Below are positions 1 to 64,000 of a DNA stretch of 64,000 nucleotides, in pieces. Location: positions 1,729,312 to 1,793,311 of the forward strand of contig NZ_CP152020.1 in the NCBI RefSeq assembly GCF_038624605.1. The letters are read 5' to 3'. How positions within the stretch are numbered: the stretch's first letter is position 1; each line of letters starts with the position of its first letter. Source of the stretch: Psychrobacillus sp. FSL K6-4046. GTDB lineage: Bacteria > Bacillota > Bacilli > Bacillales_A > Planococcaceae. Both the position numbers and the translations under genes were made by a program. The notes below the pieces were generated by a model. It had not been told where the DNA came from. It ran no database searches and worked only from the letters and a program-made list of their open reading frames with translations.

Positions 1-1
1 A

Positions 2-1999
2 GGTGCTGGTAACGGTGGATATGCACTTCTCAAGTTAATAGAGCAGGCAGATTACCTTCAGGTTACTGCTATTGTTGATATTAATGAAGAGGCTCCTGGA
101 ATGATCTACGCTAAACAACAAAATATACCAACCTATTCGGAATGGAAAAGCTTGTTAAGCAATGATATTCAAATCATTATTGATGTGACTGGTCGAAAGG
201 AAGTTTTCTATGAATTACTTCAAAATAGGCCGGCTACAGCTGTACTGATTCCTGGCGAGATAGCCAACTTAATTGTTACATTAATAGAAGAGAAAAACAA
301 ATATATTCAAATTATTGATCAGAAAAAAGCATTACAGGAACTCATTTTTAATTCTATTGAAGAAGGAATGATTGGCATTAATAGCCAAGGTATTGTTAAC
401 TTTTTCAATAAGAGTGCCGAAAGAATGACCTCAATTCTTGTTGAGGATGCTCTAGGTAAGCATGTAGCAGATGTAATCTCTTTAAGTGAATTACCGAGAA
501 TATTTGAAACTGGCAAGATTGAGCTTCACAAAGAACTTACTCTTGAAAGCGGTACCAAAATAGTCACTTCTCGATACCCGATGGTAAACGAAGAAGGAAA
601 AAGAATTGGTGCTTTTGCGGTTTTTAAGGATATCTCTGAGGTCGTTCGTCTTGCAGAGGAAGTTACTAACCTTACGGAAATTCAAAAAATGCTCGAGGCT
701 ATCATTTACTCAAGTGATGATGCCATTTCGGTAGTGGATGAAGAAGGAAAAGGTATATTGATAAATCCCGCATACACTCGTATCACTGGATTTAGTGAAG
801 AAGAGGTAATAGGAAAGCCGGCTACTGCCGACATTTCGGAGGGCGAAAGTATACATTTAAAGGTCCTTCAATCTAAAAAACCTATTAGAGGTGTCAATCT
901 TCGAGTTGGAAAACAAGAAAAGGACGTTATTGTTAATGTAGCTCCAATTATTGTGAATAACCAGTTAAAGGGTAGTGTCGGTGTTATTCACGATATGACT
1001 GAAATGCGAGGTTTAATGAAGGAATTAGATCGCGCAAGAACTATTATCAGAACACTAGAATCAACTTATTCATTTGAAGACATAGTCGGGACTTCAGATG
1101 AGATTAATTTAGCAATAGAACAAGCTAAACTAGCAGCTAACGTTCCAATTACCGTCCTTTTAAGGGGAGAGGTCGGTGCAGGAAAGGATTTGTTTGCTCA
1201 TGCCATTCATGGAGAAAGTGGGCGTTCAAGCTATCCTTTTATCCGAGTTAATTGCAGTTCTTTAGAGGAACATCTTTTAGAACGTGAATTATTTGGATAT
1301 GAGGAAGATGGCATCAAATATCCTGGTAAATTAGAAGAAGCATATAAAGGCACGGTTTTCTTAGATGAAGTTGGTGAGTTGACTAAGAAAACTCAAGCTA
1401 AGCTCCTACAGGTTTTGCGAGATAATATTATCATACCTATCGGGGCCACAACCCCGAAGCAGGTTGATGTTCGTATCATTGCTGCAAGTAGTCTTAACTT
1501 GGAAAAGGCAATGAGAGATGGCACCTTTAGGGAGGATTTCTATTTTCAGTTAAATAGAATGCCGATTTATATACCTTCTTTACGACAAAGAAAAAAGGAT
1601 ATTCCGCTTCTTGCAGAACGATTGCTCGTTAAACTTAACCAAGAGTTTGGGAGAAACATTGAAGGATTTTCAGAGGAAGCTCTCGAAACCTTATGTCTTT
1701 ACGATTGGCCAGGTAATGTCAGAGAGTTAGAGAATATTATTAGCCGCTCCATGATTTTTCTTCAATCGAATGAACGATTAGTAGATGAACAGCATTTACC
1801 AAAATCGATGCTCCAGTTGTCACAAGGGGAGGATGAAGATTCGATTGCTCCACTTGCGGACCAAATGGATGAAATGGAGAAAAGAGTACTCGCCCAAGCG
1901 CTTAAAATTTGCGATGGCAATAAGTCACAAGCAGCTAAAAAGTTAAGTATTTCTCTTCGCTCATTATATTACAAGCTAGAAAAACACAATCTGGTGTAA
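2..1999 (+). CDS. bkdR: BkdR-like enhancer-binding regulator of branched-chain amino acid catabolism (5' partial)
   Basis: The frame is open from base 2, so the ATG at 101 is internal and the gene starts before the window. The visible N-terminus opens with a Rossmann-like GAGNGG motif and the strand IVDINE, suggesting a dinucleotide-binding-like sensor domain. Two PAS-type domains follow (about 320-650 and 690-1010). Next comes an AAA+ domain with Walker A GEVGAGKD (about 1165-1188), Walker B TVFLDEVGE and the WPGNVRELEN box. A Fis-type helix-turn-helix ends the protein (about 1890-1995). Between ELFGYE and TVFLDE, where sigma-54 activators carry GAFTGA, the sequence reads EEDGIKYPGKLEEAYKG, so the loop is absent. 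It sits directly upstream of bcd-lpdV-bkdAA-bkdAB-bkdB, as BkdR does for the B. subtilis operon. The family assignment is firm; whether it works with sigma-54 is doubtful. Confidence 0.88.
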   Translation, partial: GAGNGGYALLKLIEQADYLQVTAIVDINEEAPGMIYAKQQNIPTYSEWKSLLSNDIQIIIDVTGRKEVFYELLQNRPATAVLIPGEIANLIVTLIEEKNKYIQIIDQKKALQELIFNSIEEGMIGINSQGIVNFFNKSAERMTSILVEDALGKHVADVISLSELPRIFETGKIELHKELTLESGTKIVTSRYPMVNEEGKRIGAFAVFKDISEVVRLAEEVTNLTEIQKMLEAIIYSSDDAISVVDEEGKGILINPAYTRITGFSEEEVIGKPATADISEGESIHLKVLQSKKPIRGVNLRVGKQEKDVIVNVAPIIVNNQLKGSVGVIHDMTEMRGLMKELDRARTIIRTLESTYSFEDIVGTSDEINLAIEQAKLAANVPITVLLRGEVGAGKDLFAHAIHGESGRSSYPFIRVNCSSLEEHLLERELFGYEEDGIKYPGKLEEAYKGTVFLDEVGELTKKTQAKLLQVLRDNIIIPIGATTPKQVDVRIIAASSLNLEKAMRDGTFREDFYFQLNRMPIYIPSLRQRKKDIPLLAERLLVKLNQEFGRNIEGFSEEALETLCLYDWPGNVRELENIISRSMIFLQSNERLVDEQHLPKSMLQLSQGEDEDSIAPLADQMDEMEKRVLAQALKICDGNKSQAAKKLSISLRSLYYKLEKHNLV

Positions 2000-2009
2000 A
2001 AGGAAAGTG

Positions 2010-2038
2010 TTCACGTAAATAGGGGTATTTACTATAAA
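2010..2038 (+). promoter_or_regulatory. Putative sigma-A promoter of bcd
   Basis: A -35-like TTCACG (2010-2015) and a -10-like TATAAA (2033-2038) are separated by exactly 17 bp in the bkdR-bcd gap. No -24/-12 (TGGCAC-N5-TTGC) element is visible in this gap. The position, about 45 bases before the bcd start, fits a promoter. Assigned by eye only. Confidence 0.5.
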
Positions 2039-2081
2039 TCATTTATACAAGCACCAATTTAACTACTAGGAGGAACTACAA

Positions 2082-3176
2082 ATGGAAATCTTTAAATATA
2101 TGGAAACTTATGATTATGAACAATTAGTATTTTGCCAAGACAAAACTTCAGGACTTAAAGCGATTATTGCTATTCATGACACTACATTAGGACCGGCTCT
2201 TGGTGGTACTCGTATGTGGAATTATGCTTCGGAAGAAGAAGCAATTGAGGATGCTCTTCGTCTTGCTAAAGGTATGACTTATAAAAATGCGGCAGCAGGA
2301 CTTAATCTTGGTGGAGGAAAAACTGTAATTATTGGTGATCCATTAAAAGATAAAAATGAAGAAATGTTCCGTGCATTTGGACGTTTCATCCAGGGGTTAA
2401 ATGGACGTTATATTACAGCGGAAGATGTAGGCACAACAGTTGCAGATATGGACCTTATCCATGAAGAAACAAACTACGTAACTGGTATTTCAGAGGCGTT
2501 TGGTTCTTCAGGTAACCCATCTCCTGTAACAGCTTATGGCGTATACGTTGGGATGAAAGCTGCAGCTAAAGAAGCATTTGGTTCTGATTCATTAGAAGGA
2601 AAAACAATTGCCGTACAAGGTGTTGGGAATGTGGCTTATACGCTATGTGAATACCTACATGAAGAAGGCGCAAAGTTAATCGTTGCTGATATTAACCAAA
2701 AATCAGTGGATCGTGCAGTAGAAGCATTCGGTGCAGTACAAGTCGGTACAGATGAAATTTACTCACAGGACGTAGATATCTTTGCTCCTTGTGCACTTGG
2801 AGCAATTATTAACGACGCTACGATTCCACAGTTGAAAGCTAAAGTAATTGCTGGTTCAGCTAACAACCAATTGAAAGATACAACACATGGCGACATGATT
2901 CATGAAATGGGTATCGTTTATGCACCAGATTATGTTATTAACTCTGGTGGAGTGATCAATGTAGCAGATGAATTATATGGTTACAACCATGACCGTGCGA
3001 TGAAACGCGTGGCAGGTATCTATGACAAAATTGAACGTATTTTTGAAATTTCAAAACGTGACGGGATTCCAACTTATGTTGCTGCTGACCGTTTAGCTGA
3101 AGAGCGTATCGCGCGTGTAAGCAAATCTCGTAGTCAATTTCTACAAAACGGAAAACATATTTTAAATGGCCGTTAA
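2082..3176 (+). CDS. bcd: Leucine dehydrogenase
   Basis: NAD-dependent oxidative deamination of leucine, valine and isoleucine to 2-oxo acids, the first step feeding the BKD complex. The 364-residue length is normal for the family. The Glu/Leu/Phe/Val dehydrogenase signature is present with catalytic K80 in GLNLGGGKT and substrate-site K68. The Rossmann motif VQGVGNVAY lies at about 178-186. The start is preceded by AGGAGG (2068-2073). It is the first gene after bkdR. A hairpin follows it rather than ptb or buk. Confidence 0.96.
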
Positions 3177-3203
3177 TCAATAATTATATCCTAGCAGCAA
3201 ATT

Positions 3204-3243
3204 GGCCGACTTTATAGATTCCTTGTAAAGCCGGCCTTCTTAT
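3204..3243 (+). terminator. Hairpin between bcd and lpdV (terminator or attenuator)
   Basis: Arms 3204-3214 and 3226-3236 pair over 11 bp with one mismatch and an 11-base loop, followed by a short T-rich tail. Because it lies inside the operon it may only lower readthrough from bcd into lpdV. Confidence 0.55.
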
Positions 3244-3262
3244 TTGGAAGGAGACGATTCAT

Positions 3263-4693
3263 TTGGCAAAAGAATACGACGTAGTAATTATTGGTGGAGG
3301 AACTGGTGGGTATGTAGCTGCCATTCGCTCAGCTCAACTAGGTTTAAAAACAGCAATTGTTGAAAAAGGCAAACTAGGTGGTACATGTTTACATAAAGGC
3401 TGTATCCCAAGTAAAGCATTACTTCGAAGTGCCGAGGTTTTTTCTACTACTAAAAATCATGCAGCCGACTTTGGTGTAAATACAAGTGAAGTAACATTAG
3501 ATTTTAGTAGAGTGCAAGCCCGAAAGGAATCCATTGTGGACCAATTATTCCAAGGAGTTCAGGGGTTGATGAAAAAAGGCAAGATTGATGTGTATGAAGG
3601 AACAGGCAGAATGCTCGGGCCATCTATTTTCTCTCCGTCTCCTGGGGGGACCGTCTCGGTTGAGATGAACAATGGTGAAGAAAATGAAATGCTTATCCCG
3701 AAAAATGTAGTCATTGCCACTGGTTCACGCCCTCGCTCTTTGCCAGGTTTGTCAATAGATGGATCTCTAGTGATGACTTCGGATGAAGCGTTAGTAATGA
3801 CAGAGCTACCTAAGTCTATTCTCATAGTTGGTGGAGGAGTAATCGGTATAGAATGGGCTTCCATGCTAAACGACTTTGGAGTAGAAGTAACAGTAATCGA
3901 ATACGCTGATCGAATTATTCCTACGGAAGACAAAGATATTTCTAAAGAAATGCAAAAGCTTCTAGGGAAAAAGGGGATCACATTTGCAACAAATGCAAAA
4001 GTACTTCCAGATACTTTAGATACAGCAGACAACGTAGTTACAATATCTGCTGAAGTTAATGGGGAAACTCAATCATTTACTGCTGAGAAAATGCTTGTAT
4101 CTGTTGGTAGACAAGCAAACACAGAAGGTATTGGTATAGAAAATACAGATATCGTGATTGAAAATGGATTTATTCAGGTTTCTGACACATTTCAAACAAA
4201 AGAATCTCATATATATGCCATTGGCGATGTAATTGGTGGTCTTCAATTGGCACATGTAGCAAGCCATGAGGGGATTACAGCGATAGAGCATATTGCTGGA
4301 GAAGACATTATTCCAATGGATTACAATCTTGTATCTCGCTGTATTTATGCAAGTCCTGAAAGCTCAAGTGTAGGAATTACAGAGCAACAGGCAAGAGAAA
4401 AGGGATTTGATGTAAAGGTAGGCAAGTTTTCATTTAAAGCAATTGGTAAGGCTCTTGTATACGGTGAATCGGATGGCTTTGTTAAAATTGTGGCCGATAA
4501 AGCAACCAATGATATTTTAGGAGTTCATATGATTGGACCTCACGTCACAGATATGATTTCAGAGGCTGGTTTGGCTATGGTTCTAGATGCTACTCCTTGG
4601 GAAATGGCACATACAATTCATCCACATCCAACCTTAAGTGAAATAATGGGAGAAGCAGCGTTAGCTGTTGATGGTAAAGCGATTCATATGTAA
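3263..4693 (+). CDS. lpdV: Dihydrolipoyl dehydrogenase (E3) of the branched-chain 2-oxo acid dehydrogenase complex
   Basis: FAD-dependent E3 subunit that reoxidises dihydrolipoyl-E2 and reduces NAD. The FAD motif GGGTGGYVAAIR is at 11-22, the redox-active pair is C42/C47 in GGTCLHKGCIPSK, the NAD motif is VGGGVIGIEWAS, and the C-terminal HPHPTLSE holds the catalytic His/Glu dyad (H455/E460). Translation starts at a TTG with GGAAGGAG (3246-3253) nine bases upstream. Length 476, normal. Its place before bkdAA identifies it as the BKD-specific E3 rather than the pyruvate dehydrogenase E3. Confidence 0.95.
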   Translation: MAKEYDVVIIGGGTGGYVAAIRSAQLGLKTAIVEKGKLGGTCLHKGCIPSKALLRSAEVFSTTKNHAADFGVNTSEVTLDFSRVQARKESIVDQLFQGVQGLMKKGKIDVYEGTGRMLGPSIFSPSPGGTVSVEMNNGEENEMLIPKNVVIATGSRPRSLPGLSIDGSLVMTSDEALVMTELPKSILIVGGGVIGIEWASMLNDFGVEVTVIEYADRIIPTEDKDISKEMQKLLGKKGITFATNAKVLPDTLDTADNVVTISAEVNGETQSFTAEKMLVSVGRQANTEGIGIENTDIVIENGFIQVSDTFQTKESHIYAIGDVIGGLQLAHVASHEGITAIEHIAGEDIIPMDYNLVSRCIYASPESSSVGITEQQAREKGFDVKVGKFSFKAIGKALVYGESDGFVKIVADKATNDILGVHMIGPHVTDMISEAGLAMVLDATPWEMAHTIHPHPTLSEIMGEAALAVDGKAIHM

Positions 4694-4711
4694 AAAAAGG
4701 GGGATCTCTAT

Positions 4712-5722
4712 ATGACAAACAATCGTCATGAGGAATTAGGGTTATCAAATGAAGATGTATTAAAAATGTTCGAGACGATGTTAATGGCGCGCCGTATTGA
4801 TGAGCGTATGTGGCTGTTAAACCGTGCAGGTAAAATTCCATTCGTTATCTCTTGTCAGGGACAAGAGGCAGCTCAGGTAGGGGCGGCATTTGCTTTAGAT
4901 AATACAAAGGATTATATCGCTCCTTACTATCGAGATATGGGGGTAGTTTTACATTTCGGTATGACTCCAAAAGATTTAATGCTATCAGCATTTGCTAAAG
5001 CAGAGGATCCAAACTCTGGCGGTCGTCAAATGCCAGGACATTTTGGGCAAAAGAAAAATCGTATTTTAACAGGCTCATCACCAGTTACAACGCAGCTACC
5101 TCATGCTGTTGGTGTTGCTTTAGCTGCCAAGATTGAAAAGAAAGACTTCATTACCTTTGTTACATTAGGAGAAGGTTCATCTAACCAAGGAGATTTCCAT
5201 GAAGGCTTAAATTTTGCAGGAGTACATCAATTACCTTGTATAACAATGGTGGAAAACAATAAATATGCGATATCAGTTCCTTTTGAGCGTCAGGTTGCTA
5301 GTAAAAATGTTGCAGACCGTGCGAGTAGCTACGGAATGCCAGGCGTAACGGTGGATGGTAAAGATCCAATCGAGGTATACAGAGTAGTAAAAGAAGCTGC
5401 TGACCGCGCAAGAAACGGAGAAGGACCAAGTCTTATAGAAGCCGTTACTTACCGTTTGACAGCTCATTCATCAGATGACGATGATAGACAATACCGTACG
5501 GCAGAAGACATTGCAGAAGGAAAAGCTTTAGATCCTATTATTACATTTGCAAAGTATTTAAGAGATTTAGATATTCTTTCTACCGATTTAGAAAAAGAGA
5601 TCAATGACCGCATTATGAAGGAAGTAAATGAGGCAACTGATTATGCAGAGGCTGCACCATATGCTGCTCCAGAAGATGCATTAAAACATGTTTATGCTGA
5701 AAAAGACGGGGGGAACGCATAA
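4712..5722 (+). CDS. bkdAA: Branched-chain 2-oxo acid dehydrogenase E1 alpha subunit
   Basis: Thiamine-diphosphate-dependent decarboxylase subunit acting on 2-oxoisovalerate, 2-oxoisocaproate and 3-methyl-2-oxovalerate. The 336-residue protein carries the ThDP signature region GEGSSNQGDFHEG ... VENNKYAIS (GEG where many relatives have GDG) and the conserved loop TYRLTAHSSDDD. The start follows AAAAAGGGGGA. The stop codon overlaps the bkdAB start by one base (TAATG), so the two E1 subunits are translationally coupled. Confidence 0.95.
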   Translation: MTNNRHEELGLSNEDVLKMFETMLMARRIDERMWLLNRAGKIPFVISCQGQEAAQVGAAFALDNTKDYIAPYYRDMGVVLHFGMTPKDLMLSAFAKAEDPNSGGRQMPGHFGQKKNRILTGSSPVTTQLPHAVGVALAAKIEKKDFITFVTLGEGSSNQGDFHEGLNFAGVHQLPCITMVENNKYAISVPFERQVASKNVADRASSYGMPGVTVDGKDPIEVYRVVKEAADRARNGEGPSLIEAVTYRLTAHSSDDDDRQYRTAEDIAEGKALDPIITFAKYLRDLDILSTDLEKEINDRIMKEVNEATDYAEAAPYAAPEDALKHVYAEKDGGNA

Positions 5723-6705
5723 TGGCAATCATGTCTTATATTGATGCAATAACACTTGCAATGAAGGAAGAAATGACCCGCGATGAGCGCGTTTTCGTTC
5801 TTGGGGAAGATGTTGGTCGTAAGGGTGGCGTGTTCAAAGCAACAAACGGACTTTACGATGAATTCGGTGAATATAGAGTGTTAGATACACCACTTGCAGA
5901 ATCAGCTATTGCGGGTGTAGGAATCGGAGCTGCCATGTATGGTCTTCGTCCAATCGCAGAAATGCAATTTGCAGATTTTATCATGCCTGCAGTTAACCAA
6001 ATTATCTCGGAGGCATCTCGTATTCGCTACCGCTCTAACAATGACTGGACTTGTCCAATCGTATTTCGTGCTCCTTTTGGTGGGGGTATTCATGGTGCTC
6101 TCTATCACTCTCAATCTGTAGAGGCTATCTTTGCTAACCAGCCAGGTCTAAAAATAGTTATTCCTTCTACTCCGTATGATGCGAAAGGATTGTTAAAAGC
6201 AGCTATTCGTGATGAGGACCCGGTTATGTTTTTTGAACACAAGCGTGCTTATCGCCTTATTAAAGGAGAAGTTCCGGACGACGATTATACGATTGAAATT
6301 GGTAAGGCAGACGTAAAGCGTGAAGGGGAAGATATTACGGTTATTACTTATGGATTAGCTGTCCATTTCGCACTTCAAGCTGCAGAACGCTTAGAAAAAG
6401 ACGGTATTTCAGCTCATATTTTAGATTTACGTACAATTTACCCGTTAGACAAAGATTCAATTATAGAAGCTGCTTCTAAAACAGGTAAAGTATTACTTGT
6501 AACGGAGGATAACAAAGAAGGTAGTATTATTAGTGAGGTAGCAGCGATTATTGCAGAAAATTGCTTGTTTGACTTAGATGCTCCGATTATGCGCCTTGCA
6601 GGTCCTGATGTTCCAGCTATGCCATATGCGCCTACCATGGAAAAATTCTTTATGATTAATCCAGACAAAGTCGAAAAAGCAATGCGTGAGCTGGCGGAAT
6701 ATTAA
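5722..6705 (+). CDS. bkdAB: Branched-chain 2-oxo acid dehydrogenase E1 beta subunit
   Basis: Partner of the E1 alpha subunit in the heterotetrameric E1, 327 residues. Recognisable transketolase pyrimidine-binding features include FVLGEDVGRKGGVFKAT, DTPLAESAIAGVGIG and the H-rich stretch around GGGIHGALYHSQS. The C-terminal transketolase domain holds LDLRTIYPLD and GPDVPAMPYAP. The ATG overlaps the bkdAA stop codon by one base. Confidence 0.95.
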   Translation: MAIMSYIDAITLAMKEEMTRDERVFVLGEDVGRKGGVFKATNGLYDEFGEYRVLDTPLAESAIAGVGIGAAMYGLRPIAEMQFADFIMPAVNQIISEASRIRYRSNNDWTCPIVFRAPFGGGIHGALYHSQSVEAIFANQPGLKIVIPSTPYDAKGLLKAAIRDEDPVMFFEHKRAYRLIKGEVPDDDYTIEIGKADVKREGEDITVITYGLAVHFALQAAERLEKDGISAHILDLRTIYPLDKDSIIEAASKTGKVLLVTEDNKEGSIISEVAAIIAENCLFDLDAPIMRLAGPDVPAMPYAPTMEKFFMINPDKVEKAMRELAEY

Positions 6706-6755
6706 GCTAATGGAAAAACGCCTAAGCAAATTTGATCTATAAAGGAGGAACCCAT

Positions 6756-8072
6756 ATGGCACTAGAACAAATTAAAATGCCTCAGCTTGGGGAAAGTGTA
6801 ACCGAGGGGACAATCGAAAAATGGTTAGTAAAACCAGGCGATCATGTCAATAAGTATGACGCACTTGCTGAGGTTAATACAGATAAAGTTACTGCAGAAG
6901 TACCTTCTTCCTTCACGGGAGTTATTAAAGAACTAATTGCCAATGAAGGAGATACACTTGCAGTAGGAGAAATCGTTTGTACGATTGAAACAGAAGGAGG
7001 CTCTTCTGAAGAAATCGTAGAGGTAAAGGAAGCTGCGCCTGAAGAACCAACTGCTGAAACGGTTAAACCTGCTGAGGTGAATAAGCATGCACAGTCAGCG
7101 CCAGCAGACCGTGCAAAAGGAGCAAAAGCTCGTTACTCACCTGCAGTTCTTAAACTTTCACAGGAGCATGATATCGACCTTTCTTTAGTCACAGGTACTG
7201 GTAATGAAGGTAGAATTACTCGTAAAGATTTACTTAAAATAATAGAAAGTGGAGACATTCCACAAGCAGCTCCAGCTAGCGAGGCTAAGGTGGAGGAAAA
7301 AGCGGCTATAGCTTCTGCTCCTACTAACACTCAAACAAAGCCAGCTGCTATTAATGTCCCAGTCGGAGCAGGTGACATCGAAATTCCAGTAACTGGTGTC
7401 CGTAAAGCAATTGCTGCAAATATGCTTCGTAGTAAGCATGAGGCACCTCACGCTTGGACGATGATTGAAGTAGATGTGACGAACCTAGTACAGTACCGTG
7501 ATTCGATTAAAAATGAATTTAAACAAAAAGAAGGCTTTAATGTTACTTATTTTGCATTCTTTGTGAAAGCAGTTGCACAAGCATTAAAAGAATTTCCAAT
7601 GATGAATTCTATGTGGGCTGGCGACAAAATTATCCAAAAGAAAGACATCAATATTTCAATTGCAGTTGCAACAGATGATGCCTTATTTGTTCCGGTAATT
7701 AAGCATGCAGACGAAAAGACGATTAAAGGCATTGCTCGAGAAGTAATGGAGCTAGCTGGAAAAGTCCGCTCTGGTAAGCTAAAATCTGATGAAATGCAAG
7801 GCGGTACCTTCACTGTAAACAATACAGGTTCATTTGGCTCTGTTCAGTCGATGGGGATCATTAACTATCCACAAGCAGCAATTCTTCAGGTAGAATCTAT
7901 TGTAAAACGACCAGTAATTATGGAGGGCGGCATGATTGCAGCTAGAGATATGGTGAATCTATGCTTATCTCTTGATCATCGTGTATTAGATGGCCTAGTT
8001 TGTGGTCGTTTCTTGGCTCGTGTAAAAGAAATATTAGAAAACATTTCGAAAGAAAATACTTCAGTATACTAA
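6756..8072 (+). CDS. bkdB: Branched-chain 2-oxo acid dehydrogenase E2 (lipoamide acyltransferase)
   Basis: Core acyltransferase of the BKD complex, moving acyl groups from lipoyl to CoA. Domain order: one lipoyl domain (lipoyl lysine K44 in VNTDKVTAEV), an Ala/Pro/Glu-rich linker, an E1/E3-binding domain (ARYSPAVLKLSQEHDIDL ... GRITRKDLL), a second linker, and the catalytic domain ending in SLDHRVLDG with H408/D412. The start is the ATG at 6756, with AAAGGAGG at 6741-6748; an upstream in-frame TTG lacks such a site. 438 residues. Last gene of the bkd operon. Confidence 0.95.
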   Translation: MALEQIKMPQLGESVTEGTIEKWLVKPGDHVNKYDALAEVNTDKVTAEVPSSFTGVIKELIANEGDTLAVGEIVCTIETEGGSSEEIVEVKEAAPEEPTAETVKPAEVNKHAQSAPADRAKGAKARYSPAVLKLSQEHDIDLSLVTGTGNEGRITRKDLLKIIESGDIPQAAPASEAKVEEKAAIASAPTNTQTKPAAINVPVGAGDIEIPVTGVRKAIAANMLRSKHEAPHAWTMIEVDVTNLVQYRDSIKNEFKQKEGFNVTYFAFFVKAVAQALKEFPMMNSMWAGDKIIQKKDINISIAVATDDALFVPVIKHADEKTIKGIAREVMELAGKVRSGKLKSDEMQGGTFTVNNTGSFGSVQSMGIINYPQAAILQVESIVKRPVIMEGGMIAARDMVNLCLSLDHRVLDGLVCGRFLARVKEILENISKENTSVY

Positions 8073-8075
8073 AAT

Positions 8076-8099
8076 ACACCTAGAGCTAGCAATAGGTGT
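8076..8099 (+). other. Short hairpin just after bkdB
   Basis: ACACCTA (8076-8082) and TAGGTGT (8093-8099) form a perfect 7-bp stem with a 10-base loop. No T-run follows, so it is more likely an mRNA 3'-end stabiliser than a terminator. Confidence 0.35.
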
Positions 8100-8143
8100 C
8101 CAAAAATTAGATATAAATTGAGGGATGGTCTCGAGTGAGTGTT

Positions 8144-8239
8144 GACCGACCGATTTTTCGGGGTGACCGACCGATTATTCAGGGTGACCGACCGATTATC
8201 GGCTCGAACCAACCGATTATGTGTAAAAACCGACCGATT
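8144..8239 (+). repeat. Five-unit tandem array with exact 21-bp period
   Basis: A GACCGACCGATT-type unit begins at 8144, 8165, 8186, 8207 and 8228, giving an invariant 21-bp period. The first three cores are identical, the fourth is AACCAACCGATT and the fifth AACCGACCGATT. Twenty-one bases is two DNA helical turns and also seven codons. Read in frame from a GTG at 8135 it would encode repeats of the type DRPIxxG, but a terminator lies within that frame. It may be a binding array or a short peptide-coding repeat; the function is unknown. Confidence 0.8.
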
Positions 8240-8250
8240 CCAATAAAAAA

Positions 8251-8275
8251 GTCCGCCAAGGTGGGCTTTTTTATC
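8251..8275 (+). terminator. Rho-independent terminator after the 21-bp array
   Basis: GTCCGCC / GGTGGGC arms (with G-U pairs) flanked by an A-run upstream and a T6 run downstream. It probably ends the bkd operon transcript. Confidence 0.75.
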
Positions 8276-8326
8276 TGTTTAGGTGACACTTTCTTACCTG
8301 TAGGTGCGTGTCCGCTCTTTAGGTGT

Positions 8327-8358
8327 GGGGAGTCTCTTTTAAAGAGGCTCCCCTTATT
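8327..8358 (+). terminator. Second hairpin terminator downstream of the bkd operon
   Basis: GGGGAGTCTCTTT and AAAGAGGCTCCCC pair over 13 bp (one G-U), then TTATTAT. A back-up terminator between the bkd operon and the next gene. The rest of 8275-8466 shows no further gene. Confidence 0.7.
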
Positions 8359-8466
8359 ATCTATTTAGGAAATTCCAAGACCCTTTCGTTTACTTTTTCT
8401 TACTATTTCTATAGCATTTAAATAGAAAGTAGAGAATGTATTGCAAACGAAGGAGCGAATATATAT

Positions 8467-9459
8467 ATGAAATTAAGTGTCTTAGATCAAGCACCGATCA
8501 CTAAAGGAAATAATGCAATAGATGCATTGAAAAAAGCAGAAGAACTAGCAATTTTAGCTGATGAGCTCGGCTATCACCGAATGTGGATGGCGGAGCATCA
8601 CGGAACAAGTGCTTTTGCAAGCTCAGCTCCAGAAATTATTGCTGCTCAACTTGCTGCGAAAACGACTAATCTTCGAATTGGAACGGGTGGAGTAATGATG
8701 ATGCATTACTCAGCGCTGAAGCTGGCGGAGGTATTTAAAACATTAAGTGCTTTTTCTCCAGGAAGAATTGACTTTGGAGTAGGACGTGCCCCGGGCGGGG
8801 ACAACTATGCGATGTACGCTCTTTCAGAAGGACGTCCGCCTATGGTGAATAATTTATACGAAAAGTTAGGGACAGCACTGGAGCTTTTAAATGATGAGAT
8901 ACCTGAGGACAGTGTCTATAATAGAACTATTGCATCACCATCGAACGTCGTACTTCCTGAAGCATGGCTACTTGGATCTACTGGGAACAGTGCGATTAAG
9001 GCTGGACAAATGGGACTAGGTTATTCATTTGCTCAATTCTTCCAGGGTGGGATGACTCCAACAATTTTAGATGCTTATCGTTCGAATTTTAAACCTTCAG
9101 CCTTTATGGAAAAGCCAGAAATCAATGTAACCTATTTAGTAACTGTTGCAGAAACTAAGGAAGAGGCGGAATTTGAGGCGCTACCTCAAGATATTTCTAG
9201 ACTTTCACTTATGAAAGGACAGATTAGCCAGCTTATGACACCGGAAGAGGCACAAAATTATCCTTTAACCGAAATGGATCGGATGATGATTCAAGAAAAC
9301 CGCAAAATCCACTTAGTAGGATCTGCAAAAGAAGTAGCTAACACTCTTCAAGAGGAGCAGGCACATTATGGCTTTGATGAAGTGATGATTTGTAGTATTC
9401 CACACTCTCAACAAAAGCGACTAGATGTTTACCGATTGCTAGCAAAAGAATTAATGTAG
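8467..9459 (+). CDS. Luciferase-like (LLM class) flavin-dependent oxidoreductase
   Basis: A 330-residue single-domain bacterial luciferase-like monooxygenase of the short group 1 type (YceB-like). The N-terminus MKLSVLDQAP, MWMAEHHG, the TTNLRIGTGGVMMMHYS strand and FSPGRIDFGVGRAPGG are typical of this FMNH2-dependent family. The substrate cannot be predicted from sequence. The start is preceded by AAGGAG about a dozen bases upstream. It is monocistronic, bounded by terminators on both sides. Confidence 0.85.
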   Translation: MKLSVLDQAPITKGNNAIDALKKAEELAILADELGYHRMWMAEHHGTSAFASSAPEIIAAQLAAKTTNLRIGTGGVMMMHYSALKLAEVFKTLSAFSPGRIDFGVGRAPGGDNYAMYALSEGRPPMVNNLYEKLGTALELLNDEIPEDSVYNRTIASPSNVVLPEAWLLGSTGNSAIKAGQMGLGYSFAQFFQGGMTPTILDAYRSNFKPSAFMEKPEINVTYLVTVAETKEEAEFEALPQDISRLSLMKGQISQLMTPEEAQNYPLTEMDRMMIQENRKIHLVGSAKEVANTLQEEQAHYGFDEVMICSIPHSQQKRLDVYRLLAKELM

Positions 9460-9472
9460 TGTATTTATTCGA

Positions 9473-9500
9473 GGCTCTGCTATATGCAGGGCCTTTTTTA
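9473..9500 (+). terminator. Terminator of the LLM oxidoreductase gene
   Basis: GGCTCTGC / GCAGGGCC stem with a 5-base loop followed by T6. Confidence 0.8.
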
Positions 9501-9543
9501 ATTTACTCCCTTTTGAATTGCTATATTAAAATGCGCCAATCAA

Positions 9544-10116
9544 TTAAAAGAAAAGAAATAGCTTTCCAGTATATAAGTTCCAGGTTGAATGAATAGCCGT
9601 GGAGGGTATGACAGACTTAGTTTTTATAGTAATACAAGCTAATAAAATCCCTGCAATAAGTGAAAGGAATAGGTAGGCAGGATGGAAAAGAGAAAAAAGT
9701 ATTGAAGTTAAAACTACAGCCCATACAGGCTTCACCACTTTCAATAGAGCAAATAGTAGTACCCCTCTAAAAAGAAGCTCCTCCCAAATTGGAGCTAAGA
9801 TGACAGCATCTATTAAGGAAAGTTGGTTGGGACCCTCAAGCCAACCATTTTTATAATTAACGATAAGACTTCGGTCCATTAGAATTTCATAATGAACGCT
9901 TAACTTTAATATTAGGTAGGGGATCATAATTCCTACTAACATATATAGATATGTCCAAGAACTTTTAAATGGCTTGAAGTTTATTAAAGGTACAATTAAA
10001 TTTCTAACCGAACTAAAACTAATGGATAATAAAATGAAAATAGTAAACCAAATAAATGTACCAAATCCGTTAAAAAGTTGATTATTAAAATAACTCACTC
10101 CATATCCTGTTAGCAT
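9544..10116 (-). CDS. CPBP-family (Abi) intramembrane metalloprotease, 5' end disturbed
   Basis: Membrane-embedded CAAX/bacteriocin-processing type protease with the three family motifs: E112-E113-xxx-R117 in WEELLFRG, H145 in LFHPAY, and H176/N180 in HSTWN. About five or six hydrophobic segments are visible. The ATG at 10116 has no ribosome binding site. A good one (GAGGGAG, about 10182-10188 on the minus strand) precedes an ATG at 10175 in another frame. That frame runs 21 codons and stops within the ATGCTAA overlapping this ATG. Either a one-base frameshift separates the true N-terminus or the gene is translated by coupling from a leader peptide. The substrate is unknown. Confidence 0.75.
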   Translation of the reverse strand: MLTGYGVSYFNNQLFNGFGTFIWFTIFILLSISFSSVRNLIVPLINFKPFKSSWTYLYMLVGIMIPYLILKLSVHYEILMDRSLIVNYKNGWLEGPNQLSLIDAVILAPIWEELLFRGVLLFALLKVVKPVWAVVLTSILFSLFHPAYLFLSLIAGILLACITIKTKSVIPSTAIHSTWNLYTGKLFLFF

Positions 10117-10175
10117 AAGTAAAATGCATACACAAAATTATTTAATGTATTACTATTTTTGTTAGTTGCAATCAT
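10112..10175 (-). CDS. Leader peptide or frameshifted N-terminus of the CPBP gene
   Basis: A 21-codon reading frame (starts MIATNKNSN, ends FVYAFYLC) begins with an ATG six to seven bases after GAGGGAG. Its TAA overlaps the ATG of the downstream protease frame in ATGCTAA. Its hydrophobic end would continue smoothly into the ILLMLTGYG stretch of the other frame, so a single-base indel in an originally continuous gene is the simpler reading. A translationally coupled leader is the alternative. Confidence 0.5.
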
Positions 10176-10348
10176 CTTGATCTCCCTCTCTGTAATATAG
10201 AACCTACTATAAATTTAACATAAATATCCATTTTAAAAAACATTAATAATAATATTGCTGGCAATAATGGCGACTTTTTATTAAGCAATTACTTTCTTAA
10301 GGATAACTATTATGTAAAGGGTTTTCATGCCTAGGTATAAATTGGCGG

Positions 10349-10377
10349 TTGTATTAAGAACGTGTGTTCTGTATAAT
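10349..10377 (+). promoter_or_regulatory. SOS-type promoter with a LexA (DinR) box upstream of the YolD gene
   Basis: GAAC-GTGT-GTTC at 10358-10369 is a perfect Bacillus LexA/DinR operator core. It sits directly before a TATAAT -10 box (10372-10377), with a weak TTGTAT -35 (10349-10354) 17 bp away. Repressor bound here would block RNA polymerase. This also shows that the coding start lies downstream, not at the ATG at 10327. Confidence 0.85.
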
Positions 10378-10401
10378 AGTCAAAAAAGAAAGGTGATGGA
10401 G

Positions 10402-10761
10402 ATGACTAATTTCGAGGAGTTTGATTTATCTAAAATACGTGATAGAGGCTCAAAAAAATGGGTGGCCATGATGTTGCCAGAACATGTAACAATGCTGAGA
10501 GACTATCATGAGGAGATAAAAAAAGTTCCACGCCCAGATCTAAACGAATTCGACTACGAGGCAATTCAGGAACAAATAGAAATTGCTATGAAAAGAAATG
10601 TAGATATAAAAGTTAAACGTTGGAAGGATGGAGAATTTTTATATCATCGTGGAACGATTCAATGGATTGATTTAAATAGGCGTGTTCTTGAGTTAGACGA
10701 TCCCTATCGTTTTTATGAAATAAAGATTGATGAAATAGTTGATGTCACTATTCTAGAGTAA
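10402..10761 (+). CDS. YolD-like family protein (SOS-regulated)
   Basis: About 119 residues, beginning MTNFEEFDLSKIRDRGSKKW. The segment MMLPEHVTMLRDYHEE and the ending YRFYEIKIDEIVDV are characteristic of the YolD-like domain, found in Bacilli next to Y-family polymerases of the UvrX/UmuC type. The start is chosen after AAGGTGATG; an ATG two codons earlier (10396) is also possible. No polymerase gene follows here: the gene is closed by a strong hairpin, and the only Y-family polymerase in the window is at 60.1 kb. The LexA box in its promoter predicts DNA-damage induction. Confidence 0.8.
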   Translation: MTNFEEFDLSKIRDRGSKKWVAMMLPEHVTMLRDYHEEIKKVPRPDLNEFDYEAIQEQIEIAMKRNVDIKVKRWKDGEFLYHRGTIQWIDLNRRVLELDDPYRFYEIKIDEIVDVTILE

Positions 10762-10795
10762 TTGTAGATAAAAGATGCTGATGTAGGTAATCAAT

Positions 10796-10840
10796 AAAAC
10801 AAAAACGTAAAAAACAGCAACTTTTTTACGTTTTTGTTTT
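10796..10840. terminator. Bidirectional AT-rich terminator hairpin
   Basis: Nineteen-base perfectly complementary arms (10796-10814 and 10822-10840) with a 7-base loop, carrying A-runs on one side and T-runs on the other. It can serve the YolD gene and the converging LysR gene. Confidence 0.8.
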
Positions 10841-10891
10841 GATTTGAAAGTGAAAGTATGAAGAAAGTTCCTGCTCATACATATGCTTATT

Positions 10892-11773
10892 TTACCCAAA
10901 ATAATATTTGGAAATTTGGGATATAAACTCTTCTTCGAGCACCCCCTTCTTTTTAACAATTATAAATGTAGAAACTGTAGGCAGTTCAAACAAATCAAAA
11001 TGTGGTTGCATCATCTTTCCCTCGATTAATTCTCGTCTCACAATAGAGTGAGGAAGAAAGGATATACCGAGTCCTTCTTGTATAAAGCGTTTAGTTATGT
11101 GTGCCTGCGTAACCTTCATCGTTCTTAATCCAACTACATGCTTATTCAGCTTTAATAACAGTTCATCCCAAAACACAGGATGATGGTGTGTAAAAAGATA
11201 ATTTTTTTGAAGAATATCCTTAATATCTATTGGGGGTCCATTTTCTTCATCAAAACCATCGTATGGCATTAAAAATAGAATAGGATCCTCATAAATAGAA
11301 ATAGATTCTATATTTTTTTTCTGAGAATCAATTGCTGATATTCCTATATTTACTTCACCTGTATCTACTAAATCCTCAATTAGATTGGATTCCTCTACCC
11401 GAATATTTATCTCTAAGTCTGGATGACGCTTTAAGAAAGTCTTTAAAAAGTAAGGAAGGATTGTCTCTGCCATAAGCGGAGAAATGGCAATAGTCCATTT
11501 TCGTCGATACCCTTGTGCGAATGCACGTACATTGTTGACGCTATGATCTGTTTGTTGGACAAGCCGCATAGCTTCTGGAAGAAAAAATTTACCAGCGTCT
11601 GAAAGAGAAACACGATTGTTTACTCGATCGAAAAGAGGGGTACCTAAATATTCTTCAAGCAATTTAATATGGACAGTTACACTAGGCTGAGAAACCATTA
11701 ATTTTTCAGAGGCTTTTCGAAAGTTTAATGTTTCTGCTGCTACACAAAATGTTTTTAACCAATGGTATTCCAT
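10892..11773 (-). CDS. citR: LysR-family regulator, CitR-like, divergent from citrate synthase
   Basis: A 293-residue LysR-type regulator. The N-terminal winged helix-turn-helix reads MEYHWLKTFCVAAETLNFRKASEKLMVSQPSV in two adjacent halves (residues 1-32), and an effector-binding periplasmic-type domain follows. The start is taken at ATG 11773, where LysR proteins normally begin, rather than the GTG four codons upstream. It is divergent from a citA-like gene across about 100 bp, the same arrangement as B. subtilis citR-citA, where CitR represses citA. The role here is inferred from that. Confidence 0.8.
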   Translation of the reverse strand: MEYHWLKTFCVAAETLNFRKASEKLMVSQPSVTVHIKLLEEYLGTPLFDRVNNRVSLSDAGKFFLPEAMRLVQQTDHSVNNVRAFAQGYRRKWTIAISPLMAETILPYFLKTFLKRHPDLEINIRVEESNLIEDLVDTGEVNIGISAIDSQKKNIESISIYEDPILFLMPYDGFDEENGPPIDIKDILQKNYLFTHHHPVFWDELLLKLNKHVVGLRTMKVTQAHITKRFIQEGLGISFLPHSIVRRELIEGKMMQPHFDLFELPTVSTFIIVKKKGVLEEEFISQISKYYFG

Positions 11774-11785
11774 ATATACACCCAC

Positions 11786-11868
11786 TCAATTAATTTTTTT
11801 AATTAATATAATTATATATATTTAATTTTTGTTATCAATGTTTTGAAATATAATAAAGAAAAAGGAGG
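11786..11868. promoter_or_regulatory. Divergent citR/citA control region
   Basis: AT-rich intergenic DNA containing overlapping ATTAAT-type dyads (about 11788-11810, compatible with LysR T-N11-A sites), a TATAAT-like -10 near 11849, and AAAGGAGG (11861-11868) for citA. Exact promoter elements are uncertain. Confidence 0.4.
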
Positions 11869-11876
11869 CGTTTCGT

Positions 11877-12947
11877 ATGTTTCAAAAGGGACTAAAGGAT
11901 GTAGTTGCCGTTCATACAAAAATTGCATCAGTTGACGGGGAGAAGGGTGAGCTTAGATACCGAGGTGTGAAGGTAGATGAGCTTATAAATGAAGGGACAT
12001 TTGAAGATATCGCAAGCTTTTTATGGTCAGGGGAAAGAGCAAATACAAGTTTGGCATCATTAAAAGAATATAGAGTGTTACCAAATGATATAATCGCCAT
12101 TATTGATGCTCTTCCAAGCGATGTTTCTTTAATGGATGCCATGAGAACAGCAATATCTGCCTTTGCACATACAGAATTTAAGGAAAAAACGCTAGAGGAG
12201 CAGGCAGTAATTTTAACGGCTGCATTGCCAGTTATTATTGCAAGGCATTACCGAAATCAAAAAGGATTACCGATAGTTGAACCTAAACAAGAGCTTAACC
12301 ATACAGCAAACTATTTATGGATGTTAAATGGGGCAGTGCCAACAGATGTGCAAGTTGAAGCACTTGAAACTTATTTAAAGCTGACGATGGAGCATGGTTT
12401 GAATGCATCGACATTTGCTGCTCGAGTAACTATTTCAACCGAGTCAGACTTAACTGCAGCAGTAACATCAGCATTAGGAACAATGAAGGGACCATTGCAT
12501 GGTGGTGCGCCTTCTGGAGTAATTTCACTACTCAATGAGTTTAAAAATCCTACAATGATTAGAGATATTGTAAGAGACAAGATTACGAGCGGTGAAAAAA
12601 TTATGGGCTTTGGTCACCGCATCTATAAAACTGAAGACCCTCGATCTATTTTACTGAGAGATAAATGCCTTAATCTACAAGGGAAAGATCCTTGGCTAGA
12701 CATAGCGACTATAGCTGAAAAGGAGATTATTGAGTTACTAGCAGAACATAAGCCGGGGCGCAAATTATACACAAATGTAGAATACTATGCTGCAGCGATT
12801 ATGCGTTCTATTGACATGCCAGCGGAACTATTTACACCAACATTTAGTGCAGCAAGAATGGTTGGATGGACAGCACACGCAATTGAGCAAATTAGAGACA
12901 ATACTATTTTCCGCCCACAATCAATTTATGTAGGGGAACTAAAATAA
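11877..12947 (+). CDS. citA: Citrate synthase, CitA-type
   Basis: Condenses acetyl-CoA and oxaloacetate to citrate. 356 residues, with the expected catalytic regions: H208 in GPLHGGAP, H247 in GFGHRIYK, and the acidic residue position occupied by E302 in TNVEYYAA, where most citrate synthases have Asp. TFSAARMVGWTAHA is the conserved C-terminal segment. The divergent LysR gene and overall sequence fit the secondary CitA enzyme rather than the housekeeping CitZ. A 2-methylcitrate synthase role is an alternative, given that propionyl-CoA metabolism is encoded nearby. Confidence 0.87.
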   Translation: MFQKGLKDVVAVHTKIASVDGEKGELRYRGVKVDELINEGTFEDIASFLWSGERANTSLASLKEYRVLPNDIIAIIDALPSDVSLMDAMRTAISAFAHTEFKEKTLEEQAVILTAALPVIIARHYRNQKGLPIVEPKQELNHTANYLWMLNGAVPTDVQVEALETYLKLTMEHGLNASTFAARVTISTESDLTAAVTSALGTMKGPLHGGAPSGVISLLNEFKNPTMIRDIVRDKITSGEKIMGFGHRIYKTEDPRSILLRDKCLNLQGKDPWLDIATIAEKEIIELLAEHKPGRKLYTNVEYYAAAIMRSIDMPAELFTPTFSAARMVGWTAHAIEQIRDNTIFRPQSIYVGELK

Positions 12948-12960
12948 GTAAGAAACGTGG

Positions 12961-12992
12961 AGGTTCTTGACAGCTGTCAGGAACCTTTTTTA
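12961..12992 (+). terminator. Terminator of citA
   Basis: AGGTTCTTGACA / TGTCAGGAACCT stem with a very short loop and a T6 tail. Confidence 0.85.
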
Positions 12993-13174
12993 TTTTGCAT
13001 AAGAATAAATTAGTAAGTTCTTACAGTAAATAGTATAAAATGCATATTAATTTTGACTATTCTGATATAAAATGATAGGAGACATTTTATAAGAGGGAGG
13101 TTATAAATTTGTGAACCTCTTATTTTATTTATAAGTAACTATCTATTTGCTTTATATTCACAAGGGGGATGCAG

Positions 13175-13921
13175 ATGATTAAAAAAATAGCAATAGTAAC
13201 AGGAGCAAGTAATCATAGAGACATTGGGACTGCTATCTGTCGAAAATTAGCCTCTAAAGGAATGGATATATTCTTTACCTATTGGAAAGCGGAAAGTGAA
13301 TGGATCCAACAATTTAAACAAGAAATAAACAACTTAGGTGTCCGTTGTGTAGGTATGGATATTGATTTATCTGCAACCGAGGCTTACGCACTTGTCCTTG
13401 ATGCAGTAGAGAAACAACTAGGTACACCTTCTATCCTAGTTAACAATGCGGCTCATTCCACAAACGATGGATACTTGAATTTGGATAGCAAGACGATAGA
13501 TGATCATTATGCAGTTAACATGAGAACAGTATTTCTGTTAAGTGTAGAATTTGCCAAGCGCTTCGAAAACAGTGAATTAAGAAGCGGAAGAATTATAAAT
13601 ATGACATCAGGTCAAGAGCTAGGCCCGATGCCCGGCGAGCTTGCCTACGCAGCAACCAAAGCTGCTATAACAGCTTTTACAAAATCATTATCGACTGAAG
13701 TTGCACCATTAGGAATAACAGTAAATGCTGTTAATCCAGGACCGACTGATTCTACCTGGATGACGGATGAAATAAGAGAACATCTATTACCGAAATTTCC
13801 AATGGGGCGAATCGGTCAACCAAAAGATGTTGCAGAGAGTGTAGCCTTCCTGGCAAGTGATGAAGCGGCTTGGATTACTGGCCAAATTATTCATTCTGAG
13901 GGTAGATTTGTACGTGGCTAG
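13175..13921 (+). CDS. Short-chain dehydrogenase/reductase
   Basis: NAD(P)-dependent SDR of 248 residues. The cofactor motif is TGASNHRDIG (9-18), the NNAA motif is at 90-93, catalytic S145 lies in NMTSGQ, and Y158-xxx-K162 in YAATK. VNPGPTDSTWM and the C-terminal FLASDEAAWITGQ resemble 3-oxoacyl-ACP reductase-like SDRs. The start at 13175 gives a proper 7-base spacing to AAGGGGG; the ATG two codons upstream is too close. The substrate is unknown. Confidence 0.87.
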   Translation: MIKKIAIVTGASNHRDIGTAICRKLASKGMDIFFTYWKAESEWIQQFKQEINNLGVRCVGMDIDLSATEAYALVLDAVEKQLGTPSILVNNAAHSTNDGYLNLDSKTIDDHYAVNMRTVFLLSVEFAKRFENSELRSGRIINMTSGQELGPMPGELAYAATKAAITAFTKSLSTEVAPLGITVNAVNPGPTDSTWMTDEIREHLLPKFPMGRIGQPKDVAESVAFLASDEAAWITGQIIHSEGRFVRG

Positions 13922-14019
13922 TCGTCAAGAAGAATCCAATGTATAGCGTTTAATGGATGGCCCGATAAAATTGTGTTAAAGATCTATTTCATTTTCATCA
14001 ACTTTACTGGGGGAAATTA

Positions 14020-14955
14020 ATGATTAACTATTGGAGAATGTTTATATTTGTAGTTATCTCTCTTCTTTTGTTTGGATGTAACGAAGATTTGGAAAAACCA
14101 GAAATATTGCTGGATGAAAATCCTGTGATTTTAGAGCACAACGGTCAGCAATTTGAATTATACAAATTTTATGATGAATACGAGAACTTTATCGAGAAGG
14201 CAGAAAAAGAACCAGATAATATAAAAGTATTATTTCAGCAAGAAGTCATGAAAGCCTTCGGTGAAAGCACAAACCATACAGTTTCTTTATATGAAGAAAT
14301 ATCAGAACCCACAAAGATAGATGAAGTTAGGGAATATCTTACGCAATTGAGAGAACAAGAAGATGATATAGACAGATGGATTAAAGAAGCTCTAGAGGAT
14401 TCGGGAGACAAGCTCCCAGGAGAAGACAAGAAAGTTTATATATTTCCTTCCTTTAGTGAGGAAGTTTCTTTAAAAGAATTAGAATATGTGAGTGGATTAG
14501 CGATAGATAAAGAAGGTTTTATTTTAATGATAAATCCTCTTTTTACAGAGCGCTCTCTAAAGTATACCGTGGCACATGAATATCATCATACGGTTGCAAT
14601 GGAAAGTGGCCGTGCTAAGACCTTGCTAGAGCGAAGTGTGTTGGAGGGAAAGGCAGATACGTTTGCAAAAATCATTTATCCAGAAATGGAACCAGCTTGG
14701 CTACAGCCTCTTTCCGGTTATTATAAGGAGCATGGGTGGGAGGTTTTCATGGAAAACTTGAACTCCGAGGAATCAGAAATATGGAATTTCCTTTTCATTG
14801 GTAATCATTTTAAAGGGATAGCTAAATGGACTAATTACAAGATTGGTTATGAGATTATGCAAAACTTTTTGAAAGAAAACCGTGACGTTTCAATAGGGGA
14901 ATGGACCAAAATGTCAGCACAAGACATACTAGCTAAGAGTCAATATACGGACTAA
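14020..14955 (+). CDS. DUF2268-type putative zinc protease lipoprotein
   Basis: 311 residues. The N-terminal signal peptide ends in the lipobox LLFG-C20, so it is probably anchored to the outer face of the membrane. The C-terminal half has the HExxH metal site H186-E-Y-H-H190 (TVAHEYHHTV) and a downstream glutamate region VLEGKADTFA, as in DUF2268 (YjaZ-like) predicted metalloproteases. A GGGGGA site precedes the ATG. Proteolytic activity is inferred from family resemblance only. Confidence 0.82.
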   Translation: MINYWRMFIFVVISLLLFGCNEDLEKPEILLDENPVILEHNGQQFELYKFYDEYENFIEKAEKEPDNIKVLFQQEVMKAFGESTNHTVSLYEEISEPTKIDEVREYLTQLREQEDDIDRWIKEALEDSGDKLPGEDKKVYIFPSFSEEVSLKELEYVSGLAIDKEGFILMINPLFTERSLKYTVAHEYHHTVAMESGRAKTLLERSVLEGKADTFAKIIYPEMEPAWLQPLSGYYKEHGWEVFMENLNSEESEIWNFLFIGNHFKGIAKWTNYKIGYEIMQNFLKENRDVSIGEWTKMSAQDILAKSQYTD

Positions 14956-14975
14956 AGAGAGCGTAGGAGATTACC

Positions 14976-15017
14976 ATGAATTTACTTTCTCAACTTACAA
15001 ATCCGAGAACTTTTTAA
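14976..15017 (+). CDS. Possible 13-residue leader ORF
   Basis: ATG with TAGGAGA a few bases upstream, encoding MNLLSQLTNPRTF before a TAA, in the gap ahead of the kinase-like gene. It could be a leader peptide or a chance ORF. Confidence 0.2.
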   Translation: MNLLSQLTNPRTF

Positions 15018-15055
15018 AAACGTGAATTTGAATTTCTTATGGAAGGAGAACGAAA

Positions 15056-15925
15056 ATGAGATATGCACAATCATTAGTGTTAGACGGTGTGTCCTTTCAG
15101 TTAAAAGAACATCATGATTTTAAATGGCTGAACGATTTTGGAGAGGTTTTTTGTGTCTTTGATCGGCAAGATTCAGGTAATATCTCATTTGGTGTACAGA
15201 AGGGGAATGTGAAAAGGTTTATAAAATATGCTGGTGCTCAAACTATAAACTATGCGGGAGATCCTAAAGAAGCCATTAAAAAACTCAAAAATGCAAAGGA
15301 TGTGTATAAAGAGTTAGAACATCCTTACCTAGTTAAACTAGTGGATCATTTAGAGCTCCGGGAAGGGTTTGTACTAGTATTCGAATGGTTTGATGGATTA
15401 AATATACAAAAAAATGTTGAACTAAATTCTGCTTGTCAGAGATTTAAAAAACTTCCACTTGAATTACGCTTACAATCTCTTTCAACTATTTTTGAATTTC
15501 ACGTTCATGTAGAAAAAAATAATTATGTAGCGATAGACTTTTACGATGGAAGCATCTTATATGACTTTAAACAAAATATAACTAAAATATGTGACGTGGA
15601 TCTATACCAAGTAAAACCGTTTTATAACCAAGTAGGAAGGCTTTGGGGCTCTTCCAGGTTTATGTCACCAGAAGAGTTTACCATTGCATCCGAAATTGAT
15701 GGTCAATCCAATGTTTTCAATATGGGAGCCATGGCATTCGCTTTAGTTGGTGGAGCTCTTGACCGTTCCTATGATACGTGGGAAGCAGGGAGAGAATTAT
15801 ATCAGGTCGCTAAGAAAGCAGTGGAAAAGAATAGAAATAATCGTTATGCATCAGTAATAGATTTCTATACGGAATGGAAGTTTTACGTAGAGGAATATGG
15901 TACTGATCCTCCCCAAAAAGTGTAA
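15056..15925 (+). CDS. Protein-kinase-like protein with degenerate catalytic motifs
   Basis: A 289-residue protein with an overall Ser/Thr-kinase-like layout: a probable ATP-lysine strand VKRFIKYAG (52-60), a helix C-like KELEHPYLVKLVDH, hinge FVLVFEWFDG, and an activation segment ending GSSRFMSPEE. The catalytic loop reads AIDFYDGSIL, keeping D161 but with Tyr at the catalytic lysine position and Ser at the metal-binding Asn position. The DFG motif is DVD (180-182). It may be a weak kinase or a pseudokinase. GGAAGGAG precedes the start. Monocistronic, with a strong terminator. Confidence 0.65.
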   Translation: MRYAQSLVLDGVSFQLKEHHDFKWLNDFGEVFCVFDRQDSGNISFGVQKGNVKRFIKYAGAQTINYAGDPKEAIKKLKNAKDVYKELEHPYLVKLVDHLELREGFVLVFEWFDGLNIQKNVELNSACQRFKKLPLELRLQSLSTIFEFHVHVEKNNYVAIDFYDGSILYDFKQNITKICDVDLYQVKPFYNQVGRLWGSSRFMSPEEFTIASEIDGQSNVFNMGAMAFALVGGALDRSYDTWEAGRELYQVAKKAVEKNRNNRYASVIDFYTEWKFYVEEYGTDPPQKV

Positions 15926-15958
15926 TAGCTGTAACCTGGATTTAAAAGTATAGAGCGT

Positions 15959-15992
15959 GCCTCTTGCATAGTTACTGCAAGAGGCATTTTTG
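15959..15992 (+). terminator. Terminator of the kinase-like gene
   Basis: GCCTCTTGCA (15959-15968) / TGCAAGAGGC (15976-15985), a perfect 10-bp stem followed by a T-rich tail. The rest of the gap to 16355 (about 360 bases, AT-rich) shows no supportable gene. Confidence 0.9.
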
Positions 15993-16355
15993 TTTACACT
16001 TTTTCCGTATGATAGAAATGAATCAGTTTCTAGAAAATTATATTTTTGTATCTAAAAGGAATAAGAACTAGCTAGATAGAATAATAAAAGTAGCTTATGC
16101 TCATCCAATTAACTTTCTAGGTTAGTTAATGCATAACTTCTAAAAAAGAATATTTGATTAGCAAACTATTTAATGAAATTAATGAGATTATAAACAAAAA
16201 AGAGTCTTTGTAACTGAAGCAAACACCGTGTTTGAAAAAGAGAGAAATCGGGGAAATAGAAAGATGAGACCTTTTGAAACATAAGAAAAAATCAAAGATA
16301 ATTATCACAACTATTTTATATCTTACCTATACCTGGGAGAAAAGGACAGAGCGCC

Positions 16356-17708
16356 ATGGAGAATGCAGTATTATTATTAAAAAATGTTAATGTAGTAGAT
16401 GTAATTACTGGGAAAATTACTTATTCACATCTTCTTATCCAAAATGGCTATATTACTAGAATTTTTTCTGCCCACAAGCAGATTGGTAATATTCATAAAA
16501 AAGCGGTTATTTATGATTTGAAAAGAAAGTATGTAATACCAGGTTTAATTGATATGCACGTACATATGAAAAAGGATTATGCTCCTATTTTTACTGCAGC
16601 GGGCGTTACAACCGTTCGTAATACGGGCGGAAATGTTGGTGAATTAGAAAACCTAATACATGCGAATGACGGTGCACCAACACCAAGAGTTATTTCCTCA
16701 GATAGAATTATCGATGGACCACCTGGGTTGTGGGGTGAAAATAGTCCATGGAACATAAATGTAAATGATGCACAGAGTGCTAGAGCAGAGGTTAAAAGGC
16801 AGGTTGAAGCTGGTGCTGATTTCATTAAGGTGTATGGGTGGTTATCGAAAGAAATAATGGAAGTAGTCGTCGATGAAGCAAAAAAACATCAGAGAGAAGT
16901 CAGTTGTGATTTAATACATTCCGTAGATGTAACTGCAACGGATGCTGCTAAAATGGGTATTAAATGGAACGAGCATGCTTCAGGTATTTTAAAAGATCTT
17001 TTCCCAGAATGGACCATGCAAGCAAATGAAGACGTATGGAAGGATATTGACTGGGAGAATCCTGATGAGAAAAAGATTAGAGATGTTTGTAAAGTATTGG
17101 TGGAATATAATGTTGTGCTTTGTCCGACAATGGTTTTGTATGACCAAGCCAATTTAATGCGGAATTACTGGTATTCTGAAGAAAAGATAATGGACAAAAT
17201 TAAAGAGAATTCGGTGTTAATGCAGCATTGGAGACGCTTTATTGAAAATACAAGTTCATTGAGTATATTAGGAATGCAACATACCTTTAACAAAGCTATT
17301 ACCAAAGCTTATTTTGACTTAGGGGGCCTAGTGGTAGCTGGTACTGATACTCCTGCTGGTATTTTCACATTTCCTGGTATGGCGCTTCACAGAGAGCTAG
17401 AGCTATTCGTTAAAAATGGTCTATCTGAAATAGATGCGATAAGGACAGCTACAATAAATGCAGCAGATGCTCTTAATAGACAAGATATAGGAGTCATTCA
17501 AGAAGGAACAATTGCGGATATGGTAGTACTAGAAAAAAATCCTTTAAAAGACATACGTTGCACAAAAGAAATTCATAGTATTATTAAGGGAGGGACTGTA
17601 TATACGCAAGATGAATTACTTGAAAAAGTTCCTGTGGAGGAGAATATTAAAAAATCTGTAGAGGAATTTATGAATAGTTTTCTAGATACCAATTACAAAT
17701 CAGGCTAA
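16356..17708 (+). CDS. Metal-dependent amidohydrolase (imidazolonepropionase/prolidase-like)
   Basis: A 450-residue amidohydrolase-superfamily TIM-barrel enzyme. Metal ligands are visible in order: H68-V-H70 in IDMHVHMK, probable carboxylated lysine K158 in ADFIKVYG, H188 in DLIHSVD, H207 in NEHASG, and D331 in AGTDTPAG. The C-terminal composite domain ends with GTIADMVVLEKNPLKDI, as in Xaa-Pro dipeptidase-like and imidazolonepropionase-like members. Substrate uncertain. No signal peptide, so cytoplasmic. The start follows GGGAGAAAAGGA. Confidence 0.83.
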   Translation: MENAVLLLKNVNVVDVITGKITYSHLLIQNGYITRIFSAHKQIGNIHKKAVIYDLKRKYVIPGLIDMHVHMKKDYAPIFTAAGVTTVRNTGGNVGELENLIHANDGAPTPRVISSDRIIDGPPGLWGENSPWNINVNDAQSARAEVKRQVEAGADFIKVYGWLSKEIMEVVVDEAKKHQREVSCDLIHSVDVTATDAAKMGIKWNEHASGILKDLFPEWTMQANEDVWKDIDWENPDEKKIRDVCKVLVEYNVVLCPTMVLYDQANLMRNYWYSEEKIMDKIKENSVLMQHWRRFIENTSSLSILGMQHTFNKAITKAYFDLGGLVVAGTDTPAGIFTFPGMALHRELELFVKNGLSEIDAIRTATINAADALNRQDIGVIQEGTIADMVVLEKNPLKDIRCTKEIHSIIKGGTVYTQDELLEKVPVEENIKKSVEEFMNSFLDTNYKSG

Positions 17709-17734
17709 TCAAAAATAATAAGATAGAATCTTTG

Positions 17735-17771
17735 ACAGGAGCGGCAATTACTAAAGCCTCTCCTGTTTTTA
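17735..17771 (+). terminator. Terminator of the amidohydrolase gene
   Basis: ACAGGAG / CTCCTGT stem around an 18-base loop, followed by T5. Confidence 0.6.
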
Positions 17772-17914
17772 TATGCATTAAAATCTCGTAAACTCGCATC
17801 ATAATTGAAATCTATAATTTTTTGTGTACTAATCTCTTAAATTCACACATATATTCATATCTAAGTGATTTATTGGTATGTAATTATTTTAACTAATGAG
17901 TTTGGGGGAATCTA

Positions 17915-20509
17915 ATGAATATCACAGCATACTACCAAAAATCAGTTCAAGAAGTGATGAAAGAGTTTGACGTTACTCAACAAGGGTTATCAGATTATGA
18001 AGTACGACAAAGACATAAAGAGAATGGCTTCAATGAATTAGAGGAAGGTAAAAGGAAAAATGCCATACAAGTATTTTTAGAGCAGTTTAATGATTTTCTA
18101 GTCATCATTTTAATAGTTGCTGCTGCTATTTCTGCTTTTTTAGGAGAATTAGAAAGTTCAATAGTTATTGTAATAGTAATTGTATTAAATGCAGTTTTAG
18201 GGACGGTACAACATATTAAAGCGGAAAAATCATTAGATAGCTTAAAAGAAATGGCCGCTCCTATAGCTAAGGTGCTGAGGAATGGAGAAGTTATAAAAAT
18301 TCCATCCCGAGAGGTAGTGGTGGGAGACGTTCTCTATTTAGAAGTGGGAGATTATATTTGTGCAGATGGAAGAATGATGGAAAGCTATAGATTACAAGTA
18401 AATGAGAGTTCATTGACAGGTGAATCCGAAGCAATAGACAAAATTGAAGCTTTAATTGATAAAGAGGAGCTAGCAATTGGTGATAAGCGTAATATGGTCT
18501 TTTCAGGAAGTTTTGTTACGAATGGTAGAGGACGAGCTATAGTAACGTCCATTGGTATGGCGACTGAAATAGGCAAAATAGCTAATCTGTTACAAAATGC
18601 AAAAGAAAAGAAAACCCCCTTACAAATGAATTTGGATCACTTTGGAAAGAGATTGGCTATTGGCATTATCATTATATGCCTAATTATTTTGGGACTAGAC
18701 ATTCTTAGAGGCCGAGAGCTAGTAGATTCTTTCATGTTTGCGGTATCCTTAGCGGTAGCTGCTATTCCGGAAGCACTAAGTTCAATCGTCACCATAGTAC
18801 TTGCATTTGGTACACAGAAAATGGCAAAAGAAAATGCTATTATTCGAAAATTACGAGCAGCTGAAAGTTTAGGGAGTATCTCTGTCATTTGCACTGACAA
18901 AACTGGAACGCTTACACAAAATAAAATGACAGTCCAGCATATGTACGTAAATGAGCAAACTCTAAAAGCTGACAGAGCTAATATCAACAACGCACTCCAT
19001 AAAAATTTAATGAGCATGGCGTTGCTTTGTAATGATTCGATAAGTACTGAAGAAAAAGAAATTGGAGATCCAACAGAAATTGCCCTTTTGAATTGGAGTA
19101 AACTGTATAATTTTGATGAAGGGAACGTACGCCAACAATATTTCCGTGTAGGAGAAATGCCATTTGATTCTAATCGCAAGCTAATGAGTACGATTCATCG
19201 AATAAATAATCGATATATGATGATTACAAAAGGAGCAGTGGATGAGCTATTATCCCGAATAGTAAGAATGGAAACATCTACAGGCATTTCACCTATTAAC
19301 ATTGGGCAAATCGAAAGGATAAAACAAGCAAACCACCATTTTTCAAGCCAAGGTCTAAGAATCCTTGCGTTTGCTTATAAAGAAGTAGATTCCCCGATAG
19401 TAAACATGGAAATGGAGCAGGATCTCACGTTCATTGGATTAGTAGCTATGGTGGATCCCTTAAGACCAGAAACTAAACAAGCGGTAGAAGATTGTATTGC
19501 TGCAGGTATTAAGCCTGTTATGATTACTGGAGATCATAAGACTACCGCCACTGCTATAGCGAAAGAAATAGGGATAGTAGAAGGTCCTGATGAAGTGATG
19601 GAAGGGAAGGAAATAGAAAAATTATCGGATATAGAATTACAAGACATAGTCGAGAATGTCTCTGTATATGCACGAGTATCGCCTGAGCATAAAATTCGTA
19701 TAGTAGAAGCTTGGCAAGAAAAAGGTCACGTTGTAGCGATGACTGGTGACGGTGTAAATGATGGTCCAGCATTGAAGCAAGCGGACATAGGGGTTGCAAT
19801 GGGCATTACAGGTACAGAAGTTGCAAAGGATGCCTCTGCTATGATCTTGACTGATGATAATTTTTCAACCATAGTCAAAGCAGTTTCCAATGGGCGAAGT
19901 ATTTACACGAACATTACCAATTCCATTATGTTTTTGCTATCTGGTAACACTGGGGCTATCCTAGTTGTACTTTATGCAACCATTCTTGCTTTACCTGCTC
20001 CCTTTTTACCGGTTCATCTATTATTTATAAACTTGCTGACGGATAGTTTACCTGCCATTGCAATTGGTTTAGAGCCACACAATAAAAAAGTAATGAAAGA
20101 AAAGCCAAGGGACATTAAGGAACCGCTTCTTAATAAGAAGTTTGCTATACAGGTTGGATTGGAAGGCTTCCTCATCGCAGCAGTAACAATTATCGCCTTT
20201 CAAATAGGTTTGGCGACTGGCGATACAATGGTCGCGACTACTATGGCGTTTGCAACCTTATGCTTGTCACGATTATTTCATGGCTTCAATTGCCGATCAA
20301 AAGAGTCCATATTTAAAATTGGATTGTTTTCGAATATAACTGTTTGGATAGCTTTTCTAATTGGTGTCATTCTTTTGAACCTAGTTTTGATATTCGAGCT
20401 GTTTGATGTTGCCGCAATTAGTCGCTCTCAACTAGCGATGATCTATGGATTGGCTTTCGTACCATTTATAGTTATTCAAATAGATAGATTTTTCCTTGCT
20501 AAAAAATAA
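17915..20509 (+). CDS. Calcium-type P-type ATPase (P2 family)
   Basis: An 864-residue cation-transporting ATPase. In order: N-terminal cation ATPase domain, TM pairs at about 60-100 and 245-300, phosphorylation site D328 in CTDKTGTLT, nucleotide-binding domain, the hinge MTGDGVNDGPALKQADIGVAMG, and C-terminal TM helices. The TM4 ion site reads IPEAL (E286 retained; many SERCA-like pumps have PEGL). It resembles YloB-type Ca2+ or related Na+/Mn2+ pumps; ion specificity is not certain. A GGGGGAA site precedes the ATG. The metG leader promoter begins immediately after its stop. Confidence 0.9.
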   Translation: MNITAYYQKSVQEVMKEFDVTQQGLSDYEVRQRHKENGFNELEEGKRKNAIQVFLEQFNDFLVIILIVAAAISAFLGELESSIVIVIVIVLNAVLGTVQHIKAEKSLDSLKEMAAPIAKVLRNGEVIKIPSREVVVGDVLYLEVGDYICADGRMMESYRLQVNESSLTGESEAIDKIEALIDKEELAIGDKRNMVFSGSFVTNGRGRAIVTSIGMATEIGKIANLLQNAKEKKTPLQMNLDHFGKRLAIGIIIICLIILGLDILRGRELVDSFMFAVSLAVAAIPEALSSIVTIVLAFGTQKMAKENAIIRKLRAAESLGSISVICTDKTGTLTQNKMTVQHMYVNEQTLKADRANINNALHKNLMSMALLCNDSISTEEKEIGDPTEIALLNWSKLYNFDEGNVRQQYFRVGEMPFDSNRKLMSTIHRINNRYMMITKGAVDELLSRIVRMETSTGISPINIGQIERIKQANHHFSSQGLRILAFAYKEVDSPIVNMEMEQDLTFIGLVAMVDPLRPETKQAVEDCIAAGIKPVMITGDHKTTATAIAKEIGIVEGPDEVMEGKEIEKLSDIELQDIVENVSVYARVSPEHKIRIVEAWQEKGHVVAMTGDGVNDGPALKQADIGVAMGITGTEVAKDASAMILTDDNFSTIVKAVSNGRSIYTNITNSIMFLLSGNTGAILVVLYATILALPAPFLPVHLLFINLLTDSLPAIAIGLEPHNKKVMKEKPRDIKEPLLNKKFAIQVGLEGFLIAAVTIIAFQIGLATGDTMVATTMAFATLCLSRLFHGFNCRSKESIFKIGLFSNITVWIAFLIGVILLNLVLIFELFDVAAISRSQLAMIYGLAFVPFIVIQIDRFFLAKK

Positions 20510-20512
20510 ATA

Positions 20513-20542
20513 TTGATTTATGAGTGGAACATTTTGTATAAT
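20513..20542 (+). promoter_or_regulatory. Promoter of the T-box/metG unit
   Basis: TTGATT (20513-20518) and TATAAT (20537-20542) with 18-bp spacing, beginning three bases after the ATPase stop codon. Confidence 0.65.
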
Positions 20543-20549
20543 TCTAATA

Positions 20550-20842
20550 ATATAAAAAGGCGTTGAAGAGGAAAAGTAGAGTGATGATGTTATATAGAGA
20601 GCTTCTGGTGGTGGAAATGAGGCAAGCTAGTCATTCGAACATGATCTCGGAGCTTCGTACTGAACGTTAAACAACTAGTAGGATACGACAAGAGTTGGCA
20701 CTTGTTACCCATGTCAAAGTATAAAGGCTTTTTGCTATGTACTTATGGAGTCAAATGGTGTGAACCATTTGAGTATTAAGGTGGTACCACGAGATAACCT
20801 CGTCCTTATCGAAATTTCGATATGGATGAGGTTTTTTATTTT
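20550..20842 (+). ncRNA. T-box riboswitch (tRNA-Met responsive) controlling metG
   Basis: A leader with the hallmark T-box AAGGTGGTACCACG (20778-20791), which overlaps the antiterminator. A terminator stem follows, made of CCTCGTCC...TATCGAAA and TTTCGATA...GGATGAGG (20798-20831) with a T6 tail. Stem I begins around GCGTTGAAGAGGAAAAGTAG. The likely specifier codon is ATG at 20641-20643 in GAACATGATC, matching tRNA-Met. The TGGT bulge pairs with an ACCA tRNA end. Uncharged tRNA-Met should allow readthrough into metG. Confidence 0.93.
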
Positions 20843-20903
20843 GGCTGAAGATATTTAAAACTTATTGGCTAAAAAACTTAATGAAGAAAAGGGGAGAATT
20901 AAA

Positions 20904-22562
20904 ATGAACATTTTTATCGGAGGGGCATGGCCATATGCTAATGGATCCTTACATTTGGGTCACATTGCTGCCTTATTACCAGGCGACATTTTGGCGAGAT
21001 ATTATAGACAAAAGGGAGAGGAAGTATTGTATGTCTCTGGTAGCGACTGTAACGGTACTCCCATATCCATACGTGCTAATTCTGAAGGCGTTACAACGAA
21101 AGAAATAGCGGATAGATATCATAACGAGTTTAAAGAAACCTTTAATCGTCTGGGCTTTAGTTATGATATGTATACACGAACTGATAGTGATCATCATCAT
21201 AAAGTGGTTAGGCAAATCTTTTTAGAGCTATGGAAGAATGGTTATATTTACGAAAAGGAAATTGAGCAAATCTATTGTGAGTCAGATAATCAGTTTTTAC
21301 CTGACAGGTATGTGGAGGGGAGTTGCCCAAATTGCGGAAGCCGCGCAAGAGGGGACCAGTGTGATGCCTGCTCATTGATTTTAGACCCTATGGACTTAAC
21401 GAATAGAAGCTGCAAGCTATGTGGAAATGAGCCGACAGTTAAAGCTACAAAGCATTTATATTTTCAACTAAGCAGCTTTCAGGAGCAGCTAGAGAATTAT
21501 CTTACGTCTGCAAAAGCAAATCATGCGTGGCGAGAAAATGCAGTTCACCTGACCGAGCGATATTTAAATGAAGGCCTTCGAGATCGAGCGGCTTCAAGGG
21601 ATCTGCCAAATGGGGTAAGTATACCTATCGAAGGATACGAGGAAAAGAAAGTGTATGTATGGATAGAGGCTGTTTCCGGTTATTACTCAGCGAGTAAGGA
21701 ATGGGCGACTCTTAACCAAACGGATGAAAAAGAATTTTGGAATGAACAAACCATTTCCTATTATGTACATGGTAAAGATAACATCCCATTCCATACTGTT
21801 ATATGGCCAGCGATACTTAAAGGTATTCGTCAAGAAACACTTCCAACTCATATCATTTCCAACGAGTATTTAACGTTGGAAAAGAGAAAATTTTCGACTA
21901 GTCAAAAATGGGCAGTATGGGCTCCTTATTTTGTAGAGAAATATCATCCTGACTCCTTAAGATACTTTCTAACAAGCAATGCCCCCGAAAATAGAGACTC
22001 TGATTTTTCGTGGAGAGAATTTATTCACAGCCATAATGGGGAGCTACTCGGAGCATATGGAAACTTTATCAATCGCACATTAAAATTCATTGAAAAGTCC
22101 TTTGAAGGAACAATTCCTGATCGAGCAATAAATACAGAAATAGAAGAATCCACTTTAAACTTATACAGTGTGGTTGGTCAATTAATCGAAGGGGGTCATT
22201 TTAAATTAGCAATAGATTCTATCTTTTCATATATTCGTGAAGCGAATAGATTTTTTGACGTGCAAAAGCCGTGGATACAAGTAAAGGAAGATAGGGAAAG
22301 CTGCCTGGATACACTGGCAAGTTGCGTTTATATCATTGGAAATGTTGCTCAACTATTATCACCGTTCCTTCCTTTCTCAAGTGAGGAAGTACGAAAAATA
22401 TTAAAATTAGAAGAATTTCATTGGAAGCCAATAAAAGTAAAAGTAGATAACATAAGCAATATACAACCACTATTTGCAAGAATAGATCCTAGTACAATTC
22501 AAGAGGAAATTGATTATCTGGAAAAACAGTTAAAAAATGTATATGATAAAGGGTTGGGTTAA
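20904..22562 (+). CDS. metG: Methionyl-tRNA synthetase, MetG (zinc-knuckle) type
   Basis: Charges tRNA-Met. The class I HLGH motif lies at 17-20, the KMSKS-like loop is K329-F-S-T-S, and the connective peptide has cysteine pairs C141/C144, C153/C156 and C170/C173. That pattern is the E. coli MetG-like, multi-cysteine form rather than the B. subtilis MetS form. Some Bacilli carry such an enzyme as a second MetRS. The start is the ATG at 20904 after GGGGAG; the upstream in-frame TTG (20865) lacks a site. 552 residues with no C-terminal EMAP-type domain. The last seven codons and the TAA (22539-22562) lie inside a MITE end. Confidence 0.92.
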
Positions 22563-22892
22563 TTTATGTGCAAAGAAATCTTAAATCAGAGAGTAGAATT
22601 GATTTCCGCGCCAGCCGGACGCTTTCCTCGGGATGAGCGATAAGCCATCACCCATCGCTTACGCGCGTGGTTGTGATGTCTTATCTGTCTCCCTCATCCC
22701 GTAGGAGTCGCCGTCTGGCGCTCCAATCAATAAATGGAACAGCTTTATCATCGAAACTATCACCAACCCAATTTCGTCATCTATTTAAAATTTTAATAGT
22801 AATCTGAATGTCCTTTTTATAATATTTACAGTCACTAAGTCACTATAATAAACAATTGTTAGTCAAAATCAACCATTAATTTTAACAAAGTT
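22539..22892 (+). mobile_element. MITE-like element, copy A
   Basis: A 354-bp repeat. The left end carries ATAAAGG-N3-GGTTAATTT and the right end, inverted, GTTAAAA-N6-GGTTGATTT, so the termini are imperfect inverted repeats. Flanks TAAAAAAT (22531-22538) and TAAAAAAA (22893-22900) look like an 8-bp target duplication with one change. The GC-rich core (about 22598-22731) is itself palindromic: outer arms near ATTGATT..GCGCCAG and CTGGCGC..AATCAAT, and inner arms GATAAGCCATCAC / GTGATGTCTTATC. The left terminus overlaps the metG 3' end. It has no transposase. Confidence 0.75.
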
Positions 22893-22981
22893 TAAAAAAA
22901 TTTAGATACACTAGAAGAAAGGTTTATTTCATATAAGGCAGTCTCCATCTTTTTTTATATGAATATTATGTTAAAATAAAA

Positions 22982-23311
22982 GGCCATGTTAAAGGCTAGG
23001 TTTGATTTATGATGTGTTCTAAGTCGGCAAGTAGATTTGATTTTCGCGCCAACCGGATGCTTTTCGTGGGGTGAGCGATAAGCCATCACCCATCGCTTTC
23101 GCGCGTGGTTGTGATGGCTTATCTGTCTCACTCATCCCACTGGAGTCGCCGTCTGGCGCTCCAATCAATAAATGGAGACCGGCTGCATATTTCTATTTAT
23201 TCACTCCTATAAACAAAGCCGTAAAATGACTCCAACACACTTTAAAAATTATTAGAGCAGTCATTTCAATTGTAAAGTCGGAATCAAAAGAACAATAACT
23301 TTTACATAGCT
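22982..23311 (+). mobile_element. MITE-like element, copy B
   Basis: A 330-bp copy in the same orientation as A. It starts GGCCATGTTAAAGG and ends with the inverse of AGCTATGTAAAAG. It is flanked by identical AAATAAAA octamers (22974-22981 and 23312-23319), though in AT-rich DNA. The core (about 23036-23169) is highly similar to copy A, and its left 60 bp match the inverted copy D rather than A. The right terminal repeat has lost part of its inner segment. Confidence 0.78.
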
Positions 23312-23372
23312 AAATAAAAAAATAATTAATTTATAGTAGTTTTTTCCATTTCCTTAAAATAGGGAGGTTAAT

Positions 23373-23840
23373 ATGAAGAAACCAGGTTCAATTCTGTTGT
23401 TATTATTATTTATACTGATGTTAACAGGGTGTAATTACGTAGAAGAAAAGAAAGCTGAAAATATTATTCAAAATTATTATCAAGCAATAATAGATGAGGA
23501 TTATGAGAAAGCATTTAAACAATTACATTTATATGATACAGAAGAGGGTAAGTTAGCTGGTAAAACTGACTTATCCGAACAGGAAGCAAAAGCTATATAT
23601 TTAGAAAAAATCAATCTCTTGGAAGAACAAAAGTATAAACTGAAAGACTTTGAAATTGTAGAGATCGAGTACGAAGACGGGCACTCATTCTGGCACCATA
23701 TCAAGCTTGAAGTAGAGCAGGATGGAGAAAAAAGTGAATGGAATGAAGTTGCTTACATTGTTAAAGGAAAGTTATTGATCGGTGAAAAAGATGACCCATA
23801 TGCAAAGTATCGAGATGGGAAAATGGTTTTTGAAGAATAG
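23373..23840 (+). CDS. Lipoprotein of unknown function
   Basis: 155 residues. A signal peptide with lipobox LTG-C precedes an acidic/lysine-rich helical region NYYQAIIDEDYEKAFKQLH, a pattern seen in small NTF2/DUF4878-like secreted domains. No catalytic motif is seen. AGGGAGG lies before the ATG. It stands alone downstream of two repeats. Function not recognised. Confidence 0.72.
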   Translation: MKKPGSILLLLLFILMLTGCNYVEEKKAENIIQNYYQAIIDEDYEKAFKQLHLYDTEEGKLAGKTDLSEQEAKAIYLEKINLLEEQKYKLKDFEIVEIEYEDGHSFWHHIKLEVEQDGEKSEWNEVAYIVKGKLLIGEKDDPYAKYRDGKMVFEE

Positions 23841-23992
23841 AAATAACCTGTTGGAAATACATATTCCAGCTAAGTTAAATGATGATACTTTATTTATATC
23901 TTGAATCTGAATTCATTTTTAGTAAGTCCTTTTACTTGAAGAAGACGGCTTATAAATTAAAATGAAAATAGATATAACTAGGAGGTATTCAT

Positions 23993-24466
23993 ATGTATCG
24001 TAAAACAGAAGATTTTATACAAGAATGGGCGATGTCAGCTGATGGTACAGTTAACGTTTTTAAAGCAATGACAGATGATAAGCTGAACCAAGCAATTGCA
24101 GAAAACCATAATACACTAGGATGGTTAGCTTGGCATTTAACGACAGCACCCATTTTTCTAGCTAAGCTAGCAAAAATTGACCTACCATCTGTTGGGAACC
24201 CTAAGGAAGTACCTGGATCAGTTGACACAATTGTCTCTTCTTATGAAACAATGGCAGATGCTTTTAAAGAGGCTGCAGCATCTCTAACGGATGCAGATTT
24301 GGTAGAGCAAGTACCTGCGTTTGGCACTTCTATTCCACGTGGTCAAATATTACGAAAAATCATAGATCATCAAACACATCATCGTGGTCAAATGACCGTT
24401 TTACTTCGCCAAGCAGGATTAGAGGTACCCGGAGTTATGGGACCTACAAAAGAACAACAGATGTAA
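23993..24466 (+). CDS. DinB-family (DfsB-like) metal-binding four-helix protein
   Basis: 157 residues with the DinB-superfamily pattern: a first histidine in LGWLAWHLTT and the C-terminal pair in DHQTHHRGQMTVLLRQAG. These three histidines typically bind Zn or Ni. Members are thiol-dependent transferases or damage-inducible proteins of unknown role. AGGAGG precedes the ATG at good spacing. No LexA box is seen upstream. Confidence 0.85.
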   Translation: MYRKTEDFIQEWAMSADGTVNVFKAMTDDKLNQAIAENHNTLGWLAWHLTTAPIFLAKLAKIDLPSVGNPKEVPGSVDTIVSSYETMADAFKEAAASLTDADLVEQVPAFGTSIPRGQILRKIIDHQTHHRGQMTVLLRQAGLEVPGVMGPTKEQQM

Positions 24467-24472
24467 AGAAGC

Positions 24473-24504
24473 CACCTTCATTTTAAAAATGAAGGTGTTT
24501 TTTT
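24473..24504 (+). terminator. Terminator of the DinB-family gene
   Basis: CACCTTCATTTT / AAAATGAAGGTG hairpin followed by T7. Confidence 0.9.
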
Positions 24505-24726
24505 GAGAGAATATATAGAGAGAAAACAGAAACCAGCCAGTTTAAGGTTGGTTATGAAAATGTGTTATAGGAAACCGCTAAATCTTCTTGGGGAATATAT
24601 TTTATATATCTAAAATTTTTAATGTACTGTTAATATAAGTGTTAAAGTTAGAGTAAATTATGAAGTCTAAATGATGTCGTAATTATAGTATTTACTCAAA
24701 CATTACTTTCTAAGGGAACTTTTAAA

Positions 24727-25129
24727 TTGAGTATAAAGTTCAACCCCTTTTTAAAAGAAGAGTTAACAGTTGAACACCTGCACTTTGCTTTACTCAAAGA
24801 AGACATAACTTTATAAGAATTAGTTATGTTTTATATGGATAGAATTGCAAAGTTTGATAAGAATGGTCCTAATCTTAATGTAATTATCGAGATAAATCCT
24901 CATGCTTTATTTATAGCAGAGGCTTTGCACTATGAAAGAAAGAAAGAAACAAGGCGTGAGAGGGTTATTACATGGGATTCCTGTTCTACTTAAAGATAAT
25001 ATTGAAACAAATGATTCTATGCATACAAGCGCTGGGTCACTTGCGCTAGAAAGCTACATTAGTAATCAAGATGCTTTCTTAGTTGATAAAGCTTCATCAA
25101 TCAATGAATTTTTTGGAAATAAATTCTAA
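24727..25129 (+). pseudogene. Amidase remnant (truncated, internal stop, frameshift)
   Basis: Three pieces read as the N-terminal quarter of an amidase-signature family enzyme. FNPFLKEELTVEHLHFALLK ends at a TAA in place of a sense codon, then ELVMFYMDRIAKFDKNGP continues in the same frame through EINPHALFIAEALHYERKK. After a frameshift in a GAAAGAAAGAAAG run (about 24935-24950) the frame continues VRGLLHGIPVLLKDNIET ... TSAGSLALE. The SSK/GGSS catalytic region and the C-terminus are gone; a normal amidase would be about 480 residues. Confidence 0.85.
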
Positions 25130-25202
25130 TAAATAGCGTATCATAGGCATATGTAGTTCAATTAAGTTTAATAGTAGAACAAAAAGAAAGGAGTAGGATA
25201 TT

Positions 25203-25382
25203 TTGTATCAAATTGCACAATTAGGAGTTTTATATAATCCAATACTAGCTGTAATTATTTGTGTAAACCTAGTTTCTATCTTGCATAAAGTTAGAGACAA
25301 CGAGGATACTTCTGTCAATACAATTGTAATAAGTGTATGTTCAGCGATTATCCTATTTTCAATTACGGCATTAGCTGAATAG
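25203..25382 (+). CDS. Small two-helix membrane protein (59 residues)
   Basis: TTG start nine bases after AAAGGAG (25187-25193). The product begins YQIAQLGVLYNPILAV after the initiator and has two hydrophobic segments separated by a charged turn (HKVRDNEDTS). It ends AITALAE-like (FSITALAE). Length, site and composition support a real small membrane gene. No family is recognised; a holin-like or regulatory peptide are guesses only. Confidence 0.6.
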   Translation: MYQIAQLGVLYNPILAVIICVNLVSILHKVRDNEDTSVNTIVISVCSAIILFSITALAE

Positions 25383-25514
25383 CGATTTACCAATCAAACA
25401 CAAAAAAATTCTTTACATGGATTGTAGCTACATGAGGCGATTTAAGTATGAATGTGGAGACAAATAAAACCATCACCCCACGGAAAGCGGAAATCAACTC
25501 TACTTTATTATAAA

Positions 25515-25850
25515 AGCTTTGTTAAAGTTATTGGTTGATTTTGACTAACAACTCTTTTTTATAGTAACTGTAAACATAAAAAAAGAACGTTCAAATCGCT
25601 ATTAATACCATAAATAGATGATGAAATTGGGGTTGGTGACACTTTTCAACTTTGTTTATGGAAATAAATTTATTAGCACTTATCGATACATTAAAGCTGT
25701 TCCCATTTATTGATTGGAGCACCAGACGGCGACTCCTACGGGATGAGTGAGACTTGGAAAGCGGTAACTCCTAGGTGATAAGCGCGTGGGAGAGGCTACA
25801 GGCTAAGGCAACGTGCCCCCAGGAAAGCGTTCGCTGAAGCGGAGAACAAC
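25515..25850 (-). mobile_element. MITE-like element, copy C (inverted, one end variant)
   Basis: The end at 25515 carries AGCTTTGTTAAAG-N6-GGTTGATTT, and the AT-rich arm matches copy A inverted (shared CACCAACCCCAATTTC-type segment). The core matches copies A, B and D for GGAGCACCAGACGGCGACTC and GGGATGAGTGAGAC, then diverges. It finishes with a different end type (AGGAAAGCGTTCGCTGAAGC) and no recognisable second terminal repeat. A further fragment of the usual core end (ACGGAAAGCGGAAATCAACT) lies just outside at about 25481-25500. Confidence 0.65.
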
Positions 25851-25866
25851 GATGATGAAGTAGTAA

Positions 25867-25911
25867 AAAAGCCCTGAAAATTTTACTGTTTGTAAAATTT
25901 TCAGGGCTTTT
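25867..25911. terminator. Strong bidirectional terminator
   Basis: Perfect 20-bp arms (25867-25886 / 25892-25911) containing AAGCCCTGAAAATTT with A- and T-tracts. It serves the minus-strand gene that follows. Confidence 0.9.
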
Positions 25912-25947
25912 GAACTTCTAAGATGCGTGTTGGCACAGTGCTGTAAT

Positions 25948-27156
25948 TTATTCCGTATCGAATACCTTTAAATCATAAGAGTAAATACTTTTTCTTTGAA
26001 CGCTTGATAATAGTTCGGATAAGCCAGTTATATCAAGGCTACTTACACGATTGCCATTGGTTAAATCATATTCCTCTAAATAATATTTTTCTTTCTTATC
26101 TTCACTATATCTTAGGACAAAAAGTGAACCATCCTTAAAATAAATTTCTTCATTATTTCTTATTTTAGATTCACTAGCATCTTCTAAAGAGAATTTTAGC
26201 TGGATATCTTCTGTATTTGTATCAAAGGTGTAAACTTCCCCTAAGCCATTGATAAAGTACAGAAAGTCATTATATATATAAGCAGAGTTCTTAAAATTAT
26301 ATGGAATGGTTGCCACAAGATCCTTCATATCCTTATATTCGATGAAATCATACGTTTCCTGCTGAAGAGTATCCTTATTGATTCGATAAAGACTGGTCTT
26401 CTCGTTGAAGTCATCTATGGCAGATGACAAGATTAAATAATAATATGTTTGATCTGATAAGACAGGGGCTAATGCGTTAAAAAACTCATCCTTTGGTGTA
26501 TCTACTTTTGATAAATTTTCAACCTCTAAGGAGGTATCAAATGTTACTTCCTTTAAATGGAACTCATTTTTATCTACATCCTGAGTAAGAATATTGACTT
26601 TATCACTTTCAACACCAGAGGCTGCGATGTAAAAGGGAATTTTATCTGTTTGAAAATTTTTCTCGTTTCCAAACCGAACATCTGAACGATATCCTTTTCC
26701 ATCCTGTGCAAATCCACTGTTATAAATGCTAAAGAATATTTCCTCCTCTTGAATATAACCTGAGCGTTCTCCTGTGTACTGGTCAGTTTTCATTGGAAAT
26801 TCCTTATATTCCTCTCCTACTAGGCGAACCATATCTTTTTCCTCTAAAAAAACGTTGTTGTCATAAACTGCTGTGCTGCCTAACTCCAATCCCTCCATTT
26901 TTAATGCTTGAGCTTTACCTGATTTATTAATGAAAACAGCATAACTAAATCCTTCCCCATCTATATCCTGATCAGCCGTAGTAGACAGATAAAGAATTGC
27001 CTTCTTGTTATGTAGAAAATTTTCCTTTTCGATATCAGCTTTAGATAGAAGTAAACTGCTATTTGCTTGTGTAGGTGTGAAAAAGAATGTGTATGCGAAA
27101 TAAACAATAACCCCTAGGCCAATGATTCCGATTAGAGAAACTATATTTTTCTTCAT
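25948..27156 (-). CDS. Membrane-anchored extracytoplasmic protein of unknown function
   Basis: 402 residues. An N-terminal signal anchor (about 5-27, IGLGVIVYFAYTFFF) precedes a long extracellular domain with repeated beta-strand patterns (AYIYNDFLYFINGLGEVYTFD, then SLFVLRYSEDKKEKYYLEEYD), suggestive of a propeller-like or WD/PQQ-like fold. No catalytic signature is seen. AGGAGGGAA precedes the ATG. It follows the YycO-like gene on the same strand after a 68-bp gap holding a hairpin, so partial co-transcription is likely. Confidence 0.75.
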   Translation of the reverse strand: MKKNIVSLIGIIGLGVIVYFAYTFFFTPTQANSSLLLSKADIEKENFLHNKKAILYLSTTADQDIDGEGFSYAVFINKSGKAQALKMEGLELGSTAVYDNNVFLEEKDMVRLVGEEYKEFPMKTDQYTGERSGYIQEEEIFFSIYNSGFAQDGKGYRSDVRFGNEKNFQTDKIPFYIAASGVESDKVNILTQDVDKNEFHLKEVTFDTSLEVENLSKVDTPKDEFFNALAPVLSDQTYYYLILSSAIDDFNEKTSLYRINKDTLQQETYDFIEYKDMKDLVATIPYNFKNSAYIYNDFLYFINGLGEVYTFDTNTEDIQLKFSLEDASESKIRNNEEIYFKDGSLFVLRYSEDKKEKYYLEEYDLTNGNRVSSLDITGLSELLSSVQRKSIYSYDLKVFDTE

Positions 27157-27179
27157 ATAAAATTCCCTCCTAAAAGTAA

Positions 27180-27222
27180 AATGACAATAGGCAGTATTTC
27201 GACTGTCCTATTGTCATTTGAC
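27180..27222 (-). terminator. Hairpin between the YycO-like gene and the membrane protein gene
   Basis: AATGACAATAGG arms with one bulged base, read toward the minus strand and followed by TTTTACTTTT. A likely partial terminator. Confidence 0.6.
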
Positions 27223-27224
27223 TG

Positions 27225-27947
27225 TTAAATATTCCTTACTAAGGTTGTACCTGGCGCGTCCCGCACATCTCTAGGATATACTCCAAGCCCACCATCATCA
27301 TCTAAATCTAAGTTACCGTTTAATTTATATGCAGACCAAATTAACTTCGAACAGTTTTTGGCTCCGTTATGTCCAGTAGATCTGTTAGTTGCAAAATTAT
27401 ACGAATAACTCTGGCCTACTTGTGAATAGGCCCAATTAGCAGCATTATTTCTATTAGTTGAAGTGGTGCCCACCGATTTAACTAGAGCACCCGAGCTATC
27501 TACCTTTCTAGCAGTGGTAGAAATAGTGCGTACACCAGAAGAAGGAACAGATTCTACTATTGTAGTAGAAGTATAATAAAGTCCGACATGACCATGATCA
27601 AGATAGGCTGTTTGAGAAGGGGTGTAGTAGAAGTTACCTTTAGTACTGTTTCCTACACTAACTGTTCCACCACTTGCGCCTTGAGTTTGATTAGACTTTG
27701 CTTCAGCCAATCCTTGAGCTTGATCGTTTTTTAACTCTTTATAGATTTGTTCTAAAATCTGTTCTTCCGTTTCTCCAGTGTTTTTTGCAATTTCTTGAAC
27801 ACTGGCCATCATTTCTTCAGTAGAGACATCTGGTTGTAGGGATGAAATTTCATCAAGATACGAGTAGCTGTTGGCAGAGGCACTAGTAAAGGAAGTCGAG
27901 ACGAGTAACATAGCTGATAACGATAGAGCAGCGAATGGTTTTTTCAT
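27225..27947 (-). CDS. Secreted YycO-like papain-fold (NlpC/P60-superfamily) hydrolase
   Basis: 240 residues with a cleavable signal peptide ending TSASA. An amphipathic region follows (DVSTEEMMASVQEIAKN, likely a propeptide-like helix). The catalytic domain has H120 in LDHGHVGLYY, E132 in TIVESVP and C199 in GAKNCSKLIWSAY. The order of residues is that of the permuted YiiX/YycO branch. DLDDDGGLGVYPRDV matches the family's C-terminal pattern. AAGGAG precedes the ATG. The substrate (peptide, lipid or cell-wall bond) is unknown. Confidence 0.8.
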   Translation of the reverse strand: MKKPFAALSLSAMLLVSTSFTSASANSYSYLDEISSLQPDVSTEEMMASVQEIAKNTGETEEQILEQIYKELKNDQAQGLAEAKSNQTQGASGGTVSVGNSTKGNFYYTPSQTAYLDHGHVGLYYTSTTIVESVPSSGVRTISTTARKVDSSGALVKSVGTTSTNRNNAANWAYSQVGQSYSYNFATNRSTGHNGAKNCSKLIWSAYKLNGNLDLDDDGGLGVYPRDVRDAPGTTLVRNI

Positions 27948-28091
27948 AGTACAACTCCTTTTTCATATTTTTCCTACATCTATAATTTTAATCATTTAGT
28001 ACAAATTTACAATTGGGAAAAAAATTCACAAAAACAAAATTTCCGCTAAACTAATAAAATATTCAGTCTATTAAGTGCTGATTATCTCATT

Positions 28092-28145
28092 AATTAAATT
28101 TCGACTCCTGTCGCTCACATTTCTGTGTGGGCGCAATTAATGCCA
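28092..28145 (+). other. Isolated structured element in the 27.9-28.3 kb gap
   Basis: An outer ATTAATT / AATTAAT pair encloses an 8-bp GC-rich stem CGCTCACA / TGTGGGCG. The remaining 27948-28310 interval is AT-rich with no visible gene; GGAGG before 28311 is the ribosome binding site of the next gene. Confidence 0.35.
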
Positions 28146-28310
28146 CCTAAAGCTATTGCTGTTAAGTAGTCGCATAAAATTTTGAATCTTTTATTTAGTT
28201 GTAGATTTTAAATACAACTATTTTAAATTGGGAAAATAAATAGCAGTAAAGAAGGAAATGAATTCCTTTATCTAGAAATAAAAAGAGATGGTTAATTAAG
28301 GAGGATTAAA

Positions 28311-29141
28311 ATGCAGTTAAAAACAATATTAAGAGAATGGCAAAATGAAAAAGGAGATTTGGATAATTTAGAGGAAGTTATAAAAGAAATGCTTATTAAT
28401 ATAGGCTCAGTGGATGGAGAGCTAAGAGATAGCTTAATTTACTCTACTTTTTACCAGCTTATAGAAAATAACAAATTGTCAGATTCCCTTATGGTAAAAA
28501 TACTAGAAATTTGTTTATCAGAAGAATATTTATTTAAAGGCATAGGTGAACAGGACACGGATACTGTGTTTACTAGATCCTTCTCATCTCTAGTCATTGC
28601 TTTGATTGTAGAAAAGGATAAAACAAAAGAATTTTTAGATAAGCAGCAATTAGAAGAAGTCTATAAAAAAACGACAACATACTTACAATCAGAAAAAGAT
28701 GTGAGAGGTTATGTAGAAGGGAAGGGCTGGGCTCATAGTATTGCGCATGGCGCAGATCTCTTTGAATCTATTATTAGTCATCCTTCCAACGACATATTAC
28801 ACGCTGAAGAATGGCTAAACGTTATAAAAGCTTGTATTTGGAGGGATACTGTTCTCCAGGACGATGAGGATGAACGATTAATCTTTGCAGTGGAAGCAAT
28901 GATTGAAAAAGGTTTACCGGAGGAAATGCTTGTAGAGTGGGTACATAACTTTGAGAGTTTATTGGAAGCAAGATTAAAAGAACAGAATCGCATAGTCTTT
29001 TACAAATATCGATCTAATGTTATGAACTTCTTAAAATCTCTTTATTTTCGTTTAACATATCTCGATCAAAATATACATACGCAGCATCAAATCAAAAAAA
29101 CATTGAAAAATTTACATGAAGCTATGTACAAGAGAGAGTAA
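28311..29141 (+). CDS. DUF2785-family protein
   Basis: 276 residues, mostly helical. The segment KGWAHSIAHGADLFESII and the acidic DDEDERLIFAVEAMIEKGL are typical of the DUF2785 family, found in Bacilli with unknown function. AAGGAGG precedes the ATG. The NUDIX gene follows after 33 bp on the same strand with its own ribosome binding site, so the two are probably co-transcribed. Confidence 0.82.
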   Translation: MQLKTILREWQNEKGDLDNLEEVIKEMLINIGSVDGELRDSLIYSTFYQLIENNKLSDSLMVKILEICLSEEYLFKGIGEQDTDTVFTRSFSSLVIALIVEKDKTKEFLDKQQLEEVYKKTTTYLQSEKDVRGYVEGKGWAHSIAHGADLFESIISHPSNDILHAEEWLNVIKACIWRDTVLQDDEDERLIFAVEAMIEKGLPEEMLVEWVHNFESLLEARLKEQNRIVFYKYRSNVMNFLKSLYFRLTYLDQNIHTQHQIKKTLKNLHEAMYKRE

Positions 29142-29174
29142 TCACAGGGACAGCAAGGAAAAAGGAGCAAATAG

Positions 29175-29675
29175 ATGACTCATCAAACTACAGTCGTATG
29201 GGGGCAACATCCCGTAAGGTTAAAGTGGCAGCGTTCCAAATTAATAGGAAACAAAGACACAGTAACAAGTGTACACGGATGCTGCTTTCACGAAGGAAAA
29301 ATATTATTAGTTAAAGTGAAAAAGAGGGGATTTAATCTACCTGGAGGGCATATAGAAGGAAATGAAACTCCAGAAGAAGCATTACATCGAGAGGTCTTCG
29401 AAGAGGGCTCTGTAAAAGGTAAAGCTACTTATATAGGGGCTATTGAGGTAAATCATGAAGAAAATCCTTACTTTGACCCAAATGGAAAGTATCCTATAAT
29501 TGGTTATCAATTATTCTATCGGCTGGATATAGAAGAATGCCATACCTTTCAGCGGAAACACGAAACGACCACACGTATTTGGATGGAACCTGAAGAAGTT
29601 CCTTATGTTATTGATGATCATGATATAATTCATTCTATTATCGAAGAAGCAAAGATGGTTAAGTCTGTAGACTAA
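29175..29675 (+). CDS. NUDIX hydrolase
   Basis: 166 residues with a Nudix box GGHIEGNETPEEALHREVFEEGS. It keeps G-x5-E-x7-REV-x-EE, but the final glycine is one residue early (EEGS instead of EExG). The catalytic glutamates are present, so pyrophosphohydrolase activity is expected; the substrate is unknown. It follows the DUF2785 gene and ends in a bidirectional hairpin. Confidence 0.85.
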   Translation: MTHQTTVVWGQHPVRLKWQRSKLIGNKDTVTSVHGCCFHEGKILLVKVKKRGFNLPGGHIEGNETPEEALHREVFEEGSVKGKATYIGAIEVNHEENPYFDPNGKYPIIGYQLFYRLDIEECHTFQRKHETTTRIWMEPEEVPYVIDDHDIIHSIIEEAKMVKSVD

Positions 29676-29680
29676 TTGAA

Positions 29681-29710
29681 AAACCTCAAAGCATATATGC
29701 TTTGAGGTTT
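29681..29710. terminator. Bidirectional terminator between NUDIX and acidic lipoprotein genes
   Basis: AAACCTCAAAGCA / TGCTTTGAGGTTT perfect stem with a 4-base loop; A/T tracts on both sides. Confidence 0.88.
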
Positions 29711-29717
29711 ATGTGTA

Positions 29718-30002
29718 TTAGTTAGCTTCTGTATCACTTTCAATATCTTCTGTCTCAGTACCTTCAGTTTCAGTAGAGGTAGTGTCATCAGTACCATCAG
29801 TTCCTGTAGTACTGTCTTGATCATCTTGAGTATCTACTTCGCCTTCATTTTCAGAATCAATTCCTGTATCATTTTGTCCATCATCTTCAAAAGTCGGATC
29901 CTCTACTTCGATATCATTGATATCATCGTCTCCATCACCACATGCTCCTAATAGTAATGCTGAACTTAAAACTATTGGTAAAGCGAATATTCTTTTCTTC
30001 AT
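29718..30002 (-). CDS. Small acidic low-complexity lipoprotein
   Basis: 94 residues. The signal peptide ends in lipobox LLGA-C, and the rest is a strongly acidic Asp/Glu/Thr-rich chain (GDGDDDINDIEVED, then TGTDGTDDTTSTE). The start is the ATG at 30002, preceded by GGAGGAA; a further upstream ATG overlaps that site. Likely a disordered, surface-anchored protein. Function unknown. Confidence 0.75.
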   Translation of the reverse strand: MKKRIFALPIVLSSALLLGACGDGDDDINDIEVEDPTFEDDGQNDTGIDSENEGEVDTQDDQDSTTGTDGTDDTTSTETEGTETEDIESDTEAN

Positions 30003-30192
30003 TTTAAATTCCTCCATTCATAGTTGGTAAAGTTTTTTCTAGGCCTACTTTATGTCTACCTCATATTTTTAACTTTAAACTTTATTCTTGAATCAATTTG
30101 AAAATAGCAAAATTTTAATATGAAAGACTTGGTAATATATATGCTATAATTTATATTTGTGTATATGGAAGAAGCTCCGAGGAGGACCATCA

Positions 30193-31428
30193 TTGCTGCA
30201 AACATTTTTGATCAATATATTATTTATAACTTTACCTGTTCTGCTATTTGTTATCTTTATAGATAACTATAAGGGTAAAAAAAATTTATTTTATTATATA
30301 TTTTCTTCTATTGTTTCTATGTTTTTGTGTATGATTTATCCAATAAGGTTAGAATTAGGTTTTACAGTAGATTTAAGATATATTCCGTTTATTACTCTGG
30401 CTTTATATGGCGGCTATAAGCAACTGTTCCCTTTATACATTACGTTAAATATTGTACGTTTCTTTGTTGGTGGAGAGGGAATTTTTCAGTCGTTTATTTT
30501 TTCAACATTGGCTTTTATTATTATTCCACTGGTGCATAAAAAGTTTATTAGCCTAGCTCCTAAAAACAGAATAATTACAGGTATAATAGTAGTATTAGTA
30601 AACGGTTTGACTTACTTAATTTCGTTATCCACCTATTTTGAAACACTGACGTTAGAATATTGGAATGTTGTTGGTTACGTTATTATTACTTATGCAGTTA
30701 TTATGCTATTTAATATGATTATGATTGAAAAGATTCTGTCCAATATTAAACAGCGAGATAACTTTCTTCGTTCTGAGCGATTGCATGTGATGAGCGAGCT
30801 ATCAGCATGTGTATCACATGAAATAAGAAATCCACTTACCGTAACAAATGGTTTTTTACAATTGTTAAGTGTTTCAAAGGATATTACACCAAACGACAAA
30901 GTTTATATAGAATATTCTCTAAAAGAGTTGAATAGAGCAGAAAGTATTTTAAATGATTATTTAGCATTTGCTAAGCCACAATCCGTCCATATGGTTCACT
31001 CTACTATGGAAGAGGAGCTCGTATATGTAAAAAATATTATGATGCCATTTGCTAAATTTAACGAAGTGGAAATCATTCTTGAGTTTCAGAACACAGCGAA
31101 GATTAAATTTGACTCCAATCAAATGAAACAATGCATTATTAACTTAATAAAGAATGGTGTTGAAGCGATGAAGGGCAAGGGGGGGATTCTTCTTGTCCAA
31201 GCTGTACAACTAGGAAAACACCTTGTTATTACCATTAAAGATCAAGGGATTGGGATGTCTTCAGAAGAAATAAGTCAGTTAGGGAAGCCTTATTACTCGA
31301 ATAAAAAAGAAGGAACTGGTCTTGGTATGCTGATGGTTTATGGGACAATCTCCAAGCTAAAAGGAAATGTAGAAGTAAAAAGTAAGAAGGGTAAAGGAAC
31401 GACATTTACTCTGACTATACCAGTTTAA
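30193..31428 (+). CDS. KinB-like membrane sensor histidine kinase
   Basis: 411 residues. The N-terminal half has about six hydrophobic helices arranged as in LytS/KinB-type 5TM sensors. The H-box is SHEIRNPLTVTNGFLQLL, the N-box NLIKNGVEAM, and G-boxes DQGIGM and GTGLGM lie in the HATPase domain. The start is a TTG at 30193, seven bases after GAGGAGG; an earlier in-frame TTG at 30157 lacks a site and lies next to the TATAAT at 30145-30150. It has no partner response regulator, as is usual for phosphorelay kinases acting on Spo0F. That role is inferred from family resemblance. Confidence 0.85.
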   Translation: MLQTFLINILFITLPVLLFVIFIDNYKGKKNLFYYIFSSIVSMFLCMIYPIRLELGFTVDLRYIPFITLALYGGYKQLFPLYITLNIVRFFVGGEGIFQSFIFSTLAFIIIPLVHKKFISLAPKNRIITGIIVVLVNGLTYLISLSTYFETLTLEYWNVVGYVIITYAVIMLFNMIMIEKILSNIKQRDNFLRSERLHVMSELSACVSHEIRNPLTVTNGFLQLLSVSKDITPNDKVYIEYSLKELNRAESILNDYLAFAKPQSVHMVHSTMEEELVYVKNIMMPFAKFNEVEIILEFQNTAKIKFDSNQMKQCIINLIKNGVEAMKGKGGILLVQAVQLGKHLVITIKDQGIGMSSEEISQLGKPYYSNKKEGTGLGMLMVYGTISKLKGNVEVKSKKGKGTTFTLTIPV

Positions 31429-31431
31429 AAG

Positions 31432-31461
31432 GAAGTGCTAAATATTAGTGCTTCTTTTTTT
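31432..31461 (+). terminator. Terminator of the kinase gene
   Basis: GAAGTGCTA / TAGTGCTTC stem (two G-U pairs) followed by T7. Confidence 0.75.
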
Positions 31462-31563
31462 AGTATAGAGTCACTTCCCTTTAGGTAAGCTCAACTTTTA
31501 GTATCACTATAAGCAGCCTGGAGTTTTAGATGTGCACAATGAACAATATAGGGAGGGTATTTT

Positions 31564-32343
31564 ATGGCATTATTAAATCCAACACTGTTAGCAGAATGGA
31601 TCGAACCTCATTCATTCGAATGGTACAACCAGCTTGGGAAACAACAAGGAGAATATGCTTATTCATGGAATTCTACTATTTTAAAACCTAATGGAGAAAT
31701 TCTTTTCGATGAGGAGGTTAAAAAAATGATTGCGTCTAAAATAGTATTAGATGTTGGTTGTGGTCATGGAGAATTTGCTATCGAATGTAGCCCTATTGCA
31801 AAAGAAATAGTAGGATTTGATGTAACTAACCTGTTTATTGAACAGGGAAAAAGAAAAAAGCCTGAGAATGTCTCGTTCGTACTAGGTAGCACGAAAAAAG
31901 AGTTGCCCTTTTCAGAGGATGAATTTGACTGTGCATATATTCGGAAAGGGCCCACTTCGGGATATCTTGCTTTGACGAAAACCATAAAAAAAGGTGGAAC
32001 TGTACTCGGATTGCATCCTGGTGATGATATGGACAAGGAACTGCCTATTTTATTTCCAAATCTCTTTCAAGCCAAGTTACCAAGAGATTCAACATTGAAG
32101 GCTATACAAGAAAGATTAAAGACAGCGAACTTTGAGAAATGGGAAATCGAAACGGTTAGCAATATAGAAATACTACACAGTCCTATGGATATCATAAATA
32201 AAAGATGTTTTGGACAGCATCCAATCGTGACAGAGAAAATTATAAATGAAAACTTAAAAGAGATTACGGAGATTTTTGGTTTCCATGAGACGAATGGCTT
32301 ACCTATAACGAACTCTTACTATATTGTTCGGGCAACTGTTTAA
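31564..32343 (+). CDS. Class I SAM-dependent methyltransferase
   Basis: 259 residues. SAM motif I is VLDVGCGHGEFAIE, followed by the acidic strand IVGFDVT, motif II-like FDCAYIRKGP and post-motif GGTVLGLHPGDD. It resembles small-molecule or rRNA-type methyltransferases; the substrate is unknown. GGGAGG precedes the ATG. The 3' end overlaps the converging GNAT gene by four bases. Confidence 0.82.
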   Translation: MALLNPTLLAEWIEPHSFEWYNQLGKQQGEYAYSWNSTILKPNGEILFDEEVKKMIASKIVLDVGCGHGEFAIECSPIAKEIVGFDVTNLFIEQGKRKKPENVSFVLGSTKKELPFSEDEFDCAYIRKGPTSGYLALTKTIKKGGTVLGLHPGDDMDKELPILFPNLFQAKLPRDSTLKAIQERLKTANFEKWEIETVSNIEILHSPMDIINKRCFGQHPIVTEKIINENLKEITEIFGFHETNGLPITNSYYIVRATV

Positions 32344-32834
32344 TCGTTACCAGTGAACTTGCTTCTTCGTTCTAAAAGTAAGTTATCTCTCCATTCTCCA
32401 TTATGCTTTCCAATTCGCTCTCGATATCCCACCACTCTAAATCCGTTTTTCTTGTGAAGTTCTATACTAGCCTTGTTTTCTGGAAATATACTTGCCTGTA
32501 GCATCCAATAGCCTTGTTCTTCTGAACTAGCGATCAATTTTCCAAGTAACTTATTTCCAATTCCTAGACCGATTGCTTTTGGATGAACGTAAATACCTAC
32601 TTCCCCAACTCCTGCGTAAACAGCCCTGTATGAAACAGGGCTAAGTCTGCACCAGCCTTTTACCGCTTTATTATGTAGCATGACGAAAGTACATAGCTTG
32701 TCCGCTTTTGAAATCCATTGTTCATATGAAGATGGGGCACTCGTCTCGAAGGTTGCGTTACCAGTAGAAATACCTGCTTCATAAATATACTTGATTTGCT
32801 CCCAATCTTTTTCGTTTGCTAGCCTCATTTCCAT
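32340..32834 (-). CDS. GNAT acetyltransferase, phosphinothricin/methionine-sulfoximine acetyltransferase-like
   Basis: 164 residues. IKYIYEAGISTGNATFET at the N-terminus, GEVGIYVHPKAIGLGIGNKLLGKL (acetyl-CoA loop), and ASIFPENKASIELHKKNGF match the PAT/YwnH subgroup of GNAT enzymes. The start is the ATG at 32834 after AAGGGGGG; upstream in-frame codons lack a site. It lies divergent from the marR-MFS operon, separated by a duplicated operator. Confidence 0.82.
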   Translation of the reverse strand: MEMRLANEKDWEQIKYIYEAGISTGNATFETSAPSSYEQWISKADKLCTFVMLHNKAVKGWCRLSPVSYRAVYAGVGEVGIYVHPKAIGLGIGNKLLGKLIASSEEQGYWMLQASIFPENKASIELHKKNGFRVVGYRERIGKHNGEWRDNLLLERRSKFTGND

Positions 32835-32910
32835 AGATACTCCCCCCTTATAAAAAATATAATTATTTGAATGGTAAATGGCAAGAAATGTTTTCTTTAC
32901 AAACATAATT

Positions 32911-32984
32911 TAAACGTTTAAAATTAGTTAGCCTAACTAACTAATTTTAAACGTTTAAAATTAGTTAGCCTAACTAACTAATTA
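32911..32984. promoter_or_regulatory. Tandemly duplicated 37-bp operator unit upstream of marR
   Basis: Two adjacent copies (32911-32947 and 32948-32984) are identical at 36 of 37 positions. Each contains the palindrome TAAACGTTTA and the 17-base dyad TTAGTTAG-C-CTAACTAA with perfect 8-base arms. The second unit ends next to the marR AAGGAGG. The dyad is the size expected for a MarR dimer, so autoregulation is likely, possibly also of the divergent GNAT gene. Confidence 0.82.
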
Positions 32985-32997
32985 AGGAGGAAATGAA

Positions 32998-33411
32998 ATG
33001 CAACCTTTTTTTACTACTCTAAAATTGATTTCTCGACCATATAGTAGCAAAATGCATGATTTATTGATGCCTCTAGGCTTAACAGAAATACAGTGGGGAC
33101 TGATACGTATTTTGCAAGAAGAGGGACCTTCAACCTTTACGGATGTAGCAGCTTATTGGAGAGTAGAAAAGCCGTCCGTAACTCCGATTGCTCAAAAGCT
33201 AGTAGATCAAGACCTAATCTACATAGGTACAGGTCAGGATAAGCGACAAAAAGTAATGCATTTAACAAGTCTAGGTGTTTTGAAATATAAGGAGGCTAAA
33301 TTAATAGTAGAAGCCTTTCAAAGGGACTTATTAAAAGGTATCACGGAAGAAGAAAGAAAAATTACAGAACGAGTATTAGAAAAGCTACTTGTTAATATAA
33401 AGGGAAGATGA
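32998..33411 (+). CDS. MarR-family transcriptional regulator
   Basis: 137 residues with a winged helix-turn-helix (GPSTFTDVAAYWRVEKPSVTPIAQKLVDQDLI, residues about 40-71, the longest run broken by the turn) and a wing with DKRQKV. AAGGAGG precedes the ATG. Its stop overlaps the MFS start (ATGATG), so the pair is translationally coupled. It probably represses the MFS gene and itself through the dyads just upstream, with relief by a transported compound. Confidence 0.88.
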   Translation: MQPFFTTLKLISRPYSSKMHDLLMPLGLTEIQWGLIRILQEEGPSTFTDVAAYWRVEKPSVTPIAQKLVDQDLIYIGTGQDKRQKVMHLTSLGVLKYKEAKLIVEAFQRDLLKGITEEERKITERVLEKLLVNIKGR

Positions 33412-34607
33412 TGGCAGTGATAAAAGAAAAATTATGGACAAAGGAATTTCTTTTCATTTCCTTGATCAATTTTATAATTACTTTAATGTTTTACTTATTA
33501 ATCGTTACGATTGCTTCTTATGCTCAGTCAGAATATGGAGCAACTACTAGCACAGCAGGTCTAGTATCAAGTATTTTCATAATAGGGTCTTTAATAGGCA
33601 GATTAGGGGCAGGTAGAGTTATAGGGAATATTGGGACCCAAAAAACATTGTGGATAGGACTATTATTTTTTACTATTACATCTGCCTTATATTTTGCGAC
33701 TTTTAATATCGGACTTCTTATTGTTAATAGACTACTTCAAGGGATTGCTGTTGGTATTGCAGGAACAGCCACCGGCACGATTATTGCTCAAATCTTACCG
33801 AATACTCGTAAGGGAGAAGGAATAGGGTACTACAGTTTAAGTGCCATATTAGCAACAGCTATAGGGCCATTTCTAGGTATTCTATTATTAAAAATGGAAG
33901 GTGGGTTCCAATGGATTTTTGCTATGAATGTAGTGCTTTCGGTTGTGTGCTTAATCATCTACGCGATTGTAAAAATAGAAGTGCCATTACCTAAATTTCC
34001 AAATCAAGATATGGAAAAAAGCTCATTTATATCGAAATTTATAGAGCCTAGAGCTATGCCTATCTCTTTTGTGGCATTATTAATCGGATTTAGCTATTCT
34101 GGTGTCATGTCCTTTTTATCCTTCTATGCTGATGAGATAAATCTAGTATCTGCAGCAAGTTATTTCTTTTTAATTTATGCTATAGTCGTTATTTTTTCTC
34201 GTCCTTTTACAGGAAAGCTGATGGATACTAGAGGAGCTAATATTGTAACGTATCCTTGTTTAGTTTTGTTTGCTATCGGTATGTTTTTATTCAGCCAGGC
34301 AACTGCTGGGTGGATGCTTTTACTTGCAGCAGCACTTATTGGGATCGGTTATGGTAACTTTAATTCAATTGCTCAAAGTGTAGCAGTGAAGGTAACTCCA
34401 CCACATCGATTTGGTCTTGCTACATCCACTTATTTCATTTTATATGATATTGGATTAGGAGTAGGTCCATTCCTATTAGGCTTCGTAGTACCTTATAGCG
34501 GTTATCGTCCTATTTTTCTTTCCATGGTCTTTTTGATACTAGTTTGTATTCCTATTTATTACCTACTGCATGGTAGAAGAGACAAAGAACTTTTAAAAAT
34601 ATCCTGA
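33408..34607 (+). CDS. MFS drug-efflux-type transporter
   Basis: 399 residues with about 12 hydrophobic helices. The inter-helix motif GRLGAGRVIGNIG and the TM4-5 region LLQGIAVGIAGTATGTIIAQ resemble drug/H+ antiporters. The ATG lies within the marR stop overlap. A multidrug or metabolite efflux role is inferred from MarR linkage. A hairpin follows at 34673. Confidence 0.85.
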   Translation: MMAVIKEKLWTKEFLFISLINFIITLMFYLLIVTIASYAQSEYGATTSTAGLVSSIFIIGSLIGRLGAGRVIGNIGTQKTLWIGLLFFTITSALYFATFNIGLLIVNRLLQGIAVGIAGTATGTIIAQILPNTRKGEGIGYYSLSAILATAIGPFLGILLLKMEGGFQWIFAMNVVLSVVCLIIYAIVKIEVPLPKFPNQDMEKSSFISKFIEPRAMPISFVALLIGFSYSGVMSFLSFYADEINLVSAASYFFLIYAIVVIFSRPFTGKLMDTRGANIVTYPCLVLFAIGMFLFSQATAGWMLLLAAALIGIGYGNFNSIAQSVAVKVTPPHRFGLATSTYFILYDIGLGVGPFLLGFVVPYSGYRPIFLSMVFLILVCIPIYYLLHGRRDKELLKIS

Positions 34608-34672
34608 ATGAATTTACTTAAAAGGAACTAATGTATTTTGTTTATAATAAATGGAATTGAATCAAGTCTAAT

Positions 34673-34714
34673 AAACCCTTTGAAGGTATTACAAAACTTC
34701 AAAGGGTTTTATTA
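34673..34714 (+). terminator. Terminator of the marR-MFS operon
   Basis: AAACCCTTTGAAG / CTTCAAAGGGTTT perfect arms with an 11-base loop and T-tail. Confidence 0.88.
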
Positions 34715-34778
34715 TGTTAAATAAGAAGGGAAATTTGTCTTTAGAATGGAATAAAAGTAGTTATGGAGGAGTGCCAAA

Positions 34779-35147
34779 ATGAAAATATTCCGTTTTGATC
34801 AACAGGTTGGACAGAAAATCCATCATTACAATTCGAATTTCATCATGTCTAAAGTAACTAAAATAGGAAGTGAGGCTGTAATAGGCTGTATGCATTTGGA
34901 GGAGAATGGTGTTATCGGATTTCATAAAGCCGTTAGGCCCCAGCTATTATTAATTGTTAATGGAGAAGGATGGGTAACCGGTAAAGAACAAACGAAGATT
35001 CAAGTAAGAGCTGGAGATGCGGTTTTCTGGGAAAAGGGAGAGGGACACCAAACGATGACAGATACTTTTTTAACTGCCATAGTAATAGAGGCAAAGGAAC
35101 TGAAACCAGAGGAATTTATGCCATTGAAAGAGGTAGCTAATCGATGA
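34779..35147 (+). CDS. Single-domain cupin protein
   Basis: 122 residues with a cupin barrel: motif 1-like GVIGFHKAVRPQLLLIVNGEG and motif 2-like AGDAVFWEKGEGHQTM, each with one candidate metal histidine. No enzymatic activity can be assigned. GGAGGAG precedes the ATG. The stop overlaps the next start by four bases (ATGA), so it is coupled to the nucleotidyltransferase-like gene. Confidence 0.8.
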   Translation: MKIFRFDQQVGQKIHHYNSNFIMSKVTKIGSEAVIGCMHLEENGVIGFHKAVRPQLLLIVNGEGWVTGKEQTKIQVRAGDAVFWEKGEGHQTMTDTFLTAIVIEAKELKPEEFMPLKEVANR

Positions 35148-35947
35148 AGTGGGATGATGCTACAGATCAAGTCAAAGAATTTACCATACAAGTAATAGAC
35201 GAAATTCAAACGGTGATAGGTGATAATAGTGTCGGTTTTTATATACACGGATCTCTAGCTTTAGGAGGGTTCAATCCGTTAAGTAGTGACATAGATTTAT
35301 TGGTAGTAACAGAAAAAGCCTTATTATTACACGAAAAATTAACATTAACCGAGTTTTTCTTAAAATCGTCAAAAAAACCTTTCCCAATAGAAATTAGTTT
35401 CATGAATAGAAGCCAGCTGGAAAAATGGGAGTATCCATCAGCCTATGATTATCATTATAGTGAGTACTGGAGAGAAAGATACGAGGAAAATAGAAAGCAA
35501 TGGCTTATAGATGAGAATAGGGATGCAGATTTGGCTTCTCATATCACGATCATTAACTACAAAGGTATATGTCTTAGAGGTGAATCTATAGAGGTTGTAT
35601 TCCCGAATATTCCTATGACCGATTATATCGATTCAATTTTGGGAGACTATAAGGACTGTTTGAGTAACATAGAGAAAAAACCAGTTTATTGCATACTAAA
35701 TATGTTAAGAGTATACCATTATTTAACGGATGGTACTATTTTCTCTAAAATGGAGGCTGGTAAGTGGGGAGCAACATATTTACCTAAAAAGCATAGGTTG
35801 CTAGTGAATCTTGCGATAGATATGTATATAGGGGAGAGTTCTGATTTACAATTTCAGACGGAAAGATTAGGAGCATTTAAAGAGTATATTAAAGAAGAAG
35901 TAAACACTTTACTATCCTTAAGGGCAGGTAGAATAGATGAAAATTAA
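35144..35947 (+). CDS. Aminoglycoside nucleotidyltransferase-like protein (ANT(9)/AadA type with DUF4111)
   Basis: 267 residues. The polymerase-beta-type nucleotidyltransferase motif is HGSLALGG...SSDIDLLVV with G36-S37 and D49/D51. A helical C-terminal DUF4111-like domain follows (LNMLRVYHYLTDGTIFSKMEAG), as in spectinomycin/streptomycin adenylyltransferases. It could modify an antibiotic or another small molecule; resistance is not proven. Its start overlaps the cupin gene by four bases and its end overlaps the next gene by 11 bases. Confidence 0.8.
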   Translation: MKWDDATDQVKEFTIQVIDEIQTVIGDNSVGFYIHGSLALGGFNPLSSDIDLLVVTEKALLLHEKLTLTEFFLKSSKKPFPIEISFMNRSQLEKWEYPSAYDYHYSEYWRERYEENRKQWLIDENRDADLASHITIINYKGICLRGESIEVVFPNIPMTDYIDSILGDYKDCLSNIEKKPVYCILNMLRVYHYLTDGTIFSKMEAGKWGATYLPKKHRLLVNLAIDMYIGESSDLQFQTERLGAFKEYIKEEVNTLLSLRAGRIDEN

Positions 35948-36524
35948 AGATATATACATAGAGCTCTGTGTGGAAGAAAATTTTATCGGTATTGGTTCTA
36001 CTCGCAATGTATATAAATATAATGATATAGTGATTAAAAGATTTCTACATCCAATAGGATATAAACAAGGGGTTAACGAGCAATATATGTATGAATTCTT
36101 GGAGAAAGAGGGCTTGGCAGAACACGTAGCAAGGGTAACGTATTTAGATAAACAAATACTTATACAACCTTATTTTAAATCTCTACCATTGGAAAATGGG
36201 TGTTCGTATGAAATTGATCTTATCCATGATAGTCGTTTAACGGATGACCTGAAGAATGAAATTCTTCTTATTGACTCAAAGTTAGATGGTTTAGATTTTT
36301 TGGATAGCGGAAATTATGGATTAAATGATAAAGGCAATTTAATATTAATTGATTATGGAATGACAAAAAAACTGTATGTAAACGAATGGGTGCCCTTAGC
36401 AGAGTCAGGTATATTACTACAGATATTTTTTAATGAATGTGTAACCTGTGGTTTGAAAAAAGAGCTAATTATGTATGGCGATTGGGACTCAGACTACCGC
36501 TGTGTCCAGTGTGGAAAAGAATAG
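35937..36524 (+). CDS. Small kinase-like protein with a C-terminal zinc ribbon
   Basis: 195 residues. An N-terminal glycine-rich strand GIGSTRNVYKYNDIVIKRF holds a probable ATP lysine (K34). A catalytic-region stretch LDSGNYGLN (122-130) and D139-Y-G resemble the kinase HRD and DFG loops. The C-terminus is a four-cysteine zinc ribbon, C168-xx-C171 and C189-xx-C192. It is much shorter than standard protein kinases. The gene overlaps the nucleotidyltransferase-like gene by 11 bases, so the three-gene unit is tightly coupled. Function unknown. Confidence 0.65.
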   Translation: MKIKDIYIELCVEENFIGIGSTRNVYKYNDIVIKRFLHPIGYKQGVNEQYMYEFLEKEGLAEHVARVTYLDKQILIQPYFKSLPLENGCSYEIDLIHDSRLTDDLKNEILLIDSKLDGLDFLDSGNYGLNDKGNLILIDYGMTKKLYVNEWVPLAESGILLQIFFNECVTCGLKKELIMYGDWDSDYRCVQCGKE

Positions 36525-36544
36525 GCCGAGTATAAACTAATAAA

Positions 36545-36594
36545 AACAGACTATAAACAAGCTTGGATGTACCATGTTTGTTTATAGTCTGTTT
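36545..36594. terminator. Bidirectional terminator between the cupin operon and catalase
   Basis: AACAGACTATAAACAA / TTGTTTATAGTCTGTT arms around a GC-containing loop, with A/T tracts on both sides. The genes converge here. Confidence 0.85.
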
Positions 36595-36598
36595 ATGA

Positions 36599-37456
36599 TT
36601 ATTTCAAGTCTTCAGCTGGCAATGTATTGTGTAAGGAAGGAGGAGCAGGACTTAAGACTGGTTTTTCACCGAAAGCCTTTCCTTGATCATACGAGAAAGG
36701 ATGTCCATCCGGAGCATTTCCTTTTAACCATGGTAATTCTGCACTGTCTTCACCTTCTGAATGATTATAAAGCGTATGAGAGAATTCAGTTGCTTCCCAT
36801 TCTGGTGGTACAGTTGTTGGACAAATAACTCCACCTTCAGTTGCTTCTAAATCTTTAATAGCTGCGAGCCATTGATTTTGGTGCATTGTGTCTCGAGCTA
36901 ACAGGAAGGAAAGCATATCCTTAACTCCCTTATCATCTGTCATACCGTAAAGACGAGCAACTTGTAAACGTCCTTGAGACTCTGCCATTACATTATGACG
37001 CATATCTGCTAACAAATTACCACTCGCAACGATATAGCCTGCATTCCAAGGAACTCCTACTGAGTTAACTGGCATTGCACCTAATCCTGATACAATTGCG
37101 TGCTGAGGATTCATACCTTCTACTAATACATCCTTAGGGCTCATCCCACCCATTATCGCACCGATAAGTGGATTTGCAGCGCCTTTTTCTTGCTCTGTAA
37201 CTGGTGCACCTTCTAATAATCTAGCTACCATTGTAGCAATCATTTCAATATGCCCCAGCTCTTCCGTACCTGTATCCATTAGCAAATCTTTATATCTTTC
37301 ATTTCCTCTAGTATTCCATCCTTGGAAGAGGTATTGCATGGCAACACTCATTTCTCCAAATTGACCACCAATAATTTCTTGTAAATGTTTTGCCAATACT
37401 GGATCTGGCTTATCTGGTACCGCATGGAAACTTAATTCTTTTTTGTTAAAAAACAT
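36599..37456 (-). CDS. Manganese catalase
   Basis: A 285-residue non-haem dimanganese catalase, decomposing H2O2. The ferritin-like four-helix core carries Glu/His ligands in GEMSVAMQYLFQG, GTEELGHIEM, VMAESQGRLQVARL and RDTMHQNQW. The C-terminal proline/histidine-rich tail is usual for the spore and vegetative Mn-catalase family (YdbD/CotJC relatives). AAGGAGG precedes the ATG. No CotJ partner genes are beside it. The 373-base gap upstream (37457-37829) is AT-rich with no further gene seen. Confidence 0.93.
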   Translation of the reverse strand: MFFNKKELSFHAVPDKPDPVLAKHLQEIIGGQFGEMSVAMQYLFQGWNTRGNERYKDLLMDTGTEELGHIEMIATMVARLLEGAPVTEQEKGAANPLIGAIMGGMSPKDVLVEGMNPQHAIVSGLGAMPVNSVGVPWNAGYIVASGNLLADMRHNVMAESQGRLQVARLYGMTDDKGVKDMLSFLLARDTMHQNQWLAAIKDLEATEGGVICPTTVPPEWEATEFSHTLYNHSEGEDSAELPWLKGNAPDGHPFSYDQGKAFGEKPVLSPAPPSLHNTLPAEDLK

Positions 37457-37829
37457 AAGATAAAAACCTCCTTAAGTTTTACTGATTACATTCTAAAAAT
37501 TACCCACGCTAATTTAAGTGAAACTTCCATCTTTGAAAATAGTAAAAAAATACCATTGAAGAAATGCGATATTTAGTTAATGCAGCTTATATCAACCGAA
37601 ATTTTTAGTGGAAAATATATAGGAAATGTATTGAGAGTTTTTTTGATTGTCAATTAAGGGTTTACTCAAAAAAAAGATAAAAAATTTCTCTTTTATTTAT
37701 TGAATTCATATAAATAATTGAGTTGTACTGTTATTCTCTATTAAAAATTTAATCAATAATAAGATTAATAATAAGTAGAAAAGGGGAATGTATAACTAAA
37801 ATAGAAAGAAAAGAATAGGGGGGACTTTT

Positions 37830-39827
37830 TTGATATATGTAAAATTAATTGGACAAATAATCTTAATTTCTTTATTTATTTATTATGTGAGTGGCAAATT
37901 AATGGGTTCACAAATAAATTTTATGAAAAGAGTGCTTTCTGTATTTATAAGCTTAGTATTTACGCTATTTGTTTACTGGTATTCATATTTACAGAGCGTT
38001 GATGTTTTTTCGGAGAACTTTGCTTATTCATTTATGGATGTGAGTACTATTATATGGATTGGTAGCATGCTATTAATATCCATGCTGTTATATTTGTTCT
38101 TTGAGCTATTTAGTCCAATGGATTCAGGAGAGCGAAAAGAAAGTGGAATAAAACCTAGGCCGTTTCTTTTGAGGATAAGAAATCAATGGAGAGGGCAAAA
38201 AAGGATGCGACAAGTCATCCAAATTGCTGTGAAAAATGGTATTTCAAGAGCAATGAAATACTCAAGGTACAGAAATAATGATCATGAAATGGCTATTGCT
38301 TTTCGGAATACGTTGGAGCAGGCTGGTGGAATATTTATTAAATTTGGTCAGGTGCTTTCCACTCGTCGAGATCTATTTTCTCCGGTATTTATTAAAGAGT
38401 TAGAAAAGCTACAGCAAAACGTAGAACCTTTGAAGGAATCAGAAGTAAAATCTATACTTGAAAAGTCTTTGCCGTATAAAATGGAGGTTATGTTCTCTTA
38501 TTTTGACATGATTCCAGTAGCTTCTGCATCAATTGGTCAAGTACATAAAGCAATCTTAAAGGATAATAACCAACAGGTTGTTGTTAAGCTTTTGCGACCT
38601 GATGTTAAAAGTATGATAAGAGATGATTTAAATATATTGCTAGAGTTTGTTCGATGGCTAACAGATAAATCATCTTGGGCTGCGCGACTCGGCCTATGTG
38701 AACTAGCCTTAGGATTTGCACAAAATTTGAAGGAAGAAGTAAATTTCGAAATTGAAAAAAGAAATGTTTTACAAATTAAAAAAGCGCTAGAGGAGAGTAA
38801 ATACGAAGTTAAGATTCCTCATGTTTATGCTGAGCTTAGTAATGACTGTATCATCGTTTTTGACCATGCGTACGGTCAAAGTGTTGCAAATGGAGATTCT
38901 TTGTTTCAATCACTGAACATCGATCGAGAGCAATTTGCTCGCACAGTTTTATATTCCTTTTTTGATCAAATATTAAATTCAGGGATATTCCATGCCGACC
39001 CTCACCCAGGGAACATATTCATCGATAAAGCAGATGGAACGCCAATATTGCTAGACTTTGGTGCTGTTGGTAGATTGGCAGAGCCCCAACAAGAAGGTAT
39101 GAAGATATTTTTAATGGGGATTCAACATAATGATGCCGACATGCTTTATGATGCGATTACTTTACTTGTAGAAGATCACGAGCATATCGATAGGGTCAAA
39201 ATGGAACAGGCGCTTTCGCAAATCCTTCTTCGCATATCGTATGTGGAACAAATACCAACAGAAGAACTAATTCAAGCCTTCTTTAAAGTTGTTAGAGATT
39301 TTGGACTATCTTTTTATCCTTCGGTTGGTATAGCTTTACGTTCTATTGTTACACTAGAGGGCACTTTACATTTAGTTCAACCAAATTTTGATATTTTTAC
39401 AGAAGCTAAGGAATATTCTTCACATTACTTGAGTTCTCTCTTTAAGAAACCTTTCAGAGATCCAGGTGCTACAAAAGAGCGACTAGAGGAAGAATTCGCC
39501 TTAATGATTCCTGCTTTACGAAAAATTCCAAGACGAGTCGATAAGCTAGTTCAAAAAGTGGAAAGTGGAAAAATAATATTACACCATGATATCTTTTCCG
39601 ACAAAAATAATGCTGAATTCGTAACCAATCTATTTTCTCGTTTTATATTATTACTAGTTGGAATCACTTTTGGAATTATCTCTTCCTCACTACTAGCTAT
39701 TGCTCAATTCATTGATGCTGTTTATGCAGTCTATTTAAATGCTGCTGCCTTTGTAGGACTATTTCTGTGTGCCGTGTTATTAGTGCGACTATCCATACAA
39801 GCGATTCGTTTAATGAAAAGACGTTAA
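37830..39827 (+). CDS. ABC1/AarF/UbiB-family atypical kinase, membrane anchored
   Basis: 665 residues. N-terminal hydrophobic helices (about 3-100) are followed by the family kinase domain with the KxGQ motif (IFIKFGQVLSTR), ASIGQVHKA in place of the P-loop, HADPHPGNIF and LLDFGAVGRL. Two C-terminal membrane helices end the protein. Family members are ATPases tied to isoprenoid quinone or lipid homeostasis. The start is a TTG after AGGGGGGA. It stands alone with a strong terminator. Confidence 0.9.
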   Translation: MIYVKLIGQIILISLFIYYVSGKLMGSQINFMKRVLSVFISLVFTLFVYWYSYLQSVDVFSENFAYSFMDVSTIIWIGSMLLISMLLYLFFELFSPMDSGERKESGIKPRPFLLRIRNQWRGQKRMRQVIQIAVKNGISRAMKYSRYRNNDHEMAIAFRNTLEQAGGIFIKFGQVLSTRRDLFSPVFIKELEKLQQNVEPLKESEVKSILEKSLPYKMEVMFSYFDMIPVASASIGQVHKAILKDNNQQVVVKLLRPDVKSMIRDDLNILLEFVRWLTDKSSWAARLGLCELALGFAQNLKEEVNFEIEKRNVLQIKKALEESKYEVKIPHVYAELSNDCIIVFDHAYGQSVANGDSLFQSLNIDREQFARTVLYSFFDQILNSGIFHADPHPGNIFIDKADGTPILLDFGAVGRLAEPQQEGMKIFLMGIQHNDADMLYDAITLLVEDHEHIDRVKMEQALSQILLRISYVEQIPTEELIQAFFKVVRDFGLSFYPSVGIALRSIVTLEGTLHLVQPNFDIFTEAKEYSSHYLSSLFKKPFRDPGATKERLEEEFALMIPALRKIPRRVDKLVQKVESGKIILHHDIFSDKNNAEFVTNLFSRFILLLVGITFGIISSSLLAIAQFIDAVYAVYLNAAAFVGLFLCAVLLVRLSIQAIRLMKRR

Positions 39828-39833
39828 TTATTG

Positions 39834-39870
39834 ACTGAAGACAAACTAAAAGTTGTCTTCAGTTTTTTTT
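39834..39870 (+). terminator. Terminator of the ABC1 kinase gene
   Basis: CTGAAGACAA / TTGTCTTCAG stem with a short loop and T8. Confidence 0.9.
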
Positions 39871-39892
39871 ATAAAGTATAAAACATCATTCC

Positions 39893-41527
39893 TTAATCTA
39901 ATGGAATATTAGGCTTTACCCATAGTTTAGAATAATCCACAAAACCAAAATGCTTGATCTTAATGTTCATTAAGTCAGCAGAAAAAGGGATATGCCGTTT
40001 TGAATAATATAAAGGACAAACCAACGAATCTTCTATTAGCATACGGTCTATTTCTTTATTAAGAGCTGTCCATTCTTCAAATGGAGTAATGGCGTATTCC
40101 TTTAATTTGTTTTGGTATTTCTTTTGTCCTTTTAATACAGTGGCTAATGGGGAATAGCCATTCATAAGAAAATGAAAAAAAGAATAATTTTGATTCATCT
40201 CAAAGATTTCTCCATGTATATATAAGTCAGTTTTAGGGTTTAATTCCCTATTTAATAGATTGTCTTTAAAGGAAACTGTAATAATATCAACGGGAATGCC
40301 ATTCTTAGTAAGTATTTCTTTTAACCAGTGTGAAGATTTGTTAGTGTATTTTACTAGTTTTAATATAATAGGTTTCTTGAACTTCGGTCGAGGTATGTTA
40401 TGTAATTCATACGGTGTACTTATTCCAATTAAGCATCCTTCTTCATTAGGTAAAAGTCTATCATCCGCCGTATTTATCTCGTGCCGGTATTTCGAAATAA
40501 TATAATGAAGATAGTGTCTTTGGTCTATATCTAATTGAGGACTAATCAAAACTACCCCAAAGCCTGAGTCACTTTCAATGGGAAAATAGGTTTGCTGATT
40601 GGAGGACGTGCGATATACATTTTCGAAATCCTCCGGAACTTGAACAAACTCTATTGTATCTAAAAGAGGTCTTTCACCGTAAAAGTCTTTAAATGCGACT
40701 AATGTAGTAATGGATGGACCATTTTCCTCTACATAGTAGCAGCCTGTCCCATAAACAAAGTCTAAATGCTCCTTATAAATACTGGCATTCATGCTTCCTA
40801 GAAGCTGCAAGCAGTAGCTACAACCTGCAGGATATGTAATATCAACTATCAGGGGAGTAATTGCCTCTATTTGTTTAATTGGCTCGCAGAGCAAACGAAA
40901 TTGCGGATCATCTTTAAGTTTCCGAAGGCAATTTACAACATCTTCTGCAGTGAGAATGGATCCGTCATGAAAAGCAATATCTTTTTTTAAGTAAAGACGA
41001 AGCTTCGAGTCTGTCATATCCCAGCTATGACTAAGCTCTGGAGATACTATTCCGCTTTCATCAACAGAAACTAGACGATTGTATACTGTAGCAACAATAT
41101 TAGCGCTATGTGAGTCTGCTGCTTTCAGTGGATGAAGTGTGAGAAAAGGATTTTTCCTTGGAACAATAAGCTTATCGTTTATTTGTTGTTCAAAGCCAAG
41201 TTTGTTTTGGAATTTTTTCATTAGTCTTTGTCGACATTCTGTCGACCAGTCAAACATTAAGTATTTGCTACTTATTTCTGCACTTTCATGTTCTAAAATC
41301 TGCATGACTTGCTCCTCGAAACAAGCCTCTACATTTTTTAACCACGTTAACTGGGAGGAATTCCCTCTACCTTTACCAGAAATAAATTTTATCCATCCTT
41401 CTGAAGACCATCTTTGTAAATATCGCTTTGTTTGCTTAGTGCTGAAGCCTATTATAGTTGCAATTTCTTCCTGCTTTATATTGCCAGAGGGAACAGTGTT
41501 CCAAAGGGTTAATAATGAGCGATCCAT
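39893..41527 (-). CDS. SgrR/YbaE-like transcriptional regulator fused to a solute-binding domain
   Basis: 544 residues. The N-terminal SgrR-type winged helix reads EEIATIIGFSTKQTKRYLQRW (split by a turn) with the wing KGRGNSSQLTW. From about 150 onward it resembles family-5 (oligopeptide-type) solute-binding proteins: LVSVDESGIVSPELSHSWD and FHDGSILTAEDVVNCL. No signal peptide, so the binding fold is a cytoplasmic sensor. The start is ATG 41527 after AGAGGTG; the GTG three codons upstream overlaps that site. It is divergent from an MFS gene it probably controls. Confidence 0.88.
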   Translation of the reverse strand: MDRSLLTLWNTVPSGNIKQEEIATIIGFSTKQTKRYLQRWSSEGWIKFISGKGRGNSSQLTWLKNVEACFEEQVMQILEHESAEISSKYLMFDWSTECRQRLMKKFQNKLGFEQQINDKLIVPRKNPFLTLHPLKAADSHSANIVATVYNRLVSVDESGIVSPELSHSWDMTDSKLRLYLKKDIAFHDGSILTAEDVVNCLRKLKDDPQFRLLCEPIKQIEAITPLIVDITYPAGCSYCLQLLGSMNASIYKEHLDFVYGTGCYYVEENGPSITTLVAFKDFYGERPLLDTIEFVQVPEDFENVYRTSSNQQTYFPIESDSGFGVVLISPQLDIDQRHYLHYIISKYRHEINTADDRLLPNEEGCLIGISTPYELHNIPRPKFKKPIILKLVKYTNKSSHWLKEILTKNGIPVDIITVSFKDNLLNRELNPKTDLYIHGEIFEMNQNYSFFHFLMNGYSPLATVLKGQKKYQNKLKEYAITPFEEWTALNKEIDRMLIEDSLVCPLYYSKRHIPFSADLMNIKIKHFGFVDYSKLWVKPNIPLD

Positions 41528-41545
41528 GTCATACACCTCTATAAG

Positions 41546-41570
41546 TGGACAACTTTTGCCTATTTGTCCA
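41546..41570. promoter_or_regulatory. Inverted repeat in the SgrR-like/MFS intergenic region
   Basis: TGGACAA (41546-41552) and TTGTCCA (41564-41570) are perfect 7-bp arms with an 11-base spacer in an 88-97-bp divergent promoter region. A likely operator for the SgrR-like regulator. Confidence 0.55.
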
Positions 41571-41624
41571 TTTTTATATTAAAAAGTCTAGTTTAATATA
41601 CTAAATACAGAGGAGGAGTACAAC

Positions 41625-42854
41625 ATGAAATGGAAAAACTACCCACAAAATATTAAGGTCCGATTGATTACATCTTTTTTTAATAGGGCAGTTTCATCTG
41701 CTGTTATGCCTTTTATGGCATTGTTCTTTGCTCAAGAGATGAGTAAGGTCTGGGCTGGTTTATTTTTAATAGGTACAGTATGTGTAAGTTTTTTTATCAG
41801 TCTAATTGGAGGATATATTTCTGACCGCTTACCAAGAAAGGGTTTATTAGTAATTACATCTCTCTTAAGTGGGTGTATGTTCGTTTGCATGACCCTTAGC
41901 TTGCTACCTAAATCTAATATCATTTGGATGTTTGCAATCGCTTATACGCTATATATTATTACAAGCAGTTTAGGGAGGCCTGCAATGCATGCAATCATCA
42001 TCGATTCTACTTCTCCTGATAATCGAAAAGAAGTATATGCGCTGGATTACTGGCTTACCAATTTGTCAATGGCTATAGGGGCTGCATTAGGGGGATTACT
42101 ATATTTAAACCATCAGATTGAATTGTTTATGTTACTCTCTTTTACCTCTTTATGCCTTCCAATCGCATATAAAATTTGGTTGGTGGATGGACATAATAAG
42201 CTTTTAGAAAAGCAGCACAAAAACGTTTTTATTGATCTCATACATAATTATAAAATTGCCTTTCAAGATAAACCGTTCGTCCAGGTAGTCGTTGGATCCA
42301 TGTTCATTTTTGCTGCCGAGTTTTCTTTAAACAGCTATATAGGTGTAAGGCTAGCGGAAACTTTTCAGTCGGTCCAAATAGGAGATTTCGAGCTTGCCGG
42401 AGTTAGAATGCTAAGTTTACTTAATATAGAAAACATGCTTTTAGTCGTTTGTTTGACTTTTTTTATCAACAAAATAACGGATCGTTTCAGCAATAAGCGT
42501 GTATTGCTAGTGGGGTTAGCATTATATAGTATTGGATACATAACGATAACATCTGCCAATACATGGTATATACTTATATTCTTTAATTTAATTGCTACGG
42601 TTGGTGAGTTGATATATTCACCTGTAAGAAATGCCGAGCAAGCAAATATGATACCCGCAGACAAAAGGGGATCTTACTCCGCATTTTCTAACTTCTCATT
42701 TAGCGGAGCAGACTTAATCGCTCGCTCCACGATTATTATCGGGGCATTTTTAGTACCGACCATGATGTCTGTATATATTGGAATTATCCTTATGATTGGG
42801 ATCGGTTTATTATACACTGGTTTATTCATGAGGAAGCTAACGGTAGTTGTTTAA
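41625..42854 (+). CDS. MFS transporter, divergent from the SgrR-like regulator
   Basis: 409 residues with about 12 hydrophobic segments. The conserved loop GGYISDRLPRKG matches MFS motif A, and TVGELIYSPVRNAEQANMIP with GSYSAFSNFSFSGADLIA is seen in the YttB/MdtH-like group often paired with SgrR-like regulators in Bacilli. GAGGAGG precedes the ATG. A sugar, peptide or drug substrate is possible; efflux is the best guess. Confidence 0.87.
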   Translation: MKWKNYPQNIKVRLITSFFNRAVSSAVMPFMALFFAQEMSKVWAGLFLIGTVCVSFFISLIGGYISDRLPRKGLLVITSLLSGCMFVCMTLSLLPKSNIIWMFAIAYTLYIITSSLGRPAMHAIIIDSTSPDNRKEVYALDYWLTNLSMAIGAALGGLLYLNHQIELFMLLSFTSLCLPIAYKIWLVDGHNKLLEKQHKNVFIDLIHNYKIAFQDKPFVQVVVGSMFIFAAEFSLNSYIGVRLAETFQSVQIGDFELAGVRMLSLLNIENMLLVVCLTFFINKITDRFSNKRVLLVGLALYSIGYITITSANTWYILIFFNLIATVGELIYSPVRNAEQANMIPADKRGSYSAFSNFSFSGADLIARSTIIIGAFLVPTMMSVYIGIILMIGIGLLYTGLFMRKLTVVV

Positions 42855-42903
42855 TCTATTTTTCTCCCGTTTGAAATTTGTTTATGAGTCCTTAAAAGTA
42901 TTT

Positions 42904-42947
42904 AAAGCGAGTAAGCGGACGTTAACTGGTCCAGTTGCTCGCTTTTT
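42904..42947 (+). terminator. Terminator of the MFS gene
   Basis: AAAGCGAG / CTCGCTTT arms with an inner GGAC/GTCC stem and T6. Confidence 0.8.
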
Positions 42948-43105
42948 TAAATTTGAAAGCTGCTCATTTCTATATCTGGCTGACGCGTTCTGCAATGCAA
43001 GCAACTTAAAATAGTATTTTAAAAATTCGATTGTTTCTTAGAATGATATTTTATATACTGTAATTAATAATTATCAGAAAATTAAATTTAATGGAGGAGG
43101 GAATT

Positions 43106-44155
43106 ATGCTTAGGAATATTATAAATGAATACTTGGTAGCTAAGAAAATACCTGGAGGCGTCATTCATGTTCAGCAAGGCAATGTAGTGCTATATAGGGA
43201 CAGCTTTGGCTCATTTGTTACAAATACTGGTGAAGTAAAGGAAATCACTTTGGAAACTGTTTTTGATATCGCATCATTAACCAAAGTAGTTGCAACATTA
43301 CCAGCCACTCTCGTTCTGCTAGATAAAAAACAGGTATCTCTAAAGGATTCTGTTCAAAAGTATATTCCACAATTCCAATATCCAAATATTAATATTGAAC
43401 ACCTTCTTTATCATAATAGTGGTCTACCTGCAGATTTATCCCCACCAGTAAAAAGAGGAGAGAATCGAGATGTTTTAGAGGAGATACTTAGTGTCAATCC
43501 AATTTTTGAGCCAGGAAAAACTGTAGTTTATAGCGATTTAGGAATGATTTTGTTAGGGAAAATTATTGAGGAAGTGTCGGGAGAGACTTTCGATCAATTT
43601 GTAGAGAGGGAAGTTCTCATACCAATGGGGATGAAAAATACGACATTTAATCCTAAAGAAGAGGTTAGAAGTCTTATAGCATCAACTGAATATATGAATG
43701 GGAGCTATGTCCAAGGAGTAGTACACGATGAAAAAGCATATATGTTAAATGGGGTATCAGGAAGTGCAGGATTATTCTCGTGTTTGGATGACCTTGTTCA
43801 ATACGTGCATTACTGGTTACATCCATCTGATCAAACTGTATTTAATCCTGCCTGGTTACAAGACTGTCATCAAAAATTTTTTGAACACAGGGGTCTAGGC
43901 TTTGAAGTATGGAATGGTAAAGATACTGAAGTTACAATCAGTACAGACTGGTCCATTGGCTCATTTGGACATACAGGATTTACTGGAACATCTATATGGA
44001 TAGATCCAAAAGAAAAACTATTTGTGGTGCTGTTAACCAATGCAATACATTACGGGAGGGATGTTCCAAAAAAAGAGTTTAGACTGGAGATCCATGAAAG
44101 CGTTTACGAGACGTTTATAAAAAAGGAGAGTACTAATTATGAAAAGTTGGATTAA
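43106..44155 (+). CDS. Serine beta-lactamase-like hydrolase (class C/esterase type)
   Basis: 349 residues with S57-L-T-K60 (SxxK), Y142-S-D (in the YxN position, Asp for Asn) and a C-terminal HTG in FGHTGFTGTS. No signal peptide is evident, so it is probably cytoplasmic. The start is ATG 43106; the upstream ATG at 43091 overlaps the GGAGGAGG site itself. Its end overlaps the solute-binding protein start by 17 bases, joining it to a sugar ABC importer. This recalls YbbE, a beta-lactamase-like protein in the B. subtilis muropeptide-recycling cluster, but no NagZ or NamZ gene is here. Confidence 0.82.
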   Translation: MLRNIINEYLVAKKIPGGVIHVQQGNVVLYRDSFGSFVTNTGEVKEITLETVFDIASLTKVVATLPATLVLLDKKQVSLKDSVQKYIPQFQYPNINIEHLLYHNSGLPADLSPPVKRGENRDVLEEILSVNPIFEPGKTVVYSDLGMILLGKIIEEVSGETFDQFVEREVLIPMGMKNTTFNPKEEVRSLIASTEYMNGSYVQGVVHDEKAYMLNGVSGSAGLFSCLDDLVQYVHYWLHPSDQTVFNPAWLQDCHQKFFEHRGLGFEVWNGKDTEVTISTDWSIGSFGHTGFTGTSIWIDPKEKLFVVLLTNAIHYGRDVPKKEFRLEIHESVYETFIKKESTNYEKLD

Positions 44156-45452
44156 AAATGGTCTTACAATTTTTTTGATTATGTTGGTTACCTTCATTAT
44201 AGGTGCTTGTTCAGATGATAAGGAAAATAGTTCGTCCACAACTGGCTCACAGGGAGATGGAGACAAAGTTGCCACATCAGGAGATAAGGAAACAGTAAAC
44301 TTAACCATTGGAAGCTGGAGAACAGAGGATGTTTCGAAATATGAAAAAGTAATCGCACTTTTTAACGAAACACACCCGGAAATACAGGTAGAATTTAACC
44401 CGACTAAAAATACAGAATACAATACAGTATTAAATACTGCACTACAAGCAGGAGAGGGCCCTGACATTTTTCATTTAAGACCTTATGGTGCAGGATTAAA
44501 GCTAGTGGATGCTGGATTTGTAGAGCCGATTAGTGATTTAGAAGGGTTAGGCCAGTATTCCGATGAATTTCTAGCTGCATCTCGAGGAGCTGACGGAGAG
44601 CAATACGGGGTTCCCCTGAATATTAGCTCCACTCAATTCTTCTACAATAAAAAGATATTCGCAGACCATGGAATTGAAATCCCTACAACGTGGGATGAGT
44701 TTATAGAAGTGAATGAGAAGCTATTAGAAGCCGGAGTTACGCCTATTGCAATGGGAACTAAAGAAGGTTGGCTATTGTCGTTAACCCATGGAATAGTTGG
44801 AGCAGGGGTTGTTGATGGAAATACCTTTGCAGAAAAGCTGATCAAAGGGGAAACGGATTTTACTGATTCGGCATTTAAAGAGTCCATTCAAGTAATGAAT
44901 GATTTAAAGAAATACTTCCCGAAAAACTCTGAGGGGCTAGGAATGGATGATATTCGCACGATGTTTGCTATGGAGCAGGCAGCGATGTTCCCACTTGGGA
45001 GCTGGGAAATTCCCGTAGTTAACGATTTAAACGGAGACTTAGATTATGGGTATTTCGCAATGCCGTCTAAGCAAGGAAATCAAACAGTAACTTCGTGGGT
45101 TGACGGTTCATTTGCGATAAATGCAAATTCTAAAAACAAAGAAGCAGCTAAGGTGTTTCTTCAGTTTTTAACAACAAAGGAATTTGGAGAGCTTTTTGTG
45201 AAAGAATTTAATATGATTAGTGCAATTCCTGGGATCAGTTCAGAAGATGAGCTTCTTAGTGAGCTAAGTAAAGCGGTGGAAACAAGTTCAACCCCGTATT
45301 ATTGGGTTATAAATTTTACAGGTGGAGATCCTACTACAAAAACTGTCCTAGAAACAGAATTACAAGGAATGTATCTTGGCGAGGTTACACCAGAGGAAGT
45401 AGCCGATAAGGTGCAAAAAAGTGCTGAATCGTGGTTTTCCCCCTTTCAATAA
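44139..45452 (+). CDS. ABC transporter extracellular solute-binding protein (CUT1, family 1)
   Basis: A 437-residue lipoprotein: signal peptide with lipobox IIGA-C, a Ser/Gly/Asp-rich linker, then a family-1 binding fold (LTIGSWRTEDV, FNETHPEIQVEF, GEGPDIFHL, FFYNKKIFADHGIEIPTTWDEF in two adjacent segments). AAAGGAGAG precedes the ATG inside the end of the hydrolase gene. It binds an unidentified sugar or oligosaccharide for the two permeases that follow. Confidence 0.93.
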   Translation: MKSWIKNGLTIFLIMLVTFIIGACSDDKENSSSTTGSQGDGDKVATSGDKETVNLTIGSWRTEDVSKYEKVIALFNETHPEIQVEFNPTKNTEYNTVLNTALQAGEGPDIFHLRPYGAGLKLVDAGFVEPISDLEGLGQYSDEFLAASRGADGEQYGVPLNISSTQFFYNKKIFADHGIEIPTTWDEFIEVNEKLLEAGVTPIAMGTKEGWLLSLTHGIVGAGVVDGNTFAEKLIKGETDFTDSAFKESIQVMNDLKKYFPKNSEGLGMDDIRTMFAMEQAAMFPLGSWEIPVVNDLNGDLDYGYFAMPSKQGNQTVTSWVDGSFAINANSKNKEAAKVFLQFLTTKEFGELFVKEFNMISAIPGISSEDELLSELSKAVETSSTPYYWVINFTGGDPTTKTVLETELQGMYLGEVTPEEVADKVQKSAESWFSPFQ

Positions 45453-45474
45453 ATAAGTAAGGAGGCTGTGAAAT

Positions 45475-46416
45475 ATGTCAGAAGAAACAGCTCCAGTAAA
45501 GCGTTCAAAGAAGGGGAAGGGGTGGACGATCCACCTTTTCCCCGTCCCTATATTAATCATTTATGGGATGTTTGTACTCTATCCTATACTAGCAGCATTA
45601 TCATATAGCTTCTTCTCCTTTAAAGGATTCACAAGAGATGCCTTTGTTGGTTTGGATAATTTTGTCACTCTCTTTACTACAGAGCCTTATGGGTCCATGT
45701 TTAGGAATGCTTTTTCCCATAATGTCCTTTACTTTTGCATACAAATGGTTGTCATAAATGGCCTTGCTTTTCTTTTAGCTTTTATAGTCTATAAAAAAGT
45801 AAAAGGTGCTGAATTTTTCAAAGTAGCTTTTTTCTTACCGCGGTTATTATCAGTTATTGTAGTTGGTTTCTTGTGGAAGCTAATCTTAAATCCTAACTTT
45901 GGTACACTCAATCTTATTTTAGGAAAGCTTGGTTTAGAAGATCTACAAAGAGCATGGTTGGGTGAGCCAGAAACAGCTCTAATTTCCATTATCCTTGTGA
46001 ACTGTTGGTTCGGCTTGGGGTTTGGTGTACTAATATTTTTAGCTGGTTTCCAAAGCATTCCAGGTGAACTCATCGAAGCTGCAAGACTGGATGGAGCAAA
46101 GGGAGTTTCCATGTTACGAAAGATATACATCCCATTAATGATTCCATCTATATTGATTATGACGGTTTTGACCTTTATTCAATCGTTCGAAGCATTTGAG
46201 CTCGTTTATGCTATGCAAGGCTCGATGGGAGAACCATATTACTCAACAGATACAATGGCAGTATTTTTTTATCGACTTGCCTTTGGTAGCTCCACTGCTT
46301 CTAGCTCAACGGCAATTGGACTTGGCTCCGCACTTGCGACTGTTTTATTTTTCTTCATATTAATATGTACAATGATCTTCCTAAAGCTTATGAATAAAAA
46401 AGAAGTACAAATGTAA
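45475..46416 (+). CDS. ABC sugar permease (MalF-like, CUT1)
   Basis: 313 residues, about six TM helices, with the EAA loop IPGELIEAARLDGAKGVSMLRKIYIPLM (given in part) contacting the ATPase. AAGGAGG precedes the ATG. Forms a heterodimer with the next product. Confidence 0.93.
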   Translation: MSEETAPVKRSKKGKGWTIHLFPVPILIIYGMFVLYPILAALSYSFFSFKGFTRDAFVGLDNFVTLFTTEPYGSMFRNAFSHNVLYFCIQMVVINGLAFLLAFIVYKKVKGAEFFKVAFFLPRLLSVIVVGFLWKLILNPNFGTLNLILGKLGLEDLQRAWLGEPETALISIILVNCWFGLGFGVLIFLAGFQSIPGELIEAARLDGAKGVSMLRKIYIPLMIPSILIMTVLTFIQSFEAFELVYAMQGSMGEPYYSTDTMAVFFYRLAFGSSTASSSTAIGLGSALATVLFFFILICTMIFLKLMNKKEVQM

Positions 46417-46428
46417 GAGGTGAAAAGT

Positions 46429-47256
46429 ATGGAGAAAAATACTATTTGGACCAGGCCATTTTATTATATTGTCATGTTCGGAGTTGCTACCGTCAGCTTA
46501 TATCCAATTTTTTTAATGTTTATGTCTTCTTTTAAATCTAGTTCGGAGATATTCAAGGATCCCTTAGGATTACCTACAAGCTTTAGTCTAGATACGTACA
46601 GAACGTTATTAAATAAGATTCCATTTGACCAATATTTTTATAATAGTGTCATGGTGAGCGTTACTTCTGTAGTTCTAGTCGTGTTATTTTGTTCTTTGGC
46701 TGCATTTTATATTGCTCGATTTAACTTTAGCTGGAATAGTGCCATTTTCTTTGTGTTTTTGCTAGGTATGATGATTCCGATAAAGCTTGGGATAGTTCCG
46801 TTATTTATCTTGATGCGTGATCTAGGCCTCATCAATTCTTTATGGTCTTTAATACTTATGAATATAGCTACTGGTGCCCCTATTACAATGCTTATTTTAA
46901 CAGGCTTTTTCAAGACGTTACCGATGGAACTTGAGGAGGCGGCAAGGATGGATGGGGCTGGGAATCTTCGTACCCTTTGGCATGTGCTTCTTCCACTTAT
47001 GCGACCTGCTATAGGAACAGTTGTCATAATAAACTTTATAGCTGCTTGGAATGACTTTTTCTTCCCGCTCATATTTATAACTGAAAAGGCAAAAATGACG
47101 ATTCCTGTTGGTATGCTTTCTCTTTTTGGGGAGCATTCAGCCGACTGGGGGTCTTTGTTTGCAGGGCTAACATTAGCTTCATTGCCTATGATGGTTCTTT
47201 TTCTCCTTGCATCGAAGCAGTTTATGGAAGGGCTAACGGCAGGAGCTGTAAAATGA
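46429..47256 (+). CDS. ABC sugar permease (MalG-like, CUT1)
   Basis: 275 residues, six TM helices, with the EAA loop PMELEEAARMDGAGNLRTLW. The start is the ATG at 46429 with AGAGGTG seven bases upstream; the GTG at 46420 would overlap that site. No ATP-binding subunit follows, so the importer must use a shared MsmX-type ATPase encoded elsewhere (inference from CUT1 systems in Bacilli). Confidence 0.92.
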   Translation: MEKNTIWTRPFYYIVMFGVATVSLYPIFLMFMSSFKSSSEIFKDPLGLPTSFSLDTYRTLLNKIPFDQYFYNSVMVSVTSVVLVVLFCSLAAFYIARFNFSWNSAIFFVFLLGMMIPIKLGIVPLFILMRDLGLINSLWSLILMNIATGAPITMLILTGFFKTLPMELEEAARMDGAGNLRTLWHVLLPLMRPAIGTVVIINFIAAWNDFFFPLIFITEKAKMTIPVGMLSLFGEHSADWGSLFAGLTLASLPMMVLFLLASKQFMEGLTAGAVK

Positions 47257-47353
47257 GGGACGTAGATTTAAAAAGGCAGGCAAGGAATGTAGAAGTAAGA
47301 TGGCATGGCTTTTGGTAAAAGGGATTCTCTTTCATAATAGTGAATCTAACAAT

Positions 47354-47367
47354 AGGAAACGTTTCCT
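47354..47367. promoter_or_regulatory. LacI/GalR-type palindrome AGGAAACGTTTCCT
   Basis: A perfect 14-bp palindrome with the central ACGT and AAACGTTT core typical of LacI-family operators. It lies in the 373-base gap after the ABC operon, which holds no gene apart from this site and a hairpin. No LacI-family gene is in the window. Confidence 0.5.
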
Positions 47368-47394
47368 AAAGAGTTTCATCATATTACTGAATTT

Positions 47395-47424
47395 CCTCGT
47401 GAGTCACATCTCTCGGGGTTTTTT
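47395..47424 (+). terminator. Terminator in the gap after the ABC sugar operon
   Basis: CCTCGTGAG / CTCTCGGGG stem with one mismatch, 6-base loop and T6. Confidence 0.75.
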
Positions 47425-47629
47425 GGTGATTATAGTAAAGATCGCGTCTTCATATGTAGACTAATACTTTTCTATACGTAGAAAAATTAGTCATACCGCA
47501 ATCGACATGCCGAAATTCTAATAATTTTTCCTTTGTATTAACAGTGAGGGAGGTGGCGAATGTTTTCTAGAAGTTAATCGTATATATAAAGATAAGTATA
47601 CGATTTTTGTAGATAAGGAAGTGTTAAAG

Positions 47630-48043
47630 GTGAAACTAATTTCTAAATCACCTTCCTCTAAGAATGGGAAAAATATATTTTTAATACTACTTATTTTTGC
47701 AATTGTTCTTAGCATCGTTTGGTTACTTAAAAGTAGCAACAGCACTAATGTCTCGGGAGATTTAACTGAAAATATCCATATTGCTGCAAGTTCTCTGCTG
47801 AAGGAAGATCCCACTATTTCGGAGTTCACAATTGACAAGATTAAGCTAAGTCATAAAAACAAAGAGTCAGAAGAGGTATATATAATAACTTTCTCCATTA
47901 AACCTACAGATCCAACAAATTTTATACTGACAGGAGGAGGGGTTAAGGGCGAAAGTGGTTGGATCAATGAAAAAGTGAATTATGTAACGGTCAAGGATAA
48001 CGAGACACTAGTATTCAGTACTACACCTATGGAGGGTCATTAA
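47630..48043 (+). CDS. Single-pass membrane protein, tandem paralog 1
   Basis: 137 residues, starting at GTG 47630 after AAGGAAG; the GTG three codons upstream is too close to that site. One N-terminal TM helix (about 15-33) precedes an extracellular domain ending GGGVKGESGW ... NYVTVKDNETLVFSTTP. The next gene is clearly homologous along the whole length (shared MKLIS start, EFT-[IL]-D, FILxGxGVKGExGW, NYVTV, LVFST-P). Function not recognised. Confidence 0.75.
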   Translation: MKLISKSPSSKNGKNIFLILLIFAIVLSIVWLLKSSNSTNVSGDLTENIHIAASSLLKEDPTISEFTIDKIKLSHKNKESEEVYIITFSIKPTDPTNFILTGGGVKGESGWINEKVNYVTVKDNETLVFSTTPMEGH

Positions 48044-48161
48044 AATAGGAAAAGTGGGATTCTGGGGTTTAAGATTCAGACTACTAGAGTTATTGCCTCA
48101 CCAGGATTATCGATGTTATTTATGTAAATTACGTTTACTTTTATGAAAGGGGGAGCTAGCC

Positions 48162-48584
48162 GTGAAGCTAATCTCAACTACACCATATCAAAAAATTTTA
48201 ATGCTTAAATTATCTTTTTTGATTCTTTGTTTTCTTTTAGTTATGGCTGTTCCTTTTTGGTTTTTCTTTTTAAGGGGAGGTTCAGCAGAAGATGAGCTAA
48301 GAGAACGAATTACGGATACAGCAACGGAGAATTTGAAAAATGATGACATGGTAACCGAATTTACTTTAGACGATCTAGAGTTAAGCTATACAAATGAAGC
48401 TTCGGAAGACGTATATAGATTAGAATTCTCCGTTAAGAGCATAAATCCAGATAGCTTTATATTAGCTGGAAGAGGTGTAAAAGGAGAAGACGGATGGGTC
48501 CATCAGCTTGAAAATTATGTGACAGTCAGAAATGATAAAAGCTTAGTATTTAGTACCATTCCCGAAGAGCAAGACCCACACTAA
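48162..48584 (+). CDS. Single-pass membrane protein, tandem paralog 2
   Basis: 140 residues, GTG start after AAAGGGGGAG. One TM helix at about 15-33 (LSFLILCFLLVMAVPFWFFF), then an extracellular domain homologous to the preceding gene product (EFTLDDLELSYTNE, GRGVKGEDGW, NYVTVRNDKSLVFST). A local duplication, diverged to roughly half identity by eye. The domain is not a family I recognise. Confidence 0.78.
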   Translation: MKLISTTPYQKILMLKLSFLILCFLLVMAVPFWFFFLRGGSAEDELRERITDTATENLKNDDMVTEFTLDDLELSYTNEASEDVYRLEFSVKSINPDSFILAGRGVKGEDGWVHQLENYVTVRNDKSLVFSTIPEEQDPH

Positions 48585-48767
48585 ATAAATATCGGAAGTT
48601 GCCACAGAACCAGTACTAGTCCTTCTTATTACCTTCTACAGGAACAGTTTAGATGAGTAGCTAATTGAACTGTAAACTCTTATTTTCTTTTTTACAGCTG
48701 TTCATAAATTTTATTAGTAGCAGCCAGCATTAAATTTAATTGTGTATTACAAGTTAGCTGTATGTAA

Positions 48768-49502
48768 TTATCGAGTTGAGCCTGAGAAATTAAGCTGATT
48801 ACTATTTATCTCCTTCACCCATTGACTATTATTCCAAATAGTTGGGTTGTCAATCGTTTCGTTTTCTCCTCGAACCATAAAATCATAAGTATCCTTCCCA
48901 CCTGTATACCAATCAACAATGACCAGCTGATCATTTTCATTACGCACTAGAAATTCAGTGGCTTCACCAAAGCTACCTTGATTATAATTGATTTCTGCAG
49001 GTAAGTGTAAATAGAGAAAACCTCCATCCTCATTGTTCGTATACTCCACTTCCCAATCTACATCACGAGTGGCAATACCCACACTTTGTACAAAGTCATC
49101 TGCAAGCTTAATCGTGAAATACAAGTCAAATTGGGATTGTATCTTCTTTTGTGTATAATGTACAAGGTTTTCATTATTCATAAAAGCATTCAATTCAATA
49201 TCCGTACCATTCCATATCGCCTTATAATAGTCGGTCAGCGCTCTTGCACACATTTCATAAGCATTTTTTGCATCCTGAATAGATAGCTCTCCTTTGTTTT
49301 TTGCTTCATAATGAGGAGGGCCATCTACATTCTGTTCTGAGCCGGGTGTAATTACAGAGGAAAATTCACTAAGTGTGCTGGTACTATCTGAGACTTCATG
49401 TATATCTTTTTCGTTATTATCAGTTGTTTTAACTGGATTACACCCTACTAATACAAGTCCAGTTACGATGGTTACTTGACGAAAGTCACATGTATTTTTA
49501 AT
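48768..49502 (-). CDS. Putative lipoprotein without a standard start codon
   Basis: The frame is open from a TAA just above 49502 down to 48768 (about 244 codons) and contains a lipobox-like VLVG-C preceded by a short hydrophobic stretch TIVTGLVLVG, as expected for a lipoprotein signal. There is no ATG, GTG or TTG before that cysteine. The first codons read ATT-AAA-AAT, where ATG-AAA would be expected. The first ATG (49253) is far inside and has no ribosome binding site. It follows the ZIP gene by 12 bases on the same strand. Either an ATT start with coupling, a mutated start, or a frameshift. The domain (YYKAIWNGTDIELNAFM ... GGKDTYDFMV) is not recognised. Confidence 0.6.
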   Translation of the reverse strand: MKNTCDFRQVTIVTGLVLVGCNPVKTTDNNEKDIHEVSDSTSTLSEFSSVITPGSEQNVDGPPHYEAKNKGELSIQDAKNAYEMCARALTDYYKAIWNGTDIELNAFMNNENLVHYTQKKIQSQFDLYFTIKLADDFVQSVGIATRDVDWEVEYTNNEDGGFLYLHLPAEINYNQGSFGEATEFLVRNENDQLVIVDWYTGGKDTYDFMVRGENETIDNPTIWNNSQWVKEINSNQLNFSGSTR

Positions 49503-49514
49503 TTATTATGATTT

Positions 49515-50141
49515 TCAGTTGCCTCTAAAAAAAGGAACAATAAATTCTTTTAAGCTGATTGTACCAATAAGGTAAATAGAAACCCCCATAAAAATCCCTT
49601 GGATTCTAGTTGAGACAATCAGGTGTTCCCCAATCCAAATGAAAGAAATAAAACAAATGGAGAGAGAAATAAAACAAATCATTAAGCCTATGATTTTCTT
49701 CTTATAAAGCAGAAAAAGTGTTGTAAGAGCAAATCCTTCTGGAATATGATGCAGTACTGTAGAAATAGTGATGGATAAAGGGAACGAATCATTATGAAGT
49801 AACGAGCCAATGGTCAGACTTAAGGGAATCGTATGTAAAAATAGTCCAATAATCAGAGGACTTATTGTACGTGTTTCATTGTTTGTAGCGTGTCGATGTG
49901 GAATTATTAAGCTATACAAGTAGTAACCGCTAATGAATCCTAAAAACAACCCTAGCTTTTCAAAGGACTCGAGAGCTTCTGGAACAATTTCAAATACCAG
50001 TAAACCAATTAATAATAATCCACATAACAACCCGAATATTTTTTCATATTTTTGGTGAAGTATCCCATACACCATATAAGCAGCTATAAATCCTATTGAA
50101 AGGCTAAGAAATAAAATAAAGCCTAAAAAGATTACTGTCAT
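49515..50141 (-). CDS. ZIP-family metal transporter-like protein
   Basis: 208 residues with about seven hydrophobic helices. TM4-like FLHTIPLSLTIG and TM5-like LHHIPEGFALTTLF correspond to the ZIP metal-site helices; the HxxPEG motif is conserved while TM4 is less canonical. It probably moves Zn2+ or another divalent metal. AAGAGGTC precedes the ATG. It forms a probable operon with the lipoprotein frame downstream. Confidence 0.75.
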   Translation of the reverse strand: MTVIFLGFILFLSLSIGFIAAYMVYGILHQKYEKIFGLLCGLLLIGLLVFEIVPEALESFEKLGLFLGFISGYYLYSLIIPHRHATNNETRTISPLIIGLFLHTIPLSLTIGSLLHNDSFPLSITISTVLHHIPEGFALTTLFLLYKKKIIGLMICFISLSICFISFIWIGEHLIVSTRIQGIFMGVSIYLIGTISLKEFIVPFFRGN

Positions 50142-50240
50142 TTTTGACCTCTTTCGTTTTAAAGTTTTACATTAATTTGAGTTAAATCCATAATTAAAAA
50201 TGTGATATACCTTTTTACATAGACAGATATAATTTATTAA

Positions 50241-50540
50241 CGCTTTGTTAAAGTTATTGGTTGATTTTAACTAAACATTTCTTTTATTCCGACTGTACAA
50301 TTTAAATGACTATTCATAAATAATTTTTGAAATTAAAGCCGTTCTCCATTTATTGATTGGAGCACCAGACGGCGACTCCTACGGGATGAGTGAGACAGAT
50401 AAGACATCACAACCACGCGCGAAAGCGATGGGTGATGGCTTATCGCTCACCCCGAGGAAAGCGTCCGGCTGGTGCGAAAAATCAATTCTACTTGCCGATT
50501 TAGAACACATCATAAATCAACCCTAGCCTTTAACATTGCC
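50241..50540 (-). mobile_element. MITE-like element, copy D (inverted)
   Basis: A 300-bp copy between CGCTTTGTTAAAG-N6-GGTTGATTT at the left and, inverted, GGCAATGTTAAAGG-N5-GGTTGATTT at the right: the clearest terminal inverted repeats of the family. The palindromic core (about 50345-50490) matches copies A and B. The right flank matches copy B over about 60 bp. No convincing target duplication remains (TTTATTAA versus AATAATTA). The rest of the 50142-50750 gap holds only the mutA leader. Confidence 0.78.
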
Positions 50541-50750
50541 AATAATTATAAGAATAGAGAAAAATGGATTCAATTATTGTTTTATTTTCAAATTATATGT
50601 TCGATCGCTGATACACAGAAGAGAATCGGACTGTTTAGGAAATTATCCTTAATATACTGATAAGTCATTAAATCACTTTATTACCTTGAATCACTCATGT
50701 AGAATAGATATATAACAATAATTATATAAGGGGGAAGCGAAAGCGTTCAT

Positions 50751-52397
50751 ATGACTATAAACGACATGAAGCAAACCAAATTTAATGAAGCAAGCTTTAC
50801 GGAATGGGAGCAGGCTGCAGTAAAATCATTAAAAGGTAAATCGTTAGAATCTTTAGAAACTAAGACGTTAGAAGATATTATATTGAAACCGCTTTACACA
50901 TTAGCGGATTTGGAAAATATCCCCGATGAACAAACTAAAACTGTAAGAGAAAGTAAAGAATCAGCAAGCTGGAAGGTTGCACAGCAATCAGTAGGGTTAA
51001 CATCAGAGGAAATTCTATCTAATCTGAACGAAAGCCTTTCCAAAGGAAATAATGTCATTAATTATAAAGTAAAGATTGACCACAAGTGGAATGATTCACA
51101 GCTTCAGGAGTTGAAGGAGCTTTTCCAACATTATGAGGTGTTACTTGATGTAAAAAATGATCCAAGTTTCTTAAAGCACTTTGATTATTTAAATGGTTCT
51201 ATAATAGGAGCAGAAGAAGAGTTTAAAGGAGCTCGTACATTACATTTAGATGGCTCCAAGTTACATAAGGCTGGTGGGGATGCAATTAGCGAATTAGCGA
51301 GCGTATTAGTGCAAGCGGATACATTTGTGCATCTTCATGGTATCGAGAAAGTAGAAGAAAATGCTTTTGTACAATTTTCAGTAGACACTAATTTCTTTAT
51401 GGAAATTGCAAAGCTGAGAGCTTTTAGAATACTTTGGAAGGCGTTTGGAGAAGCATTTGGTAAAGAAAATGCGAAGGCTATACCGGTATATGCAGAAACC
51501 TCTCTCCGGTCTTTCTCAGCACTTGATGAAACAGTAAACTTATTGCGTGCTGGTAACAGTACATTGTCTTGCGTATTGGGTGGTGCAGATTTTGTAAGTG
51601 CATATCCATATAATTATTTAACTGGCACAACTGCAACTTCTAACCGTATTGCTCGCAATATGCAACTTGTACTAAAGGAAGAAACACATATTCAACGTGT
51701 AATCGATGCAGCTGGAGGCTCTTTCTATATTGAGTCATTGACTAAACAGCTTGTTGAGAAGGCTTGGGCATATTTTATTGAGCTTATGAAAGATAGCTCC
51801 CCAGAATCGAGAGAAAGTATGCTACTTCAACGAGCTCAAGAGAAATGGGAGCTACAGTTAAAGGCAGTGTCATCTCGAAAAAAATCTCTAATCGGTACGA
51901 ATAATTATGCTAACCCCGTTGATGTAATAGAAAATCCGGTTAAACATACGGACTATAAACGTTTAGCAGAACCTTTTGAAGACCTACGAAAAGCTTTTAA
52001 ACAGACTCCACTTAAGACTGCCATACTTCCTTATGGTGTTCTAAAGGAGTATAAGCCTAGACTGGACTATGTTAATGGCTTTTTGAATGCGATCGGAATT
52101 ACTCCCGTCCTTGCAGAAGCCAATTTAAAGCCATTTGATTTACAGCAGTGGATCGAGAATGACAATATTCAATATGCTGTTTTTGTAGGTAATGATGACC
52201 AAACAGCTGGACTAGTACCTGCTCTATTGAATGAAAAGCTTTCCGTGCCATTAGATGTAGCAGGGAAGTTCGAGGAGTATGAGGATTGGTTAGAAGCAGG
52301 GCTCTCTGGTTCTATTTATGCAGGACAGTCTCTTCTTATAAAAGGAAAAGAATTACTGGCACTAGCTCAGAAGGAGGGTTCACATGACAACGCCTAA
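50751..52397 (+). CDS. mutA: Methylmalonyl-CoA mutase small (beta) subunit
   Basis: 548 residues, the non-catalytic subunit homologous to MutB. The family barrel segments [21 protein letters not shown] and YPYNYLTG...[10 protein letters not shown] are seen. The C-terminal B12-like domain lacks the DxHxxG cobalamin motif, as expected for this subunit. GGGGGAAG lies about 14 bases before the ATG. Its end overlaps the mutB start by 14 bases. Confidence 0.93.
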
Positions 52398-54543
52398 TTA
52401 TGAAGCTGTTTCTATAGAAGAAGTATTAAAAAAAGCTGGAAATAAAGTAGACAGTCAACATGGTTCCTTTATGTCTAATGAGGGAATCGAACTTAAATCA
52501 CAATACATGACGGAAGATTTAAAGAATGTAAACCATATAAATGATCTGCCAGGAATAGCTCCCAATACACGTGGACCTTATCCAACGATGTATGTGTCGA
52601 AGCCTTGGACTGTTCGACAATATGCAGGGTTTTCTACAGCGGAAGAAAGTAATGCATTTTATAGAAGAAATCTAGCAATGGGTCAAAAAGGTCTGTCTGT
52701 AGCTTTCGATTTGGCAACTCATAGAGGATATGATTCTGATCATGAGCGAGTAACAGGCGACGTCGGCAAAGCAGGTGTTGCAATTGACTCGGTGGAGGAC
52801 ATGAAAATCCTTTTTGATGGTATACCGTTAGATCAAATGTCTGTTTCCATGACCATGAACGGCGCAGTATTACCTATTATGGCATTTTACATTGTTACAG
52901 CAGAAGAGCAAGGTGTTACACCGGAACAGCTTGCAGGAACGATCCAAAATGATATTTTAAAAGAATATATGGTACGTAACACGTATATTTATACACCGGA
53001 AATGTCTATGAAAATAATTGCTGACATTTTTGCATATACAGCGCAGCACATGCCAAAGTTTAATTCCATTTCTATTTCCGGCTACCATATGCAGGAGGCA
53101 GGAGCAACAGCTGACATCGAGTTGGCCTATACACTTGCTGATGGATTAGAATACGTACGTACAGGCATAAACGCAGGGATTGAAATAGACTCATTTGCTC
53201 CTCGACTGTCGTTCTTCTGGGCAATTGGTATGAACTATTTCATGGAAGTAGCAAAAATGAGAGCGGCACGAAGAATTTGGGCTCAGATGATGAAGAGCTT
53301 TGACCCTAAAAACCCTAAGTCTCTAGCTCTACGAACTCACTCGCAAACTTCTGGGTGGAGCTTAACAGAGCAAGATCCTTTTAACAACGTGACTCGTACT
53401 CTTGTAGAGGCAAATGCAGCAGCAATGGGACACACTCAATCCCTGCATACAAACGCTTTAGATGAAGCGATTGCACTTCCAACAGACTTTTCCGCTAGAA
53501 TTGCAAGGAATACACAGCTTTTCTTACAGGAAGAAACAAACATGACAAAGGTAATTGATCCATGGGGCGGTTCTTATTATGTAGAAACGTTAACAAATGA
53601 ATTGATGGAGAAGGCTTGGACTTTAATAGAAGAAATTGAAGAATTAGGCGGAATGGCGAAAGCGATTGAAACAGGGTTACCAAAGATGAAAATCGAGGAA
53701 GCCGCTGCTAAAAAACAAGCCCAAATAGATTCTTCAAAAGAGATTATCATTGGGGTGAACAAATACCGTCTTGAGCAAGAGGATGCCATCGACATCTTAA
53801 ATATTGATAATACAGTTGTTCGTCAAAAACAAATGGAACGCTTGGAACGTGTTAAGGCTAATAGAGATGAAAAAGCTGTTCAAGTAGCCTTATCAGCATT
53901 AACTGAGGCTGCTAAAACGGGTAATGAAAATCTTCTAGCTGCAGCAGTAAATGCCGCTCGCCAAAGAGCGACTATTGGGGAAATATCAGATGCGATAGAG
54001 GTTGTGGCAGGTAGACATAAGGCGGTGATTCGCTCAGTGAGTGGAGTATATAGTGCTAATTTTAGTGACGCAGAAGAAATTGATTCTGTGAAGCAAATGG
54101 CAGAGGATTTTAAAGAAAACGAGGGTAGACGACCTCGAATTTTAATCGCAAAAATGGGCCAGGATGGACATGACCGTGGCGCAAAAGTAATTGCTACTGC
54201 ATTTGCTGACTTAGGCTTTGACGTTGATATTAGTCCACTATTCCAAACTCCTGCAGAAACAGCTCAGCAGGCAGTTGAAAATGATGTCCATGTAATTGGA
54301 GTTAGCTCGCTTGCAGCGGGACACATGACCCTTGTACCAGCATTGAAAGAAGAACTTGCGAAACTTGGTCGTGAGGATATTTTAATCGTTGTTGGTGGTG
54401 TTATTCCAGCACAGGATTATGCTTTCTTACGCGAAAATGGAGCTTCTGCTATATTTGGTCCTGGTACTGTTATTCCGGTCGCAGCTCAAAAAGTTATCGA
54501 GGAAATTTATAAGCGACTTGGCTACGAGGAAGTGGAAGGATAA
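52384..54543 (+). CDS. mutB: Methylmalonyl-CoA mutase large (alpha, catalytic) subunit
   Basis: Adenosylcobalamin-dependent interconversion of (R)-methylmalonyl-CoA and succinyl-CoA. 719 residues. The substrate barrel has [24 protein letters not shown] (in two parts) and the [19 protein letters not shown] loop. The C-terminal B12 domain has [10 protein letters not shown] (DxHxxG), [11 protein letters not shown] and VVGGVIP. The ATG overlaps the mutA end. It links propionate-forming amino acid degradation to the TCA cycle. Confidence 0.97.
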
Positions 54544-55634
54544 TGGCAGATGAGGAAAAGGTAACCTCTTCTTTACATGTCAAGAGCGGTGTAACATCTC
54601 AGCACGACGGTATGGGTAGGTCTTCGGTTAAAAAGTTTTCAAAGAAGACTACTCTTTCTATAGATACTAAAGCGTATAGTGATGAGATTAAACAGGGCTC
54701 TCGACTTCATTTGGCCAAAGCGATTACTTTTATTGAAAGCACTACCTCTGAGCAACAAACGATAGGTCAACAGCTTCTGAAACGATTGTTACCTCACACT
54801 GGTAATAGTATTCGCATAGGCATAACTGGGGTGCCTGGAGTAGGAAAAAGTACGTTCATTGAGGCCTTTGGAAAAATGCTATGTAATTCCGGTCATAAAG
54901 TAGCCGTACTGGCAATTGATCCAAGTTCATCCCTAACCGGCGGAAGCATATTAGGGGATAAGACTAGGATGGAAGAGCTGGCAAAGCATCCAAACGCTTT
55001 TATACGTCCGTCACCTTCTGCAGGTACACTGGGAGGCGTGCATAAAAAGTCTAGGGAGACCATGCTGCTATGTGAGGCTGCTGGATATGACGTCATATTA
55101 GTAGAAACAGTAGGAGTCGGTCAAAGTGAGACTATCGTTAGGGGAATGGTAGACTTTTTCTTACTTCTTGCCTTGACGGGTGCAGGTGATGAATTACAAG
55201 GAATGAAAAAAGGTATTATGGAGCTAGCAGACGCAATCGTCGTCAACAAGGCAGATGGCGCTAATGAAGCCTTAGCCAAAAAAACGGTAGCTGAATATAA
55301 ACAAATATTACATTTTCTGGCTCCCTCTGCTCCCAATTGGACAACCCCAGCGCTTGCGGTTTCCTCCTTACATGACCGAGGTCTAGATAAGGTGTGGGCG
55401 ACAATTAAGAGCTTCGAGGAAAAAATGAATTACCAGCATTTTTGGCAAAAGAGAAGAAAAGAACAAACGATTGATTGGTTTAAATCAATGATTGTAGATC
55501 GATTGTATGATGACTTTTTTGCCTCAATTGAAAGAAAGCAGACGATGAAACAGTTAGAACAACAAGTAAGAGAAGAAAAAATCACTGTTTCTGATGCTAT
55601 TCAGGAGTTATTTTCCTCGAATTCATATAAATAA
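54543..55634 (+). CDS. meaB: MeaB/ArgK-type GTPase, methylmalonyl-CoA mutase chaperone
   Basis: A 363-residue G3E-family P-loop GTPase. Walker A is GVPGVGKST (about 96-104), followed by AIDPSSSLTGGSILGDKTRM, ILVETVGVGQSE and the NKADG specificity motif. It protects and reloads mutase with cobalamin. The start shares a base with the mutB TAA. The N-terminal 35 residues are an extra Ser/Lys-rich extension. Confidence 0.95.
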   Translation: MADEEKVTSSLHVKSGVTSQHDGMGRSSVKKFSKKTTLSIDTKAYSDEIKQGSRLHLAKAITFIESTTSEQQTIGQQLLKRLLPHTGNSIRIGITGVPGVGKSTFIEAFGKMLCNSGHKVAVLAIDPSSSLTGGSILGDKTRMEELAKHPNAFIRPSPSAGTLGGVHKKSRETMLLCEAAGYDVILVETVGVGQSETIVRGMVDFFLLLALTGAGDELQGMKKGIMELADAIVVNKADGANEALAKKTVAEYKQILHFLAPSAPNWTTPALAVSSLHDRGLDKVWATIKSFEEKMNYQHFWQKRRKEQTIDWFKSMIVDRLYDDFFASIERKQTMKQLEQQVREEKITVSDAIQELFSSNSYK

Positions 55635-55675
55635 TCTGATAAACTTAGTTTGAATTGAAAAAGGAGAGCTGTCAA

Positions 55676-56116
55676 ATGAATATGGATTTTAACTTATTAA
55701 TGAACGATATGATTATACAAGCGCGTAGTGAAATGGAAAACAGTGGCTATGAACAATTAACTACTCCGGAAGAAGTAGAAGCTGCTTTCGCTAGAAAAGG
55801 TACAACTCTAGTAATGATCAACTCTGTTTGTGGATGTGCTGGCGGCATCGCTCGTCCTGCAGCTGCAAATGCTGTGCATTATGACAAACGTCCTGATCAT
55901 TTAGTCACTGTATTTGCTGGTCAAGACAAATTAGCTACACAACAAGCCCGTAATATGTTCGGAGATGATCATTTGCCTTCATCCCCATCATTTGTAATGT
56001 TAAAAGATGGACAAGTAGTAGCAGAAATAGGTCGTCATGAAATTGAAGGGCATGCCCCAACCTCAGTCATTACACATCTTCAAGGTTTATTCGAAGAGTA
56101 TTGCGAGGAAGTATAG
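55676..56116 (+). CDS. brxB: Bacilliredoxin BrxB
   Basis: 146 residues of the YphP/YqiW (DUF1094) family with the C52-G-C54 motif in [14 protein letters not shown]. It removes bacillithiol from S-bacillithiolated proteins. The start is ATG 55676 with AAAGGAGAG upstream. It lies downstream of meaB, with a bidirectional hairpin between it and prli42. Confidence 0.94.
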
Positions 56117-56122
56117 TCTACA

Positions 56123-56161
56123 AAAAAACAGCGGAAGCATAAATTGCTACCCGCTGTTTTT
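56123..56161. terminator. Bidirectional terminator between brxB and prli42
   Basis: AAAAACAGCGG / CCGCTGTTTTT stem with a 16-base loop between converging genes. Confidence 0.85.
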
Positions 56162-56176
56162 ACATTCATTTATTTC

Positions 56177-56272
56177 CTATAATACGAAGCTTAGACCGAA
56201 CAATAATGTGGACATTACCATGACAAATATCATGAGATATACAATAATCTTACGAAATGTTTGATTGCGCAT
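56177..56272 (-). CDS. prli42: Prli42-like stressosome-associated miniprotein (31 residues)
   Basis: A 31-codon gene on the minus strand, MRNQTFRKIIVYLMIFVM then VMSTLLFGLSFVL: a short basic N-terminus (RK) and one TM helix. Length and the KIIVYLM..LMSTLL..GL pattern match Prli42, the Listeria/Bacillales peptide that anchors the stressosome to the membrane. AAAGGAGAG lies upstream of the ATG. A longer in-frame extension to 56362 lacks a site. Confidence 0.82.
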   Translation of the reverse strand: MRNQTFRKIIVYLMIFVMVMSTLLFGLSFVL

Positions 56273-56402
56273 TAAATTCTCTCCTTTTGCTTGTACTCCT
56301 ATTTTATCAAAATTGAAAAAATGCACAAGAGGTAGAGATTTTTTTTTGTAATATATGTACAATAGTATAGTGAATAGTCAAACAATAGAGGATGTGCAAA
56401 CA

Positions 56403-56813
56403 ATGGAAAAGGTAGACCATATCGGAATTGCTGTAAAAAGCTTAGAAAACTCTTTACCATACTATACTGAAATTTTAGGCTTGAAACTTATACATATTGA
56501 GGAAGTAGAATCCGAAAAAGTAAGAGTAGCTTTTATCGACAGCGGAAATGTCAAACTAGAGTTACTGGAACCAATTGATGAGACTAGTACCATTCACGCC
56601 TTCATCGAAAAAAAGGGTGAAGGAATTCATCATGTCGCATTCGGAGTGAAAAACATTCAGGAGCGACTAGATGAGTTAAAGGAAAAGGGAGTTCGTTTAA
56701 TACAAGAGACTCCTAAAATTGGGGCAGGAGGGGCTGAGGTTGCTTTCATTCACCCTAAATCTTCTGGTGGAGTTTTATATGAACTATGCGATAAATCAAG
56801 GGGAGCGAAATAA
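56403..56813 (+). CDS. mce: Methylmalonyl-CoA epimerase
   Basis: 136 residues of the glyoxalase/VOC fold, two beta-alpha-beta-beta-beta modules: MEKVDHIGIAVKSLE with metal ligand H6, then EGIHHVAFGVKNI, and VLYELCDK with the terminal glutamate. It converts (S)- to (R)-methylmalonyl-CoA for MutAB. The start is taken at ATG 56403 after AGAGGA; an ATG 16 codons upstream lacks a site. Three bases separate its stop from mmdA. Confidence 0.92.
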   Translation: MEKVDHIGIAVKSLENSLPYYTEILGLKLIHIEEVESEKVRVAFIDSGNVKLELLEPIDETSTIHAFIEKKGEGIHHVAFGVKNIQERLDELKEKGVRLIQETPKIGAGGAEVAFIHPKSSGGVLYELCDKSRGAK

Positions 56814-56816
56814 CTA

Positions 56817-58364
56817 ATGGATATCTACGAAAAAATTAATGATCTATATGACCGTAAACGTAAAGTGGAATTAGGTGGAGGAGACGAAAGAATAGAAAAA
56901 CAGCATGAAAAAGGGAAGCTGACTGCTAGAGAAAGAATTGAACTGCTAGTAGATGAAGGATCTTTTGTTGAGTTGAATCCATTTATAAAACATCGTACGG
57001 TTGACTTTGGCATGGACAAGCAAGAGGGGCCAGGAGATGGTGTTGTTACAGGATACGGAAAAGTAAATGGTCGAGCTATATACCTATTTTCACAAGACTT
57101 TACTGTTTTCGGCGGGGCTCTAGGAGAGATGCACGCACTTAAAATTTCCAACGTGATGGACTTGGCTGCTAAAAACGGTGCTCCGTTTATAGGTTTAAAT
57201 GATTCAGGCGGTGCACGTATTCAAGAAGGCGTTGTTTCTTTAGATGGATATGGACAAATTTTCTACCGTAATGCTATCTACTCCGGTGTTATTCCACAAA
57301 TATCTGTAATTCTCGGACCTTGTGCGGGTGGAGCGGTTTACTCCCCAGCTATTACAGACTTTGTGTTTATGACAGATGAAACAAGCCAAATGTTTATTAC
57401 AGGACCTAAGGTAATTGAAACAGTTACAGGAGAGAAGATATCTTCAGAAGATCTTGGAGGTTCTAAAGTACATAATACGATTAGTGGTAATGCACACTTC
57501 CGCGGTAAAACAGAAGAAGAAGTTTTACAAAGTGTAAGACAGCTATTGAGCTACCTTCCACAAAGCTTTGAGGAAAAACCACCAGTTCTAGAGCCATTAG
57601 AAGAAGATGATGACCGCCCAGATTTAGCAGACATCGTACCTTTTGAGGCAATTCGTCCATATGATATTCGTAAGGTAATCGATCAGGTCGTTGACAAGGA
57701 TTCATTTATGGAGGTTCATAAAGAGTTTGCAAAGAATATAGTAGTAGGCTTGGCTCGTATTAAAGGAGAGGTTGTAGGATTAATCTGTAACCAACCGAAA
57801 GTTATGGCTGGTGGACTCGATATCGACTCGTCTGATAAGGCAGCTAGGTTCATTCGCTTCTGTGATTCCTTCAATATTCCCTTAATCACGTTTGAAGATG
57901 TGACTGGCTTCTTCCCAGGGATAAAACAAGAGCATGGTGGTATTATACGACACGGTGCAAAGATTTTATTCGCTTATTCGGAAGCTACAGTTCCAAAGAT
58001 GACTGTTATTTTACGTAAAGCATATGGTGGAGCATATGTGGCGCTTAACTCTAAATCTATCGGGGCAGATCTAGTTTTTGCTTGGCCAAATGCCGAAATT
58101 GCGGTTATGGGGCCACAGGGAGCAGCAAATATTATTTTTGCTCGAGAAATTGCCTCTAGCGATAATCCTGAACAGGTTCGTGCTGAAAAGATTGAAGAGT
58201 ATCGTGAAAAATTTGCGAATCCATATGTAGCAGCTTCCATGGGGATGGTAGATGATGTTATAGATCCGAGAGAGACTCGCATCAAGTTAATCCAAGGACT
58301 AGAGATGATGCGTAACAAGAAAGAAACTAGACCTAAGAAAAAGCACGGGAATATCCCATTATAA
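56817..58364 (+). CDS. mmdA: Biotin-dependent acyl-CoA carboxyltransferase (propionyl-CoA carboxylase beta / MmdA-like)
   Basis: 515 residues with carboxyltransferase N and C domains: GLNDSGGARIQEGV, GPCAGGAVYSPA, and C-terminal ITFEDVTGFFPG, LRKAYGGAYVALNSK and WPNAEIAVMGPQGA. In this setting it most likely carboxylates propionyl-CoA to (S)-methylmalonyl-CoA; the Na+-pump methylmalonyl-CoA decarboxylase alpha subunit is the alternative. No biotin carboxylase or biotin carrier gene is in the window. GGGGAG precedes the ATG. YqjD is the B. subtilis counterpart. Confidence 0.93.
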   Translation: MDIYEKINDLYDRKRKVELGGGDERIEKQHEKGKLTARERIELLVDEGSFVELNPFIKHRTVDFGMDKQEGPGDGVVTGYGKVNGRAIYLFSQDFTVFGGALGEMHALKISNVMDLAAKNGAPFIGLNDSGGARIQEGVVSLDGYGQIFYRNAIYSGVIPQISVILGPCAGGAVYSPAITDFVFMTDETSQMFITGPKVIETVTGEKISSEDLGGSKVHNTISGNAHFRGKTEEEVLQSVRQLLSYLPQSFEEKPPVLEPLEEDDDRPDLADIVPFEAIRPYDIRKVIDQVVDKDSFMEVHKEFAKNIVVGLARIKGEVVGLICNQPKVMAGGLDIDSSDKAARFIRFCDSFNIPLITFEDVTGFFPGIKQEHGGIIRHGAKILFAYSEATVPKMTVILRKAYGGAYVALNSKSIGADLVFAWPNAEIAVMGPQGAANIIFAREIASSDNPEQVRAEKIEEYREKFANPYVAASMGMVDDVIDPRETRIKLIQGLEMMRNKKETRPKKKHGNIPL

Positions 58365-58380
58365 AGGAGTCTTTTACAAG

Positions 58381-59493
58381 ATGAATCGTTTAATAGAAGA
58401 ATTTTTTGAATTAGTGAAGATAGATTCTGAAACAAAGCATGAGCAAGTTATTGCACCAATTTTAAAGAATAAGCTCGAGCAGCTCGGTTTTTCAGTTCTG
58501 GAAGATGACTCAGCACAGAGAACTGGACATGGAGCTGGTAATTTAATTGCTACCTTGAAGGGAAATAAGTCTTCGGCAGATAGCATCTACTTTACTACTC
58601 ACATGGATACGGTTGTGCCAGGTAAGGGAATCCAACCAGTTATTAAAGAGGATGGCTATATTTACTCTGATGGTACCACTATACTAGGTGCTGATGATAA
58701 AGCAGGGATTGCAGCATTATTCGAAGCAATACGTCGTTTAAAAGAGCAGTCCATCGAGCATGGAGATATACAAGTGGTCATAACTGCTGGAGAAGAAAGT
58801 GGCCTAGTTGGAGCTAAGGAAATGGACCCTTCCTTGCTAACTGCAACTTACGGTTATGCTATAGACAGTGATGGAGAAGTAGGCGGTATTGTTACTGCAG
58901 CACCTTATCAAGCAAAGCTTTGGACTACCATTACTGGAAAAACTGCGCATGCCGGTGTTGCTCCTGAAAAAGGTGTTTCAGCGATTACATTAGCTGCTAA
59001 AGGAATCGCAGCTATGAAATTAGGTAGAATAGATTATGAAACAACTGCTAATATAGGTCGCTTCGAGGGAGGTCAGGCAACAAATATTGTTTGCGATACT
59101 GTTCATATTTTATCAGAGGCTCGTTCTATCGATAAAGAAAAGCTAGATGCACAGGTTGAGCATATGGTAAATACATTTGCAGAAAAAGCAGAGCAATTCG
59201 GTGGAACAGCTACTACGGAAACTAAATTAATGTATCCAGGCTTCCGTTTTGAAGAAAATCATCAAGTCGTACAGGTTGCAAAGCGTGCGGTTGAAAATAT
59301 AGGAAGAAAAGCCGATATAAAAACAAGCGGTGGTGGTAGCGATGCCAATGTAATAGCTGGCTTTGGTGTACCAACAGTAATTCTTTCAGTCGGTTATGAG
59401 GAAATCCATACCACAAATGAAAGAATGCCAGTGGAGGAACTTGAAAAACTAGCAGATTTACTTGTAGAAATCGTAAAGGTTGCCGCAGAATAA
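58381..59493 (+). CDS. M20-family peptidase, YqjE/PepT-like
   Basis: 370 residues, a dizinc exopeptidase: H74/D76 in TTHMDTV, D105 in ILGADDKAG, E138-E139 in TAGEESGL, a dimerisation domain, and a late histidine in GYEEIHTTNE. Resembles the YqjE tripeptidase-like branch. AAAGGAG precedes the ATG, 16 bases after the mmdA stop, so it belongs to the same transcript. Confidence 0.9.
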   Translation: MNRLIEEFFELVKIDSETKHEQVIAPILKNKLEQLGFSVLEDDSAQRTGHGAGNLIATLKGNKSSADSIYFTTHMDTVVPGKGIQPVIKEDGYIYSDGTTILGADDKAGIAALFEAIRRLKEQSIEHGDIQVVITAGEESGLVGAKEMDPSLLTATYGYAIDSDGEVGGIVTAAPYQAKLWTTITGKTAHAGVAPEKGVSAITLAAKGIAAMKLGRIDYETTANIGRFEGGQATNIVCDTVHILSEARSIDKEKLDAQVEHMVNTFAEKAEQFGGTATTETKLMYPGFRFEENHQVVQVAKRAVENIGRKADIKTSGGGSDANVIAGFGVPTVILSVGYEEIHTTNERMPVEELEKLADLLVEIVKVAAE

Positions 59494-59514
59494 TGCACCA
59501 GGAGGTTTTAATCC

Positions 59515-60003
59515 ATGTCTTCTCAAAAGGTAGTTGTGTTTCAATCCGGAAATGAAGAATATGCAGTATCTATTGATCATGTAGTTTCTATCGAAAAGCT
59601 AGATAAAGTTAATCCTATCCCTCATTTACCGACTTATTTGATAGGATTGATGAAAATTAGAGGAGAACTTGTGCCTATAATTGATTTTGAACAGATTCTA
59701 TATAATCAGAGTGGTCTTATGAATGCTAATGCCCGTGTTGTTACGATGCATACGGAAGAAATGTCAGTTGGTATTCTTGTAAAAGAGGCAAAGGAGATTT
59801 TAGATATCCCTTCTGAATCTTTAAAACAGCTGGGTATTATGAATTATTCTAAGACAAAATACTTCACGAATATTGCTAATCTTGAAGATAGAATGATTAC
59901 AATTATAGACCCTTCTATTTTAGTCCGTTCATTAGAAGGCATACAAGATATACAATCTTATTTAGAAGACAATAAAGGAAACCTTGAAGTAAGTAGTATA
60001 TAA
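59515..60003 (+). CDS. CheW-domain chemotaxis coupling protein
   Basis: 162 residues with the CheW fold: VVVFQSGNEEYAVSIDHVVSIEK, the IGLMKIRGELVPIIDF strand pair and a C-terminal MITIIDPSIL. It couples receptors to CheA, or acts as a CheV-like adaptor without its receiver. AGGAGG precedes the ATG. It is an isolated copy without other chemotaxis genes in view. A hairpin follows. Confidence 0.88.
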   Translation: MSSQKVVVFQSGNEEYAVSIDHVVSIEKLDKVNPIPHLPTYLIGLMKIRGELVPIIDFEQILYNQSGLMNANARVVTMHTEEMSVGILVKEAKEILDIPSESLKQLGIMNYSKTKYFTNIANLEDRMITIIDPSILVRSLEGIQDIQSYLEDNKGNLEVSSI

Positions 60004-60044
60004 TATTAGACATGGGTAAGTTCTGTTTTACGATTGGACAGTGG

Positions 60045-60073
60045 AAGGTAGCTATTAAATGGCTACCTTTTTT
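60045..60073 (+). terminator. Terminator after the cheW-like gene
   Basis: AAGGTAGC / GCTACCTT 8-bp stem followed by T6. Confidence 0.8.
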
Positions 60074-60120
60074 CCCTTTTTATTTTGAAGGAGTTAAAGA
60101 TGTAGAAGAGGTGAAGAGAC

Positions 60121-61362
60121 TTGACTAAACGAAACAGAATCATTTTTCACTTAGACATGAATAGCTTTTATGCATCTGTAGAACAAGCACATAACCCTTC
60201 TTTAAAAGGTAAGCCAATCGCAGTCGCTGGGAATCCGAAGGAACGTAGAGGAATATTAGTAACATGCTCCTACGAGGCAAGAGCAAGGGGCATTTATACA
60301 ACCATGTCAGTATGGGAGGCTAAAAGAAAATGCCCGGAACTAATTTTATTGCCTCCTAATTTTGAAAGTTATAGAGCCGCCTCAAAAGCAATGTTTGATA
60401 TTTTACGGTCTTATACTCCAATGGTAGAGCCTGTCTCTATTGATGAAGGCTATATAGATTTAACCGATGTTGATATACAAAATGATGCAGTAGGATTTGC
60501 AAAATCCATTCAACAAAGAATATTGCGAGAGTTAGATTTACCGTGCTCTATTGGCATTGCTCCTAATAAATTCTTAGCTAAGACAGCCTCCAATATGAAA
60601 AAGCCGATGGGTATTACTGTGCTGAGAAAACGAGAGGTCTCACAACAACTATGGCACTTACCAGTAATCGAAATGCATGGCGTTGGGGAAAGCACCTCTA
60701 AAAAACTAGAATCATTGGGTATTATAACCATTGGAAATATAGCTAGTGCCAATCCTGAAATTTTAAAATCAAAGCTAGGTAAAGCTGGTGCTAGGTTATA
60801 TAATCGTTCTCATGGCATAGACGATCGTGAAGTAAATCCAGAATCTATTTTTGAAACAAAAAGCGTAGGTAATTCTACTACATTACCATATGATGAAACA
60901 AATATGGATGAGCTTCAAAAAGTACTCAGAAGACTATCTGGGAAAGTCGCATCACGGTTAGAATCTAAAAACCTCGCTGGACGTTCTATCACAATACATA
61001 TTCGGGATGCTAGTTGGAAAAATAAAACGAGAAGTAAGACTGTAACTAATCGCCTCTTTAAAGAGGATGAAATATTTCAGCTAGCCTTTCAATTATTTGA
61101 ATCAGCTTGGAATAGCGAGCCTATTCGACTGCTTGGCGTCACAGTTAACAATGTATTTGATAAGGGAGAATCAGTAGAGCAATTATCTATTTTTAACTAT
61201 GAAGAGCATGCAAAAGAGGAGCCAATATTAAAGCTTGTGGAACAGCTTCAAACAAAATTTGGAGCAGGGATTATTAAAAGAGGTATTAAGTTGGATAAAA
61301 AGCCTTCTTTTGAGTCTAAAACAAGTTTTAGTAAAGACTTTTTAGATGACCACGAAAGATAA
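60121..61362 (+). CDS. dinB: DNA polymerase IV (Y-family)
   Basis: 413 residues of translesion polymerase. Catalytic D12 in FHLDMNSFY and D108-E109 in VSIDEGYID, steric SYEARARGI finger, helix-hairpin-helix-like MHGVGESTSKKLESLG, little finger, and a C-terminal clamp-binding QLSIF. TTG start after AGAGGTG. No LexA box is seen upstream here, unlike the YolD gene at 10.4 kb. Corresponds to B. subtilis YqjH (PolY1). Confidence 0.95.
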   Translation: MTKRNRIIFHLDMNSFYASVEQAHNPSLKGKPIAVAGNPKERRGILVTCSYEARARGIYTTMSVWEAKRKCPELILLPPNFESYRAASKAMFDILRSYTPMVEPVSIDEGYIDLTDVDIQNDAVGFAKSIQQRILRELDLPCSIGIAPNKFLAKTASNMKKPMGITVLRKREVSQQLWHLPVIEMHGVGESTSKKLESLGIITIGNIASANPEILKSKLGKAGARLYNRSHGIDDREVNPESIFETKSVGNSTTLPYDETNMDELQKVLRRLSGKVASRLESKNLAGRSITIHIRDASWKNKTRSKTVTNRLFKEDEIFQLAFQLFESAWNSEPIRLLGVTVNNVFDKGESVEQLSIFNYEEHAKEEPILKLVEQLQTKFGAGIIKRGIKLDKKPSFESKTSFSKDFLDDHER

Positions 61363-61399
61363 AAAATCAATTTAATAAGAACAGGGGTTTTACGAGTAG

Positions 61400-62260
61400 A
61401 TGAAGAAAACAAAAACACCAGAAACGATAGGTCGAATTATTATGATAATTATAGGCGCTGTGATTGCTGCCTATGCACTAGAAGCTGTATTAATCCCAAA
61501 CTCTGTAATTGACGGCGGAGTGACAGGTGTCAGTATCATGGGGAATTATTTATTTGAAATCCCATTAGGAATCCTACTATTTGTCTTAAACATTCCTTTT
61601 ATTTATTTAGGTTATAAACAGGTTGGTAAGACGTTTGCTTTATTTAGTATCATTGGTATCGCCGCATTATCAGTCTCCACTGTTTTGTTACATCTTATTA
61701 ATCCGATTTTAAGTGCGGAAGACCCGTTACTTGTAGTATTATCCGGTGGTGTAATGCTTGGGGTAGGTATTGGTATTGTACTTCGTAACGGTGGTGCACT
61801 TGATGGAGCAGAGGTACTCGCCGTTCTAGTTTCACGTAAAGTACCATTTTCAGTGGGGGATATAATATTATTTATTAATGCATTTATCTTTGTTGGTGCA
61901 GGGTTCATATATGGTCTAGAGAGTGCACTGTATTCTGCTACCACTTATTATATTGCTAAAATAGTCATTGACGTTATTCAAGTAGGTCTTGAAAAATCCA
62001 AATCTGCTAGGATTGTTAGTAAGCATTCAGAGGAAATTGGAGCAGCCATTCAGGATAGACTTGGTCGAGGGGTAACCTATTCGAATGGAAGAGGCGGATT
62101 CACCAACGAAACAATTGACATTGTTACGTGTGTCATTACTCGAATGGAAGAAAACAAACTAATTACAATTATTAAAGAAAAGGATCCAAGTGCATTTGTA
62201 GTAATTACCGATGTAGCTGAGGTTCGCGGTGGCAGTTTCAAAAAGCGTGACATTCACTAA
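61400..62260 (+). CDS. YitT-family membrane protein (DUF2179)
   Basis: 286 residues: five or so TM helices (20-180, including LIPNSVIDGGVTGVS and RNGGALDGAEVLAVL, the YitT hallmark repeats) and a cytoplasmic C-terminal DUF2179 domain (RGVTYSNGRGGFTNET, DPSAFVVITDVAEVRGGSF). Function of the family is not settled. Ends in a strong terminator. Confidence 0.9.
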   Translation: MKKTKTPETIGRIIMIIIGAVIAAYALEAVLIPNSVIDGGVTGVSIMGNYLFEIPLGILLFVLNIPFIYLGYKQVGKTFALFSIIGIAALSVSTVLLHLINPILSAEDPLLVVLSGGVMLGVGIGIVLRNGGALDGAEVLAVLVSRKVPFSVGDIILFINAFIFVGAGFIYGLESALYSATTYYIAKIVIDVIQVGLEKSKSARIVSKHSEEIGAAIQDRLGRGVTYSNGRGGFTNETIDIVTCVITRMEENKLITIIKEKDPSAFVVITDVAEVRGGSFKKRDIH

Positions 62261-62263
62261 TCA

Positions 62264-62305
62264 AAAACCGTTAAATGAGTCAAAAACTCGTTTAACGGTT
62301 TTTTG
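62264..62305 (+). terminator. Terminator of the YitT-family gene
   Basis: AAAACCGTTAAA / TTTAACGGTTTT stem followed by T-run; the inner GAGT/ACTC adds pairs. Confidence 0.88.
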
Positions 62306-62452
62306 TAGCTATCTATAGGTTATGATATATATTTTAGGAAACAATAGCATGTTTGTATAAGTGCTAATCATGAACATACTATTGTCCCAAGCGCTCATAA
62401 TGTTAAAATGATATATAACGAAGATTATATAAAATAAGGAAGTTGGATATAT

Positions 62453-63397
62453 ATGCAAATTTTGTTTTTAGGTACCGGAGCAGGTATGCCCTCTAAGCAA
62501 CGTAACACAAGCTCAATGATTTTAAAGCTACTAGAGGAAAGAGGGACTTATTGGATGTTTGATTGTGGGGAAGCAACCCAGCATCAAATTCTTCGCACAA
62601 CTATTAAACCGAGAAAACTAGAAAAAATATTTATCACTCATTTGCATGGAGATCACATTTATGGTTTGCCAGGGCTGATAGGCTCTCGATCTTTTCTAGC
62701 TGGCGACGAGCAGCTAACTATATACGGTCCAAAGGGTGTAAAAGATTGGTTAGAGGTTACTTTATCTACGTCCCAAACTCGATTAAAATATCCTCTTCAA
62801 ATCGTAGAGATAGAAGAGGGAATAATCTTTGAGGATGAACAGTTCATTGTAGAAGCAAGAATGCTTGAGCATGTTATTCCTTGTTATGGGTATCGTGTAA
62901 CCCAAAAGCAACTTCCTCCTGAATTACTAATCGAGAAGGCGGATGCTCTAGGGGTTCCAAGAGGTCCATTATTACGGCTATTAAAATCCGGTGAGGATGT
63001 TATATTACCAGATGGGAAAACAGTCAAGAGCTCTGATGTAACAGGACAACCCAAAAATGGGTTTAAGATTACCGTTTTAGGTGACACGCGACATTGCGAA
63101 AATTCTATTCTTTTAGCAAAGGACTCAGATATATTAATACATGAGGGTACCTTCGACACTGGGACGGAGGAGCTTGCTAGAGAATATGGGCATTCGACAA
63201 TTACTGATGCTGCAAATGTCTGTGAAAGTGCCGGGGCTAAGCATTTAATAGTCAACCATATTAGTGCTCGTTTCATGGCAGAGGATTTAAAAACCTTGCT
63301 AAATCAAGTTTCTTCCTATAATTTCCCTATTTATATTGCAGATGATTTTAATGAGTTCAATTATATAAACGGTCAATTAGAAAAACTGGAAAACTAA
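62453..63397 (+). CDS. rnz: Ribonuclease Z (tRNA 3'-endonuclease)
   Basis: 314 residues of the metallo-beta-lactamase-fold tRNase Z. N-terminal FLGTGAGMPS, the zinc motif H63-L-H-G-D67-H68 in ITHLHGDHIYG, the flexible exosite arm region, GDTRHCENS, and the C-terminal VNHISAR. It matures 3' ends of CCA-less tRNA precursors. Syntenic with rnz between yqjH and proI in B. subtilis. AAGGAAG lies upstream of the ATG. Confidence 0.95.
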   Translation: MQILFLGTGAGMPSKQRNTSSMILKLLEERGTYWMFDCGEATQHQILRTTIKPRKLEKIFITHLHGDHIYGLPGLIGSRSFLAGDEQLTIYGPKGVKDWLEVTLSTSQTRLKYPLQIVEIEEGIIFEDEQFIVEARMLEHVIPCYGYRVTQKQLPPELLIEKADALGVPRGPLLRLLKSGEDVILPDGKTVKSSDVTGQPKNGFKITVLGDTRHCENSILLAKDSDILIHEGTFDTGTEELAREYGHSTITDAANVCESAGAKHLIVNHISARFMAEDLKTLLNQVSSYNFPIYIADDFNEFNYINGQLEKLEN

Positions 63398-63410
63398 ACA
63401 TACTAACATT

Positions 63411-63451
63411 AGTAGTACAAACCAAAGTCATGGTTTGTGCTACTATTTTTC
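63411..63451 (+). terminator. Terminator of rnz
   Basis: AGTAGTACAAACC / GGTTTGTGCTACT arms (one G-U pair) with T5. Confidence 0.88.
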
Positions 63452-63462
63452 TATAGTAGAAA

Positions 63463-63545
63463 AGAAGGAAGCAGGAGCAAAGCAACGAGGAGGTTGAAGC
63501 CGTGCCCCCCGAAAAGCGCCTGCTGTAGCGGAAAACAACTACATA
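63463..63545 (-). repeat. Partial repeat related to the core of MITE-like copy C
   Basis: GAGGAGGTTGAAGCCGTGCC, CGAAAAGCGCC and GTAGCGGAAAACAAC line up with the variant end of copy C (GAGGCTACAGGCTAAGGC, GGAAAGCG, AAGCGGAGAACAAC). Only the core end is present, without terminal inverted repeats. Confidence 0.5.
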
Positions 63546-63651
63546 TCATAGGAGTTAGAAGCCCTGAGCTTTTTATATTGAGAGAATTGCCTCAGCTTTT
63601 TTTCTGACAGTAAGTCTATGGATGGTTTCTGATCACCATTTTTTCGTTTCC

Positions 63652-64000
63652 CTATTCAAATTGTTTCCCAAGAATTCTTGATTTTTGCTGGGCTGCATCT
63701 ATGCATGCAAAAATAGCCTCGTCGACCTTGTGTGACATGAGCTGCTCAATGCCTGCCTCTGTTGTACCTCCTGGACTCGTAACCTTTCTTCTAAGCTCAG
63801 CAGGCTCCACACTGCCGTTCATTAGCATATGTGCTGCCCCCTTCATCGTTTGAAAGAACAATTGACGGGCATCTTCCTTACTTAGCCCGTGCAAAACAGC
63901 CGCTGCTTCAAATTGTTCAGCAAAATAGTATAGATACGCTGGTCCGCTTCCAGACAGGGCAGTTACTACATGCATATCCTCCTCTTCTACTAACATGACA
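63652..64000 (-). CDS. proC: Pyrroline-5-carboxylate reductase, C-terminal part (5' beyond window)
   Basis: The last step of proline synthesis. The visible C-terminal dimerisation domain has TALSGSGPAYLYYFAE, MKGAAHMLMNG and the signature RRKVTSPGGTTEAGIE. The frame is still open at base 64000, so the ATG at 63996 is internal and the N-terminal Rossmann domain lies outside. Position after rnz matches B. subtilis proI. Confidence 0.93.
   Translation of the reverse strand, partial: VMLVEEEDMHVVTALSGSGPAYLYYFAEQFEAAAVLHGLSKEDARQLFFQTMKGAAHMLMNGSVEPAELRRKVTSPGGTTEAGIEQLMSHKVDEAIFACIDAAQQKSRILGKQFE

Follow-up and report, generated by a model that had tools for sequence, protein, structure and literature searches.

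Sigma-54 activators depend on an ATP-driven machine, and the departure of a gene from the sigma-54 system is, to our knowledge, known from only a few finished cases. In Bacillus, BkdR is the regulator that switches on the breakdown of branched-chain amino acids. The BkdR proteins of B. subtilis and B. thuringiensis are members of this class: their loop reads GAFTGA or GAFSGA, and they act together with SigL at a −24/−12 promoter (PMC4428206, PMC3162934). Several activators with a missing or defective GAFTGA have also been described. TyrR, VpsR, DhaR, HupR and YplP have been listed as such (PMC3162934), and the NtrC proteins of Caulobacter and Rhodobacter, whose L1 loop is deleted (by eight residues in Caulobacter), act at sigma-70 promoters (PMC10274813).

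The regulator analyzed here lies at the start of a 64,000-nucleotide stretch of DNA, hereafter the window (G000:C1:1729312-1793311), taken from the complete 3.89-Mb genome of a Psychrobacillus strain, code G000. It is orthologous to the BkdR of B. subtilis and B. thuringiensis, has the same domain order and a similar HTH helix, and likewise adjoins the bcd/bkd genes; indeed, BkdR proteins of other Bacilli families align with it end to end. Unlike theirs, however, its system is without the loop, the promoter element and the sigma factor. TyrR of E. coli is closest in idea, being an NtrC-type protein without GAFTGA, but it responds to different signals and acts on different targets. An earlier note on this DNA had likened the regulator to TyrR; the likeness stands as an analogy and not as kinship, since host BkdR scores 224.6 bits against the TyrR model, whose cut-off is 576. 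NtrC of Caulobacter and Rhodobacter offers a nearer parallel, as the ortholog of a sigma-54 activator that has lost L1 by deletion. Yet Caulobacter retains sigma-54-dependent genes and activators, its NtrC is a two-component regulator, and no graded series matched by promoter loss is described for either protein. VpsR, DhaR, HupR and YplP differ in not being BkdR and in showing no family-wide paired loss of the promoter element. Thus, GAFTGA-less activators are already known, and what is new is the graded, repeated and promoter-matched loss in one ortholog. Neither a GAFTGA-less BkdR nor such a graded loss was found in the literature searched, which covered few subscription journals.

The regulator and its altered loop

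The features of the regulator are as follows.

2..1999, + strand: bkdR, the BkdR ortholog; its 5′ end lies outside the window, and the full-length protein is ~63% identical to a GAFTGA-bearing ortholog
1166..1189, + strand: Walker A, GEVGAGKD (sequence, alignment)
1301..1351, + strand: altered L1 loop, EEDGIKYPGKLEEAYKG in place of GAFTGAxxGGKxG, a 6-residue deletion (ortholog alignment)
1355..1369, + strand: Walker B, VFLDE (sequence, alignment)
1484..1492, + strand: sensor I, ATN changed to ASS (alignment)
1529..1549, + strand: arginine-finger segment REDFYFQ; Arg 510 is kept, and the second Arg has given way to Gln 516, which does not vary across the Psychrobacillus alignment
1865..1984, + strand: HTH_8 with recognition helix SLRSLYYKLEK, almost unchanged in all BkdR orthologs

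Its domain set, its full-length similarity to Bacillaceae-type BkdR and its bcd/bkd neighborhood mark the protein as a BkdR. An N-terminal Rossmann-like segment is followed by two PAS domains, an AAA+ domain (Sigma54_activat plus lid) and a Fis-type HTH_8. The N-terminal part (window 2-300, ILIVGAGNGGYALLKLIEQ...) resembles a Rossmann nucleotide-binding fold placed ahead of the PAS domains and is a possible cofactor sensor; it gave no Pfam match at 0.001. An AlphaFold model of the window BkdR, built with 11 close relatives, reached a mean pLDDT of 48 and was set aside.

The earlier note held that GAFTGA is lost between ELFGxE and Walker B whereas both Walker motifs are kept, and it quoted the letters correctly on each point. 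The interval from ELFG to Walker B reads YEEDGIKYPGKLEEAYKG, 6 residues shorter than the usual GAFTGAxxGGKxG form; the L1 loop itself is ELFGYEEDGIKYPGKLEEAYKG, with the 6 residues deleted across GAFTGA, and residues 429-456 are ELFGYEEDGIKYPGKLEEAYKGTVFLDE. In the ortholog alignment, six residues of the GAFTGAxxGGK stretch are missing and the remainder is substituted. Alignment with ZraR, CapR/DmpR and NifA chains places the gap at the same L1 position. The deletion is not an assembly error, because another genome of the host species has exactly this loop and the 6-residue deletion is common to all 17 sampled Psychrobacillus. The BkdR of Psychrobacillus sp. BL-248-WT-3 is 100% identical to that of the host. 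Among the hallmarks of sigma-54 activators, Walker A and B are present in host BkdR, and GAFTGA, the full pair of arginine fingers, an intact sensor I, a −24/−12 promoter at the target and a sigma-54 in the same genome are lacking.

Purifying selection on the gene is strong: dN/dS was 0.042-0.086 in Psychrobacillus pairs and spanned ~0.04-0.09 whether computed over the entire gene or over just its AAA+ domain. Judged by this selection, bkdR in Psychrobacillus is still a working gene and not a relic, and it shows a trait of the GAFTGA-less NtrC-type class, in that L1 has lost its motif although selection maintains the rest of the protein. In P. insolitus (L075, G057), a frameshift splits bkdR into two frames.

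Sigma-54, loop and promoter across the family

The Sigma54_DBD profile found no match in the complete host genome and was positive in sigma-54-bearing control genomes, B. subtilis included. Sigma54_CBD gave just one match there, of 20.9 bits, below the cut-off and in a 207-aa frame. A whole-genome profile search returned BkdR as the sole host protein with a full-length PF00158 (Sigma54_activat) domain. With sigma-54 missing from the genome and no full-length activator-type protein in it other than BkdR, BkdR cannot act through sigma-54 in this organism.

We compared 94 BkdR orthologs, 70 from the host family and 24 from other Bacilli families, designating genera by the codes of the genome search (g1, g2 and so on; g1 is Psychrobacillus). 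A −24/−12 site was called where at least 10 of 11 consensus positions matched near the end of bkdR, a score that 2.3% of shuffled regions reach. GAFSGA, the form found in B. subtilis BkdR, was counted as functional (PMC3162934). Outside the host family, every one of the 24 orthologs has GAFTGA or GAFSGA and a −24/−12 element between the end of bkdR and the target operon, and searches recovered sigma-54 in 23 of these genomes. Inside the family, g5, g17 and part of g11 keep an intact loop, and g1 (17/17), g2, g3, g4, g7, g12 and the rest of g11 have an altered one. Overall, 34 of 36 genes with an intact GAF(T/S)GA loop have the site (33 by regional scan, plus L056, where it lies 318 bp downstream), against none of 58 with an altered loop. 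The two states thus agree in 92 of 94 orthologs, an association that Fisher's p of 3e-22 overstates, as relatives are not independent and the tree holds few independent contrasts.

The alterations take several forms. Six residues are deleted in g1 and 10 in g2, where the deletion extends into ELFGY; g7 carries same-length substitutions (GAIPGV, GSVYGL, GATAES, GVVPFA), and g11 has point changes (DAFAGA, DAFVGA, GAFVGA). The motor erodes stepwise as well. Walker motifs, sensor I and both arginine fingers persist in common forms in g7, g12, g4 and g11; Psychrobacillus carries Gln at the second arginine finger and ASS in place of ATN at sensor I; the arginine fingers are gone in the aligned g3 rows displayed; and g2 BkdR has, by alignment, lost L1, the pre-sensor-I loop and both arginine fingers. 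Both intact-loop genes without a −24/−12 site belong to g11 genomes without rpoN, one of which shows clear decay of the orthologous site (TGCCACATTTTGTGCT). Altered-loop g11 genomes that lack rpoN have a site eroded at the same place (AGGTACGTTTTATGCT). The g11 genomes with half-decayed sites look like intermediates.

A BkdR tree computed without the loop columns joined g5 with g17 (intact), g7 and g12 with g11, and g1 and g2 with g3 and g4, the last join being weak (83/49). Forcing all altered-loop rows into one clade was rejected, with a log-likelihood 108 lower. If only losses are allowed, the tree implies at least four loop alterations within the host family: in g1-g4, in g7+g12, in the G011/G072/G030 group of g11, and in G100 of g11, which was placed in a separate analysis. 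A parsimony count of three changes, which allows GAFTGA to be regained, was rejected, since the motif and promoter of the intact-loop genes are those of the outgroup. The alignment with relatives proposed in the earlier note finds the loop intact in all 24 orthologs outside the family and repeatedly altered inside it. The note's broader suggestion, that sigma-54 no longer controls through this regulator, has strong support from the missing sigma-54 gene, the joint loss of loop and −24/−12 element, and the concordance of the two states.

The relation to rpoN is less direct. Some sigma-54 gene is present in 11 of 17 Psychrobacillus, so loop loss is not simply due to having no sigma-54. The idea that loop loss simply followed rpoN loss does not hold generally and was given up, since some rpoN persists in 27 genomes with an altered loop; total loss of sigma-54 is therefore not required for the loop to change. 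In a quick tree whose root is not fixed, the rpoN genes of the host family (L198-L237) split like a mosaic into at least three divergent lineages, whose distribution cuts across genera; a genome has up to three copies. The lineage that groups with the SigL of other Bacilli (at least 44% identity to the query; all other rpoN at most 34%, short fragments apart) occurs in only five g5 and g11 genomes, all with intact BkdR, and in no altered-loop genome. A refined form of the rule, loss of this g5/g11-type SigL, fits all but g17, whose four genomes combine an intact loop with another rpoN lineage. We infer that BkdR was set free when the resident SigL disappeared, an order of events offered as a hypothesis, and that the rpoN genes now found in many Psychrobacillus serve other circuits. 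Most of the other activators in Psychrobacillus with sigma-54 retain GAFTGA. Three Psychrobacillus genomes without rpoN (G041, G023, G078) encode a second activator-type protein of ~450 aa (PAS-AAA+-HTH; L148, L149, L163), also without GAFTGA (ELFGVFDHTTGTIRNGRFKQADKGTLYIDE), possibly another regulator gone from sigma-54.

Promoters and dyads at the bkdR-bcd locus

The following features lie downstream of bkdR or, just outside the window, at its promoter.

2000..2081, + strand: bkdR-bcd gap, 82 bp, without a −24/−12 element, TGCAAN4TTGCA dyad or terminator-like site
2010..2038, + strand: candidate sigma-A promoter, TTCACG (2010-2015), 17-bp spacer, TATAAA (2033-2038), 9/12 against TTGACA/TATAAT
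2015..2032, no strand assigned: perfect dyad GTAAATA-GGGG-TATTTAC between the two hexamers; its AGGGGTWTT core occurs in most Psychrobacillus
2082..3176, + strand: bcd, leucine dehydrogenase, the first gene after bkdR
3263..8072, + strand: branched-chain keto-acid dehydrogenase genes (translations), which we take from established family knowledge to be lpd, bkdAA, bkdAB and bkdB
G000:C1:1729252-1729265: first TGCAAN4TTGCA dyad of the bkdR promoter, 10 bp downstream of the −10
G000:C1:1729283-1729296: second TGCAAN4TTGCA dyad of the bkdR promoter

As the earlier note stated, bcd has no −24/−12 element upstream: the best match in the 82-bp gap reaches 7 of 11 positions, and none was seen nearby in the window. 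The sigma-A-like promoter that it proposed instead, TTCACG-17-TATAAA, fared less well. Its letters are there, but 25% of shuffles of the same 82 bp contain a promoter as good, and a stricter consensus scan of window positions 1900-3400 reported no site at bcd. Across Psychrobacillus, the −10 is retained in most and the −35 only loosely. TTCAA..-16/17-TATAWA with a AGGGGTATT core is found in ~12 of 17 and is missing from the others; some species have TACATGGGGATGTA copies in the gap in place of the GGGG-centered dyad. This partly conserved element suggests that bcd may have a promoter of its own, differently regulated. A search of the G000 genome found no second exact copy of the dyad and no regulon of GGGG-centered dyads.

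The best-supported sigma-A promoter at the locus, ahead of the bcd candidate, is that of bkdR itself, TTGTCA-17-TATGAT, whose −10 is followed 10 bp later by a BkdR-type dyad. It matches the consensus at 10 of 12 positions, and 5.5% of shuffles do as well; its weight comes from conservation across genera, as the single sequence is only mildly above chance. The dyad follows the bkdR −10 by 10-12 bp in g1, g2, g3, g4 and g11 and by ~16 bp in g5. In Psychrobacillus, dyads stand only at this promoter, two of them in most species, and the first is perfect in 13 of 16 unbroken bkdR genes. In G000, bkdR is preceded at a distance of ~600 bp by a transposase-like frame (L012:3-869), which falls just before the window.

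In GAFTGA-type genomes, the TGCAAN4TTGCA dyad occupies the enhancer position upstream of −24/−12, often in tandem with ~20 bp between centers. In g7 and g12, two or three tandem dyads are kept at this old enhancer position upstream of ptb; the −24/−12 element is gone, and g7 has an extended −10-like TGTTTTAAT there. From this distribution, we predict that TGCAAN4TTGCA is the BkdR site. Copies in the rest of G000 are at chance level (5, vs 4 in the reversed control). The gap before ptb in g11 and g7 loci (L028-L055) also contains a cre-like element (e.g. AAAGCGTTTTCA), placed after the BkdR dyads and ahead of the promoter, which hints at catabolite control; it was not seen in the Psychrobacillus bkdR-bcd gap. 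In g2, the sister genus of Psychrobacillus, and in g3 and g4, the gap after bkdR measures only ~12-47 bp, with hardly room for a promoter before the next gene, and the operons are therefore almost certainly read through from bkdR.

Candidate modes of action

The reading that we prefer, at a probability of roughly 0.55, is that the protein is a true BkdR, free of sigma-54, which represses its own sigma-A promoter and thereby governs bcd and bkd by read-through. The ancestral BkdR would have had two roles, repressing its own sigma-A promoter and activating the operon with sigma-54. Once the resident SigL-type sigma-54 of the lineage had presumably been lost, L1 and the −24/−12 element of the target operon would no longer have been maintained and would have disappeared together, with selection still acting on the sensing part, on the motifs for ATP binding and on the helix that contacts DNA. 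The repressor half would then remain, and the operon in g1-g4 would fall under it through read-through. BkdR bound to the dyad 10 bp downstream of the bkdR −10 would hold the promoter down until a branched-chain keto-acid or amino-acid signal arrives, and bcd and the bkd genes would be transcribed from there across the 82-bp gap, in which no terminator-like site was seen, and a weak internal promoter may contribute.

BkdR might instead have left sigma-54 and stayed an activator, binding upstream and recruiting or stabilizing RNA polymerase with sigma-A, much as TyrR or R. capsulatus NtrC does. GAFTGA-less NtrC and VpsR do act at sigma-70 promoters (PMC10274813), and continued activation suits g7 and g12 better, given their altered loops, the tandem dyads kept upstream of ptb and, in g7, the extended −10-like sequence. 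In Psychrobacillus, however, no dyad stands upstream of bcd, and the conserved dyads downstream of the bkdR −10 sit in a repressor position; we regard this alternative as unlikely, though worth serious thought. Less probable still is that BkdR controls itself only and that bcd is driven from its own sigma-A promoter at 2010-2038 by another protein bound to GTAAATA-GGGG-TATTTAC. The dyad fits exactly between −35 and −10 and the arrangement recurs in many Psychrobacillus, but the promoter is at chance level in the single sequence and absent from the remaining species, and the lack of a second exact copy in G000 leaves a dedicated binder with no regulon behind it.

Two further explanations are very improbable. 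The altered arginine finger, sensor I and L1, and the split gene of P. insolitus, could be taken to mean that bkdR is a decaying relic with no role left, but the low dN/dS of the whole gene and of its AAA+ domain speaks against decay, as do the retained Walker motifs, recognition helix and promoter dyad. Rated a shade lower again is contact with sigma-54 through some other surface in those species that have one. The sigma-54 genes of Psychrobacillus would permit it, but they belong to other lineages, 28-33% identical to the g5/g11 type, no sigma-54-bearing Psychrobacillus has a −24/−12 site at the target, and for the host genome, which has no sigma-54, the idea is refuted.

Taken across the family, the preferred reading extends to a wider claim, to which we give slightly less than even odds: that BkdR was converted from a sigma-54 activator to a sigma-A regulator at least four times in one family, by coordinated loss of L1 and −24/−12 after loss of the resident sigma-54, with repression at the ancestral autoregulatory operator and read-through into the operon, and that relatives in which rpoN is gone and GAFTGA and the −24/−12 site are half decayed would be intermediates. 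One caution follows for annotation, in that annotated sigma-54 activators can occur in genomes without sigma-54. More broadly, bkdR in the host family makes up a natural gradient that runs from full dependence on sigma-54 to freedom from it. Loop, promoter and sigma factor change state in step along this series, which makes the order of the steps testable.
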